A DNA stretch of 64,000 nucleotides. Source: Phialocephala subalpina. Lineage: Eukaryota > Ascomycota > Leotiomycetes > Helotiales > Mollisiaceae. A program made the translations under genes and the position numbers. Shown here in pieces: positions 1 through 64,000 of this stretch (its first letter is position 1; each line of letters begins with the position of its first letter). Below the pieces are notes generated by a model. That model ran no database searches. It saw nothing but the letters and a program-made list of their open reading frames with translations, and was not told the origin of the DNA. Where the stretch lies: positions 24,908 to 88,907 of the forward strand of contig FJOG01000008.1 of NCBI GenBank assembly GCA_900073065.1, written 5' to 3'.

Positions 1-1331
1 GAACTTTTCCTTATTATCGGAAGTAAAGACGGCGATATCATTGGGGTTGATATTCGACCACTTGAGGAACTCCTGCCGCCACTGAACAACGGACATCGAA
101 CTAGTGCAAAGAATGATCACACCCTTCTTGATTGTGCAAGCAGCAGTAATCCCTACCAAGGTCTTACCGGCTCCACAAGGAAGAACGATGAGACCACTCT
201 TTGCTCTGCCGTTACCAAACATCTTACTCAAGCTCTTCTCTTGGTAATGTCTGATCTGTGCAGCAGGCTTTAAGTCGATTTCGAGATTTGCGTTGGCATC
301 GTCATTTCGGAAGTCATATTCCTCAAGGACAGGCAATCCTAGCTCCAAGCATCGTTTCTGGATGGTTTCGACAGCATCATCGGCAATCTGGAAAGCATGG
401 ACAGCGTCTTCCACATCGTCGTCGTCATCGTCTTCGTTAAGGGTCGCATATATGTCCGGTTCATTGGCATTTTCGTCTTCTTGCACCTTTGGTTTGTCCC
501 CAGCTGTTGCTTGCTGCACACCAGCTGCATTTTTGGTACCAGGAATGACCAACGCGCCCATCTTTGGTGCTGCAGTTGTAGTGATATCCTCTGTCCCCTG
601 GACTCTGAGAGGACCAATGATCTCATCTCTCAATAGGCGCTGCAACATTTCTGGATCGGAGCTTTCGATGTAGTGCTTTGTGTGCTTCAGCACCAGCTTC
701 ACCTTACCATAGCTGTGCGTACAACCAGTGATGAATTCTCGAATACTGTCCGGCACTGGGACTTTCGATAATCGATCCAAGACCCCAATAATATCTCTCG
801 GATCCAATCCAACAGAGACGGCTGCATACAAACTGTGTGGCGTCAAGGAGTATTCGTGCAGAAACTGTGGTCGAGATTGCGGTTCAGCAACCGTAGTTAA
901 GAAGTCCTGCGCCTGCGAAGCCAACGGCGAGAAGCTCTCAAGAATAATCCTTCCCTTCTGCGGATCTATCCATAAAGGCCGATTCTCATGATCCGGCTTG
1001 AGCGACAGGTAAGAGAAATCGTTGTTGCCAAACCAATGGCTCGCAGAATCCCTTCCTTGCACTGCGCTCTGCTTCTTCGCTTGGTATTTCCCGACCGTAA
1101 GGTTTGCCTTGACATTCTTTACCGTCTCTGATTCGGGCTCGGTTTCTTCGGACTCGTACTCATCGCTGCTGCCGATGCTTCGAGGGGTACCTGGGCCTGG
1201 GGTTGAGGCGATTGAGCCTCTGCCAGCCTTGGTGTCGCCCTTGACGTCTGTGAAGAATGTTAGTGATCATTAGTTTGGTGAGCAAAGCAAGGAAAGCTCA
1301 TACTTGATGAAGCTTTTCTTTTGGCCGGCAT
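1..1331 (-). CDS. ssl2: TFIIH helicase SSL2/XPB, 5' part (3' end outside window)
   Basis: Seen: coding on the minus strand in two exons, 1331-1304 and 1247 to the window edge, joined across a 56-bp GTATGA...CAG intron. The start is ATG 1331-1329 (MPAKRKASS...). About 425 residues are visible. An acidic N-terminal stretch is followed by the XPB damage-recognition-like region, then EEYDFRND and the helicase core with [24 protein letters not shown] and Walker [12 protein letters not shown]. Known: XPB/Ssl2 is the 3'-5' translocase of TFIIH, used for promoter opening and nucleotide excision repair in the nucleus. Walker B and motifs III-VI lie beyond the window. It shares a roughly 240-bp divergent intergenic region with the CHY zinc-finger gene. 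Nothing odd is visible. Confidence 0.95.
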
Positions 1332-1574
1332 CTTGACGGTCTGCCAGCAGATGATGCGGTGATGGGGAACAAAGAAGAAGAGTTGGAAGTTGAGGCGAAG
1401 ATATGCACAAGGCTGATAGAGTCATCAGGCGCTAGTCTGGATTGGTCAGCCGCGTTGACCAAAGCCGAGTCGCGTGAAATATTTTGGACGAAATCCAAGA
1501 AGTCGAGAAAGCAAGCCAGACAGCCAGAAGACCCTCACAGACGTGTTTTTTGCGGGGTAGAAGGGCTTGCCAAC

Positions 1575-2038
1575 ATGTGGTAAGAGTTATGCCTCATGGA
1601 CTCGAGCAAAGCTAAGTACATCACAGCAAACACATTCTCAACGCACAGGTCTCCATCCGATCTCCCTGCTGTAAGTCTACAACAAACCTTAACAAGTATC
1701 TCACTCAATACTCTCCAGGCAGGAAGTGGTTCGACTGCGCAGAATGCCACCTCGAAACCGAAGACCACCCCCTCCTCAAAAGGACTGAGATGGTATTCGC
1801 CTGCAAGAAATGCAAGAAAGCCTTCCGAAAGGACTCCGAAACCTTTGAAGAGAGCGACGAATACTGCCCGCACTGCGATAATCACTTTGTGATCGAAGCC
1901 AAGACAGCGAAACCTATATTGCAATTTGAGGGAGAGGATGCGAGGGTGGATAATAGGATGATTAAAGATGAGAGGATTAGAGGGGAGGAGACGAGGACGA
2001 TCTTTGATGTTAAGGAGGCGCCAAATAAGTTGGGTTAA
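1575..2038 (+). CDS. hot13: CHY-type zinc-finger protein, HOT13-like
   Basis: Seen: three exons, 1575-1579, 1627-1670 and 1719-2038, give a 122-residue protein. The first coding exon is only 5 nt (ATG TG), and the split Cys codon restores the N-terminal M-C-K-H-I. Cys/His pairs follow in CHY order: CKH, PCC, CAECH, CKKC, CPHC. The tail has DNRMIKDERIRGEE and ends KLG. Known: the CHY protein Hot13 (helper of Tim) acts in the mitochondrial intermembrane space, keeping Mia40/Tim proteins zinc-free or oxidisable. The assignment rests on the zinc pattern and size. The alternative, a model starting at internal Met 1790, loses the first half of the zinc module and is unlikely. Confidence 0.88.
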
Positions 2039-2289
2039 GGTGTGTTATTGGGAATTGCTAGGCGTACTTGGGATCTATTTAGCGGCATAGATCTCGTGGG
2101 GAGTTTATGATTTACGAAGGACAAGATGTGATGATGTTCTGGGAGCAGGACGGTGAAGCAATGGTCCAGGTTTCGAGACAGACGGGCATTGGAGAAAAGT
2201 GCATGCGGCCAAAGATCGTTTTTCGTCGCTCATTGCTACTGTACAGAGGCTCTATGAGATGATGCAAAATCAACGAAGCAGCCTTTCCT

Positions 2290-3291
2290 CTACTCGTCCG
2301 AAGCTCCTGCTCTGCTTGGCAAGGTTGTGTTACCAGTACCAGATCGTCCACCCTTCTTCTTAGCTGCCTCCTCAACCTTCTCCTGCTCAATGCTCTTAAC
2401 ATAAGCCTCGATATCCTCCAGTGGCAACATCTCGAGCAGCTTCCCTGGTGCCATGATAGCAATCTCGATATTCTTTGCTCCCGTCTGTACAACCTCCAGT
2501 AATGACTTGATGGTCAACTTGATCGTAGCCTCTCTATCCATATCATCCTTGTGGTTTCGCTCGAGGAATTCGCGGACTGTCTTGCTTGATCGACCAATAG
2601 CATTTGCCTTCCTGAAAATTTGTAAGCTCAGCACGCCTCACAGCCTGGATCTCCTTACCATGCCGAGTAGATTCCAGATGGCTCAGTCTGGTACAGTCTT
2701 GGGGTCTTGTCATTGGGGTCGAATCCAACGATCAATGTGCTAATTCCAAATGGTCTAACACCACCACTCTGCGTATATCTCTGCTGAACACCTGCGACGT
2801 ATTTCGTGATGTATTCGATCGTGACGGGATCTTCGACGGTCAGACGGTGGGATTGAGCTTCTAATCTGGCCTTGTCGACTAGGATTCGTGCATCGGCGTT
2901 CAGTCCAGCAAAGGCGAGGCAGACGTGGGTATCGACGAGACCAATCTTCGAGGGCGTAATTCGGGTATCTTGTAGCTTCATGGCGGATCTCTTTTCACAT
3001 CCCAATACCACGATATCGCTACCCTTGACTCCAACCGCACATGTACCTGAGAGACTTTAGCTGTTGTTGACCGACCCTTGTTTGTCTTCCGTACCTCTCT
3101 TCACAGCCTCCAGCGCATATTCGACCTGGAACACATGTCCATCGGGACTAGGATTGATTGTCAGATGTCTCTTAAAGCGTAATCTGTGGTGATAATGTAC
3201 CTGAAGACTGCAGACAATTAGCAAGGATCACCAGAGCTGTTGACAATGGAACCAGCTTACCTGAAAGAGCTCTATCATATCCTGAAGCCAT
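2290..3291 (-). CDS. pre6: 20S proteasome subunit alpha-4 (Pre6/PSMA7)
   Basis: Seen: five exons on the minus strand, 3291-3261, 3207-3201 (a 7-nt microexon), 3147-3095, 3046-2659 and 2611-2290, give 266 residues. The N-terminus is [20 protein letters not shown], the alpha-subunit signature (YDR-SxFSPxGxxxQVEYA) that forms the gate. Then come [72 protein letters not shown] and a charged KKKGG tail. Known: alpha-4 sits in the outer rings of the 20S particle and is non-catalytic. Length and motif order match Pre6/PSMA7. The gene is divergent from DLD2 across about 300 bp. Confidence 0.95.
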
Positions 3292-3588
3292 GATGTATGG
3301 TTTTTCGTATTATGGAGGCAGAAGTGCAGCTTCTAAAGGATCGAAAAGAACTGAGGAGATGGTGGTTTCGTTGCTTTGGAGGTTGGTCGTTTCTGAAGCT
3401 TCCAGCAGGCTGCATCGCGCGTACGAAGTCGCGAGCTCCAAAAACCTTGCCGCTTTAAGATCCGAGCCGCAAAGCACGCAAGGCTGACAATTTTCCAAAG
3501 TCACCGAATTCGGCAACACCCCGCCTCGTCGACTGTTTCTTTTCTTCACTTTTCACCAGAACATTGTCCATCCTGGCGACAGTAATTC

Positions 3589-5286
3589 ATGATGTCCAGT
3601 CGTTCAAGGATAAGTCTCGCTCTGCGGAGAGCACGAATTGCCCAACCAATTCGTCCACAACACCTCCGCCCACTCTCACAAATCCGATGGCAAAGTACAG
3701 CCAGCACCGAAGACAGCGAAGGCGTCGCAAAAGGTACAACCGGGACCTCTAAAATCGTCAAATTCACATCCGAAACATACCCAGAAATCAAACGAGACTC
3801 GAGATTCGCAGAGATCACAGAAGAACATGTCAAGCATTTCAAGGAGCTATTAGGAAAAGATTCCGCGGTGATTGATGGCGTTACGAAAGATGCTACGGAT
3901 GACATTGAGCCGTTCAATGGGGATTGGATGAGGAAATATAGGGGGCATACAAAGTTAGTGCTGAAGCCTGGGTCGACGGAGGAGGTTAGTAAGGTACTGA
4001 AGTACTGCAATGATAATATGCTGGCTGTGGTGCCGCAAGGAGGGAATTCGGGATTGGTTGGGGGGTCGGTGCCGGTTTTTGATGAGATTGTTATCAATAT
4101 GAGTCGAATGAACCAGATTCGGTCTTTTGATGAAGTCTCTGGAACACTGGTTGTGGATGCTGGTTGCATTTTGGAAGTGGCGGATGGATATCTTGGAGAG
4201 CGTGGGCATATCTTCCCATTGGATCTTGGTGCGAAGGGGTCTTGCCATATTGGAGGCAATGTTGCCACAAATGCTGGAGGATTGAGACTATTACGGTATG
4301 GAAGTTTACACGGAAACGTCCTTGGGCTTGAGGCAGTATTGCCAGATGGAACCATTGTGGACGACCTATCCAAATTACGGAAGAACAACACCGGATACGA
4401 CCTCAAGCAATTGTTCATCGGCGCTGAAGGTACGATTGGTATCATCACCGGCGTCTCGATCATCTGTCCCCAACGTTCGAACGCTATCAACGTTGCATTC
4501 TTCGGCCTCGAATCATACGAGAAAGTCCAAGAAGCTTTTAAGGAAGCGAAGGGACAACTCTCCGAGATTCTCTCCGCTTTCGAACTCATGGACAGCTTCT
4601 CGCAAGACCTCGTCCACAATGTCACCAAAAACAAGAGACCATTAGAAAGCGAGTATCCCTTCTACTGCTTGATCGAAACCAGTGGCTCAAACAGTGAGCA
4701 CGACAACGAGAAGCTCGAGAAGTTCCTCGAATACGTTATGGAGAAAGAGATCGTGCTCGACGGCGTAGTGGCCCAAGACGAGACACAGGTCAAGGCATTA
4801 TGGGGCTGGAGAGAAGGTATCCCAGAATGTCTAGGACATTGGGGCGGTGTGTACAAGTACGATCTGTCGATACCAATCAACGAGCTCTATGATCTTGTCG
4901 AAGATACACGAAAGAAGATTACCGACGCCGGACTTATTGGAGAAGACGAGGCACGCCCAGTGGTTGGTGTAGTGGGATATGGACATATGGGTGATTCGAA
5001 TTTACATCTCAACGTCGCCGTAAAGCGGTACGATAAAAAGGTCGAGAAGGAATTAGAACCATTTGTTTATGAATGGGTCGCGAAACGAAATGGCAGTATC
5101 AGTGCTGAGCATGGGTTGGGGCTGGCGAAGAAGAACTATATCGGGTATAGCAGGAGTGGTACGATGGTTGCTTTGATGAAACAGATCAAGAACCTTTATG
5201 ATCCGGTAAGTTTGATGTCCTCAGCTCCAAAATTCCCTGCTAACACATCGCAGAATGGCATCATGAACCCATACAAGTATATATGA
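3589..5286 (+). CDS. dld2: D-2-hydroxyglutarate dehydrogenase, mitochondrial (Dld2-like)
   Basis: Seen: exons 3589-5205 and 5254-5286 give 549 residues. The N-terminus is Arg/Ser-rich without acids ([19 protein letters not shown]), typical of a mitochondrial presequence. The PCMH-type FAD domain has [40 protein letters not shown] and [14 protein letters not shown]. The C-terminal cap carries [14 protein letters not shown] (metal/substrate histidines) and [15 protein letters not shown], ending NPYKYI. Known: the family oxidises D-2-hydroxyglutarate (yeast Dld2 couples this to pyruvate reduction). A D-lactate dehydrogenase role is the main alternative, but NTGYDLKQL and the overall length favour D-2HG. 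The last intron is 48 bp with no stop in frame, so an unspliced read adds 16 residues before [10 protein letters not shown]. Confidence 0.9.
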
Positions 5287-6479
5287 TGGGAGACAGCCTT
5301 ACAATTCTTGTACATATAGATGGTAGATACAGCACACATCGTCCAGCTGGACTTTAAATGAACATCATTGGGTCCAGCGGGGCTCCAATCCAGAGTTCTG
5401 CAGCTAAGCGAGAGCTCTCCTTATTCCCCCTTCATATCTACATACGGAAATATCCATCTCTCGTATTTGCTGTCTCCTCTCTCTCTCTCTNNNNNNNNNN
5501 NNNNNNNNNNNNNNNNNNNNNNNNNNNNNNNNNNNNNNNNNNNNNNNNNNNNNNNNNNNNNNNNNNNNNNNNNNNNNNNNNNNNNNNNNNNNNNNNNNNN
5601 NNNNNNNNNNNNNNNNNNNNNNNNNNNNNNNNNNNNNNNNNNNNNNNNNNNNNNNNNNNNNNNNNNNNNNNNNNNNNNNNNNNNNNNNNNNNNNNNNNNN
5701 NNNNNNNNNNNNNNNNNNNNNNNNNNNNNNNNNNNNNNNNNNNNNNNNNNNNNNNNNNNNNNNNNNNNNNNNNNNNNNNNNNNNNNNNNNNNNNNNNNNN
5801 NNNNNNNNNNNNNNNNNNNNNNNNNNNNNNNNNNNNNNNNNNNNNNNNNNNNNNTATTTTGTTCTGTCTCTCTCTCTCTCTCTCTTCTTTTTTACTTCTT
5901 TTTCTCACTCTATTTTTGTTCAATGTGAAACTTGGTACTTCGTATACAAGCAACGATCTGCTTGGCATTTTCGTGGCTTATCTGGGTCGGGGCCCTACCT
6001 CACGTGGGCGGATGTTGCTATTTAGATCTATATGGATTTGATTGGGTGTGGGGAAGAAGGGGCAATTGGGCTTGGGTTGAGCCGAGTAGAACTTGAAGAT
6101 GAGGCGTAAACCAAGGCAGAAGCTTAGCGTGGAGGGAAGGGGTTCGGTTTTGATGGAGGGGACCGGGTTTTGGGCACGTAGCGGGGAGATTTTATAGCTT
6201 CGTGTTGGTAGTTTAGGTCGGGGTTTCTTGCGAGATGTCCATTCTTCTCAGGGGCAACTTCCTGGGCAGAGATATTGACTTGATGGCTGCAAGCAATGAA
6301 AGGGGACGCATAAATGGATCACAAGGTTGAGAGATGCAGCATTAGTTCCAGAAAATTTCATTTAAGTTGTGATGCATACTCCAGGTGTGCCTTCTGAACC
6401 CCCGTCAATACGCCAATGACCCACCAGATTCCCATTATCCATCCCTACGCCAGATCATTTTTCATATAAGTTCTCAATC
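5287..6479. other. intergenic with assembly gap; no gene seen
   Basis: The 3' regions of DLD2 and of the convergent unknown gene at 6480 meet here. Positions 5491-5854 are N. Apparent reading frames crossing the gap are artefacts. I see no convincing coding or RNA feature in the resolved parts. Confidence 0.6.
5472..5885. repeat. CT/GA microsatellite broken by a 364-bp N gap
   Basis: The sequence enters the gap as (CT)n at 5472-5490 and leaves with a TATTTTGT stretch and another (CT)n at about 5865-5885. The gap was probably left where reads could not cross the dinucleotide tract. The N count may be an estimate, not a true length. Confidence 0.8.
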
Positions 6480-8105
6480 TCAATTCCAGAACCAACCTTT
6501 CTTCTCGCTCTTCTCATCATTCTTGGCCTCGTTGGCCTCCTTCTCCTCTACTTCCCGCCAGTCGTATTCCGGCCCATCACGACCAGGGTCTTCTGTATGA
6601 TGTGTCATAGTGGTCGTTTCACGACCGTCGCCATATTGCTTCCAGACTGTGACGCAGGTTTCTACTGTACCGTCTTCGTGTGTTGTTCTCTCTGTGGTGG
6701 TGCTTGTTGATACTATTCTTTCAGTATCAGATGCGTTCTTGGTGGCTCTCCCATCTGTGGATTGTGATTTTTCTTCTTTAGAATAGGTCCGGACTTGACT
6801 CTCCTGGGCGTCACGAATTTGCCGAGATTCGAGTTCTGCTCGTCGTCTGGCTTGTTCGATCATCTCTTCCAAGCCTGAACCTTGACTATCCCATTCCGGA
6901 AGTCCAGAGAACAAAATATCGAATACTTTGTGCCATTGCTTCTGTTCTGCGGAGCTTCCTCCCATTAGCCCAAACTTATGCTCAAACATCTCGAGCTCAC
7001 TCCCCGGGCCTGCGTTGGGGTCATCGATGATTGTAGCAGCCAGTGCCGACATTGGTGATAGCCATGTTACTGGTGTATACGGCACCGATTGCTTTTGTTG
7101 CAGTAACCCACGGAAGTACAGATTAGTGATCCATGTCCAGTTATCATATACAGTCCGGCCCGCTTTCCAAGGTGACGTCCGAGTCCATGACGACAATATC
7201 AAGTCCTCACGTTGATGGCCCACTTTGCTACCCTCTGATGTTTGAATGAGATCTTCGAACGCAGAACAGTACGGGAATTGATCACGCGTGCGTGTATCTG
7301 GTACTCGAGCATCCGCAGAGAGCTTGAGCGGAGAGTACGGCGAGAATAACAGGTAAGGCAAGAGAGAATAATCCGCACGGTAGAGAGGACTTTTCTGGAG
7401 AAAACCGAGCGTCAAGTGGCGTGTCGCTTCCAACGGCTCGTGAGTAGCGTCCCGCAAAGAGAATGAGGAGTTCAATTGTTTGAGATGGTCGAAGAGCTCC
7501 AAGGTAACGGGAGAGAACAGCGGTAAGTCTTTGACATTGGGGTCGTTCTGCTGCTCGGATTCAATATTCTGCTTGCTTCCATCTGAAGATCCCCAATAAG
7601 GGCGAAGTTGATCTGGAGTCTGCGGCGCCCGCTGTTGGTATGACTTCTTGACCGGTATCTCTACTTCGTCCACCGCATGTTCCGCTCTCAATCGCTCCTG
7701 CTTCTCTCTCGCCATCATCTCCTGCTCTGCACTCGCCATCGACAATCTCTTCTTGTTTTGCTGCTCCAAGAGCATCACCTGCATCTGATAGTCTTTCAAA
7801 GTATGCTGGGCGTCCTCGGTATCGGCTGGTTCAGACTTTGTAGAATCCGCCTCGCTCAATTGCTTTCTCAGCGTTTCCTGCCTCGCCTGCTGTTGATCGC
7901 GGCGCCGCAGATCCTCGTCTATATCTGCCCATCTATTGTCATCGCCGGATCTTTTCGAAAAGGCAGATGGGAGGCCGATGATTCCCTGGAGCAATGAGCT
8001 GACCTGGGAATCAACAGTCCGGCGAAATTTGACGAACGGGTTCTCGGGTTCGGGGTCGGAAGAAGAGGACTTCGGGTCTCTATCGCGTCCCGAGGACGGA
8101 TCCAT
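6480..8105 (-). CDS. conserved-type unknown protein, about 541 aa, Ser/Gln/Glu-rich
   Basis: Function not recognised. Seen: one uninterrupted minus-strand frame. I chose ATG 8105-8103 (MDPSSGRDRDPKSSSSDPE) over the upstream in-frame Met at 8162, because the former looks like a natural acidic/Ser-rich start. Residues 1-60 contain NPFVKFRRTVDSQVSSLLQG. Residues about 85-160 are Gln/Glu/Arg-rich and probably coiled coil. The middle third (LLPYLLFSPYSPLKL, SWTRTSPWKAGRTVYDNWTW) is Trp/Pro-rich and looks folded. The C-terminus is again charged, with a Thr run STSTTTERTT and a final KKGWFWN. No signal peptide or membrane helix is clear. Codon use resembles the neighbouring housekeeping genes. It is divergent from the gene at 8386. 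Confidence 0.72.
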   Translation of the reverse strand: MDPSSGRDRDPKSSSSDPEPENPFVKFRRTVDSQVSSLLQGIIGLPSAFSKRSGDDNRWADIDEDLRRRDQQQARQETLRKQLSEADSTKSEPADTEDAQHTLKDYQMQVMLLEQQNKKRLSMASAEQEMMAREKQERLRAEHAVDEVEIPVKKSYQQRAPQTPDQLRPYWGSSDGSKQNIESEQQNDPNVKDLPLFSPVTLELFDHLKQLNSSFSLRDATHEPLEATRHLTLGFLQKSPLYRADYSLLPYLLFSPYSPLKLSADARVPDTRTRDQFPYCSAFEDLIQTSEGSKVGHQREDLILSSWTRTSPWKAGRTVYDNWTWITNLYFRGLLQQKQSVPYTPVTWLSPMSALAATIIDDPNAGPGSELEMFEHKFGLMGGSSAEQKQWHKVFDILFSGLPEWDSQGSGLEEMIEQARRRAELESRQIRDAQESQVRTYSKEEKSQSTDGRATKNASDTERIVSTSTTTERTTHEDGTVETCVTVWKQYGDGRETTTMTHHTEDPGRDGPEYDWREVEEKEANEAKNDEKSEKKGWFWN

Positions 8106-8385
8106 GGCGAATGTTTGCGTCGTATATTGGCTTTGGTGTTGTTTGTATGTCGAGATGTACAAAAATAAGCTCGTACGTTGCGATGGAGGGGAAGTTCAAT
8201 TCAGCCTAACCAAAGGCGGACTAGATCAATCTGGGGAACGAACAGGGAGTCGAACACTTCACTTCGCATCTGCGCGCCTCCAGAAGAAAATATCTCGAGC
8301 ACTGGCAATGAAACACGCACCCTCCGCCATGCAATTGCTTCCAGAATCACAAACAATGTCTTTTCGCTCAATCTAGATCCACAAT

Positions 8386-9768
8386 ATGGCAGTGGAACAT
8401 ACTCTCAATGGCTCTACGCCCAGGGCGTTGCCAACGTTCAATCACCCCACCCTGAGCAAGGCCAAAACTGCTCAATCTGCCCCAGATTCACACCGACGAC
8501 ACTCACTACCCCTCCATTTCCTCCCGCCAAGTCTCTGGAGTGCGAATACTTCGAGTGCGAGCCTGGTAGAGTCTGAAGAGGCAGCTCGCGGAGAACATAT
8601 CCTCGACGAGGCGACTGTAGCCCACAGAATATCAGCCCTTCGGCAGCTGAATGGTGCGACAAGGTCTCGTCATCGCTATGCAAAGTCAACCGGTGCACGT
8701 AACAGCACATTCAGTCAGCCGGTGATTGTCCGAACATACTCTGGAACCCCTCGACCGCGTTCTGAACAACGAGATCTTGTCACAGTGAGGAGAGACGACA
8801 GGTGGTCTGCCATGACTTCAGGAAAGATGGAATTGAAGCTCCCACCGGTCGAGGCCTTCTCTTTCAAGGGCATAATGGATGAGATAAGACATGGAGTGAC
8901 AGAAGATCTTGAGAGGATTGCAGAAATTTGTGCCAGGAGCAAGTACAGTCTCAGCAATCAGTACGAGGTCCATATGCCGCCTCATGGTCGTGGAGAGCCA
9001 ATTGCACACAATGTCGGTCTGGGAGTTAGACCTCAACCCACTGGACCAGGGCCAACACTTCAAGCTATTCCTTCGGACGATGAACAACCCCGCCAAGCGG
9101 TACGAGGGCCTAGGAGGAGAACGAAGTCTGCTGCATACGGTACGTTGGAGACTATCATGTCATCTTCCAGATCTTCCGACGAAGACAAGTCGAAGAAGAA
9201 ACCTGCCGCAGTTCTCGCTGAAGAGGTTCGTGGAAGAGCTGTGAAGAAAGAGCTTCAATTGACCAAGGCTGCCGAAGCAGAGGATACAAAGGAAGCGGGT
9301 CCAGCACAGGAGAGACCAGCGAAGCATGTTCGGTCCAAGTCGGCGTCGTTTGCTGCGGTAATTATCGACAATGCACAAGGTTTCAAGAACGACACGCCTT
9401 CACAAGCCTTCTCTCCCACATCATTGGTCAGTGAGCCAGCACGACCTCAGACCTCAACTGCAACCATGTTAGAAACCGTATCGGAACTCGGGCCAGAGTA
9501 CAATTCTCCCACGCTCCAGTCATTGATATCTTCCAAGCCAGCATTGATTCGCAACGAGTCAAGAGCTGCCACACTACCCAGCCCAGGAAGCCAGTCCGTG
9601 TTGGGTAGTCTCACCTCCTGGTTGCCGTGGACCAAGCCTTCCCCAGCGCCTTATCGCGTTCCTTTCCAGAGAATGAGAAGTGCTTCGCATGCTGAAGGAA
9701 GTTTGCGGGAGTTGTTAAAAGCCACCGATGTTGACAGGAAGGGAAAGGGAATTGATCGCACTGGCTGA
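8386..9768 (+). CDS. unknown protein, 460 aa, largely disordered
   Basis: Function not recognised. Seen: a single exon from ATG 8386. The first 130 residues are Ser/His/Arg-rich with many SP/TP sites. A conserved-looking block at about 140-195 (KMELKLPPVEAFSFKGIMDE, then DLERIAEICARSKYSLSNQY) is the only part that looks folded. The rest is basic and Ser-rich (RRRTKSAAYG, KHVRSKSASFAAV, and a C-terminal FQRMRSASHAEGSLRELLKA). The repeated RxxS(A) motifs are typical of basophilic-kinase or 14-3-3 sites, which is inference only. It shares the 280-bp promoter region with the gene ending at 6480. Confidence 0.7.
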   Translation: MAVEHTLNGSTPRALPTFNHPTLSKAKTAQSAPDSHRRHSLPLHFLPPSLWSANTSSASLVESEEAARGEHILDEATVAHRISALRQLNGATRSRHRYAKSTGARNSTFSQPVIVRTYSGTPRPRSEQRDLVTVRRDDRWSAMTSGKMELKLPPVEAFSFKGIMDEIRHGVTEDLERIAEICARSKYSLSNQYEVHMPPHGRGEPIAHNVGLGVRPQPTGPGPTLQAIPSDDEQPRQAVRGPRRRTKSAAYGTLETIMSSSRSSDEDKSKKKPAAVLAEEVRGRAVKKELQLTKAAEAEDTKEAGPAQERPAKHVRSKSASFAAVIIDNAQGFKNDTPSQAFSPTSLVSEPARPQTSTATMLETVSELGPEYNSPTLQSLISSKPALIRNESRAATLPSPGSQSVLGSLTSWLPWTKPSPAPYRVPFQRMRSASHAEGSLRELLKATDVDRKGKGIDRTG

Positions 9769-10939
9769 GTAGCTTGAGTTATCGAATCTTCCAATAATAA
9801 CCGCCTCGCACAAGCAGGTCGTGACTACCAAATCACCTAGCTCAAAGTGTGGGTTCTCATACCATTACGACTTATTCCATAAGGGTCTTAAGTCATGCCA
9901 ACTGTCTTCAAAACGAAGATGGACAACCAGTGTCTAATCAATGGTCATGACGAAAGTATGTCGCAATCAAGAGCAATTGCGAATATGTCAATGGTTCTGT
10001 GAACCACAAGTTTCCCACATCAAGCAAAGGAAGTAGAATGAGGGGCGGAAGGTTATTGAGAAGACGTGGGATATCATGGTGGCGAGGGACATCAAGGAAG
10101 TGAGAAACATCGATAGGAGAAAGGACGTTGGATGGAGAAGGGACATTCACGAGAGGAAGGGTATTGAGGAGCCGAAAGATAGTCAGCGGCTGAAGGTCGT
10201 CGTGGAAACGAGGGATATTCAAGACAGTAGGGATGATAAAAATAGGAGCGGCACTGAAGAGAGTAGTGATATTGAGGAGAGGAAGGATACCGAAGCGAGG
10301 AATGACGTTGACGACAAAACCTAGACAGCCAGGATGATGGTGAAAAGTCACAGGAGAGGATGATTCTGAGCTCATACACAGAACTTTATCGAGGATGAGA
10401 GATTATAAGTTAGGTAATGAGAAATGTCCATTTTCAAGTTGAATTTGCCATCAATTTATGGGCGTTACAACCAAACTCCCTGCCTTGCCTTGCTTCACTT
10501 CCTGTCAACCTGACCTTCAAATCCTCAGGCCATGCGGCGCACACAGCCTTCGTTGAAGTCATCGAAGGCATAGGCCGAACTTTTATATGGCGGGAGTAAC
10601 TGCCGAACACAGTATCGAGCTTAATGAAGTTTATATTGGGGAGGTTACTTGAGCTGAAGGGGTGAATGTCGTTTAACCAGAGGAACGAGTGCCTGCCACA
10701 TTTAGCTTAGCGCAAAACCTCTCTACCACCTTCAACCCTCCTCCTCTCGTTTCTCCTCTTCAACAACACAACCTCTCCCACACTCTTCACTTGCAGTCAA
10801 TCAACAACGGTGTTGACCCAAATCATATCTAAAGTTCTAGACCACCTTCATCAACTCGTGGTAAGATGTTTTTCGTTCCTATCAACCTTGAAAGTCTAGT
10901 CTTCGAACCTACGCTTACACAATTCACCACCACAGCATC
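9769..10939. other. intergenic; only a low-complexity repeat seen
   Basis: Contains the purine-rich degenerate repeat listed separately and the upstream region of the first BTB gene. The latter has CT-rich tracts at 10720-10800, common in fungal promoters. No convincing gene. Confidence 0.5.
10020..10330. repeat. degenerate purine-rich minisatellite, about 18-bp period
   Basis: The plus strand is a run of GAGGAAGG, GATATTGAGGAG and GGGACAT-like words. Read on the minus strand it gives a string of six-residue units such as DVPRHH-DIPRLL-NNLPPL-ILLPLL, which shows the roughly 18-bp periodicity. Both strands are open for 80-145 codons, as expected of such repeats. I do not call a protein. Confidence 0.5.
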
Positions 10940-11986
10940 ATGTCTTCTTCCGCCCTTGACCTTAACCAACCAAGACGCCCAGTCAAACGACCTAACCCCG
11001 ATATCGCGATCCCTTCCATTGAGCTGTTCGTCAAGAAGCGCCGCGTCGAAGACGAGTCTGGTCATCTACCAAGCCTAAAAAAGAAGGAAGTGGTTCCCAG
11101 TGTTGGACTTCATCCTCTGATACATACGTCAGTATATGCCGATTTCAAATCGGACGACGAGTTGAGCTTGTTGCTGATGAAGTATCCAAGCCTCCTCGAA
11201 ACTGGCAAATGGCCCGACCTTGTCATCAAATGCCGCGGCAAGGAGTGGAAGGTCCACCGCGTTGTCGCTTGTCTTCCCTCGAAAGTGCTCTCCACTATAG
11301 TTGATAGTGGCTTTCTTGTAAGTCTCTCTGCTTAAATTTTTCAACTTAGTACTTGTCAAGACCATGTAAATATCTGAAATCCCCATCACTGCGTCTGATA
11401 TGCTGGTGAGATCCAGAAGATTGTCGAGACTGACTTTCAAGCTTCTGTACAGGAAGGTACGACAGGTGTCATTGATCTCAGTGCCAGCGAGCCTGACATC
11501 GTCGACTGCATGATTCGCTTCCTCTACACCAACGACTACTCCTACACAGAGAAGGCAGAATCCGTCCCTGTGGCCAACACTGGCTTCTTCCATCGAATCT
11601 ACTCAGGCGAAACCCTCGTGACCAACGCCAAAGTCTACGTCTTAGCAGAATTTCTTGATCTTCCAGCATTGAAGAAGACTGCAGCAGAAAAATTCGCCAG
11701 TCATCTCGCCCGGGAAGGTCTCTCGCCTGGCTTCACGGAGAGCTTGCGGATTATGTACTCCGAGACTCCAGAAAGTGATCGAGACTTGAAAGACTTGGCT
11801 CTCGGCTATGCTCTCCAGCATGCTGCTGGCTTGCTCGAGAGAGAGGACTTTGCGGCGTTTTGCAAAGACAAGGAGTCAAAGGAGTTCACATTCGAGATGC
11901 TCAAAGCGACGACTGAGAAGTCTTCAAAGCCTGTCAGGGCCCGTAAAGGCATTCGAAAGTATACTTACCTGTCAAAGCTTGGGTAG
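10940..11986 (+). CDS. BTB/POZ domain protein, copy 1
   Basis: Seen: exons 10940-11317 and 11453-11986 (135-bp intron) give 303 residues. The basic N-terminus has KRPNPD and VKKRR, a possible nuclear signal. The BTB fold starts at LLETGKWPDLVIKCRGKEWK, with the usual VHRVVACLPSKVLSTIV helix. After the intron come EGTTGVIDLSASEPDIVDCM, IRFLYTNDYSY, KVYVLAEFLDLPALKKTAAE and a BACK-like helical tail, ending with basic residues. Known: lone fungal BTB proteins of this type are dimerisers or Cul3 adaptors of mostly unknown role. The intron falls right before the E-x-(S/T)-T-G strand, as in the other intact copies here. Target unknown. Confidence 0.85.
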
Positions 11987-12457
11987 AATGGGGAGGAAGT
12001 GATTCATTTATCGCTATGCTGCGTTTATGCATGACATTTTCCATCTATGCAATATCATTTAATCTTACTGCGGTGTTTTGATAAAAGGGAATGATATTCA
12101 ATCGGGGGAAGGATATTGACACATAGCTGCATCTTCGTCTTTCAAGGATTATTCGGAAAATAGAGTGCGTTGCCGTCATTCAAGAACAGACATTCGAGTG
12201 TGATCTGATGCTTTCTTACTCTTCTCGGTTGGCCTGCTCGCTTCTCCAACCATGACCTTCAGCCTTTGAAGGTGAGTTGCTGAAGTCGCACTACGCAATA
12301 AAACCCCCAACTTTCCTCCTTTCCAACCTCAACTCAACCAGAACTGGAGTGAGCCTGAGACCCACTTTCCCGCTACGACCAACTCTCCCACTGCAATCAG
12401 CCTTCTCACCGCCGCGTGTCCCTACATCTGCAGCTCAAGTAAGTACGGAGAATGGGA
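11987..12457. other. intergenic; nothing seen
   Basis: 3' flank of BTB copy 1 up to the inverted-repeat element. A short Pro/Ser/Thr open frame at 12277-12516 runs into the element and has no features of a real gene. Confidence 0.4.
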
Positions 12458-13375
12458 TCAAAAGTCCTGCGACTATAGGGCCTTACAGCCTATCAAGCCC
12501 TGTAGGTGGAAATTAGAGCGCTTGGGAGCACTGGTAGGGTTTAAGCCTATAAGCTAAACTTTGGCAATTATTATAATATAATTCCAAGGGCTTTAACGAA
12601 CCAAAAAGTAAAGATATATTTAAATTATTAAATACGAATAAATTCTTGATTTCTTTTATCTTTTTTTTTTAATTTAAAAATCTTTTTAATTCAAATTTTA
12701 ATTTTATTTATTATTTGGTTTTTCTAATATTTTAATTATATTTCTTTTGTAATTTCCTTTTTATTAAAAGTATTCCTTTTAATAATATTCTTTTTTATTT
12801 AGAATTAAATAAATTTAATAATACTAAAATTAAAAGAATATTCTAATTATAAAAGTTTTAATTTTTGAAAGAAATTAAGAAATTCTTATTAATAATAAAA
12901 TAAATAAATCTAATTATTAAATTTTTAATCATTATATTTCTTAAATTATTTATATTTTATTTTATTATAAATTTATCAAATTCTAAATTTTATTTATATT
13001 ATATAATTTTTATATAAATTATTAAAATTAGAAAAAATTAGAAAAAGAATTATTAAAAAATTCTAATTTATTTTATTTTAAATTAAAATTAAGATTAAAA
13101 TCAAAATCTTATTTAAAATTAAAATAATAAAAAGAAAAAAGTTTTTATTTATAAAAGTTATCAAAATCTAAGGAATATAAATCGTTTAATAGGTAATAAT
13201 TTATTATAATGATAATAATAATAAAGATAAAGAATAAATAGAGTTTATAAGGAATTCTAATGATTTTATATCTCATTCTAAGGTGGAATTACCTCTTATA
13301 GACTCACAGCCCCCAAAACTACCCCTCCATTTAGACTTGAGACTACTAAGGGACCCTTGTAGCTACAGGATTTGA
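12458..13375. mobile_element. AT-rich, probably RIP-degraded element with degenerate inverted ends
   Basis: Between about 12545 and 13300 the sequence is almost pure A/T with no open frame. The edges are GC-normal and partly inverse-complementary. The left edge at 12458-12500 (TCAAAAGTCCTGCGACTATA and on) resembles the reverse complement of 13345-13375 (TCAAATCCTGTAGCTACAAG and on). Further in, GGTAGGGTTTAAG..CCTATAAG (left) pairs with GGTAGTTTTGGGGG..TCTATAAG (right). This fits a short DNA transposon eroded by C-to-T mutation. No target duplication is clear, so the exact ends are uncertain. Confidence 0.45.
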
Positions 13376-13608
13376 GAGCCTGTGGGAATGTCTCCTTAAT
13401 AAGATGCTCTCACTGACTCATTCCGATCAGGCCAGGCTGCCTAGTAAACCAATGAGCCATAGGTGACGTGGCTTCATGCCAACATGTGACTCTTTCCCCC
13501 ATGCATCTCCACCGATTATAACTCTTCAACTGACATCTCTCTCTACCGAAGGAACAATAATCTAAATCGAACGCGTTCTAGCCGATATCACCACCGAAGT
13601 CACTCGAG

Positions 13609-14456
13609 ATGTCTTCCACCGCGAAGGATAAAGGTCCCATCAGTGGCCTCGCAGCCGTCTCTGCTTCGTTGGTGCCCTCTTCCCCCGAAACGCGCCTGTA
13701 CTAACAAATGCCAGGCTCCTTGAGACTGGCCTCTACTCTGATCTGACGATCAAGTGTCAGGGTAGAATTTGGAAGGCCCACCGAAATGTCGTCTTCCTTC
13801 AAAGCAAGCCTCTCGCTGCTCATCTGTCTGGAGCTTTCAAGGTACCTCTTCATGTCCCTTTTCAGCGAACGGCAATTGATGTGTTGGTCTTGCAGGAGAG
13901 CGAAACCGGCGAAATTGACCTTCCCGATGATGACCCAAAGACCCTTGACCGCCTCATCCAATTCCTCTACAAGGAGACTTTTGATGACGAGCCCACTTTC
14001 ACTGGCGTACTAGCTGCGAATCAAGACAGTCGCCTAATTACTTGCACCAAGGTCTACATCCTGGCTGAAAAATATGACATTCCGGCTTCAAAGGAGTTAG
14101 CTAAAAGCAAGTTCGAGAAGGCTATTGCTACGGACTGGAACGACGGTTCCTTAGCTGCCATTCTGGAGATGATTTACACCGAACTACCTGAGTTTGACTG
14201 TGGCCTCAAGGACGTTGCGCTTAAGGCTACTTCTGAGCATATCGAGGAGCTCGTTGATAGAGGAGAATTTGCTGATGTCTGCAAGCAGAATGGAGAAATT
14301 GCATTTGATGTTATCAAGGGCTGCTTGGAGGGTAAGAACTTGACTAAATCGATGGGTATCTGTCCTCAGTGCGGACAGATTCGTGCTTCCAGTGTTTCCT
14401 GGCAATACAACACCAAGAAATTCTACTGTGGTCAGTGTGGTCGGACCTTTGCCTAG
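13609..14456 (+). CDS. BTB/POZ domain protein with C-terminal zinc ribbon, copy 2
   Basis: Seen: exons 13609-13667, 13715-13841 and 13896-14456 give 248 residues. The BTB core runs LLETGLYSDLTIKCQGRIWK, AHRNVVFLQSKPLAAHLSG, then ESETGEIDLPDDDPKTLDRL, IQFLYKETF, KVYILAEKYDIPASKELAKS. The last 35 residues have two Cys pairs, CPQC and CGQC, about 25 residues apart, which looks like a C2C2 zinc ribbon. Intron phases match copy 5 and, at the last junction, copy 1. It lies 235 bp beyond the AT-rich element. Inference: a tandem duplicate of the BTB family. Molecular role unknown. Confidence 0.85.
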
Positions 14457-14823
14457 GTATGGAGCGGAATATGCAACGAGTGGTTGGGCTACGGTAGGAG
14501 TCCTGTAGGACGTAGTGAACATATGGTGCCAGGATGAAGTGTGGAAATGAAGATGCGCTTCTTCAAACCTGAACCTCTCCGTACTTCGCTGATCAATAAA
14601 CTTATTTGCTCCTGATGCATGCTTCCTTCTGCGAATGCAATAAACGCTTTACAGATTAGACGTACTGTACAACTTAAAGACACGGAAGTGACTTCAGCAC
14701 AGCCTCCGACATTTTTAAACTGTTCAGCATTGGACTCGAGGCCCTACTTCCGAGTATAAAATCCAGCCTCGCCTCTCGATCTCTTCTCAAACTCAGGAAC
14801 TCCAACAAACATCACCATCCAAA

Positions 14824-15851
14824 ATGTCAACTAAGCGGCCCAGATCTTCGCGTTATCTTCCTCGGAAAACCATATCTCCTGCCAACGTAAGTCGAACCTC
14901 ATTGACTTCTGTTCTGTGGTACTTCGTATAACTCAGAAGCTGACATGCTTTTCACTTCTAGAACAAGCGCGGCTTCGACGAGATGACGGGTTTCTCTCCC
15001 ATAGCCGCCTCGTAAGTCTTAGAGACCACATCACCTTTGAACGGTCCTGACTCGATCTTCAACCTTCTAGATACCGGAAAGTACAGCGATCTCATTATTA
15101 AGTGCAAGGGCGATGTGTTCAATGCCCATCGCAGTGGTAGGTCAAACTTTGCCCAGCTCCCTTTCCTGCGAGCTCCATTCTTCGACCCCAAATATCCAGC
15201 AAGAACAGTACTGATAAATTCCCAAAGTGGTCTGCATCCAAACCCCCGTGTTTGCTGCCATGGTGGATGGGAAATTCCTCGTAAGTCGCTGCTACACCCC
15301 CCTCTTAGATTCTCAGGAAGTCGTTGATTCTATGCAGGAAGCAAGCACTGGAGTGATCGAACTTGTTGATGACGATCCGGAAGTCGTCAAGCAGGTCATA
15401 AACTATCTCTACAAGGGAAATTATTCCGATTACAGTGGATCAATGAACGAAGAAACGAAGAAATCGGCAGCTTTGGTCATGAATACAAAGGTCTACATCT
15501 CGGCGGACAAGTGGGACATTCCAGCTCTGAACGCGCCCGCGGCCAAGAAACACGAGACGGCCCTGGCTTTATGGGGCTTGACGGAAGGTTCACTGAGAGT
15601 CTAGGGATGATTTTCAAGGATCTTCCACAGAGTGATATAAAGCTCAAGGAGGTAGCTCAGGGCTTGCAGGCAAGGAGTATCGGTAGTTGGTGAAGAACCC
15701 AGATTTCTCGGCATTATGTGAACAGCATGGTGCGGTTGCGTTTGCGGTTCTCAAGGCAGTCGCCGCAGTACCTTCAGTGGCAGCACCTTCTGCTTACAAC
15801 TCGCCCTATATTGTAGCTTGGCTAGACGTTGCTTTTAAACAGAGACTTTGA
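14824..15851 (+). pseudogene. BTB/POZ gene, frameshifted copy 3
   Basis: A start (MSTKRPRSSRYLPRKT) and several exon-like blocks match copies 1 and 2: TGKYSDLIIKCKGDVFNAHR near 15072-15130, EASTGVIELVDDDPEVVKQV from 15338, KVYISADKWDIPALNAPAAK to about 15550. The frame then breaks. FTESLGMIFKDLPQSDIKLK continues one frame away (about 15580-15690), and LVKNPDFSALCEQHGAVAFA continues in yet another (about 15690-15760). Two shifts inside one domain with no splice sites to explain them indicate loss of function. The segment after NAHR (15135-15225) is also poorly matched. Sequencing error would be the alternative. Confidence 0.7.
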
Positions 15852-16046
15852 ATTCTATCTCGTACGGGGCAGCTGTTTGCAGCACGTCTAGCTGTAACAC
15901 CAGTCTTCAAATGAAAGACATGCCTAGAATGGAGTTCCCAGTTTGAAAATAATGTGCTTCTTGTATGTTTGAAGGAAATCACAAAAGCCAGTAGAAGCAA
16001 TACAAAGAGTCCATACTTTCCTAATTTAACAAGGCCAAAGTAGTGA

Positions 16047-16597
16047 ATGAGACGTTCGCAGGGCCGCGCCTTCCTTCAAAGACCCGACCTCGCCTATTTT
16101 GAAATCCAACCACAACCACACCTTTCACCTCAACCTCAACCTCACCAGGCTCTTCCCACAATAACGACAACAGGCTCAATATTAAACACAGGAGAAAATC
16201 CCATCACGCGTAGAGCATTGTTGACGCGTCGAAGAGAGCCAGTAAACCCGGCCCCGCAATGGTATGTTGCCGTGGCCCCGCGCGCTCCAGCATCCAACTT
16301 CGATGATAATGCGTTCAAATGCCGACCTTTCTCTCACCTTCAGAGCAAACGCACACACGACGAGATGTCAGCTGGGTCCCAAGAGACAGGTTTCCCAACC
16401 CTGACGGCGGAGTGCGTCCCCTGATCGCGGCATCAACAACCAAACACGCGCAATGCTGACACGATGACAGTCTTCTGACCTCTGGAAAGTTCTCTGACCT
16501 CCAAATCAAGTGCCAGGGACATGTATGGAATGCGCATAGACTGGTCATTTGTCTGCAATCGAAGCCTCTCGCAGCTGTTATTGATGGTGCATTCTTG
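16047..16597 (+). pseudogene. BTB/POZ relic, truncated copy 4
   Basis: Only the first half of a BTB domain is present. Exon 16471-16597 reads LLTSGKFSDLQIKCQGHVWN, AHRLVICLQSKPLAAVIDGA and ends at a GTGAGC donor. The expected next exon (E-A-S-T-G-E-I-D-L and the rest) is absent from 16600-17040. An upstream open frame from 16047 is Pro/Gln-rich and may include the old N-terminus. Probably a dead fragment of the tandem array. Confidence 0.6.
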
Positions 16598-17041
16598 GTG
16601 AGCATGTCCTCTTGCTCTGATTTTCGCTGCTATCTTACTTCAAATTCTCACCTGGCAGCTTGGAGATGGGTTATTCTGAGGCTTCAAAGCTTGAAGGCTT
16701 ATGTGTTTAGAAATATCTAGAAGAGAGATGGAGTTTCTGCCCCTGAGGAGCAGAAGAGCTAGCGACCAGGCTAGTCCCACTTCGCCTAGCCTGTCGGCAG
16801 ACGTTCATCGACCCCGATTGGCTGGGAGATACGGTGCCTCCAATCATAGATTTTCTGCCCAAGTTAAACTTAAAACATTATCACCACTTCACGTACATCA
16901 TGGCTCGACGTTAAGCCTCTACGCCGTAACAAAGGACCTCAATATGCTTCACCTTGTGGTCGCACACAATTGGGTCATTGGAGAGATATTTTGCTGTCAC
17001 AAATGCCGTGGTGCAATAGAACGCCTCTGCATGCTGGCAAG
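16598..17041. other. intergenic; nothing clear
   Basis: Lies between the truncated BTB and the Zn2Cys6 gene. No continuation of the BTB domain and no other supported feature. Confidence 0.4.
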
Positions 17042-19042
17042 ATGACGACTCAAAATGCCTCGAAGAAGGTTTCAGAGAACAGAAAGCGTGCATCCGCGCC
17101 AAAGACCAGATCAGGATGCTTGACATGCAGGTAAGTGTCCTTTGGATTCACTTCCTCGTCCGTGTGCCAATAGTAGAAGGCTGAGCAATCTGTATGGCGG
17201 GCATAGTTGTGGCGGCTCGCTGGACGGAATATCAGGCTGATTGCATTCTTCAGGAAACGGCGGGTCAAATGTGATGAACAAAGACCTCGTGAGTATCTTT
17301 CTTCCCCGAGCCCATCGATTTATAATAAGGACCGATCACTGACCCACATCATAGAATGTGACAGGTGCATCAAAAGCAGCTTCTCATGTGACGGCTACCA
17401 GACCCCCAAACTACGTCGGAAAATCCAGGAGATATCCAGTTTACCAAAGCTGGCTCCCAGATTGTTCGTTTCTCCAGAGTCAGACACGAAATCAAAGTCG
17501 ATACCAATTCCCACCCTGCACCAGTGGAATACTAGCGGAGGTCTGCTTTTGCTGCAACCACGAAACACCTTGTTCAGGACAGACCAAGAAGCTCGCTACT
17601 TCCGGCTGTTTTGTGACAAAGTCACCATCCAATTGACTGGATTCTTCGACTTGCCTCTTTGGAACCGACTCATTCTTCAGACAGCCGAGCAAGAAGAGTC
17701 TGTTCGTCTTGGCATCATCTCAATCGGCGCACTTCAACAAACCATCGACTTAAGGAACAGTCAAGATAGTCGATACATCGCGCCTTTTGCAGCCTTGGAT
17801 GAGCACCATCGTTTCGCTGTCCAAGAATATAGCAAAGCTATCAAGCAGATGAGAGTTGCAATTTCTACACAGAAACATAATCTCAGGACTACCCTACTCA
17901 CCTGCTTGCTCATCATTTGCTTCGAAAGTTTACACGGAAATCACGAATCTGCCATTGCACAGATGCAGGTTGGTATCCGCCTCTTGGAAGACTTCATCGC
18001 GAGTAGACGAGAGTCTCTTTCCGTCCTAGACACTACCAGCTCAATCGATTCAGCTGTCGCTGAGAGTCCCTCCTTTGCACTGCATTCGCCTGCTCCCGAC
18101 ATTATCGAAGATGATCTAGTTCAGGCTTTCGCACGACTCGATATGCAAGCAAATTCTTTCATCGATTCAAGACCGATCGATTACCATCTGGAGATGAGGT
18201 ACCATGGTGCAGACTGCATCTCCCGCATGCCTGCCAGTTTTTCTAGCATACCCGAGGCGAGGAGATACTATGAGCTCGTCACGCGACGTCTCATGCACTG
18301 GATCAGTTCAGTATTCCACCGCCGTACTTGTGAAAACGGTCAAAGTCAAGGTAGTCAACTGCTCAGTCAGATTTCTCCTAGAAATCAGCACCAGGCGCCT
18401 GATAGCGAATGTGGCGGTATACTGAACAGAGAGAACCCTATACATCCTCCATCTTCTAGCACGTATGCAGAGCAGCAATTCCACCTGGACGAACTCGAGC
18501 GCTGGCGATGTTCATTTACTCCCTTATTGAACAGCTATCGCGATCAAACTCAGAGCAAAGAATATCTAGCCGTCACAAGCCTTCAAGTCCGGTTCATGTC
18601 ATCACGATTTGCGCTTTCGGCAAATCTCAGTACCGATCAACTCATTTACGATGATCGAATCGAGGAAGTCAGAGAGATCACCCGTCTCGCTAAGATCTTG
18701 CACTTGCATCCATCTACAAAAGGAGAGTTTGCATTCGATCTAGGCTACATACCTCAGCTCTACGTCATCGCCATCAAATGTCGAGATCGGAGCCTTCGGC
18801 GTGAAGCTATTCAATTGCTGCGGTCTAGATCGTGGAGAGAGGGCGTATGGGACTCGAAATTGGCTGCCAGCATGGCGGTAGCCCTTATGGAGATCGAAGA
18901 GGAGGGACTACATGGGGATTTTTTGCCGAATGAAGCGAGAGTTCGGGGAACGAAGATGAAATTCGATCTTCAGAAGAGGGAAGGTCATTTGACGTGCTTC
19001 ATGGCCGGTGGAGAAGTCAAGGAGCGGACAATAAGGTGGTGA
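17042..19042 (+). CDS. Zn2Cys6 binuclear-cluster transcription factor
   Basis: Seen: exons 17042-17130, 17254-17288 and 17355-19042 give 603 residues. Joining them restores a canonical fungal cluster, GCLTCRKRRVKCDEQRPQCD followed by RCIKSSFSCDGY, with all six Cys at the expected spacing. Without the two introns the motif is broken, which supports the model. A basic linker comes next (KLRRKIQ). The rest is the fungal-specific helical regulatory domain (RYFRLFCDKVTIQLTGFFDL, LTCLLIICFESLHGNHESAI). Known: such proteins bind CGG-type sites and often regulate nearby or metabolic genes. It is 8.5 kb from the UstYa gene, with the ankyrin and GMC remnant genes between, so a link to that locus is speculation. 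Confidence 0.88.
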
Positions 19043-19798
19043 GGCTTCCCACGGAATCTGCGGATTTGAGACTGCTCTTTCAAGCTCCCAGCCTTGCCTG
19101 GATATGATACCTCGGTTTTCTTGACCGGCATCCTTCGGTGGCCGGGTCACCAGGCGACTAGATGGCATCCCATTCCAGTTCCTGGAAAGCTTGAGCCAGG
19201 TCTGTGCTGGGAAGTTGAAAGAGCCCAATTGGGGAAGTTGGTGTCATCTGTCAAAAACGCCAGGCCAATGCTTGAGCTCGGATTTCTGGGCGTTGAAACG
19301 CCGCCCTCGAGGTCATGTGATGAGGCCACACACCGTGTTATGAAGGCAAGTATGGCCAGCTAATGCGTTGTCAAGCTCTCATAGGCCACTTTCCAAGCGG
19401 GTAGTGGAACGGGCTAAAAGAGCTTCATCCGCCTTCTTCCATATTTACTTCACGATCGATGTTTTGAGAAACCCAGCCTCACCCAAGAGTCTCGATCAAT
19501 CATCCCATTGCCGCACCGCCTTTTTGTTTTTGCCAAAGATAAGACAGGTCTCCAGTTTCTCTACCAAATCCGCCGTACTGGACGGTGACCATGAGTTGCA
19601 ATTACTATCCGACTATGAATGCTTCTAGGATTGAGACAAGTTCGACTTTGACATGATGCGCATCGACAATCAGCCTACTGACGATCCACAGCCGATGGGT
19701 CAGAATACAAGTAAGCATGATAAGCCCAGGTCTTTCGACTTTATACTTTTGGGGCAGACTACAAGCAAAGATGAGGAGCCTAGGCCCTACTCACACCG
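19043..19798. other. intergenic; nothing clear
   Basis: Short overlapping open frames on both strands, none with a domain, signal or splice pattern I trust. Confidence 0.4.
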
Positions 19799-20280
19799 AT
19801 GGACGCCTCCTATTCGCACGATTCCTATTCGTACGACTCGTATCAGCACGATTCTTACCAGAACTACGCGGGCTACGGCACCTCTTTTCAGCAGCCAACC
19901 TCGGAAGAAGCTGATGAGAATAGACCAGCGCCAAAGAGTCTTCAATGGACATCATGCACACCTCTGCTGAAACTCTATGAGTTTTTGGTCTCCAAAGGGA
20001 GAGAACCACATCTGGAGCTGAAACAGGGAAACGAAGTGACAGAAATGACGCCTGCAGTATTGTATTTGGACGCTCCAGAGTAAGACATGGCATTTGACCT
20101 ATTCGTGCATCATACTAACCTGCTTCAGAAATCCAATCAAGGGGCAGCATCCATGTCGATTACCAACTCCTTGCACCAACCAGCGAGCGACCTTCTCCAG
20201 GGTGGACTTGGGATATTTCTTCTAGCGCGGACATGATGTCCTTACCGGTAACATGTACGGAGAGTGTGGGGTCACAATAG
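19799..20280 (+). CDS. possible small unknown protein, Tyr/Ser-rich N-terminus
   Basis: Not recognised. A frame from ATG 19799 starts with a tyrosine-rich run (MDASYSHDSYSYDSYQHDSY) made of H/Y/Q-D-S-Y repeats, then SLQWTSCTPLLKLYEFLVSK. A GTAAGA donor at 20080 with an AG acceptor near 20141 would extend it to a stop at 20278 (tail HVDYQLLAPTSERPSPGWTW...). The acceptor at 20128 gives a different, shorter end. The start is preceded by an in-frame stop, so no longer N-terminus exists in this frame. The composition bias may be chance. Confidence 0.35.
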
Positions 20281-20427
20281 AAGCACTTCACACTTGTATG
20301 AGGGCCTCACTGTCTGTCTTCTATATATTGTCCGAAGAACATCACGCCCGCCTTGGTAATACCAGTGATCAAAAACCCAGACCAAGTCTTTAGAGTTATC
20401 CTAGGAAGTCATGGCAGCGCCTACTAT

Positions 20428-23400
20428 TTAGAACATGAAATATCTAGCCTCTTTCGCAGCGCAAAGAATCGGCGCAAACTCGTCCCGTATCTCAAATTCG
20501 TCATCTCTTGGCTCATTCAGCAGTCGACCAAGAAAACACGGGTACGGAGACGGCTTCCAAACGCCCAAAATCCACCTTGGAATGTCCCATCCATCTACAA
20601 TATAACCCTTTGTTCCTACCTCTCCAGAATGATTCTCAACCCACACTTTGTCGTCGATTAACCAGTTCAGATGCTCCAAATCCAGCCATGTCCCGAATCG
20701 AGAGCTTAAAAGTTGCGGGATTTTGACATCTAGCATCATTTTGGGCCATGTCTTCATTGAATCCGAAAGTGGAATCTGTTTTGCTACTAGTTTCAGGAAC
20801 ACTTTCGTGATCATGCCACGTGCTTGTATAATTGGTGCTGTGATTTGGGCACCTGCATCAAAGAGCATTTTTGCTACAGGAAAATTCGGACAGTGTAGAG
20901 CTGTCATCAATGGTTGCATTGAGTTGTAACTCAGCTCTTCAGCCTTTGCTAGGATTGGAGAAGGCATGTCAATGTCTCCTCCAGCTTCCAGCAGCGAGGC
21001 TATAATTGCCTTGATAATTGCCATCTCTGGACTGGTATATGGCGTGTTGATTTTCACAATTAAGGCTTGAAAAGCCATCGTCATGTCGGCGTTAGGAAGC
21101 GAGTCGTCGATGCGACCAAAATGGAGTCGGGTCTTGCCTTCAGCAACCATGCCCTTCACGGCGTCCAGGTCGCGTGAATAACAAACGTGCCATACGATGG
21201 GTCGCCAGCATGTGTTCGATGATACATATTTAATGGCAGCTCCGGTTTCCAACATGATCTTTCTCCTCAAATCCCAATCGGTTTTCCAACATATATTCTT
21301 AGCCAACATCCTGTTGCCTTCGAGGGTTCGGAACCATTTGAGGCCAAGTTCTTTGCCATATTTGCTCACATACGGCATTGTAGCATTCTCGATGACCGCT
21401 TGGAGGGTCCTCGCATACGGACTCTCTGAGCCATCGTCGAACTCCAAGTAGTGATCCTTGGGTACTGATAAGTAATATGATCTGTGTAACATAGAGGCAA
21501 TCATTCTGATTGGATCTTCTCCTGTTATGAGGAGTCCAACAACCTCAGTATTGCAGGCACGAATTGCGCACTCGCAAGCTGTCCAGTTGTACGCCAATGG
21601 TCTGATCCTTCGACTAGGATCGCCTCCTCGATCGAGAAGCATTTGCACGATATGCGGCGAAGAAAACGTTGCAGCGTAATGAAGTGGGGAACATGCTAGA
21701 AGATTTTGTGACATCGGAGGATTATCCATTTGCCATATAGCTTTGCTGGACCGAATGAGAAGAGTGCGGTTTTGAAATGTCCATTTCCTGTCGTCTCGAA
21801 GAGTGTTGACTCTCAAGTCTTCAGCGGTGAGGTGCCGTATCAAGGATGCGTTGCCATAGATGACTGCGAGCTCTGCGACACCGCAGAGGAGTGGAAAGAG
21901 TCTGTGAGGTAGCTGCTCCCGCTCGGGGTCAGGAGAGACTGGTCTGGCAGCTTTGCAGATCTGCGTGTCACTTGTAACTATGCATGACCTATCCTTAGTC
22001 AATGTTCTCTATTTAGATAGCCTGAGGGAAGGGGTTCTGTGGCTTGTACTTCTGAGTTGCCGTGTATGAGACTGTGAATCTAGGATTTTCGCAGCTTAAG
22101 TTCGTGCTCACTTACCAGCAAGCCCCGTGATCTTCAATGGACGAAAACAGCCCAGCGGCTGCTCAATGATAGCTAGTGTCGCACAAATATCATAAGTCCA
22201 GTAATAAATGCATTGCAGCTTCTCTAAGTCACTGGCGTTAGATAACTCAGGATATAGGACCGACGCATTGGCGAACAATGAGCTGGCCATTAGTTGATCC
22301 GACCTATCTTCGCATAAGAACAGGGTAGCAGAAGACTGGGCAAGGAGGAGAATCTCCGAAGGCGCAGAAATGAACTCAAGACAACGCCGATTGTCGCATG
22401 ATGCTAGAATACTTCTGACGGTTTCTTTGCTGCAGGACATAATAGTAAAGAGTAATATCATGCCATGCAGAAAAGAGTGGTCTCCTGGAACCCCCTCGAT
22501 CGTCTGGCAAAAGAGAATCCCTCGAATTACGGCAGACAGTTCGTCCAGGTCTTCTGTAGATAATGAGAGCTCAATTGTACCCAATCGGATTCTGTCAATA
22601 CCATTACCCAAAGATTTGAGACAATCAGCAGTCTCAGGCTTCAAGTACGGCCAACTGTTCAATTTATCATTCTCGTTACCACCGGGAAGTCCTCGTCCCT
22701 TAATAATGTCGAAGTCGATCCTCGAGTTGGTTAGCTCCGAGCCTTCTTGGTTCTGCACGACGATCCTGGCTTGAGAGATATTCTTCTTAGAAACCAGGAC
22801 CACAATCATGCATTCTTCGGGATGCACTTCATGATTATACGTGAATGTACCAAAAGTCTGGATCAAGCTTTCCTCAGTATGAGCATCCCAGTAAACGGAC
22901 CCTACAGTGGCAACATTTGGCCAAAGTTGCATAGTCTGACCAGGTTCCGTCCATATGCGCAGATCTGCTTGTCGGACTGCCTCCATGTTGGGGAGAGCGA
23001 TTCCTCTGGCTTCAATGGAATGCAGTTGAGATCGAAGCATGCCAGCCAAGTGCTGGAATACTACATATTCTTTTGTGGGATCCCAGAGTCTGATTGAAGG
23101 GTGTCGGGGAAGTATATCGAGCAGTATTGATGAAGCCTTGAGGAGATCTGCGTAGAGCTGGATTGCTATGGTGGCGCCTGTTTGTGCTTTGGACAACCGA
23201 TTCTGAGATGACATCAACCACCACCTTCCGGCACGTACCCACTCGTCGAAGCCGTATGAGAACCATCTCCGACCCTCTCTTTCGACCTCAATAACGAATA
23301 ACTCTGTCAAAGGACACTGAAAAGACAGGGCTGAAGCATCTGAAGGTTGGTGGGTGAGTAGTGCCATCATCCCGTTCAGCCTTTCAATATCCTTGATGAT

Positions 23401-23933
23401 CTTATGGTCCATAGTCTCCACTCGCTGCAATGAAGAGCTAATTATCTGTCAGCTCTCTAATGACGGCGACAAGAGGATTGGAAGTCAATATACCATCCAG
23501 CTGAGGCAAGGATCAAATTAAGCTTGCCATTCTGACATTGCAATTTTGCTCGAAGTGCGTCAATTTTGGGCATCTCCAAAGCGAACTTAGTCTTATCAAA
23601 GGCAGATTTGATTCTAGCTAGGGTTCCAGCCTTGCGATCAGTGAAATCAAATGCTCTTGCGGTCTTCTCCAAGTCACCGAGAAGGTCTGTCGTCTCTTGC
23701 AGGACCAAATTGACCAACTTGACCTTTTCCTGGCCACTACGAGCCAAGATTGTGTCCTTGTCATTGACCTCTATAACCAGGAGGTCAATAGATGTCTTCA
23801 AGGCTGCCACCTCATTCTGAAGGCTTGAAAGCTCTCTTGTTGCGTGTCGAGCTACTTGAATGATATCTTTGTAAATTCGGCCAGCAAACTCCCCTGCGGC
23901 GATGAAATCGCCGACGCTGAAGCCGAAACTCAT
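20428..23933 (-). CDS. large ankyrin-type protein with Helo-like N-terminal domain
   Basis: Seen: three exons, 23933-23494, 23437-22116 and 21977-20428, give about 1,103 residues. The N-terminus MSFGFSVGDFIAAGEFAGRI plus the following helices (RELSSLQNEVAALKTSIDLL) is the pattern of Helo-like/PigL_N domains found at the head of fungal STAND and ankyrin proteins. The middle is an unknown mixed domain (GRRWFSYGFDEWVRAGRWWL). The C-terminal half has ankyrin-like units, e.g. SPLHYAATFSSPHIVQMLLD and PLMTALHCPNFPVAKMLFDA. No P-loop is visible. Known: this architecture is linked to heterokaryon incompatibility and self/non-self responses in fungi. That role here is inference. The second junction (acceptor at 21978) is chosen only by frame and is the weakest point. 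Confidence 0.72.
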
Positions 23934-24041
23934 ATTCGTCGCAATTCGAAGGAATGGAGATAGATAACGGTGAAGGGTGAAAGTCGGATTTGTTTCAGCA
24001 TTTCAGGCAGCCTACCATCGCTTAGCGATACCAATAGATGA

Positions 24042-25325
24042 TTGCGAGGTGGATGCGAAGGGCGCACTATAGCGGCCAAAAGCGACGTTTTAAATGCCAC
24101 GAACGCCGACGGCTCAAAGAAGTACCTTAACTTCACCCTCAGCATAACCTCCTTCCCCACGAAGATCCTGTTCAACACCACGGGCAAGCTCAGTGCCAAG
24201 CCGCGAGCCATCGGTGTTGAGTGCCTGTTCGGCCAGAGCATGTATGCCGCAGATCCTCGCTACAACGCCAGCAACCCAGGAAAGAAGATGCAAGCATTCG
24301 CCAGGAACAAAGTCATCGTCGCCAGTGGTACATTCAATACACCACAACTCCTAAAACTCAGCGGCATCAGACCAAAAGCAGAACTCACAAAGTTCAATAT
24401 CTCCGTCCTCGTCGACCCCAGGTGTGGGAAACCAGAGTAGGTCAAATTTCGCATTTCCTTTGAAGAGACATTCAGAGCCGAGCTTTTCGAGAGCACTGCG
24501 GACTCACCTCCTCTCGGCTCCTCGACTCCGCAAGCCACACTTCAATTCGCATACTGATTCATCTATAGTGCAAGACAACACCAAATTCGGATCCATTGCC
24601 CAAGCCGCCACAGACTTCGGCGACATTTCCCAAGTCTGCACATACGGGGCATCAGGCGACCCCTGCCTCGCGGCCTGGCACCAAGGCAAAGGACCCTACA
24701 CCGACGGCCCACTCGATTCCCTAATGTACAAAACCTCCAACGCAGCCATGAACGAACGCGGCATCTTCTTTGGTATCCCAGGCGCGAACCCATTCCGTGG
24801 CTACTACCCCTCCGACACAGTCAACACGATCTACAACGACCCACCCAGCACCTTCGACTGGTCCATGATCAAATCCATCCCACTGGCCGTCTCGGCCCCT
24901 GAATCTCGTCACTTCGAACCCCCGCGATGTTCCCGACGTCAAATTCCGCTTCTTTGAAGACGCAGACGCAGATAAAGACATCTCCGCCATCGCCGAAGCC
25001 GTCAAATTCAGACGCAAAATCTTCAACAATCTACCGAAAGAAATGCAGCCGTGGAAAGAAGTGCTTCCTTGTGACGGCACCACGACCTGTGATATGAAGA
25101 CGGTGATTAAGGAGCAGGCGTGGAGTCATCACGCTACGAGCTCTGCACAGATTGGAGCGGATAATGATCCGATGGCTGTACTTGATGGTAAGTTTAAGGT
25201 GCGCGGAGTGAGTGGGTTTGAGGGTTGTGGATGCGAGTGCGTTTCCGAGGACACCGGGTGGTTTTCCTGTTATTCCGACGTTCATGTTGGGGATGAAGGC
25301 TAGTGAGAGTATATTAAAGTGGGTG
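24042..25325 (+). pseudogene. GMC oxidoreductase remnant, 5'-truncated and frameshifted
   Basis: Recognisable GMC pieces lie in at least three frames: NKVIVASGTFNTPQLLKLSG (about 24310-24370), FGSIAQAATDFGDISQVCTY (24590-24650), VPDVKFRFFEDADADKDISA (about 24930-24990), EQAWSHHATSSAQIGADNDP (25112-25172, the catalytic-His region), then in a shifted frame VVDASAFP and PVIPTFMLGMKASESIL (25220-25320). The dinucleotide-binding GxGxxG N-terminal third is missing. The remnant begins right at the 5' end of the ankyrin gene, as after a rearrangement. It is not an obvious recent copy of the intact GMC gene at 44.5 kb (different motifs around the active site). Presumed non-functional. Confidence 0.75.
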
Positions 25326-25489
25326 ATGGAGGCTTAGATGTGAGCGCCACATCCGGGTGAGGGGCTTTAAGTCTGGGCCCTCTGTCATCTGGTTGGAGTA
25401 GGAGATTTCCCCTTGTTCTTCCCTTCCAAAAGTCACCTGGACATACATCTTCACTTCTCAAGCAGTATATATGACAAATGCACATACAT

Positions 25490-26737
25490 TCAGGCTTTCC
25501 TTTCTCCCTCCCCGCCCCCCTTCTTATCTTCCTTTGCTTTCTCCTCCTTCTCTTTCTGCGCTTTCATCTCGTGCTCATGCTTTAATAACTCTTTGATCCC
25601 TTCACTCGGCGGTATCTGCCTCACCCCCTCCGGCTTTTTCATCTATTTGACAACTTCATCAGCAATCCAAATCACGTCAATCTCGTCTGCAGTGGGGTTC
25701 TACTCACCACAACCCATTTATCAATATCCACGCCCTCCCTCTTCCTCCACTCCACCAACGCATCAAAATCCCTACACTGATGATTGATATTAAAATCCGG
25801 AAACGGATACCCCTGAGTCTCCATCCAATTCAAGGTATAGAGGTCGGTGTTACTAGTACACATCAAATTCTGCGCCAACACATCCACACAATGATTCAAA
25901 TGCACAAACCAGAGATCCGGATGACGTATTGTATCCGTCGAATAATTGTAATACTCAGGGTAGATTAGTTTAAGAAGTTGGTTTAGGCAATGCATTTGAT
26001 GAAAAACGTCAACTTGCGCCATATAGGCATCCCCTCCTAATCCCCAATACCCGTCATCAAATTTGGCGACGATTCCGGGGTCTTTCCCTAGTTTTAAGAC
26101 GTCTTCTCGCGAAATTGGGATGGTGCGAAGGAGTTCTAGGTCATCCCACCAGGCGTCCGTCTCGGGGTTTGGGTGTTGGCAGGCGTAATGTGGGGAGGGG
26201 CCCGGGTAAAGGGCTGCATTCATGAGCTTGACCGAGGTTTTGATGTCTAGGCGGTCGAGTATGGGCGCTGGAGGCAGGAGTGAGTGAGGGAAGGGAGATT
26301 TGGAGGAGATTGGGACGGGGTAGAGGGAAGGGGGAGAGGGACGAACAGTAGAACGAGGTTGCTTTCAAGAGGGCGTTTCGGCCGTGTGGAGCGTTGAGAA
26401 ACCATGTTAGGAAGAGTGTTATCGAGGTAATGAAGAAGATTGCGTTCAGGATGGGGAGGAGGATGAAGTGCTGCTGATATTTTCGTGGGATAGATTCATG
26501 TTTTGCGGTAGGGTGGTAAGGTTGTTGCAGAGATTCTGAGAATGAGTTGTCTTGATGGAGGGGTTTTGATTCTTGGTCATCAAGAGCTTGGTATTTTTGA
26601 GATTTTGAGAACCATATCTTGGAAACTCTTAGGCGTAAAGATGGTTTAGAGAGAGACCGAGAGGAGGAGAGACATTGAGATGTTGGTCTACTGCACGAAG
26701 TCGCGGTCACGTTGATGGAGCTCCAGATGAAAAGCAA
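25490..26737 (-). CDS. UstYa-family (DUF3328) oxidase-like protein
   Basis: Seen: exons about 26737-26347, 26267-25708 and 25642-25490. The N-terminal cytosolic part (KYQALDDQESKPLHQD) precedes one membrane helix, FILLPILNAIFFITSITLFL, then YSP-I-LDRLDIKTSVKLMN. The domain carries both family motifs: HQMHC in DVFHQMHCLNQLLKLIYPEY and HLNHC in WFVHLNHCVDVLAQNLMCTS. The C-terminal exon is Lys/Glu-rich (KEKEEKAKEDKKGGG). Known: UstYa/UstYb-type proteins catalyse oxidative cyclisation or hydroxylation of fungal RiPPs (ustiloxin, phomopsin, asperipin, cyclochlorotine). It lies 1.1 kb from a repeat-peptide gene on the other strand, the classic arrangement. Odd: I find no in-frame ATG ahead of the membrane helix, so either a short upstream exon is missing from my model or the start is damaged. 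Confidence 0.8.
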
Positions 26738-27874
26738 GTAGGAGATGACCTTCGGCGTCTCGCAGTCACCACCCTATCATTTCCTTAAAAGATCAACAAA
26801 TGTGGAACATCTTGCGAGGAAGGGTGCGAGTCCTTCGACATGTAGACCTTCCATTTTAGTCTTGGTCGGGGAAGAGTAGTCTGTCACGAGCAACACTACG
26901 CGAAAAGGGGGAATAAAATTGAGCATCAATAAGTATAGCGTGAGGGAACCGAGACCGGAGGAGTTGTAGTCGGTTCGCGATATCATGCTGGAGGGGCAGG
27001 TGCAGACCAGATAATGGATGATCGGCAGTTGGAATTAATCCGAACCAAAAATCGTACCTGCCTCGGAATGCAAATATATGCAGGTTTGCTGCACGAGTGC
27101 TGATTGACAGCCGGAAGCTTCGGTTTGAATAAGTTTTGATCGCACCTTCTGATTTGAGAATGATAAATGTCAGAAGGATACAAGTGAAAGGTGCATGAGG
27201 TGGGGTAATGGAGACACTGTAGGTTCCTCATTCTTGACCAACGCTAGAAATTGTCCAAGGAGATGATATGTTACAGAGAGAAAAAGTCGAATTGCGGTGT
27301 AAAAGGGTAATTTAGGGGAGAGGGTAGCTACTTCATGCTGAATCACCGTATCGCGAAGTTTTATTCGAACTTTGGTGGGGTCATCCGTCGATCATTCCCG
27401 ATGGCGTGGGCAATCAAGCTTTCAGCCACCCGCCTGGGCGACTTGTACGCTAGTTTCTGCGTGACGCCAAAGACAATGGCGTATCATTCGTCCGCTCGGT
27501 ATAAAGCGCCGTTCAAAAATCCACACCACCGCTTTCGTAGGGAGAGATCTTCAAGTTAATCGCCGGCATCTGCATCCTTCTCCCGATGGCAACCCATCAA
27601 CATGACTTCTTCAAGGTTTGGGCGCTTTCGAGGCCAGACTTGTGATACACTAGACGATTTTGATGACATTCGGGTGCAGATTCGTCATATAGCTTCGTAT
27701 AGCAGGCGGAAGAGGCCCTCAATAGAAAAGAGAGCGACAAATTCGAGCTCCATTCAAAGCGTATAAGTCATTACCACACCATATATTTTAACCGGAAGCC
27801 ATCTTCAATTCGCCATTAACTCCTCAGATAGCACCTGATACCAATCGTCCACCATTCTTCCTAACATCAATATC
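26738..27874. other. region between UstYa gene and peptide gene; nothing clear
   Basis: Probable shared divergent promoter region, plus unassigned sequence. Short frames on both strands (e.g. 26983-27231 minus, 27335-27559 plus) have no signal peptide or domain. A missing first exon of the UstYa gene could lie here. Confidence 0.4.
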
Positions 27875-28195
27875 ATGAAGTTCCAAATCCAAATTTTGGG
27901 TCTCCTTGCAGCCCTTCCATGCATCCTATCCGCCCCGGCAGCTGCACCAGAAGGTAAGTCTTCTTCTGTCGAAATAAGCAAGAGCATCACTGACAACTGT
28001 AGCCAACGTTGCGCGTGCACCGGAAGGTGATGATACCTTATATGAACCACTCGACTATGTCTACGTAAGACCTCAGCCATCTTTCAGTCGCACACTTTCG
28101 TGCCGTCAAGGAACGTACCTGAAGACGACAATACTTTGTACGAGCCATTAGATTATGTCTATGAAGGCAAAACATCGAATGTCAAGCGCGAGTAA
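27875..28195 (+). CDS. candidate RiPP precursor: signal peptide plus two Tyr-rich repeats
   Basis: Seen: exon 27875-27953 encodes a clear secretion signal (MKFQIQILGLLAALPCILSA, then PAAAPE). After a 49-bp GTAAGT...CTGTAG intron, exon 2 from 28003 encodes repeat 1, with GDDTLYEPLDYVY ending at 28064. A second DNA copy at 28112-28195 encodes DDNTLYEPLDYVYEG followed by a dibasic KR two codons before its stop. Ten residues, TLYEPLDYVY, are identical in both. Repeat 2 is one frame away from repeat 1. I find no credible intron that joins them (the in-phase option would be 23 bp; the 46-bp option ends in a stop). Known: dikaritin/KEP precursors are short secreted repeats cut by Kex2 and cyclised through Tyr by UstY proteins. 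Assignment is inference from architecture and neighbourhood. Present functional state is uncertain. Confidence 0.55.
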
Positions 28196-29332
28196 GGATA
28201 TTCTCTTGGCAAGGCGGGTCAAGCGAGGGGGTGAAATAGGGGCTCGCTTAGGAGAACTGCAATGCATGAACATCGAGACGAAGAACTTTGCTATGGTATT
28301 TTTCCGGGATTTCTAGTGCTCGTTTTGCGTAGTCTTGAGTTGCGAATCGTTGCTGCGCACCTTCTCTTGCTCAATCCTGCTTTGCATCTAAACACAAAGG
28401 CAAGTGTGCTGTTCAGCAAATCGATCCCCAAGCTCAACGGGTACTCAAGGACACGGGCTAGGTTACGATACTACATATAACACTCTGACAAGAAGATCAG
28501 TCATTGGTTGTCTTTCCTTTGAAACTCTGCGCCGAGAAAGTCCGGGCGAGGCTAGGGAGCAACGTGATGTCTACCAAAGCGGAATGCTTAGAGGCTCCGC
28601 CCCGCTCCGCCCATCTTTCCGTGTCATATGCATTAAAAGTCTCATTCAACAGAAGACTTGCAATATCTTAGTTGCGCATCGAGCTGAGAACCTCTACTAT
28701 TTGGCAAGGCTGAGGCGAGGCTAAAGCTGGCAAGAACCCGGTTTCGTTGGCCTCACGTGATCGGACCCTCCCGCTCCATGACGCCGGGACGCCCATGATC
28801 TAGTGATGACTGGTATATGTCACCCGAAAGAAATTTCGAACACCTTACAAAATCTGACACAACTTCCCAACTCGACAAGCTTTCTAATTGAGACAAAACT
28901 CCCCAAGGCGTTTCTCAACCAATATTTCTCTAGTAAGTGTAGCCCAGCACTCTTTTCTACGGTAATTTCGGCGTTTTAGTTATTGCTTATCCTTACGATT
29001 CATCTGGAGATTGTCTGGGGACCGCTCAATCCACTCCTGCAGGGTTACACGATATGCTTCATTGAGAGATGTGGCTGAGTCTCGTGATACAAGGCAGCCA
29101 GTGGCTGAGGTGCAGCATGCAGGCCACATTGAGGCTCACGTTACACGATCGTGTTTGTTTCTCCAGCCTTGTCTCACAATTTCGCCGTAGGCAACAACTT
29201 CATTATTCCTTTACATGTTCAACTTATTATTGGCAACTTCTACATGTATACGATTGCTTACTCCTCGGACTCGAAGTAACAAAGCCCCACTTGCCTACTT
29301 TTAGACTTATTTCGGTCCCTCTCTGTGACAGA
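28196..29332. other. intergenic; nothing clear
   Basis: Flank of the peptide gene and upstream region of BTB copy 5. Some GC-rich words repeat (GAGGCGAGGCTAAAGC, GGGCGAGGCTAGGGAGC) without a clear unit. No supported gene. Confidence 0.4.
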
Positions 29333-30792
29333 ATGGCTTTCTTCAGCTCCGGCTCCAACCTTCCAGTCATCACTCCATCGGCAGCTGAGAAAGCAAGCAA
29401 TTCCTCTCCGAATCCCATCGCGCCAGAAAGCCATATGGCAGAGGCTCTATCCTCGTGAGTCCAAACCCTAATCTCATGTTTTGTATATGCTAACTTGAAC
29501 TTCAAAGCATTTTTGCCAGTGGCAAGTACTCTGTATGTGAGATGCCATTGATTAATAACCCCCTTTCTGATTTGAAGTAGGATCTTGTTGTCAAGTGTAA
29601 AGGTCAACAATGGCAAGTGCACAAAGCTGTTGTGTGCATGCTATCGAAGCCTATTGGTGCAGCTTTTGATCGGGGTTTCATGGTGAGTGGAAAGCTCTAC
29701 TGCGAGGAATCTGTGAGCTATTCTGACGGGACTAAGGAAGCTAGCACGGGTGAGATTGACTTAGAAGATGACGATCCCAGAATCGTTCAGTTGATGTTGG
29801 AATACATGTACAAAGGCAACTTGAACATTCAAATACCAATTGCAAGGATGTCGCCTCCCGCCCATACTGTGGAAGGAAACGCCTCTCAATACGGGTTTCC
29901 GCCGGCACAACAATCGACGGTACTTCAACCACTTTCTGGAACCACTACCTTCCCAAACTTGATGGCATACCAGATGAGGATCAATAACCCTTCGAATATA
30001 TATTCAAACCCTAGTTCCATGACATCGGTATACCAGCCTTACAGTTATATGGCGTACCCGCCACCTTACACTTCTGCATCAACGATGATGATGTACCCGA
30101 CGCCTGTCAACGCTATTTCGAGTTCACACACGGGTTCTGCGACTGTGGGACTTGTACAGCCGAATGCCGCAAATAACGCTCTCGGCTCACCCTCGAATCC
30201 AATCGTTGTAGGCAACACCAGCTTGAATGACATATCCAATGGAAATGTTCGTCTTGGACCAGCCTCCTCCCCTGCCGCACAGCCTTCTACGGATGACTTG
30301 TCTAGAGGTCTGATTACGGCCGCAGAGGTGTACATTTTAGCGGACAAATATGATGTTCAAGGCCTGAAAGTGCTTGCGTGCGACAAGTACAAGGCCCTAT
30401 GTGAATACTACTGGAACAATGAGCACTTTATCGAAAGTTTAAGCATAATCTTCGATAACACACCAGATACCAACGAGACAGACATACTTCGAGTAGTTAC
30501 ACTCGATACAGCCTCCCTACATACGAAAGAGCTGCTTAGAAAGGAGACCTTCCAGGAGCTATGCCAATGTCGTGGGGACATTGCAACTGCAGTTCTTATG
30601 GCATCTGTCGAGATACCGTCTTCGCCGAGCAACAATAATGGAAGGAGTTTCTCGAGTGGAGATGGAGCGATGGGATCTGGGTCGGTAACTCACTTCTTCT
30701 GCCCCGTGGATGCTTCCCACAACTTTCAGATCTGGGCAATGCCAGACCAGTATTACTGTCATCAATGCGGGGTTATTCGAAGGTTGAATTGA
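29333..30792 (+). CDS. BTB/POZ protein with large insertion and C-terminal Cys pairs, copy 5
   Basis: Seen: exons 29333-29454, 29508-29532, 29581-29682 and 29737-30792 give 434 residues. The BTB core is SGKYSDLVVKCKGQQWQVHK, AVVCMLSKPIGAAFDRGFM, then EASTGEIDLEDDDPRIVQLM and LEYMYKGN. There follows an insertion of roughly 165 residues rich in Pro, Tyr, Ser and Met (e.g. YQPYSYMAYPPPYTSASTMM). The domain then resumes at LITAAEVYILADKYDVQGLK. The last 35 residues contain CPVD and CHQC, a likely zinc ribbon as in copy 2. Intron sites equal those of copy 2. Role unknown. The insertion looks disordered and could be a self-association or interaction segment (inference). Confidence 0.85.
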
Positions 30793-31009
30793 AAGTGATG
30801 GAATGAAGGTTCGAACCGTTCGGGAGTCGGAAAATTGTATAACGGTTGAAATTATTTTTCGTTCCATTCCCTTCGGAATGTTGGGTCTTATCTAAGACTA
30901 CAAGCACTCTGGACCCAGACACTCTCTAAATTGACAGACCTTTCTCTTTGACGTAATAAAGGAAACTGAATAACTTCACGCGGCTGGTTTCAGCAATCGG
31001 TACAGTACA

Positions 31010-31555
31010 ATGCGCCAATCAACTGAAATCCCAATGGCCAGAAGTTCAGGCCTCTTCTTGGCTCTATTATTTGTTGCGATTCGCGCTCTTTCCCCAGAAT
31101 TGCGCGCATCAAAAGTCGACGGCCTGCGCTCCAAAGTTCCCCCAGCTCGTCTAGTATCCGCCCAATCCCAAGCTCTACGACAACGAATACCATTTCTCCA
31201 AACATGCCTAGCTTATCGACTTCTCATACCATATCAAGTTCCACTACAAGGAGTATTAATTATCAAATCACCTCTCTTTCTTCCGGGTTCAGCACACTAT
31301 CGAGCGTTACGAGAGTGAGCACAATACCTCGAAGTATACAAGTCTCTACTTCCAGCGCATCAACGGCTTATATTAGTACAAGCACAGCCAACTTAAATAC
31401 ACCTATATCGTCGAGTTTCCATACACCATCGAGCCCTTCGGGAAAGAGTACAACATCTCAAAATACGCTTCTTTCGTCGGCTTCCTCCACAGTAACAGCA
31501 AATCTCACATGGAAATTTTCTCGTGGCATTTTCCATTTCCGTCTCTGCACTTGAG
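31010..31555 (+). pseudogene. Ser/Thr-rich secreted-protein remnant
   Basis: A hydrophobic start (MARSSGLFLALLFVAIRALS) at 31034 resembles a signal peptide. The strongly Ser/Thr-rich stretch that would follow (e.g. SSASTAYISTSTANLNTPIS) is in another frame, 31204-31554, and stops abruptly. This could be a broken mucin-like wall protein related to the larger remnant at 40.5-43 kb, or one gene with an unrecognised intron. I prefer the broken reading because no good splice pair joins the two parts. Confidence 0.4.
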
Positions 31556-31713
31556 CTGCTGCTGCTTTAGCCTGAGCTATGGGTGATCAAGCTTGAGCCG
31601 AGGGTGAGCCTTCCTAAGCACGGCCTGAGCACATGCTAATTAAGTCTAAGCATACATCAAAGAGCTATTTTAGTATCCACTGGGGCTCATTTTGACTCCC
31701 TTGAGGCCCAGTT

Positions 31714-32507
31714 GTAAGAGTTGGGGCCATAGCTCGTGGACCCCCCTAAGCGAGAATATCAATATTTCAAAATTTTACAATTTCATGAACCTTTTATAAA
31801 AATTCTTCAATTTAAGCTCTCGTATAAAGAAGTAAAGAGTAATACTTAGGATTTAATTATATTTTCAGATTCATAATTTAAAATCGAAATTTAAATGAAT
31901 TTATATAAGAGTATTAAAATTATATTTTATATTATATTTAATTATAATTATTTTAATTAATTATTAATACTTTTGAGTCTTTATAAAGATATATTAATTT
32001 TTAAGTAAATATTTAGTATAAAATTAATTTTGACATTAAAATATAAATTTCTTATTTTATTATAAGCTTTTGAAAAGAGATTAAAAATTGAATTTTTAGT
32101 ATATTTCGCTTAAAAACTCTATTTTTATACTTGCTTAAAACTTTTATATTAATACAAAAAATAAATATTTTAATTTCAAATTTGGATATATATTAAAACT
32201 TTACTTATTATTTTATATCTTTTTTTAAAAAATAAGAAATTATTCATTATTCATTATAATAATCGGTTTCAAATAATATAAATCTTTAAAATTTTAATAT
32301 TTTCATATAAATTCGCTTAAATTTAAGCTTTGACTTATAAATTTGAAAATATAATTAAAGCTTATTTATTATTTTCTATTTCTTTATATTCATCTTTAAG
32401 TTTAAAAGGAACTATCAGAATTTGGAAGAGTTATAAAATATTGAAAACAAAAGGGTTTTTGATATTCTCGCTTAGGGGGGTCCACGAGCTGTGGCCCTAA
32501 CTCTTAC
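31714..32507. mobile_element. 794-bp inverted-repeat element, AT-rich core (Tc1/mariner-like MITE?)
   Basis: The left end at 31714-31763 (GTAAGAGTTGGGGCCATAGC, then TCGTGGACCCCCCTAAGCGA, GAATATCAA) and the reverse complement of 32459-32507 match over about 50 bp with only two or three differences. The core (31765-32450) is AT-rich without open frames, as expected after RIP. TA occurs at both ends just inside the first base (gTAagag...ctctTAc), compatible with a TA target duplication and a non-autonomous Tc1/mariner-type element. The family is inferred only from that. Confidence 0.8.
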
Positions 32508-34839
32508 TTTCCTTGTTTTACAGGATCCTATTTTGGCTCCCCCTCTGACAGAGATTTCTCTGGGGCCGATTTTGGATCTAAACTTGCTTATAGGCACGTG
32601 GCAAAGATCTCAGCCTCCTTGATGTTTACAAAGGCGATGATAACATGAAGTTTGATAGTTTTGAATTGATTTTTATTTTTATTTTTTATATCCTTTGGAG
32701 GATCGTATTAGTACCTATCTCCTTGACTAGTGCGATGCCCACCAGCGATCTTTCTTTGATCACGCCAGGTGGCATATTTTCTAAATCCTTTATCTCTCCA
32801 TCTAATTCTCTGTGCCACATATCCCCAGTTTTCCTGTATGGAAAGATCGCCTGTGGCAAGTTCTGAATCTCGTAATGCCACTGGGAATTGGCATGCCCCT
32901 GAAGCCAAGGCTGCATGAATTTTACCTCTAATTGACTACCGTTGATCTTCCATCGCCTTCTGACTTGATCCTATTTGTGAAGCTCCTGCCAATACGATCG
33001 TAGCTTGCATGGAGTTACAGGTCTTTCCCAATGCTACTAACTCTTAGTGAGACTCCTGCTGGACATGTCCTTGCCATTGCATGAATCTCAAATTCTGTTT
33101 GGCCCCTACCTGGCTGATCCTGCGCCCTTTTATCAGTGGATGGTGCCGTTGGTGTGATTCTACCTTCCAGGATTTAGAGGAGTCTCCAGTGCCACTAGCC
33201 TTCGTGTGAATTCTTCTGGACATGGTCTTGCCGTCGCATGAATCTCTACCTCTGTTTGACTTTGACCTCGACACAGGACGCTGGCGACCTTTGTGCCGCT
33301 GATATGATTCTACCTTGCTAGGATTCATAAGAACTACACGATAGCACTAGCCCCTGATAGGACTTCTAAGAAGTGCTATCAATGCGGTACGAATCTCCAC
33401 TCTTTATTCCATGTCTACTAGCTGAGCCTTTACTCTCTTCGCTCGTCCTACTTGCACCAAACATTAGTGTGACTCCCCCCTAACGCGGCATTACTACAGC
33501 AGAATATCCATTATTCATGCAAGAGGGGTGGAGATCTCAGCTGAGGTTGATTCCATGTTTAGGAAAGTGTTAAGTAGTTCCAGTGGCTCTGGGAAAATCA
33601 TGCAAACCGTTACGAAGCAGTGATCACATCATTTGCTGGAATTGAACAGCCAAAAGGGGTAGATGTTCAGCTAAGTAGGGGCCAAACGGAGATAGATATC
33701 CATGTATTAGTAATGTAGCGTCCTGGTGGAACTACGATGAGGCATAATCCGATACAAGCATTATTGTATCAATAGTGGCTCCAAAAGTATACTAGTAGGA
33801 AGGAAATTATGACTCCCCTTGCCATGTGACCTCTGCAGCCGTGTTTGGGGTAAAAAAAGAAGCAAATCTGCCTTGCTGAGGACTTGCATAAATATCTCTA
33901 AGCCAGTGATCTTCCCAAGTATGACTCTCCTTTCATTGTGATCTCTCGACGGCTGATACAAAAGTGTCAGCTGTGCATCGTTCCGATTCTTGGTAATATG
34001 TACCGTCGCCCCACACATATCATGATAATCACAAGCATATCAATCCTGAGCTGTGGCGTTTGAAGCTAGTCGTACCCCTTCCATGCGATCTCTTCGATGT
34101 ATGAAGCTAGCTAAGATGAGACACACTGAATGATGAAGATGATCTAGCCAAACTAGGAGGCGGCAGCAGCGGTACGCTTAGCATAATGTGAGACACCGAG
34201 GCAATTCAGCTCAAAGAGCGGCCGAGAGCATTGTAACTCTCAAGTCCGCGTTACTAAAAGCATGTGAGCGACGATGCTTGGCAGTCGAAATACTCCCGTG
34301 CAACATTTTGCCTTGAAAATTCACAAGTGCAGAACGCGAGCACATCCACGGCAAGCGACTGCCGAGCTGGCTTAGTGCTACAATACTGATGTTTCGAAGC
34401 GAAGAACGTTTGTCGCAAGTAGGACAGCTCTAGGAACATCAGAAGTTGAAGTACAGAGCTTTGAAATCTGAAAGATTATTAAGGAACAGCAAAGCATATC
34501 CGTTGCATAAAACGGGCTGAGACATTTTATTGATCTTTTCCAAATTCCTTTCCTTCTTGGTAAGGACTCAATGGGAAACTAAAGGGAATAAGAAAGGTTG
34601 AGGAAGTCGCACAAGGCAAGTAGAATAAGAAAGAGTCCTCACTTGTACAAGCAGCGTTTTGTACAAGTAAACTATAGACTTGAGAGTAAAATATATAGAT
34701 GTTCTAAAGCTGCGACCAAATGAGAATGATATTTTAACTTGTATGGCCATGCTCTCATATGGAGAAATTATCTTCCTTAAGCTCAAGCATATTTTCTCTC
34801 GACCTTTCTCTCATTCCTAAGAACTCCAAGTATAGTTTT
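32508..34839. other. long gene-poor stretch, probable degraded repeats
   Basis: No gene supported over 2.3 kb. Contains the tandem duplication at 33045-33330. The minus strand at 32690-32916 is open and hydrophilic but featureless. A CYQCG word near 33380 hints at an old retroelement zinc knuckle, without further support. Confidence 0.4.
33045..33330. repeat. degenerate tandem duplication, about 150-157-bp unit
   Basis: Unit 1 begins near 33047 and unit 2 near 33204. They share GACTCCTGCTGGACATGTCC / GAATTCTTCTGGACATGGTC, then TTGCC(A/G)T(T/C)GCATGAATCTC, and both end with TGATTCTACCTT(C/G)C(T)AGGATT. Weaker relatives of the same words appear on either side (GCACTAGCC at 33340, CACTAGCC at 33193). 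Probably an old transposon or satellite fragment. Confidence 0.55.
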
Positions 34840-36935
34840 TCAGTCGTCACCAGATGAAGAAGATCGACGAATCCAGCCTCGTCTCCTCAACCTAGCGGTT
34901 TCTGCCTCAGAGAGGGGCAGAGAAAGGTTTCTTTGACATCGCAATAATAGCCGCTGATCGCTAGCTCGCTCAGCATCTTCGTACTTACGCCGCAGCTTCC
35001 TTCTTGTATGTATGGTAGCAAAGCTTATTGGAAGCCCAGGAATTTCTTCGACCGTCACAATTTTGCTAGTAGTAATGATTATTTTCAGTGACTTTGGAAA
35101 CATCTTCACTAATTCTGACAAGCGCTGCACGACGTTCTTTCCTCTGAATGCTTTTGCATCTCTAGAACATAGATCAAGACGATCTATGATGAGCAATACC
35201 GGGCCTAGACGCTGGATTATTAAGGTCAAAAGTCGAACCGTCGACTTAAGTGTCTGCGCTCGACGGAAAGCTCTGATGCCAAAAGCTTCAGGCTCCTCTA
35301 GGCTCAAGCTTGGATTTAGATGAAGCAATTGACAAATAAGATGCTTGAGCAACATTTTAGAGTCCCACTTCACGCCGTTCGGACGATCACAAAGGGCGAA
35401 ACCTATTATCTGCCCTTGGGTCTGACAGAGACGTATCAAATCGAGGGAAAATTCGGTCATCCACGACTGTCGTCCTTGATCTTCGGAACAGATCCATAGG
35501 ATGGAGTTGGAGGAAAGATCTCTCCATTTGGTAAGGCAAGGCAGAATTCCATTGGAAGTCCAGTGATCTCGCTGGGCAGTAGAAAAGTGTAGTTTTTGCC
35601 AAGACTGAAGCTCATGTTCGATATCGCCGACTTCATCATTCCAAACATCCAACAGTTCTGAAACGTGCCGACGGGCCATTGCATGATCTGAAACTATAAT
35701 TAAGAGTGAGCAGCTCCCATAAAGCTATCGCGGAAGACTAATTACCTTTGCGATTATTTTCAAATCTATCGATGTGCAGACCCAGAGTCTGAAGCTCATG
35801 CGCGTGCACATTAAGTAGGGTCTGAATCTCAACATGAAGTGCTTTGATTTCTGAGAGAATGTTAGATTAGGTCATATGTATGCTCTGGGTTTAGCCACTT
35901 GCCGGAATCCGTGCTTTCTACCAACTTCTTGATTGACCGCTGCTCCGCAACATGACCCGCATCACACAAGTTCTTTAGCTTGATTGCGGTGGCCTTGATA
36001 GGCGCAGTGTATTTCACAAAGGTGTACTTCTGGCGAGGAAACAGAGCATCGCCAAGTTGGGCTTCGAATAGTTAGCCATCTGCTGATTGAAACGGTGAAG
36101 AAAGTACCAAGAAATCCGAGGGAAGAGTACTTTGCAAGCCGCCAAAGTAGATCCAAGGTCTGGATATAGAATGAAACAAGTGTGACTTTCATTTCAGTCG
36201 TCGGGAACATCTCTTTGTAGAATTCGAAGGCTGGCACGTCATCAGAGAGTGTTCTCATGATCTCGAAAGCAGCATCTTTCTTATCCCTCCTAGCAATTGA
36301 CCCCTGTACTTTGTCAGCCTATTCACCTAGCTGCTGCTTTTGCAAACGTTTTTAGAGGGAGCAAACAGTGAAGATTAGCATCAAACACCCATATGGGAGG
36401 GTATATTCCAAACTTTGGGGCATGAGAAGGTCGATTGTGGGCTTCAATTTTGTTGCAACGCCTGCGATCACGTATCCAAGATCTGCACATTTTTTCTTCC
36501 ATTCAGGCTTTGAAGATTTCACCACCTCAGCCTTCTCCAATTCTTTCGTGATGAGATCTTTTACCATTTGGTCGGTGAACTCCTGGGGTTTGACCAGTCG
36601 AATAGGTGCGTTCTCAATCAGCTTCCTGCTCACATGTCCTTGCTCAATATCAAAAGATCCCAATTTCAAATCTTCATTGGCCTCACGACAAGCACGTCGT
36701 GCCCTTTCGTAAATAACGCTATCGGCTCGTGTTAGTGTACTATATATTTAAGAAGAGAGAATCCGTGCTGTCACCTGTCATTCTCGTTGCCAGCTTGGTA
36801 CCATTTGTTCCAAGGGAAGTCCTGGAGCGAAGGATCCTCGAGTGAAGGATCCCCCCGCCAGTTGTTCATCCACCCCGCTCGCTTTGTGTCTAGCCTCGCT
36901 GGTTGTTTCGTACTCGACATTGTTGCTGTTGCCAT
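34840..36935 (-). CDS. DUF7708/STAND-like protein with eroded NTPase domain
   Basis: Seen: six exons, 36935-36775, 36718-36367, 36303-36108, 36061-35903, 35850-35746 and 35693-34840, give about 608 residues. The intron after 35903 starts GCAAGT (GC-AG type). N-terminal signatures are VIYERARRACREANEDLKLG and FKEMFPTTEMKV-like FYKEMFPTTEMKVTLVSFYI, with WRLAKYSSLGFL, the layout of the DUF7708 region found ahead of fungal NACHT modules (family named from memory). A helical linker then leads to an NTPase-like region. The sandwich-forming Walker B-like VLLIIDRLDLC is present, but where a P-loop should sit (ILWICSEDQGRQSWMTEF) there is no GxxxxGK(S/T). The protein ends soon after. It is head to head with the AAA+ gene, 246 bp apart. 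Inference: a defence-type STAND relative with a dead nucleotide site. Confidence 0.7.
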
Positions 36936-37181
36936 TATCGGTGCGATATCATCGCCATATGGGAGATCACTGGAAGCTACAGATGCCAACAAAAGAGCCA
37001 AGATAAAGACACACGATCTGATGCAGGGATTGCGGATTATGCCGTCAGCTGAAAGCGACGCGCGTCGCGAGGCTGACTCGATGGATGTATAGCCACATTG
37101 CAACCTGCGATATTTGGCGACCTCGAAAATGAATCAGCTAAATGTGCCATTCCCACGAATATATCACTTGAGATCTAGAGG
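36936..37181. promoter_or_regulatory. 246-bp bidirectional promoter region
   Basis: Separates the divergent starts at 36935 (-) and 37182 (+). Short enough that both genes probably share control elements. No specific site identified. Confidence 0.4.
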
Positions 37182-39732
37182 ATGGTAATTGATACCATAG
37201 ACACGCCGAACACGCACCTGAGAAGACTACCACTTGTCACACCCGGCGAATCAGGGTCCACGGATCCATCTCGTTGGTCACAGATGGAATCAGCAAAGGC
37301 TGCTCTAGGTGATGAAGAAACTGACCCTCTGATCAAGAAGTTGGTTCAAACTCTCATCGCTGCTTTGGAGAACCATAATGCAAATTCCAAATCGGAGGTC
37401 AGAAGCCGATCCTCTTCGAGCGCGAACAGCCGTTCTAGTCGTGGCAGCAGCGTTAACAACGATGAGCTTAAATCGAGCAATAGAGAAGAGCAGAGCAGCT
37501 CATCTCTCGAATCCTCCAAGATCACCGTTAGAGAGGAAGCCGTGATCGAGTCGTTCAAGAACAGAGTTGGTAGGATGCTACAAGATGGTAATGGCGAATG
37601 GATGACACAGCAATTGTGGGAAGTCCGCATGCCAATCCAGAATATGGAGCCATCAACTTCATCAGAATCACTTGCTGTCTTATTCTGGTTCCATAAGAAT
37701 AAAAAGTGGTTGTGTATTCAGTCACCGTCCTTGGTTGCAGCCTACCAGAAAGTCAATAAGCATTCTCGACTGTCGATGGGCCAACACCCTACGAAAATTA
37801 CTGAAAGCGATCCCTGTCCCACTCTGTTCTACCATTTAGAGGATATGCGATCCGAAATCGAGTCATCTGGCGATGAGTCAGCTAAGTTAGATTTCCAGGC
37901 TCTGGAGTTCATCTCAAAGGAATTCAAGCCAAGATGGCAAGATGCGAGAGAGGAAAATTTCGACAATGGTCTTTGTAATTACGGTCTACTATGGAGGCTG
38001 TTCAACCCCGGAGACCTAGTTGTGCGAAGAGATGAGCTAGGAAACGAATGGCTTCTGGTCCTTGTAGAGTTGAAGGAACACAGTCAAATCAGACCAAACC
38101 CAGAGCCCCCAGTGGAATACACCGAGTTCGTTACGTGGGGCCTATCATTTAGCACGATAGATTCTGCTCTAGTACGTAGAGTTCTCAGATTTCGCCTCTA
38201 TTCTTTCACAGACCGACGCAGAATAGCCTCGCTTCCGGTTTATCCGTTGAATCAGAAAGGGGAGGAGAAGGAAGCCTTCGTGAAAAAGTGCTCAGAGCGC
38301 GGTCGGAAGTGGCAAGCGCTCATGACTGCCACCCCAACCTGCGTCACTCATGATGGCTTTGCAATGTCAGAAGCAGCCTTTCACAATATGGACGAGACCA
38401 AGAACCAAGTCGTAAAGGGAGTTCGCAGAGTGAGTTACTTCTTAAACACGCGTTTCCACTAAGGATTAATGATCTTCTAGGTGAAAGAGAGAATGATCAT
38501 CGACGAAAATTCGAAGAAAGAAGAAGTTCAGGATATATTGGGACTAGGTAAACCACTAGGAATACAGCAGCAATATCAACCCGTGCCGCCTCCGCCCGGC
38601 CAGCCCATGCGACAAGAATCCGCGGCGGACTTGGACGAAAGAGAGGACTACCAATGGGATCAATTACCCCTAAACACCATCTTAACAGACCAACAAGCCC
38701 AGTTGTGCCCGGCGGTTATCAGATGTGTTTCCATTTCTACTAAGCACGATTTCAACGTAAGCGTGGAAACCCTCGAACCAATATCATGGAATCGTGAGGC
38801 AATCGAGCTTCTTGTGCTTGATGAAAATAAGAAAGATCTATTGAAGGGCCTTGTAGCACAACACTCACATCGTACCAAGACCGGAGAATTTGGAGATTTG
38901 ATAGAAAACAAGGGTAAAGGGCTTGTCATTTTACTGTATGGTCCTCCGGGTGTAAGTAACAATCAATGACTCTTGGAAAGTGCATAGCTCACCAGAAGGG
39001 CCGCGTTAGGTAGGCAAAAGTCTCACGGCAGAGAGCATTGGAGAATGGGTGGGGAAACCGCTGATTGCTTTAAGTATTGGGGATCTGATTGTGGATGAGT
39101 CGCAACTTGAACGACGGCTTCTCGACGAATTCGAAAGAGCCATAAATTGGGATGCCATTCTTTTGCTTGATGAAGCAGACGTTGTGTTGGAAGCTAGATC
39201 CTTTGAAGATGTCCGCAGAAATGGTATTGTCTCAGGTCCGTTTATTCTTTCCAATTACTAAACCCAGCTTTAACGACCTTTAGTTTTCCTCCGCCAGTTG
39301 GAATACTACCAGGGCGTCCTTTTTCTTACCACAAACAGAATTAGTACCATGGACGTGGCGTTTCAGTCCCGCATTCAAGTCGCTCTCGAATTCGAAGACC
39401 TGAAACCGAAAGGCCGCTCCAAGATCTGGAAAGGACTGCTGGAGAGTCGCCGCAAGACCATCGATGCCGACGCATTCGAGCTCATTGAAAAGAAGGTGGG
39501 TTCCTTAGCAAGCGCTAATTTGAATGGAAGGCAGATCAGAAATGTGCTGAATATTGCTGAGGGGTACGCTTTTAATGAGTTTGGCAAGCCGGGAATGATG
39601 AAACTTTCGCATGTCCAGAACGCGGTTAAGGCAGCGCTGGAGTTTCAGAAGTTCTTTGAAAAGGCAAGGGAGAAGAGTAGAAGTGATAATAGTGTTTGGG
39701 CTCCGTATAATGGGGAAAGTGATTCAGATTAG
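37182..39732 (+). CDS. AAA+ ATPase of the fungal DUF7025 type
   Basis: Seen: exons 37182-38429, 38481-38951, 39010-39235 and 39284-39732 give 797 residues. The first 120 residues are Ser-rich and charged. The middle (AVLFWFHKNKKWLCIQSPSL, LLWRLFNPGDLVVRRDELGN) is the substrate-side domain usual in this family. The AAA core follows: Walker A GPPG|VGKSLTAES with an intron between GPPG and VGKS, Walker B AILLLDEADVVLEAR, sensor-1 GVLFLTTNR, and an Arg-bearing FQSRIQVAL for inter-subunit contact. The tail is charged. Known: these proteins resemble the 26S/ATAD AAA class and are numerous in filamentous ascomycetes, with largely unknown substrates. All nucleotide-site residues appear intact. Divergently paired with the STAND-like gene. 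Confidence 0.85.
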
Positions 39733-40527
39733 AAAACAGAGAACATATATAGAGCCCAATATAACGGGACTTCAAGGACTGCAGCCGTCTCCTAATTTCC
39801 CATATTCATATCACAAAGACACAACCCCCTTCACCACCCTAAATTGCGACTCAAATTCAAGAACAGAAAGGGTATAAGGAAGCTGGATGCTCAAAACCCC
39901 ACAAAATGCGACCTCTTCGGCCGAGGGAACACCTGGAAGCTCACCTCACGTACACTAATCGATCATCGTTCGTATCTCTTACCGTTAGTGGCTTTACCCG
40001 CTAGACGGAATAGTCACACATTATTCTCCCCAGTACCTTCCTCATCTGGCTCACCAAATAGGTCACTTGTAATCAGCTTTGCCAGTCCCTCACCCGGCTT
40101 CTCAACTGCAACATCCAATGTAACCGCACTCGGATTTCCAAAATCGGGAACGGATATTAGAAGTAGACCACTAAATTGCAATCCTCCCAGTCAGCAAGCG
40201 TTCTCCTGTCTCAAGCTCCATCCCAGGCGTGAACTGACCTGAGCCGAAGACGAGCCTAGCCTGAGCCAAGCCTGAGCAAAGGCAGCGCTGCTCACGTGAT
40301 ACAGAGGGCTGGGAAAAGCAAACATTCCTGTGGGGGAACACGCTAAACAAATACTATCTATCTTTCCAGCAGCCTCCTGAGCTCTTCTCACACATCTCCT
40401 GTCACATCGTCATCACCGATAGCAAGCTCTTCCTCGGGACCCAAGTCTTCAAGCTCAATGGCGGGGATAGTTTGCAGCAGATCTAGGACAGAAATCAAGC
40501 TCTCGAGCAACGATTATATCTTCACCT
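39733..40527. other. intergenic; scattered Ser/Pro-rich frames
   Basis: A frame at 39844-40242 (e.g. SSSGSPNRSLVISFASPSPG) has the flavour of the Ser/Thr-rich remnant that follows and may be its decayed 5' part. A cluster of (A/C)CCTGAGC words at 40237-40275 also occurs near 31570-31630. Confidence 0.35.
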
Positions 40528-42969
40528 GTGGGGCGGCAAGATACTTCCACCTCAAAAGCGTCGCTTTCAGCTTCAACAAATTCAACTTCCCTGCAAAATA
40601 TAAGCACCATTTATGGTCTTATTAACACAAATATTATTAGAAGCTCTCATGTCCAATATACGTCATCGTCAACATTGCAACATCAGCCAGCTCCTAGCTC
40701 TGCCTCTATGGGTACCAGCAGCAGGATTCTACCATCCCCAAGCCCACCTACTAAAACAAGCACTTCTTCGTCTTACCAGGCCGATAGCTCTTCCTTGCTC
40801 CCAGATCCAATCTCACCAACTCAAAAACAGCAGCTTTCAACGAGCTTGGCAGCCTTGTGGGCAAATACCTCCCGCTTAGTTGAAAATCCTAGGACCAGCC
40901 CATCTACTCCGTTCGCAGCTGCCTCAGTACTCACAAGTACCCGTCTTCCTCCTGTAATTAGTGGCACTTCCCTCTTGGATACCTTTAGTTCGACACCAGG
41001 CATCAAAAATCAAGCCAGTAGCACAAAATCAATCGAACGGAGTAGACCAAGCGCATCCATCCCCACAACAGCAAACTTCGACAACCGGTTTCAGGGCTAC
41101 TATCACCTTCGTTGTGAATAACAATCCCTCAACTTCTGCCATCTTGCTGTCTTCTACGTCGTCAGTATCCCCTTCAACGTCTACGACAACAGATACCTTA
41201 TCAACAATGCTTAGGCCTCAATCTCCAAGCAGTCCTACTAAGAGTTTTCTTTCGTCGAGTAGGTCCTCACCAGGGAGAGCCATAGATATCACGCTATCGA
41301 CAAGCGGGAAGTTGTCTACGACTCCACAAATCGTGTACAACCCCTCCTCCTCCAACCATCCAGCATCGGCATTGCTCCCTCCATCCCTACTGCTTTTACA
41401 ATCAGTTCTCACTTTCGAGACCTTGACAGTAGCGAACTCTTCATTTTCTACCTCTTCTCTCTCCAATGGCTTTCCTCGATCCACTCAAAGTTCACAGCCA
41501 GCGACATGCACTTCGAACATTTAGGGGATATTGAACCCTGCAATCGCAACGAGTGCAACGCAGATCACCTCTCAAGTGCTAATAACACAGCACCTTCTGT
41601 CATATCAGACGTCTCCGCATTATCTGAACACCACAAGAGCTGCCCAGAAGTCTCCGACCACGCCTTTAATAACAGATATTGCAACACTTACGGTTTTGTC
41701 AACTTCTGTGGCGACTTTTTCATATTACCCACCAGTTCAGCCTTCAACATTAAAAATTCTCTTAACTTCAGGTGACACGAACTCTAATTGCCAAACAATT
41801 TCTGAAGGCTCTGGACCTTCGAATCCAGGTACTTCGCGCATCAGGCCGATGTCAATCCCTTCGACTATATCTTCATCAAGCAACCTACCCACAACAATAT
41901 CACAAGATAATTCATCTAGCACGACGCTATCACTTTCAACGAGCACAATATTTGGCCTTCTCAACACTCCCAGCGTCCGGTCAACTTCAAGTTTTCATTC
42001 CAGCTCAGGGCTATCGAGCCTGGGGGCTACAGTGAGAGTGGCTGAGTCTACCACTGAAGATGCACCGTCTACAGGCAGCACGGCATCGAGTCTCGGAAGT
42101 AGCTCTTCGAACTTGGTCAATTTGCATTCTAGCTACGTGATTATCTTGCTACCCCTGACGGCTCCCATTTCTTCAAATAGCTCCCCACTCTCGCTCAGCA
42201 TCTCTGCTTCGTCTTCGGCTACCTCAGCTCCAGTAATTGAGGCCTCAACCTCGACCACATCTTTCACCACCTCGGGAAGCCGTATCTTTACGCAAACATA
42301 CTAAAATTGTGGGGGATCTGCCACCCCTCCTTCAACTTCTGGCTATTGATCTCAGACGTCCATGGTTAATCTCGCTGCAAAGTCGTCCGTCTCAAGTCAA
42401 GGGAACCCGAACCTTTCGTGGGTCGGTTCATCAACCACATCACCAGCAACCAATGTCGAACTTCTCTCAATTTTACCAACAACGGTCTCAGCAGTCACTC
42501 GATCGGCGGCCTCTATTGCCCACTTACTAGCACCTGGGTCAATCACAAGTTCAATAACAACATATCCCGCCCAAAATCTCATAACTTCCTCCTGTTCCTC
42601 GCAACAGACTGCCACCATGTCTTTCACCACATCAAGTCGCAGTATCTTCAATCATATATACTGGGAATGTTCCAAGATAACAACTTTTCCCTCAAAATCT
42701 TCCCGTCTTCCACGAGAGGTTCAATCAACACTCGAGCATTATCAAGCACAGGGATAGTAGCTGCCCAAATAACCGTCTTAGAAACGGGTATCACCGCAAG
42801 ACGAACAGTATCTCCAAGCGAGAGTGTGAAGAGCACCAGCGCACTGTGGCTCACCACCTGCCCCTGGGACTGTGGACCATTTACTAAGACAGATGTGATA
42901 ACGATGAAGATGTCGAAGGCGACATGGGCTACTAGGCCAACTGCAGGATTGATGAGCAAGATTCTTTAG
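40528..42969 (+). pseudogene. large Ser/Thr-rich mucin-like gene, decayed
   Basis: About 2.4 kb translates almost entirely into Ser/Thr/Pro/Ala-rich sequence, but not in one piece. Frame 1 (40528-41121) shifts near 41080 to another (FRATITFVVNNNPSTSAILL). That frame runs to 42757 with in-frame stops near 41522 (TAG), 42302 (TAA) and 42350 (TGA), and a third frame continues to 42969. Internal repeats are visible: ISTIYGLINTNIIRS against TSTIFGLLNTPSVRS, and TSFTTSGSRIFTQTY against MSFTTSSRSIFNHIYW. The TAA lies where the sister repeat has Trp, consistent with G-to-A change. It was probably a glycosylated wall or adhesin-type protein; no signal peptide or GPI tail is recognised. Confidence 0.6.
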
Positions 42970-44495
42970 GATTGTGGGCCGACTGCTTCTCCCGTGTAGA
43001 CAGCGCTTGGTGAAAGGAGAAGAGAACTCGGGGGCATGACACGCCATTGGGAGAAGTTAATAGAGCTTTGTATTTTCACTTGCATTGCGGGTTGGCGGTT
43101 ATACCTTGCGAGAAAATCGGAGGGGCAGATGAAATTTTTTGTCAGTTCTCTCGACTTGAAGCAGGAGTTATAGTGTGAGACAGGAACTTTAGATACGCAT
43201 CATTCTACCCAATGTACAGTACCTTCAACTCTAAAATGCCACACGCCTAGGCATTGACCTCTTCCAGAATTGGCTCACACTGAAGTTTGATATGAGTGCA
43301 GAACGTGGGCATACAAAGAAGAGAACGTGCAAATGAATCTGAGAACGCAAAACTTTCCCGACACTCCTGAAAACAAGAAGTTAGCTCCCGAAACCCTTAG
43401 AGAATAAGTAACGAACCGATTTACCAGAAACGCAACACTCGAGTCCGCATCGTAATTCTCCAGATTTGCATCGCGCAAGACACTAATTCTGTCGATTTAC
43501 CACCCGTTGGTCATCTGAAGAATACTCTTACAAATGATCTTTGATGAATCACATCGCCGGTAGTAGAGGAAACATCGCCATTGCTATAGCACTAGTAACA
43601 TTAGAGGGATATTTCAAGACTTGAATGAAGGGTCCATACGAATTCAGTAGCAGTATTGCAACAAAAATGCGTATATATTTGTTGTCTGCCGTCGTTCTTA
43701 ACAAAGGAATCGCAGATATCTTGATTCTAGCCGCATTCCTAGAAAGGTAAATATTAGCGAATCTCCAAAGGATAGTCACTACGCATAGAGTGTGTGGCAA
43801 CGAAGAACGCAAAAAATGCGAGGAGTTGGGCGCCGACAACTTTCATCTTGAAGGATTTTGGAGACCAAGATAATGGGCGGATTAAATGACTGGTGGCAGC
43901 ATCGTAATATATGGAGTAGGAAGTAAGCACACGGCCTTAATGAATTGTGCTCCGTGCCACAACTTGTGGAGCACATGAGGTTCGCTGGTTTCAAAAGCAG
44001 TCCAGGACGCCTAGTGCATTCGCCGTGTAGCACTTTCACGAGTGGCACTGGGTTACGAGTGTGGATAGCTCTCAGATTGTACACAGCTTACTTAGCCCTG
44101 TAGAATGTCTCACGTTACAGCAAGCATGACAAGATTTCAGCTGAGGGGCACCATGATGTGCGTGTATTCTGCAACGTACGGGTACAATGTCTAGGAATTC
44201 CTGCTAAAAGCGGAAACGATTGCTGGTAATGGGAATCACAGACCTCGGATCATCTTGATCGATCATCACCTGTCAAGTCCGAGTCGGAAGAGAAGATAAA
44301 CATGGGAACACCAGTTCAAAGAATTAAAAGTCTATGCGGCTAAAATCCCGACTCGAATTCGTTTCACGGAGAGATTGTGACCCCCCGAGCCTTTGAAGGG
44401 TACATGAGACTTCAGATGCAAGATCTCAAACGCACCTCAATATCTGATCTACAACTCAATCTTCAAGTCCAGACCCAAAAGCCCAGGCAACAAAC
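42970..44495. other. intergenic, 1.5 kb; nothing clear
   Basis: Short hydrophobic or basic frames on the minus strand (43549-43839, 43779-44084) show no domain or splice logic. This marks the right edge of the accessory region. Confidence 0.4.
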
Positions 44496-46433
44496 TCAAA
44501 CCCCCCAATCTTCCTTAATCAAATCACAACCCTTCTCCGCCAACGCATAAACAGCACTCTGAATATTCCCGCTCACTTGAAGTGGAATCGCACTAGCATC
44601 CACAACCCTCACTCCCTTAACACCCCAAACTCTCAACCTCCCATCCACAGCTCCCTCGCCCTGTTTACCCATAGAACAACTACTCATAGGGTGATACTCC
44701 GTCGTCGTGTGTCCCTTCACATACTCCACCAACCCCTCCAACGTCCCTATATCAACCTCAGGACCCGGCCAATACCGCCCCTTAAGCAACTCCTTCAATG
44801 GACTTGTTTCCGCCATTTTCATAGCTATTTGAAGACCTCGAGCAAGGATCTCTGCATCAACGTCTTCGAGGAGGTATGCGGGGTCGATATCTGGATCTTG
44901 GTTTGGATCTGAGGACGAGATGTGTACTGAACCAGCGGAGACGGGACGAGCGAGGCAGGAGGCAAGTGCGAAGCCTTGGCCACCGTGGGCTTTGACGTTG
45001 AGATCGCCGGCGAAGAAGGATTTTTGTGAGGAGACGTCTGAGAGGTTGAGTGCCGCGGGCAGTAACACAATCTGAATGCTGCCATCGTCGTGGGATGCGT
45101 AGTCTTCTGCTATCAATTTCTTCGCTGAGGGGAGAAGTCCTTCTTGTCCTTGTCCCTTGATGCTGTCCAGAATGCGTTTCTGAATCGAGGAGATTTCGTC
45201 CTTGGAACAGATGTCTGCTAGAGCGATGAAGCTGGTTGCTGAACCGCCGCTGCTGAGGGGTCCGGTTCTGGTTGCCATGTATTCTTTCTGTGCTGCTTCC
45301 AGCGTGGCGGGATCTTGGAGCATGTCGAGGGACTTTTGGCCGTCGATGAGTTCTAATCCAATACCTGTAGCAGGGTGATCCTGAAGGTTCTCTCCGACCC
45401 TTGGGTTCGCGACTAGACACTCAACTCCTGCTTTCTTCAATACATCTGGATTCCCGATTCCGGACAACTCGAGGATTTGTGGGGTTTTGTAGACGCCTGC
45501 TGAAAGCACCACCTCTTTCTTGACATTCACCACATGCTTCTTCCCACCATGCTCGAACTCAAGGCCCGTCACCGCAGGCTTGTCTTTCTCCAAGACTAGT
45601 TTCGTGACTAGAGCTTCCGTCAAGACATGCAAATTCGGCCTCTGAACATTGGGCAACAGATACCCAGTGACAGAATAACTTCTCGTCCCCTCCCCAGGCC
45701 CACCACTCCTATCAATACTACTCAAACTATGGAACGTCCCAATATGATCACCACTCCATCCATCTTTCGGACTCCCAAACCTCTTGCCCAATTTTGCACT
45801 AGCTTCAATCCATTCCTTCTCTTGCGGTAATCTCCATGTTGAGAAACTCGTATGAATAGGTCCTGTAGTGCCGTGGAAAGAAGGATCGTAGGTTGTTTCC
45901 AGGGGGATGTTGTTCTTTGATGCGTAGAGGGAAGGATCGGAGAAGTTCTCATGTTTCTTGAAATAGGGAAGCAGGGATTTGAAATCCCAGCCAGGATTGC
46001 CAAGCGCGGCCCACGCGTCGTAGTCTGATATATGTCCACGGTTATACATCTGATAATTGATACCGCTCGATCCACCAAGACCTTTCCCTCTGGACTGGTC
46101 GAGAGGTTTCTTGTTCTTCAATCCTCGCTACAATATCATCAGCTTTGTGAACATTTGGTGCTAGAAAGGGATTCCGACCTGCACAACAGTCTTATGCCCC
46201 CAATCATACTCCGGATTCATGATAGTCATCGAATACAACGCAGGCGTCATAATCAGCGGATCATTGATGTGCGCTGGTCCAGCTTCTAGAACTCCGACTG
46301 AGATGTTGGGATTCTCAGTCAGTCGGGCAGCGACCACGAGACCGGCTGTTCCACCGCCGACGACGATGAAGTCGTATTCATGTTTGAGGAAGTCTTCGAG
46401 GGAGCAGAGGGCGGGGAGGTTTGGATCTGTCAT
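44496..46433 (-). CDS. GMC-family FAD oxidoreductase (choline/alcohol dehydrogenase-like)
   Basis: Seen: exons 46433-46179 and 46127-44496 (51-bp intron) give 628 residues. The N-terminal FAD fold is YDFIVVGGGTAGLVVAARLT, with VLEAG as the ribose-binding acid. GLGGSSGINYQMYNRGH is the first GMC signature and VVLSAGVYKTPQILELSGIG the second. The active-site end has EYHPMSSCSMGK (catalytic His) and the partner Asn in VSGNIQSAVYALAEKG. No signal peptide is seen, so it is likely cytosolic or peroxisomal rather than secreted. Known: the family oxidises alcohols, choline or sugars. The substrate cannot be told from sequence alone. Intact, unlike the remnant at 24 kb. Confidence 0.9.
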
Positions 46434-47395
46434 CTTGATGGTTGAGGGTGGTATTCGGAGCTGGAGAAACGTGGAAGCTGGGAAGAATAATTGAGTAGAG
46501 GACGAGGAGGGGTAGAATGTTTATATTGATGCAGGGCCTGGTGCAGCAGCTTCCATCCCACCTGGAAAGGCTACTTACTTTCTTGGAAAACCCGTAGCTT
46601 CTGGGTTTCGTTCTTAATCACGAATCAAATGCCCAGATACGCGTCGCACCCCGGAACGGGTAACTCGATTTGCCTCACCCAAGATGTCAGACTTTAGACC
46701 CCGCATTTCTTGCACCGTTCTGAGTGGACAGTCCAAGACCTTGGGGAAAAACTTACGTGAGGTGCGGCTTATGTCAGCAACTAGCGACATATGCGGTGGA
46801 ACGTGGAGAAGCCAGCCACATCGCCGATCAAGTAACTGGTAAAAGCATCACTGTCACTCGAGTGCGAATCTTACAAGTAGAAAAAATTGTGTATAATGTA
46901 TCGCAGGGACTTTGAGTCGAGTCAAAATGAAGTCTGTATTACCAGCTTTATGAAGTGGAGCGTCAGACTGCAACTAGCGAGTGGGACGCCGTTGACTAGC
47001 TGGATAATGAACTGCCAAGAGCGGACAATAAGCAAAGGGCCGCTCTGAAAGCCGAGCGGTAACTTCAAAGAATCTCCTGAGATCATGAGGATGCTCGATG
47101 AAGTACTTTTTTGCGCCCGCAAATCGCCCATGTCGACGACTATGACATCTGCTCAGGCTAGGCAGGGGGGAAATACAGGTACCTTGAAAGCCCAGGCTGA
47201 TGAATAAGATGGAAATAGGATGAGAGAGCAGTACCGGAAGAAACTAGAGCAATGGAAAACTCGTATAACGGACATCCGACTAACGCAAAATCTTGTGAAA
47301 ACGGATGCATTGTTCCATGCTGCCGGCCAACTTAGGCATCAAGATTCATTAACTTCATAAGCCATGCGGCCACAATATCTTCGTATTGTATATAA
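46434..47395. other. intergenic; nothing clear
   Basis: Upstream of the GMC gene and downstream of the AMP-binding-like gene. No supported feature. Confidence 0.4.
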
Positions 47396-49193
47396 TTATA
47401 GCAGCGCGAGAGTATGGTCGTCCTTCATCTTTCCAGAAATGCCAAGTGATGCTTCTTGTCCGACGACTGCCGGGCCTCGAACATAGATCTGTTACGGTTA
47501 GCGCTGCCGAGGATGAACTACAAACAGCTAGACTTACCTCTCCTGCAGACCCTGTGTCCGTAGTCTTGTGGTCCTTGGTGTCCTTGAAAAACACCTCGAC
47601 GCTGGTGACTGGAGCGCCGAAGTGAGAATACTTCGCCGAAGGCTCGTCAATTCTGTAATCATAGATGCCAGTTTGGGTGACTGCTCCGGCAACCTTTGCA
47701 GATGTGAGGGCGTAGATAATCCTGGAACCCGTATAGATCCGCAAGTCTGACAGTTCCTGGGAGCTTAGAGGTGGACTATTCGCTCCATGCTGCTCTGAAA
47801 CATAGATCAAGCGCAATTTGCCTGGAGTACATCCGATAGCCGGCCGTAGAGAATCATACATACGTGAGATTGTTGAAGCAGCTGGCATGACTCCGTTCTC
47901 TACTAGAGATCTAGTTTGGACCCAGTGTACGAAATTGTAGAGCGTAGAATTGAGCTTCGCAGTTGTCTCGGAGTGTAGCTTTGCAAGGCTACCGGCAGAC
48001 GCAACAATGATTGTTGGAGCAATACCGGGGGTTGCGAGGACCAGGTCAGGGCTGTGACCAGCAACCGAGTTCAATGCAACTGAGGCGTTGGAGTAGAGAG
48101 CAGCGAGCGTCAGAATCAGGGTGTATGGCGACGACAGTGCATCGATTGGGAGGAACAGATCCGAATGAGTGATGCGTTGTGTGGATGGAACAGAGGTAAG
48201 TTGGCCCGCAATTCCCGCAATGATATTTGCTTGCGTGTATTCGACCAGCTCCCCAGTTGGAGAGAAAGCGACCAACTTCGCGAGTTCTGTTGTTCTGTCC
48301 ACAGATGGTAGCTCTGTTCCTGCGCTTGCCTCCTGGTCTTGAATAATTTCCTGCCAGGTCGAAACATTCACAGCTCCTCCAGTGCCTTTCGGTACCTCGT
48401 TCCAATCCATGTGCTTGCTCCCCTCATCCACAACCCAGACCAGCTGCTTGAGAGCAGAGTAATTCTGCGCAATCGCATCATAAGGGATGGAGCCTACAGC
48501 AGTAACAAGAGTATCTGCTTTAGATTTCTGGAGGAAGGAAATGATCTCTTCGATAGACTGATCGTATGGGACAAGTATAGGTGTCAAATCGTAGAAGACG
48601 CAAGCGAACAACGTGGCAAGGAACTCGACGGAATTTGGTAGGTAGATGGCAACGTTCTTTCCTCCATTTTGCTTTATATGTTGTCCGATGAGGTTGATTT
48701 GTCGAGTTATGTCGGCTGCAGAAGATTAGTGATTGACCATTTCCAGAGCTCAAGAATACTGACCCAGCTTGTGCTCCACGATGTTCTCAGATCCTAGAAC
48801 TGTGAACAGTTTCCCTATCTCCCCTGTTTCCTTGCCTTCTTTATCCAAAGCGCCAGCAACTACTCTCCGCCAGATATCTCGTATGTCTCCATCTCGACCA
48901 CGACTCCACTTCGAATCGCCTGGATCCTTGATGTTGAGGCCAGCGTTCAGTGGGATGCCATGAGGTGCAGAATGAGACCGGAAGACCGCAGATTCTCCTT
49001 CTTGTCTAACAGGTGAAGGCTGAGCCTGTCGTGCAAGCAGCATAGGGTGTGCATCGGGGTCGCGGAAGGAAATGACTGAGTATATGAACGAGGTGATGAC
49101 CACAACGAAGATGCCCGTTGTGTAGATATCCCACTGTCCGAGCACACTTGTAACCAGCTGGTCGAGCTGCAGCATCCAGTTGTCGAAACCCAT
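47396..49193 (-). CDS. membrane-anchored AMP-binding (acyl-CoA synthetase-like) protein, motifs eroded
   Basis: Seen: exons 49193-48764, 48715-47538 and 47488-47396 give 566 residues. The start is MGFDNWMLQLDQLVTSVLGQ. One membrane helix, TTGIFVVVITSFIYSVISF, sits near residue 30. The adenylation fold follows: NVAIYLPNSVEFLATLFACV, then FYDLTPILVPYDQ. Where the A3 phosphate loop (SGTTGxPK) should be, the protein reads AFSPTGELVEYTQANI, with no lysine. The A5 YGxTE region reads IIYALTSAKVAGAV. After GSAGE-V and IYVRGPAVVGQEASLGI it ends, so the C-terminal lid with the catalytic Lys is absent. Inference: a structural or regulatory pseudo-synthetase of the ER. I believe relatives in other ascomycetes share this shape, so it is not obviously a pseudogene. 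Confidence 0.75.
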
Positions 49194-49635
49194 GATGACA
49201 GAAAGAAGAGAGAAAGTGCAAGAAGATATAAATTCTTGCTCAAAAATGAAACATTCGTGCTTGAGTGACGATGATTCGAGGTTGACACATTGAATCGGAG
49301 AGTTCGCGGGGCGGGCGGTAGTGATGCTAGTGCCGACAGGGGTTCGAGCTCGCTGCCGCGATTTCAAGGTACCGACGAATTCCTCAAAACAAACAAGCCC
49401 AGCGACAACGACGACGACTCGACTTCACGACAATGCCAATATAGGACGATTTCACGGAATTAATTTTCTTACTAACAAACAGGTACTAACGTGTGGAAGC
49501 GACAGGAGGCGACGAAGCCGTTCCGAGAGGGTTAGTCTCCCAAGTCTCCTTTGTTGACATTCAATCCTCGATCTTCCTCGAACTGACAATGAATAGCACG
49601 AACCAACTCGACAAAACCCCACAACACAATCTGCG
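49194..49635. promoter_or_regulatory. divergent promoter region, about 440 bp
   Basis: Between the AMP-binding-like gene (-) and POM34 (+). Contains repeated CGACGACGACTCG-type words at 49405-49430. No defined site recognised. Confidence 0.3.
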
Positions 49636-50469
49636 ATGTCTACCCCAGCACGCCCATCAACTCCTGTTGCGCAAACAGCCTCGTCCGTCCCCCAGACTGG
49701 AACATGGCGGCACCCAAAGATGGATGAGATTGTCAGGCGCCAGAATGCGTCGAGCTTCACGGACCGGAATGTCAGGAACATATTGTACAACTCTGGTGGT
49801 ATTTTGACGGCGTTCTTCGTTGCGCGAGCACTGTGGGAGAGGTTGGTTTCCCGCTACATCCTACTGAGTCTTGCTAATGTAACCAGCTTCCCGAGCTTCT
49901 TCGCAGATGGCAAGTCGTTCCAGCCATACGCCGGCTATGGGTACCATGCCCTTCAGTTCATGTTCATATACAACATTATCATCGCCTGTCTCCCCCTATT
50001 CCGAACAACGGACGATATGTCGGACATACCTTTGACACCTGCTCAACGAAAGTTGCTTGGACTCCCACCAAGTTCGGCACCACCCACTCCAGGCTCTCAA
50101 TACATTACTCCTCCACGATATGCGAGAACTCCTACGCCTCTCAGTGGATCTCCAGCGGCGAAAGGTGTTTACTCGAATTCGCCGTTGGCTGGAAAGGGTA
50201 GCCCGATGTCTGGTAGTGTGAACGGGTCGCCATTCTCTCCTGGAGCGAGCCCTTTGTTGCAGAAGGCGATGGGAGGAAATTCGAACGGAAACAGAAGACA
50301 CTCCTATGGCTCACCAAGTCCTTTGGGGCCTACGGGATCGAGATTTGGTGGACCAGAAGCACCAGGGACGCCTAGTCCAGCTTCGAAGGGTAGTGGGATT
50401 GGATTGAACAGCAAGTGGCTTTATGACAAAGGACGGAGGAATTCGGGAAGCGCTCGGCTCTATACATAG
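49636..50469 (+). CDS. pom34: nucleoporin POM34
   Basis: Seen: exons 49636-49841 and 49887-50469 give 262 residues. Two hydrophobic segments, NSGGILTAFFVARALWES and HALQFMFIYNIIIACLPLF, are separated by FPSFFADGKSFQPYAGYGY. The C-terminal half is disordered, with LTPAQRKLLGLPPSSAPPTP and many SP sites. This two-helix plus GLPP-x-TP layout is that of fungal Pom34, a membrane ring component of the nuclear pore partnered with Pom152 and Ndc1. The 45-bp intron is a multiple of three without stops, so its retention would insert 15 residues and not break the frame. Confidence 0.85.
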   Translation: MSTPARPSTPVAQTASSVPQTGTWRHPKMDEIVRRQNASSFTDRNVRNILYNSGGILTAFFVARALWERLVSRYILLSLANVTSFPSFFADGKSFQPYAGYGYHALQFMFIYNIIIACLPLFRTTDDMSDIPLTPAQRKLLGLPPSSAPPTPGSQYITPPRYARTPTPLSGSPAAKGVYSNSPLAGKGSPMSGSVNGSPFSPGASPLLQKAMGGNSNGNRRHSYGSPSPLGPTGSRFGGPEAPGTPSPASKGSGIGLNSKWLYDKGRRNSGSARLYT

Positions 50470-50785
50470 ATGTTTGGATGTTGTAGAATATTGATATGTT
50501 TAGTAGATACCCGTCAGCCTCGCTATTGCTGACCGAATATGACTCGAGGCAGAAGTCGAATCAACACCTGTACAAGGCCACCATTGAACTACCTTTGTCC
50601 GTGCACATAACGCTTTAATAGCGAACACTCTCAAGTCGTGAATGGCATGTTGTCCAAAGTGCCATCCTCACGTGGTGATTGCTTCTAAATCCGACCCGCT
50701 AAAACTGATAACGATTCAACATCGTCCAGCCTCCACAAGGACACAATTCTAGCCCATCCAGCACTGATGCACGACACAATCCAAG
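50470..50785. other. intergenic; nothing seen
   Basis: About 315 bp between the same-strand genes POM34 and HID1, probably holding the POM34 terminator and the HID1 promoter. Confidence 0.5.
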
Positions 50786-53700
50786 ATGGGGGCATCTGAC
50801 TCGAAGCTCGTATTCAAGAAGGGCATCTTCCGCCTCTCAGAAGATAAAGTCATCCCCGCAGATGATCCATACTGGGCATCCGTGAGTCCAGCCTTCCAGC
50901 CCTTCCCTTGATTCCTCTACTAACCAGAGATTACACAGTTCTGGGAGCTCCCCGAATCAACAGAAGACATCTTCAGTCTCTTCTCCCCAAACGACATCCG
51001 ACGGACTCGAGATACAGCGTTAGAGAACCTCGAGACCTTGATTCTAGCAATCACGAGCCGGCTCTTCATTCTGCGACATCATCCCTCGTTTCCTGATCCG
51101 GAGTTTGCGCCAGAACGCGATGCGTTGAATTGTATACGGATCTTGACGAGGATATTACCTTATATCTACGAGGCGGAACAGCTGCAGGGATGGGAAGATA
51201 CGTTCTTTTGGGGAGTGAGGAGGAAACGAACACGGTATGTTGATCTAGGCAGTATTGGACAGTATGGTTGCTGATGTAGTTACAGGAAGGCATCTTTGGC
51301 TCGAGATGTGTTGTTCGATGAATCGCAGGAAGAGCTTGCGAAGCTGGAGGCTGCGGGAGAGGAGTTCGAGGAGGTGAAGCCGTTGGCGGAGGAGTTGATC
51401 GATACGTTGATTGACATGCTGTTCTTTGCCGACTTTACATTACCCAGACCGCCGAATTCAAAGAACAAGGTCACCTATGCGATATGGCAAAGTGGTGTGG
51501 GCTGCAATACCTCTATTGGGACGAGTAAGGAGTTTGAGAGCAATAGGACGGAGATATTGAGGTTGCTTTTGACGTTGACAAGTCAGAGCATGTACATGTC
51601 TGCGAATCTGTTGCCGGTTCAGGGTGTCAAGGCTATCAGCTATATTGTCACTTGTCCGGACAAGCAGGTGGTGCTATCGGTACTTTGCTCGTTGTTGAAT
51701 ACTGTAAGTAAAGTGGCAGCAAGACCGGGAGGAAATAGCTAACTCTGGAACAGACTTTGAAGTATAACCCAGCTTCTTGGAGGGTACCATACAATGTCCA
51801 AGTATTCAAGGATCCAAAGCAGATACTGGTCACCTATGCGTTACAGTTTCTGCTGACCATCCTCCTCTACCCTATCCCCGAGACAGATCCGGCTCATGCC
51901 AAGAAGAGTGCACATTCCCCATCTTTTACTTCGGGGATCCTGCTGACACAATCTCCCAGACTTCTTTAGACATTTCCTTGGCCGGTTACATAGACCTCAA
52001 GATTTCCAATTCATTGTCGATGGCATGACCAGAATTCTCAATCAGCCATTGAATGCCAGCACTTCCTACATTCCAGGAAATACACAAGCCACTCAAAAAT
52101 GCACCTCGGAGATGATCATGCTCTTCTGGGAGATCACTCAGTGCAACAAGCGATTCCGATCGTTTATTATCGACACTGGACGATCACACGACTTTCTGGT
52201 ACTGATCCTATTCTATGCCATCGAGCATAAGCTGGATGCAACAAAGCAAGGTGTTGTGAGGATGTGTGTCTTTCTGCTCCAGACTTTGAGCGTGGAACCG
52301 AATTTCGGAAAGAACCTCAACAAGATGTTCGAAAATCAAGAAACGCTCCCACCAACGATCAGGCTACAGAACTTCAATGGCACTTATGCCGACTTCCTGA
52401 TCCACGTAACTTGTCCACAATTCCCCATCTTGGAATCTCTACTGACTTTACCAGTCAATTTACAATATTATCACGACGAGTCAAGGAAAGCTCTCAGCCA
52501 TCTACCCAGCGCTACTTGCAGTCATCAACAACATCGCGGCATACCTGGAAAATCTAAGCGCTTCAGCCTCAGCGAAGTTGCTGCAGCTCTTTGCATCAAT
52601 GTCATCACCGAGCTTCCTCTTAGCGACCGACAGTAACCACAACCTTCTCCAATCGCTTCTTGAGAGCATGAATGCCATCATTGAGCATCAGTACATCAGT
52701 AAGTGTCCCACTCCGTATATATACCAGTTTACGATATCTTTCTTTTCAAGTCCATACTCAGTGAGTATTTTGGGCTAAGTTGTTATTCTTGCTAGGCATC
52801 AATATGACTCCTAAAGGTTTTGTCTCCCGAAGTAAGCTCTTAGGCTTCAAGGGAGCACATCTCGTCAAGTCAGTTTCTAACCTCGTCCAGGGAACCCAAA
52901 TTTTGTCTATGCTGTTCTACGAAACTCGACTAGATTCGAAGGTAAGGAGTGCTCGACCACTTGTTTTTTCCACTCAGCTGACTTGCCTTAGCTTTACGGT
53001 CCTTCACCCTAGAAAGCGGGCAAGAAGAAATCGAGCGCCGGAATCGACGCAGGAAAGAGAGTATTCGAGACCCTGGAGACTTATCCGAGAGCAGAAGAGG
53101 TTCAGCAGACAGCATCAGAAGTCCTTCGTTGAGCCATTCACGAGCTCCAGGACTCAGTGATGTGCCCGAGGATGGTACATTCGCCATCGGAGACGATGAC
53201 GATGAAGATGACGATGATGAAGGCCACCCAACACCCGCAGAATCGACACCTACAGAGCAGCCATCACGAGCATCATCAGTCTCATCTAGTGTAGATGATG
53301 CTGTTCCGATACAACTTCGAGGCATGTCCGAGAAGGCGAGAGGAAAGATGCCAGGTAAGCCTCCATTCGCCCAATGAAGCCTATTCCTAACAATCTCCAG
53401 CTGGCATGCCTTCGTTCTCGCGACAAAATAGCACAACCAGCCTAAGCAGCTATGCAACAAGTCGCTTCTCTACCAACGGCTCTTTCGAACCTACATCAGA
53501 TTGGATCGAATCTTGGCTCCCAGAGCTGCCACTCCACACGATCCTCACTCTCATTGACCAACTCTCAACACTTCTCGCCGAACAACGAGCTGCAACAGAT
53601 CACCCATCCACTAATCTCCTCCGTAGCATCCAATCCGCCAAAATCGCCGGCATTGAACCCTCACCCATCCGAATCCAGTATTTCGAATGGTCACCCCTAT

Positions 53701-54041
53701 CACTCGGATGGTACGAATCTCTCCTCTGGGGCTTCGTCTTCACATCCGAAATGCAAGTCGCGAAAGGCACAGTAGGAGTCTGGAACGGTACGGCAATCAA
53801 ATTATTCCGCGTCGAGACCGTTGCTCCTACAGGTCCATCGTTGAGCAGTCCACGCGGCGCTGTAGATGCGGTTGGCAGTAACATCGTATCTCGAATTGGG
53901 AATTTGAATCTGAGAGGTGTGGGTGGTGGTACGCCGCAAGAGGGTGGCGGTGGCGAGAGACCACCAGAGAGACCAGTATTATCGAGGACGGGAACGGGGA
54001 ATGGGGAGAGGCATGGATTGGTTAGGAGTGCGATTGTATGA
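50786..54041 (+). CDS. hid1: HID1 family protein (high-temperature-induced dauer formation; Ftp105-like)
   Basis: Seen: nine exons, 50786-50881, 50939-51234, 51286-51703, 51754-51907, 51960-52405, 52455-52698, 52891-52941, 52992-53354 and 53401-54041, give about 902 residues. The start MGASDSKLVFKKGIFRLSED (myristoylation-type MGxxxS) and FWELPESTEDIFSLFSPNDI are hallmarks. Later signatures include FFRHFLGRLHRPQDFQFIVD, IMLFWEITQCNKRFRSFI-like MIMLFWEITQCNKRFRSFII and NPNFVYAVLRNSTRFEALRS. An acidic run (DDDDEDDDDEG) precedes a Ser-rich region, and the conserved end has PLSLGWYESLLWGFVFTSEM. Known: HID1 acts at the Golgi/TGN in dense-core or secretory traffic, and S. pombe Ftp105 recruits a deubiquitinase to the Golgi. 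The 192-bp intron before the 51-nt exon 7 is unusually long for this region. Confidence 0.88.
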
Positions 54042-54805
54042 TTTGTGCGAGATGGTCGAGGTAATAGATGCATTGGGGGCGAGCATAGGAAAGGAAGTGT
54101 TGGTCTTTGGTATGGTGAATAGCGATGGCGTTCTGGCTTGTCGTGCAATGAGCAATAGGGATAGGATATTTTGCGAATGCATGCGCAGCGCATTTCATTA
54201 GCCGTCCAGGCCCCTCGACTTCCTCGTTGGATTTCCATTTCCCAATCACGGTCAATTTCCCAAGCTGCAATTGTCCTCTTTCCTACCTTGCATCCAAATC
54301 TCGGAGCTCCTTCCGAAACCAAACCCACCAAGCGGTGAAATACCAGGCAACTTCCCCTTCTTCCTCGGTCCAGCTCCGCCCACACACTCCCGTCTTCCAA
54401 GTGTTTCAAGATTCCCCATCCCGAACCATGGAACAACGTTGCAACGGCCTCACATCCTTTCCACAACTCACCCAGCAATTACCAATCATGCCTTCCACCT
54501 CCAAGGAGGTCAATGTGGCGGTGCAACCAATTCAGCTGACTCTAATCCTAATGGAGAGAGATCATCCATGCAAGCGTCGCGTCGTCCCTGCAGATCACCC
54601 TGGTACAACTCGCGCGCTCGCGCCACACTTGAAGTCTGGGGAGGGGTCAAGCCACTTTTAACGTGCAGGGCTGCTCCGATACTGTGCTGGTAAGATTCGC
54701 TGTCCAAATTTTCCGTTGCATGAATAGCATCTTTTATATATTTTCATTAACGAATAAGCACCGAATTATACGCAAAAAGGGCTTGTAAGTTCAAAGTCAG
54801 ATAGG
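54042..54805. other. intergenic; overlapping frames not trusted
   Basis: Two overlapping Pro/Ser-rich frames at 54227-54693 cross each other and neither shows a domain. Probably UTR and promoter. Confidence 0.4.
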
Positions 54806-56507
54806 ATGGAGCACAGCACAGCAGCGCTCAACGCGAGCGAGGAAATTACGCCGTATAGAGTGCACGTGAGTTGGCGCATCCCCTTTTGTGTCGCGAGAGA
54901 CATGCTAATAGAAGGATAGGTGTCAAGCAAATATCTCGAGCTTACGAAAAAGAAGCTTGAGTTGACGAGACTTCCGCATGAGTTGCTTCTTCCCAAGGCG
55001 AGGGAGTGGGAGTTTGGGACTCCGAAGGGAGTTGTAGAGCCGTTGATTGATTTTTGGTGAGTCTCAAATCATTGCCATCCTACTCTTTTGAGATCCCAGA
55101 GTTGTTTTGTCGTAATCCATACTGCCCTGTCGGTTTGGGGTGTATAGTGAAAGTCCGAAGGATATGCTGACATCGAGATTTAACAGGCTGGAAGAATACC
55201 ACTGGCGCGAGCGAGAAGAGCATCTGAACACAACCCTCCCACAGTTCAGGACCGCTATCTCGTTGCCTCCTGCCCTCTCGACCTCCATCCCGCCGCCTCC
55301 GCTCGAACAAGCGCCAACACCACCACTCCGAATCCATTTCATCCACCTCCGCTCACCACACCCCTCTGCCATCCCGCTCCTCCTCCTTCCACCCTTTCCC
55401 CTCACCAACCTCTCGCTCTCATCCTCGCCACTCTTTACTTCCCTCAGCAAGCCAGAGAGTCCAACCAGCATGCAAGCTTTCCATGTCGTTTGTCCTAGCA
55501 TCCCCGGGCTTGGCTTTTCCGACGCTTTCACCTCTTCCTCCTCGGTACTGGAGCAGACTGCGGATCTATTCAACACATTGATGCTGAGATTGGGATATGT
55601 GGAGTATCTTTGTTCGAGTACGGCGTCTGGGAGGGAGAGTCCTGCTGGGATTGATTATCGGCTTCCGAGGATGATGGGAGAGAGGTTTGCAGAGAACTGC
55701 GTGGGTGTTCATGTTTTGGAGCCGGTAGTCGAGGCGCCGAGGGTGGGGAGACAGACGGTGGCGTGGATGAAGTTTAATGTCGCGAAGTTCTTTCAGGCGA
55801 ATGTTTGGGGGTATGAGAATGAGGATTGGATTGCACTGAGAGCTTCTGCTGCTGCGGCGAGGAATCCGAGCACGGGTGAGAGTGGTAAGCGAAGAGCTCT
55901 ACTGAGAGGTGGTAGGGGAAGTGGGGGATACGGAGCAACAGCGCACCTCGGACTCCGCGAACCAAACACACTGTCCTACGCGCTCACAGACTCACCCGTG
56001 GGAATTCTCTCCATGATACTATCCTCACTCCACAAAACGAGCCCTGAACACAAGCTCAGCGAAACGCAAATCATCGATATCACGCAACTTGCGTGGCTAC
56101 CCGGCCCAGAAGCTGGACTTCGCTTCCTATCATCCGCGAGTAAAGACCTCGAAAATAATGAAGCAAGAGAAACAACACGAAAGAGTAGGATAGCGGTCAC
56201 AGTGTTTACAGAAGAAAGCGGATACACACCACCAGCCTGGCTCTCCACCACCCACTCAATCATCTTCACCCAACGCGTACCCGGAAAAGCAGGCCTCACG
56301 ATCTGGGAACGTAGCGATGTCCTTCTCTCCGGTATTCGCGGACTTGCTCGCTCTCTTGACACTCTCGGTCGGCTACCAAGTCCTTTGGAGAGAGTCGTTG
56401 TTACGGTTGCTGAGGTGGATGAGGAGGAAGATGATGATGAGGGACATGAATTCCAGTTGGATGTTGAGAGTCCGGATACGGACCATACGATTGTTGCTGC
56501 GAGCTGA
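54806..56507 (+). CDS. epoxide-hydrolase-like alpha/beta protein without recognisable catalytic motifs
   Basis: Seen: exons 54806-54865, 54920-55056 and 55187-56507 give 505 residues. The N-terminus has the epoxide hydrolase N-terminal (EHN) layout: ITPYRVHVSSKYLELTKKKL, ELTRLPHELLLPKAREWEFG, then FWLEEYHWREREEHLNTTLP. Further on, FHVVCPSIPGLGFSDAF matches the region after the oxyanion loop. The HGWPGS loop is replaced by LLLPPFPLTNLSLSSSP. The nucleophile elbow (normally QGGDWG) is not found: YVEYLCSSTASGRESPAG stands there. The C-terminus is very acidic. Inference: a pseudo-enzyme or an enzyme changed beyond motif recognition. Known family role: microsomal-type epoxide hydrolysis. Confidence 0.75.
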
Positions 56508-57315
56508 GCTGGGATGGTCAACGGGGAGGGAGGGGTAAGGAGGAGTAATGAGATATGATTGTTTGTTTGAAACTTTTGAGGATTGAGATACCAAGGGAAG
56601 CAAGCGATTTGGATGGAAGGGCGTTCTTAACGTATACGATGTATTGGTCATAAGGCGAATGAATAATGTTTATGATTGTAGCCATGCGGTTGCATGTGAA
56701 GTTTGAGGGAAATAAACTGGGAGGTAGAATTGTGCGGTCGCTGGACCGAGATTGTTGGACTCAATCTTTGAAGTTTCAAGGATGGCCACTGGGGGAAGAA
56801 GGAGTAAATGTAACGATGAAGGACATTTGCTTGCGATGAGTACGAAGTAGTTTCCATATTGAACATGTGAGTTTGCGCCACCTACGTCAGTCGTCCTGGC
56901 GTTGCCAGAAACGCGACAAACTCGACATTTCGGCTGTTGTTTCCGCGGCGATAAAGAGATGATTCGATTGAAGTAGAGTCAGATATTCTTCAGAAGATAT
57001 AAGCTCTTGCAATGAGGTGAATTTACCAATCTTGCTCGGCCTCTCGTTGATATTCGCTTCGAGACCTATCCCCTCGTCTTGCTTTTACTCGATTCTGAAC
57101 TTGATTGAGAAACTTTCATTTATTTTTCAGCGTTCTCTTTGTTCAATTTTTACGAGGATCATTCTCTCAAGTCTATCTTGCTAGCATTCCTCAGCTTTGC
57201 GCTCGACAGCTCCCAAGCGGAATACATATTTACAAGAGTTTCGTCACGTACTACGAAGACTGCATTCATACCAATATATACCAGATTATATTCAAGTTTT
57301 CAAGAAGACCCATAT
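56508..57315. other. intergenic; nothing clear
   Basis: Convergent 3' flanks of the EH-like gene and BTB copy 6, roughly 800 bp, including AT-rich tracts. No supported feature. Confidence 0.4.
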
Positions 57316-58471
57316 CTATGCATAGATCTGCAAGGGGTTTAGTGTAAGATTATCTCGCATAACTTCAGGACTCTCCTCGGATGCTGCGATCAACTCTCTG
57401 GCAGCTTTCGGCTTCTTCTTCTTCTCTCTCATTTTTTCCTTCTTAGACGCCCCCTTAACCTTCTCGACCACAGGCGCAGGGGATAGCTCCCGAACTGGAG
57501 AGGATACGTCCTGACTTGGCGCCGGCTCATCAGTCATCTCATCCTCTAACAGCGTAGCCGGCGGGTGAGAGCTGGCAATGAATAAATGTCGGTCTATCAG
57601 CTTCACAATATCTAAGCCGAAGTCGCCATGGCTCTTCATGAGGTCGACAAACTCATCTCGTTTGAGGAAATGAGTAAGATGCTTGAAAGCAGCTTCGACG
57701 ACTACATCACGAAGCTGGCGATCGGCCGCGAGGGGATAATTTGTTTTCGTCCAAAGGTGGGTTGCTGCTTCGGAGAAGATGGGACTATCCCAGTGCTCAG
57801 TGACACAGGCCCGGTACTTATTTGTCGCCAAAGTCTTGAGTCCTGGGATGGAGAATTTGTTGCCGGCGATGTACATCTTGACGTTGAATAAAAGAGGGAA
57901 TGCGGGGTCGGCAACTATTGGCAGTGGCGTGGCCACGTCTTCGTCCTCATCCTCAGGAGTGCAAATGCTTGCTAAGCTCGCGCAGTCGTCTTGCTTACCA
58001 GCGTCATCAGGGTAGTCATCCGTATAGAGATATCGAATCATAGCTCGGATAGTTGGAAGTTCGTCCGCAGATAGGTCAATCTCGCGCAGAGAGGCTTCCT
58101 AGCAGTTGTCAGCGATACTTCCCAATCACGTATGACAGAATGCTCATACCTTGAATTGCTGCAGTTCAGCTGCCCTGGTGAGGAAGGGAGATCTGGTACA
58201 CACTACCGCGCCTGCATGGAATCAGCATCGATTTTTTCTGAAAAATATGAGGGAAATAGACAAAATTAGTTAGGAGTTCCCAAGCACGGCATTACTGATG
58301 GACGACTCATAGGGAGGGGTTCTTACAGTGGACCCTAAAGGTTTCGCCGTTGCATCTCAGAATCAGATCAGCATACCTCTCGGACTCCAGAAGTCTGTTT
58401 GAAGTCAGCAGGTCAGCGTACGATATCTATCAGACTGGTTACCCTTTGATTGAAGAGAGCAGGTCTGCCAT
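57316..58471 (-). CDS. BTB/POZ domain protein, copy 6 (divergent)
   Basis: Seen: exons 58471-58443, 58394-58327, 58202-58150 and 58098-57316 give 310 residues. The BTB core is LLESERYADLILRCNGETFR-VH, CTRSPFLTRAAELQQFK, then EASLREIDLSADELPTIRAM, IRYLYTDDYPDD. An acidic insert (PEDEDEDVATPL) follows, then KMYIAGNKFSIPGLKTLATN and a helical tail. A basic run (KGASKKEKMREKKKKPKAAR) could be a nuclear signal. The splice junction before E-A-S is shared with the other copies, but sequence identity is low, so this is an old paralogue. The 124-bp intron before exon 3 has more than one possible acceptor. Confidence 0.75.
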
Positions 58472-58831
58472 GATAGACTTTTAGTTCTGCCACCGAAAAG
58501 GAGGATGTGCTGTCTCAGAAGGATCAACTTGAATCATTTGTGCCAACTTGAGGGAGTATCACGAAAGCGGAGAAGAAGAAAGAATGTTGAAATGGGGGAG
58601 CCCGGGGCCTTGAGAGTCCAGTGCTGCACGCAAACGGATTCTCTCGCCTCATGTCAAGCCATCAATGGAAAGCTGCAATACCTTCTCGACCTTCGACGCA
58701 AACAATGACAGGCATCAGTGCATTGAACATGATGAAAACAAGGCACCTAACCCCTCATTTGATTTTCATATCGCAAATTATTGGTCGTTGCAGTGTGCCA
58801 GCTCAGCGAGGCAATGTTCGCTGCCGAGCAG
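58472..58831. other. intergenic upstream of BTB copy 6
   Basis: Short plus-strand frames without domains. Runs up to the MITE insertion and carries the left target-site copy at 58823-58831. Confidence 0.4.
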
Positions 58832-59361
58832 GGTGAGTGGTACAGGGCGCACTGCGCCCAGCGCAGTGCGCCCCCCTAAGAGTTTGAAAAGCTTAGCCTT
58901 CTGATTGGGCATATATATCCTGATTCTGACTCGAGTCGGCCTTAGAAGTCAAGTTCTAAAAGAGAAAATTGAGGTTATTTACATTTATACCCTATGAATT
59001 ATACTCGAATCTAAAGGCCAATAACTTTTTACTCTTAAGACTGCCTTTAAACTCGAAATATACGTATCTTTATTTAGAGCTTCGATTCTCGAGTAAATAA
59101 AAGACTTTTTAATCGCTAGAATTAAAATATTAAAGATATACTTTTAAATAACTTTAAGCTTAATTGAAGTCGAGATAAACTTATAATTACTTAATTAAAA
59201 CGAGTCTACGATTAATGATTTGTGCCTCAAAGAAGAGAATAAGTCTTAGAGATGATAACGCTTTAGGCTTCTACTTCCTCCGCTAATCAAATGCCTTTAA
59301 ATTGTAAAAACATTAGGAGGGCGCACTGCGCTGAGCGTAGTGCGCCCCTCTACCACTCGCC
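58832..59361. mobile_element. 530-bp MITE, Mutator-like, with 9-bp target duplication
   Basis: Both sides carry the same 9 bp, GCCGAGCAG (58823-58831 and 59362-59370). The left end from 58832 (GGTGAGTGGTACAGGGCGCA, then CTGCGCCCAGCGCAGTGCGC, CCCCCTA) matches the reverse complement of the right end (GGCGAGTGGTAGAGGGGCGC and on) for about 48 bp with a few changes. Inside each end lies a further palindrome, GCGCACTGCGC-CCA-GCGCAGTGCGC, which could fold as a hairpin. The core is AT-rich with no open frame. A 9-bp duplication with long inverted ends fits a Mutator-type element. Confidence 0.88.
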
Positions 59362-59370
59362 GCCGAGCAG

Positions 59371-60143
59371 TGGCCATCTTTCGGCCGGGGTAGATCAGTA
59401 TCATTGGGACGATCTCTCCATCGGAGAAAAAAAGTGCCGATTTTATGCACGGGCGCAAAACCGACAAAACCCCAAAATTATCAACACCTAATTGATTATT
59501 CTTTTAAGAATACTTAATGCGCATATACATTGGCCATTTCCAAAGTATTCTATCAAGGTCGCATTAGAATTAGAACGTGGGAAGTCGAGAAAAGAGGTGT
59601 TGAGTACTTGAGATTTTGGTGTTCTCGCCGTATCAAAATCGGGCCCACTTTTCTCCTATGGAGAGGACGATAAATGAGAATGCCAAATCGATTCGAACAA
59701 GGGAGAGATATTGTTGCATGTCGTCCTCGTGCCGAGTCTTTCCCATGTCGAGGTTGGTGTTTTCGCGCTTAAGTCGTGAGCCAGGGGCGACTCTTTTTTT
59801 AGGCTGTGATCAGCTTGAAGTCGTGAGCAGCTAAGCTTGAAGTACGCTTTGTATTGGAATTGAAAGTACATACATAATACACAAACTCAGCTTCCGTTGT
59901 CTCGAGGTCGCGGCAATTCCGAGCTGAGCTGAGCCGGGCAAGGTGAAGACAGAGTTGGATAATTCGATGTCGATAATAACAATACCCTAGTGCTCTAACA
60001 AGTGATTCTCAGACTATCGCAAATTTTGTATGCTAAGAGAGTTCTTGTAAGCCGAATTCGATCGAAATTTTGCTTGCTGTCACGTGAATCGAAAGCCCAA
60101 AGCCTCCTTTCCTCCTCGCATACCGCTAGGTTGACAGAGAACT
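59371..60143. other. intergenic; nothing clear
   Basis: Between the MITE and the second Helo-like/ankyrin gene. No supported feature. Confidence 0.4.
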
Positions 60144-62932
60144 TTAGACAAATGCCGAGAGCACAGTTGTTCCAACGCTGAGCGCTTTCGAGAGCATTCC
60201 AGACTCTGTTTTCTGAATTTGCTCTTCCGGTTCAGCGGACTTCTTTTCAAATGCTTCTTTCTCTTTCTCAATCTCTGCGCAGAGAATGTCCCATGGCTCC
60301 CTGTATTCGCAACAGTCAATAAACATCTCGATACCTCCATCCTCAGTCGGTTGAAAGTTGTATTGGCTTTCAGGAGACCGTCGCTTTGCCGTTGGGACGT
60401 GGCCAGGTTGGTAGTCATCGAGTTCGATACCATATGCTGGGAGTTGATACACTTCGCAGTGAACATATAGAAGGTAGAAGAATGTCCAATCTCGTGTGAG
60501 ATTTTCAAGTTCGGGCAAAGGAGGCCCCGCATTCAGGCCCCGCCAATTCCCTCTGGATTTCGATTCATCGACAGCAAGACAAACCCTCCCTGAACAAGGG
60601 TCTGCCGACATAGACACGATTCCTTCAATTGACACAAATCCAGAAGTTTTGTCGTACAGGTGTGAATTGGAATCCCAAATATCGTTGCCAATAACAGAGG
60701 AAGGATGGTGTCCAGCTCTCTCTAACGCAAATTTCCAGACATCCAACACCTTCCACTTGGCTGCGCAACTAGTCAAAGATCCAAATTCAAGAGCGAGTGA
60801 AGGTATCTTTTCATCGAACCGCAACATCTCTGCAATGCACCTGACCGCTTCATCTTTCGATATGGTATAAGGTGAGGCTCGAAGTATTCCCGTATACGAA
60901 CTTGCTCGTGTGAATGCGCTGAGAATGGAATGGTAGAGCAGGCGAAAACACATTTCCTCCTCGTGATCATCTCCAGCGAGCCATAATTTGTTGGCAATTG
61001 CTGTTTTCATTAACAAGAAAGTATCGTATTCACGGCTAATGAAATGACTATCACAGGTAGCATAAGGTATCGCCATCCAACATGTGTGAAGAGACGCGAG
61101 ACAAATCAAGACGCCATGATCCGTTGTAGATCCTTCTGCTATGAGTCGGCAGTGTCGATAAAACGTAACCTGGTCCTCCGGCGGTTCTAAAAGACGATTG
61201 GGCTGGATGAAGCCATCTGAATCGCGACCGCCGAGTAAAGACGACTCTGAGGCCCGAAGCATCGAAGAACCCAATGCTTCAAGTCTGGGGTATACGGGGT
61301 CGCTTGAAGGAATGCGATTATACAATATGTCTGTCAGAACGAACAAATTCGTGCTTAAGAAAACGATCAGCTGTATCCCTCGGAATTCCTTTAGTGGCAC
61401 TGATTACATACCTTCCCTGAACGTCCATAATGTCTGTCTCGATCCCTTTCTCTACCAAGCACTCAGCAATCTCAATCATGTCCAACTCTGCCCTACCTGG
61501 GTAAAAGGGTCTAATTCCTACTTGTTCCGCACTCACGAAGCGATTGAGGAGAGTATTCATGCATCTGAGGAGGAGATTGGAACCATCGGGAAACAAGCTC
61601 GAGGTGTGAACTTGCCCGCTCTCAATCAACCTCCTCACCCCTGAAAGATTGCCACACCCCATAAGTGTCACGATTGGATGATCGTCGGCGAGTACCATTA
61701 ACGGAACAAGTGAGAACTGCACCGATGGAGAGCAAGTCCCAGAAACAACATGACTGATGGTAAGGATAACACCCTTCCGAAGGAGCCAGGACGATGGGAT
61801 CAAGGTAACCTTCGTCTCGACGAACTGGGATTTTTGAAGGCTCTTAGAATTGCCACTGCCCTGCCAACTTTTCACAATCGATGTTGTGACACGCAGTTGA
61901 CCGAACCAAAATTTTATGATTTTGGATGTCCGTTCTTGCTTCGAATATGTTACGGTCGAGGAGAGTTGTGACAGGCTCGTGACGCCAGTGCTAGATTGTA
62001 CGCTGCATTGTGTGGACTGGTGAGACACAGTGGTCGAGGACATTGAATTTGATGTATGAGCTTCCAAGCGTATCGCATGTTCTTTCATTGCAGCGTCTAT
62101 GCGGTCCGAGACGACTTTCTCTAGTGCAGGCTGAAGCAACGCGGCGATGTGACTGATGTCACTGTTCCCAAGCAAGGACCGAATCGCATCGTTGATTTCC
62201 TGGCTTTGCTGCTCCGTTCGGATACTTGTATTTTGGACGTCGGTGAGCATTGTCGTGTAGGTGGTATGATTGTTGTTCAGTGTCCGTGAAAGCTGCGAGA
62301 CCTCAGTCGTCACATGATTTGTGACATGCGTCGGTAGATTCTGGAGCTCAGCCTCGACCCTGCTTGAAGCTTCACTCAACTTGGAAACTCCTACAGAATG
62401 TTCCAGAGTGAGTTGGGACATCGAGTCTTGAATTGTCTTCTCTGCTTTGGAGCGCTGGTGGTGCATAGCCCTGAGTATCTAAATCAGTTCCTTGGGTTGA
62501 ACTGAGTCGGAAAAGACTGTTTACTTACTCATTCTGGGCAGGGATCAACGCCAATTTAGCTCGCTCAAGCTTTTCCGTGTGCTTATGAAATTTCTCGCTG
62601 CGAAATCCGACACTCATTTGCGACCAGATCTTCCTTGTTCTCGGCTGCGTTGTGGTCAACTTGCTTTTAACCACAAGAGCCTTCAGTTCCTCGACAGAAG
62701 CATTGCACTGTTCCACCGCGGCCCTCATCGATGCAGTCTCAAGTCCATGCCGACGAACATCATCGAGAATTGGGCTCAACACTTTGAGCTCTTCAGCCAG
62801 CGACCTGACATCTGCCGGAGCATCTTGAATGGCGCCAAAAAAGTTGTACAAATATGCCGCGCCTTGTGCGACTTGGCCAGCAAGGCCAATGAAAGCCACA
62901 ACACTAGCACCGACACCAAGTGCCTCCGCCAT
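60144..62932 (-). CDS. Helo-like N-terminal domain plus ankyrin-type protein
   Basis: Seen: exons 62932-62529, 62470-61412 and 61353-60144 give about 890 residues. The start MAEALGVGASVVAFIGLAGQ and the following VRSLAEELKVLSPILDDVRR are typical Helo-like/PigL_N. A long coiled region follows (about residues 130-260: MSQLTLEHSVGVSKLSEASS, THVTNHVTTEVSQLSRTLNN). A beta-rich segment comes next (KVTLIPSSWLLRKGVILTIS), then ankyrin-like repeats (VTLMGCGNLSGVRRLIESGQ, DMIEIAECLVEKGIETDIMD). The C-terminal third is unknown, ending in a short hydrophobic SKALSVGTTVLSAFV. Known: such proteins are frequent in fungal incompatibility and STAND-like networks. No NTPase is seen. It is not a close paralogue of the 20.4-23.9 kb gene. 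Confidence 0.75.
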
Positions 62933-63540
62933 GAGTAAAAGCCCTCGTCAATTGCAAGTGGCAAGTAGCAACAACGAGTCTTTGAAGACGACAATATCTT
63001 TCCGCGACGTTTTGAACTGATGCAGGTTGCTGGAAAAAAGGTGGGATCAAGAAAATGAGCGCACGATGTGCTCAGCCTCACCACTTGGAAGACTGCCAGT
63101 CATTGGGTATCCTGAGCCGACATGCATCTGGACGCGGCGAACTGCCAACCACGGCAACTAAGGCAGATTTGAGGGCTTTTTTGAGAGCGAGGGTGTTCTT
63201 TTTCAAGAGAGATGCATGGAACACTTGCTACAGGTTTCTCTTTTCAAATCGAATAGTGAAGAATACGAGGGCTTAGTAAGAGGTCGCAAAAGATGTTGAG
63301 GGACGAAGAGAACGCACACGTGAAGTCGTTTTAAGCTCGTGTTTTGATGGTCCGTGCGATCATCAATTGTCAATGCAACGCTTCATTGCCTCAATCACGA
63401 AGACACAATGAAATGGCAGGCAAGCCCTTGATGGAGACATCGACCATAGCTACATCGATAAATAACGCAAATCCACGACAACGACATAATTCGATCACCG
63501 GCATATCAAACGGTGATTGCAGCCCATCGAGGAAGACACG
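62933..63540. other. intergenic; nothing clear
   Basis: Divergent promoter region of the Helo-like gene and the gene at the right edge. Short open frames show no features. Confidence 0.4.
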
Positions 63541-63560
63541 ATGAACGACGCGGATAGATG

Positions 63561-64000
63561 CAGCGGATAGCAGCGACTACGGCGATATCGACGACGAAGA
63601 ATTACTTGCTACTACAAAACAAGTTGAAGATGAAGAAACACTGGCTTCTGCAAAACAAGTCGAGTTGATGCGCACTTGGGTAGACGACGGAATCGAGATG
63701 GCAATCAGGGAAATGACTGCACAATCTCAACAGCGAATACCCTGCTGTCCGTATCTGGAGCTTTGTACTGACTCATGCATCTGCAGAGCTCTACTGCGGG
63801 CTGTCCGCTAACACAATGCGATACCTACAACTCCTCAGTCTGCGAAGCACGGTCTCGATCATCAACATCTACCCCGCTATTGCCCCTCAACCCCTCAATA
63901 TCAGATGGCGTCGTCCAAATTAGACCCTCAACAACCACATGCTCTGCCAACACAGCATCACCCTACCACTACATACCAAACCATGGCACCAAATGGTACA
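63561..64000 (+). CDS. 5' part of an unknown gene with acidic N-terminus (runs off window)
   Basis: From about 63570 one frame reads SDYGDIDDEELLATTKQVED then EETLASAKQVELMRTW and stays open to about 63785, where a possible splice site occurs. The D/E-rich start with two A-T/S-x-KQVE repeats resembles disordered N-termini of fungal DNA-repair helicases such as Mph1, but no helicase motif lies inside the window. No in-frame ATG is found immediately upstream, so the true start may be in an earlier exon or at the internal Met near 63667. Confidence 0.35.

What the first reader, a model, noticed from the sequence alone, without database searches (positions are those of the whole stretch)
25490..28195. 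Candidate undescribed RiPP (dikaritin-like) locus: UstYa-family gene beside a repeat-peptide gene
A DUF3328 protein with both HxxHC motifs (HQMHC, HLNHC) lies 1.1 kb from a divergent small gene. The latter encodes a secretion signal, two copies of the 10-residue segment TLYEPLDYVY and a C-terminal dibasic KR. Established: ustiloxin, phomopsin and asperipin precursors combine a signal peptide, Tyr-containing repeats and Kex2 sites with UstY oxidases next door. The segment is not one of the core peptides I recall (YAIG, YVIPID and FYYTGY families). The link between the two genes is inference.
Basis: partly seen in the sequence, partly recalled or inferred. Interest (0 to 1): 0.85.

Follow-up and report, generated by a model that had tools for sequence, protein, structure and literature searches.

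The report
Decayed fungal cyclic-peptide gene pair
A root-dwelling fungus carries an enzyme gene beside a small gene that repeats one ten-residue peptide, a layout fungi use to make ring-shaped peptides; a relative shows a cleaner version, and the copy here looks worn out.

Summary
The UstYa (DUF3328) gene at 26617-25490 (-) is confirmed (PF11807, 172 bits; HQMHC, HLNHC). The divergent small gene starts at 27875 with a signal-like exon and a good 49-nt intron. Its two TLYEPLDYVY copies (28035, 28133) differ at 8 of 30 bases, all silent, so the peptide was selected. But they lie 98 nt apart, in different frames: of 377 introns tried, only six, of 20-38 nt, join them, and no dibasic site flanks copy 1.

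The link between the genes is supported: a relative's protein (P0030) has three LY[EQ]PLDYVY cores, each between KR sites, and shares source and contig length with a UstYa relative (P0026). I found the core in no paper searched.

The window matches Phialocephala subalpina (PAC_06227, deposited with one core). Here the precursor frame is broken or oddly spliced, dibasic sites are mostly gone, the UstYa frame has no start codon, and a neighbouring GMC oxidoreductase looks like a relic. Best reading: a decayed copy of a dikaritin-type pathway that is well formed in a relative. RNA-seq would decide between decay and a changed precursor.

The parts
25490..26617 (-). UstYa (DUF3328) family gene, three exons 26617-26347, 26267-25708, 25642-25490; the first codon given is the one aligned with relatives' initiator Met, but it is not a start codon here
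   Evidence: PF11807 172.2 bits on ORF 25672-26364; exon ends set by reading against P0001; no in-frame ATG in exon 1 or the 53 open codons upstream
25987..26001 (-). first HxxHC motif, HQMHC
   Evidence: H122, H125, C126 invariant in 15 of 15 aligned rows
25888..25902 (-). second HxxHC motif, HLNHC
   Evidence: H155, H158, C159 invariant in 15 of 15 aligned rows
27875..27953 (+). precursor gene exon 1: signal-peptide-like MKFQIQILGLLAALPCILSAPAAAPE
   Evidence: sequence; shared with P0028 and nearly so with P0029; no signal-peptide program was available
27954..28002 (+). intron 1, 49 nt, GTAAGT...CTGAC...TAG
   Evidence: removed in deposited P0028 and apparently read through in P0029
28003..28064 (+). 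exon 2: ANVARAPEGDD + core copy 1
28035..28064 (+). core copy 1 TLYEPLDYVY
28065..28132 (+). stretch between the copies, begins with a splice-donor-like GTAAGA; the frame of copy 1 leads into that of copy 2 only with an intron of 20-38 nt
28133..28162 (+). core copy 2 TLYEPLDYVY, 8 of 30 bases differ from copy 1, all silent
28163..28195 (+). tail EGKTSNVKRE and stop in the frame of copy 2; only dibasic KR after a core
24042..25340 (+). GMC oxidoreductase, probable relic: pieces in different frames, N-terminal part not found in 3 upstream + strand ORFs
   Evidence: end of the gene by reading

Best explanation
The two genes belong to a dikaritin-type ribosomal peptide family of Helotiales. In the well-formed version the precursor enters the ER by a signal peptide, Kex2 cuts at KR on both sides of each core (in P0030: KR, 4-5 residues, LY[EQ]PLDYVY, E[DG], KR), and the membrane-anchored UstYa oxidase links Tyr side chains of the core to neighbouring residues; peptidases then trim the ends. 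Shown here: the layout, the silent-only difference between the copies, the KR-flanked cores in P0030, and the shared source and contig length of P0030 and a UstYa relative. Inferred: signal peptide, Kex2 cutting, cyclisation, product. In the window's genome (Phialocephala subalpina or near-identical) the pair is most likely a decayed copy that no longer makes the product: core copies out of frame with each other, dibasic sites absent around copy 1 and changed after copy 2, no start codon in the UstYa frame, GMC neighbour apparently a relic.
For: UstYa 172.2 bits, both motifs. Copies differ by 8 silent and 0 replacement changes. P0030: 3 cores with KR before and after each; P0031: 1 core with KR after it. 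P0026 (UstYa, 75% identity over 33% of the query) and P0030 are both from source 'ena', one contig, 3,004,108 bases. Decay: 6 of 377 introns join the copies, all 20-38 nt (with intron 1 left free, gave second introns of 20, 23 and 38 nt only); no dibasic pair in the copy-1 frame; in the copy-2 frame KR near the end and an RK 22 residues before the core, in letters that overlap copy 1; 0 in-frame ATG in exon 1 and 53 codons upstream; 0 ATG-bearing upstream exons with a strong donor; GMC pieces match profile positions 150-206 of 218 and 9-114 of 139 in different frames. The best of the 27 UstYa matches is 84% identical, so no annotated P. subalpina protein of this gene turned up there. No second copy of the core in the genome.
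Against: P0029, from an unnamed related organism, keeps exon 1 and exon 2 to YVY nearly unchanged (22 of 26 plus one gap, 19 of 21 residues, by eye) while intron 1 read in the same frame matches at 1 of 16, so selection acted on this form after the lineages split, although P0029 has no dibasic pair in its 80 residues either. In P0031 the residues before EGKR are not ...YVY and end in Q, which reads like an intron between YVY and EGKR (by eye), and P0029 changes character right after YVY: an intron between the cores may be normal in this family. P0031's core is preceded by KER, with KR only 14 residues before LY, so the missing upstream dibasic of copy 1 is weak evidence. The records P0030 and P0031 show no signal peptide; I presume their exon 1 is not in the record. 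The UstYa gene has no stop or frameshift in its three exons; 31 weak GT-AG models with an upstream ATG exon exist. Introns may explain part of the GMC frame changes. sees only proteins of 0.55-1.75 query length. The distance between P0026 and P0030 is unknown.
Confidence: 0.6

Rival explanations
1. The clade of P. subalpina and P0029 has a working but changed precursor with one core: after the intron that follows YVY the protein ends soon, so the core lies near the C-terminus and needs no downstream dibasic site.
For: Exon 1 and copy 1 are conserved between the window and P0029 while intron 1 is not; neither has a dibasic pair in that frame. The deposited model, from an annotation that used ESTs and manual curation (PMC5148876, passage), is a one-core protein.
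Against: Copy 2 carries silent-only differences although it would be non-coding; the UstYa frame lacks a start codon in this genome.
Confidence: 0.15
2. A working two-core precursor joined by a 23-nt intron at 28065-28087.
For: GTAAGA and TTTCAG are good splice ends, and this choice keeps both copies in frame; P0031 and P0029 suggest an intron at this place in relatives (by eye); silent-only difference means both copies were translated for long.
Against: 23 nt is far below the 80.2-nt mean intron of the species (PMC5148876, passage) and below intron 1 (49 nt); no dibasic pair would lie between the copies in that protein.
Confidence: 0.12
3. The breaks are sequencing errors: the species was assembled from 454 reads, which misjudge homopolymer lengths (recalled).
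For: 454 at 25x is stated in PMC5148876 (passage); frame changes occur in the precursor and the GMC gene.
Against: Missing dibasic sites and the missing start codon are not homopolymer length errors; large ORFs elsewhere in the window are open. It is not shown that the window is that assembly: contig lengths differ (1,777,353,081).
Confidence: 0.07
4. The small gene is an unrelated secreted protein that happens to lie beside a UstYa gene.
For: UstYa genes are common here (56 exon-level matches); the window copy lacks proper Kex2 sites.
Against: Even with 56 genes, a random point lies within 1.26 kb of one in about 0.3% of the genome (arithmetic); P0030 has the KR-core layout and shares source and contig length with a UstYa relative.
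Confidence: 0.05

Closest known systems
Asperipin-2a cluster (aprA, aprY, aprT, aprR)
   Same: repeat precursor with Tyr-containing cores and a single UstYa homologue, four genes without tyrosinase (PMC6514808, passages)
   Different: core FYYTGY against LY[EQ]PLDYVY; no transporter or reductase of that kind seen beside the pair among the ORFs scanned; copy here looks broken
Ustiloxin B and phomopsin clusters
   Same: Kex2-cut repeats and UstYa-type oxidases
   Different: cores YAIG and (recalled) YVIPID; they have a tyrosinase (UstQ, PhomQ), while the only tyrosinase match on this contig is about 1.6 Mb away
Kex2-processed repeat proteins (KEPs) of Umemura 2020
   Same: P0030 has three cores between dibasic sites
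   Different: the window gene would fail that survey's rule of at least 3 repeats between dibasic sites (PMC7329392, section 13); P0030's record shows no signal peptide
Two other UstYa-adjacent repeat genes of the same genome (L014; L006/L024)
   Same: repeat peptides beside UstYa matches, with KR
   Different: cores around DELYASYDK and LFWYKTG; sequences unlike this one

Membership tests
UstYa / DUF3328 oxidase | PF11807 match over cut-off | tested here: met
   172.2 bits, cut-off 25
UstYa / DUF3328 oxidase | two HxxHC motifs | tested here: met
   HQMHC and HLNHC; H, H, C invariant in 15 of 15 rows
UstYa / DUF3328 oxidase | translatable gene with start codon and N-terminal membrane segment | tested here: not met
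   hydrophobic segment in exon 1 by eye, but no in-frame start codon found
Dikaritin-type RiPP locus (window copy) | precursor with signal peptide | tested here: inconclusive
   N-terminus looks like a signal peptide by eye; no predictor available
Dikaritin-type RiPP locus (window copy) | repeated cores in one reading frame | tested here: not met
   frames differ; 6 of 377 introns join them, 20-38 nt
Dikaritin-type RiPP locus (window copy) | Kex2 dibasic sites on both sides of each core | tested here: not met
   none in the copy-1 frame; in the copy-2 frame KR 8 residues after the core and RK 22 residues before it
Dikaritin-type RiPP locus (relative P0030) | repeated cores between dibasic sites | tested here: met
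   3 cores, KR before and after each
Dikaritin-type RiPP locus (relative P0030) | signal peptide | tested here: inconclusive
   none in the 113-residue record, by eye; a separate first exon is presumed
Dikaritin-type RiPP locus (relative P0030) | UstYa gene nearby | tested here: inconclusive
   P0026 has the same source and contig length; distance unknown
Dikaritin sensu Ding et al. (as cited in PMC12048977, passage) | tyrosinase, methyltransferase and several DUF3328 genes in the cluster; S41 peptidase common | tested here: not met
   none of 53 tyrosinase and 9 S41 matches lies near the window; one UstYa match on this contig; methyltransferase only as far as 28 of 42 large ORFs were scanned
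Dikaritin-type RiPP locus | cyclised peptide product | not testable with these tools
   needs LC-MS

The most novel reading that the evidence does not exclude
In the lineage of P. subalpina and P0029 a multi-core, Kex2-cut precursor has turned into a single-core one: dibasic sites were dropped while selection kept the signal peptide and the first core, so the peptide is released in a way that does not depend on dibasic sites, and may be linear if the UstYa partner is really dead here.
Probability: 0.15. Interest if true: 0.55.

Novelty: new member of a known kind. Interest (0 to 1): 0.42.

Why it matters
It adds a core sequence, LY[EQ]PLDYVY, to the fungal UstYa-linked peptides, in a family of root endophytes (Mollisiaceae) for which I know of no described one. 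It also shows a locus that is well formed in a relative and damaged in one genome, so that loss or re-design of a RiPP precursor can be followed, and it warns that two-copy, frame-split precursors escape surveys that ask for three repeats between dibasic sites.

Tried and rejected
Considered and set aside: chance repeat (no other such repeat in the window, silent-only differences); a paralogue elsewhere that carries the function (no second core match in the genome; best-scoring UstYa paralogue 42% identical); an RNA feature (0 Rfam matches at gathering score); a solved structure of the oxidase (0 matches at E up to 1). Pfam label PF27581.1 shown for P0030 was not reported by the Pfam copy used here (0 families for P0030 at E up to 10), so its meaning is unknown. 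Of 27 UstYa relatives only P0026 shares a contig length with any of the 4 precursor sequences; for the other 26 no link is shown, and no precursor was found for the closest one (P0001, 84%). Topic searches in the literature listed no paper on this locus, as far as titles and abstracts show.

Full report
WHAT IS IN THE SEQUENCE. The ORF 25672-26364 (-) matches PF11807 (UstYa) at 172.2 bits over profile positions 37-219 of 220 and carries HQMHC and HLNHC, whose His and Cys are invariant in 15 of 15 aligned rows (the rows are the window ORF and 14 of the 27 matches). Comparison by reading with P0001 (Mollisiaceae sp. DMI_Dod_QoI, 84% identity over 83% of the query) gives three exons, 26617-26347, 26267-25708 and 25642-25490, with introns of 79 and 65 nt (letters). 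Exon 1 carries a hydrophobic segment.

The small gene is divergent, with 1,257 nt between the two. Exon 1 (27875-27953) reads MKFQIQILGLLAALPCILSAPAAAPE, then comes a 49-nt intron with GTAAGT, CTGAC and TAG, then ANVARAPEGDD and core copy 1. Copy 2 begins 98 nt after copy 1, so in another frame.

IS IT MORE THAN CHANCE? The two 30-nt copies differ at 8 bases, in 7 of 10 codons, all silent. In simulations of 8 random substitutions (2 starting copies, 4 transition biases, 200,000 draws each) the highest frequency of an unchanged peptide was 3e-5. A scan for identical 7-residue peptides 21-400 nt apart on one strand found only this one in the 64-kb window. The motif has 2 matches in the 68-Mb genome, both here, and 0 for the reversed-pattern control. 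Both copies were therefore under selection as coding sequence for a long time.

ORGANISM. P0028 is PAC_06227 of Phialocephala subalpina; its 101 residues are what the window gives if an intron runs from 28065 to 28151. The window is that species or nearly so (Helotiales, Mollisiaceae). Contig lengths differ (1,777,353; 1,799,081), so I do not claim the same assembly.

THE FAMILY. A protein search with the copy-1 frame gave 2 matches among 4 candidates; a profile of P0028, P0029 and the separate copy-2 frame gave 4 matches among 4,235 candidates, two of them the input rows. New are P0030 (E 1.9e-8) and P0031 (E 3.3e-5). P0030 reads KR-TPES-LYEPLDYVY-EDKR-LNVKEKR-SEADN-LYQPLDYVY-EDKR-LNVKEKKR-EVEN-LYEPLDYVY-EGKR-LNVKRE...; P0031 reads EGKR-LNVKER-APEEDDT-LYEPLDYVY-EGKR-LNVKEST (sites listed). 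This is the layout of Kex2-cut repeat precursors (PMC7329392, sections 7 and 13 read), except that neither record shows a signal peptide; I presume a separate first exon. P0030 and the UstYa relative P0026 (75% identity over 33% of the query) are each from one contig, source 'ena', of 3,004,108 bases: almost surely one contig, at an unknown distance. In PMC7329392, 22% of 7,878 KEPs have a DUF3328 gene nearby, the next position being the commonest, and Tyr-containing repeats are enriched there (65.6% against 38.2%).

STATE OF THE WINDOW COPY. (1) With intron 1 fixed, 6 of 377 GT-AG or GC-AG introns of 20-399 nt put both copies in one protein; they are 20, 23, 23, 35, 35 and 38 nt long, and only the 23-nt GTAAGA...TTTCAG looks to have good ends. 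The mean intron of the species is 80.2 nt (PMC5148876, passage). (2) No dibasic pair occurs in the copy-1 frame; in the copy-2 frame the tail is EGKTSNVKRE where P0030 and P0031 have E[DG]KRLNVK, and the only other dibasic, RK, lies 22 residues before the core in letters that overlap copy 1. (3) The UstYa frame has no ATG in exon 1 or in 53 open codons upstream, while P0001, P0003 and P0020 begin MWFS at the matching place; no ATG-bearing upstream exon with a strong donor was found, 31 weak ones exist. (4) The GMC oxidoreductase on the other side (24042-25340) lies in pieces in different frames, and its N-terminal part was not found in 3 upstream + strand ORFs; introns may explain some of the frame changes, but by reading the last one leaves no room for an intron. 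(5) The best of the 27 matches is 84% identical, so the species' own annotation seems to lack this oxidase, though that search sees only a range of lengths. Together these favour decay.

AGAINST DECAY. P0029 (organism unnamed) shares exon 1 (22 of 26 residues, one gap) and exon 2 to YVY (19 of 21) with the window, while the intron between them, read in the same frame, agrees at 1 of 16 residues (counted by eye). Selection thus went on after those lineages parted, although P0029 too has no dibasic pair and changes character just after YVY. In P0031 the residues before its first EGKR do not end in YVY but in ...LTSLQ, which reads like a translated intron that ends at EGKR (by eye). So an intron between YVY and EGKR may be an old feature of the family, and the donor-like GTAAGA after copy 1 is then not a sign of decay in itself. 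P0031's core is preceded by KER, with KR 14 residues before LY, so the lack of a dibasic before copy 1 weighs little. I cannot tell the readings apart without transcripts.

HOW IT WOULD WORK. In relatives: ER entry by signal peptide, Kex2 cuts at KR, UstYa-type oxidation that ties Tyr side chains into rings, and trimming. UstYa/UstYb (with a tyrosinase) and AprY are reported as essential in ustiloxin and asperipin-2a formation (PMC6514808, passages). For this family all steps after translation are inference. No tyrosinase or S41 peptidase match lies near the window (the one tyrosinase match on C14 is about 1.6 Mb away; 53 and 9 matches in the genome, lower bounds), so the layout is nearest to asperipin-2a. 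Pfam was run on 28 of the 42 ORFs of at least 170 aa in the window and on 5 shorter ones, besides the copy-2 frame; short exons were not scanned, so a further cluster gene could have been missed.

CONTROLS FROM THE SAME GENOME. UstYa matches number 56 at exon level. For 30 of these, loci are held (L003-L032, about 1.5 kb each side, some overlapping; L005 is the window's own gene and ends before the copies). Repeat hits came from 7 of the 30 (L006, L014, L016, L017, L020, L023, L024, which printed at most 25 hits a locus). L014 shows six ADL[SG]ALVDDELYASYDK units, each preceded by KR, and L006/L024 a LFWYKTG repeat with KR. In the hits printed, L016, L017 and L023 look like DNA-level repeats, and L020 is a single 7-mer. 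So better-formed UstYa-adjacent repeat genes exist here, and the window gene differs from them.

NOVELTY. No paper in the library holds YEPLDY, LYEPLDY, LYQPLDY, PLDYVY, TLYEPLDYVY or PAC_06227. Supplementary files, where KEP lists are kept, could not be read, and PMC7329392 lists Phialocephala among the genera of types G-2, G-3 and G-9 (passages), so a listing of some related gene in a supplement is possible, though this gene would fail the three-repeat rule. Papers seen: PMC7329392 (abstract, sections 7 and 13, two passages), PMC5148876 (abstract and passages), PMC12048977, PMC9233826, PMC6514808 and PMC6339444 (passages; for some also the start of the abstract in a listing).

Noticed in passing
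L014 (G000:C43:1848703-1852188), about 2.9-3.45 kb: Six units around ADL[SG]ALVDDELYASYDK, each preceded by KR, after a signal-like stretch, next to UstYa matches: a well-formed precursor of the same general kind.
   Followed up: partly
L006 / L024 (G000:C36:39926-45903): Repeat peptide with LFWYKTG units and KR between two UstYa matches.
   Followed up: partly
window 24042-25340 (+): GMC oxidoreductase in pieces in different frames, N-terminal part not found; an open GMC ORF lies at 44496-46127 (-).
   Followed up: partly
window 25987-26001 (-): Relatives P0002, P0012, P0020 and P0026 start, end or gain extra residues at HQ|xHC as if an intron sat there; the window gene has none.
   Followed up: no
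window 13632-14456 (+), 29581-30792 (+): Two BTB/POZ genes in one window; the ORFs at 11399-11986 (+) and 57316-58098 (-) look alike by eye but gave no Pfam match.
   Followed up: no
window 5491-5854: Run of N, a gap or withheld stretch; not looked into.
   Followed up: no
P0030: Carries a precomputed Pfam label PF27581.1 that the Pfam copy used here did not report; its meaning is unknown to me.
   Followed up: partly
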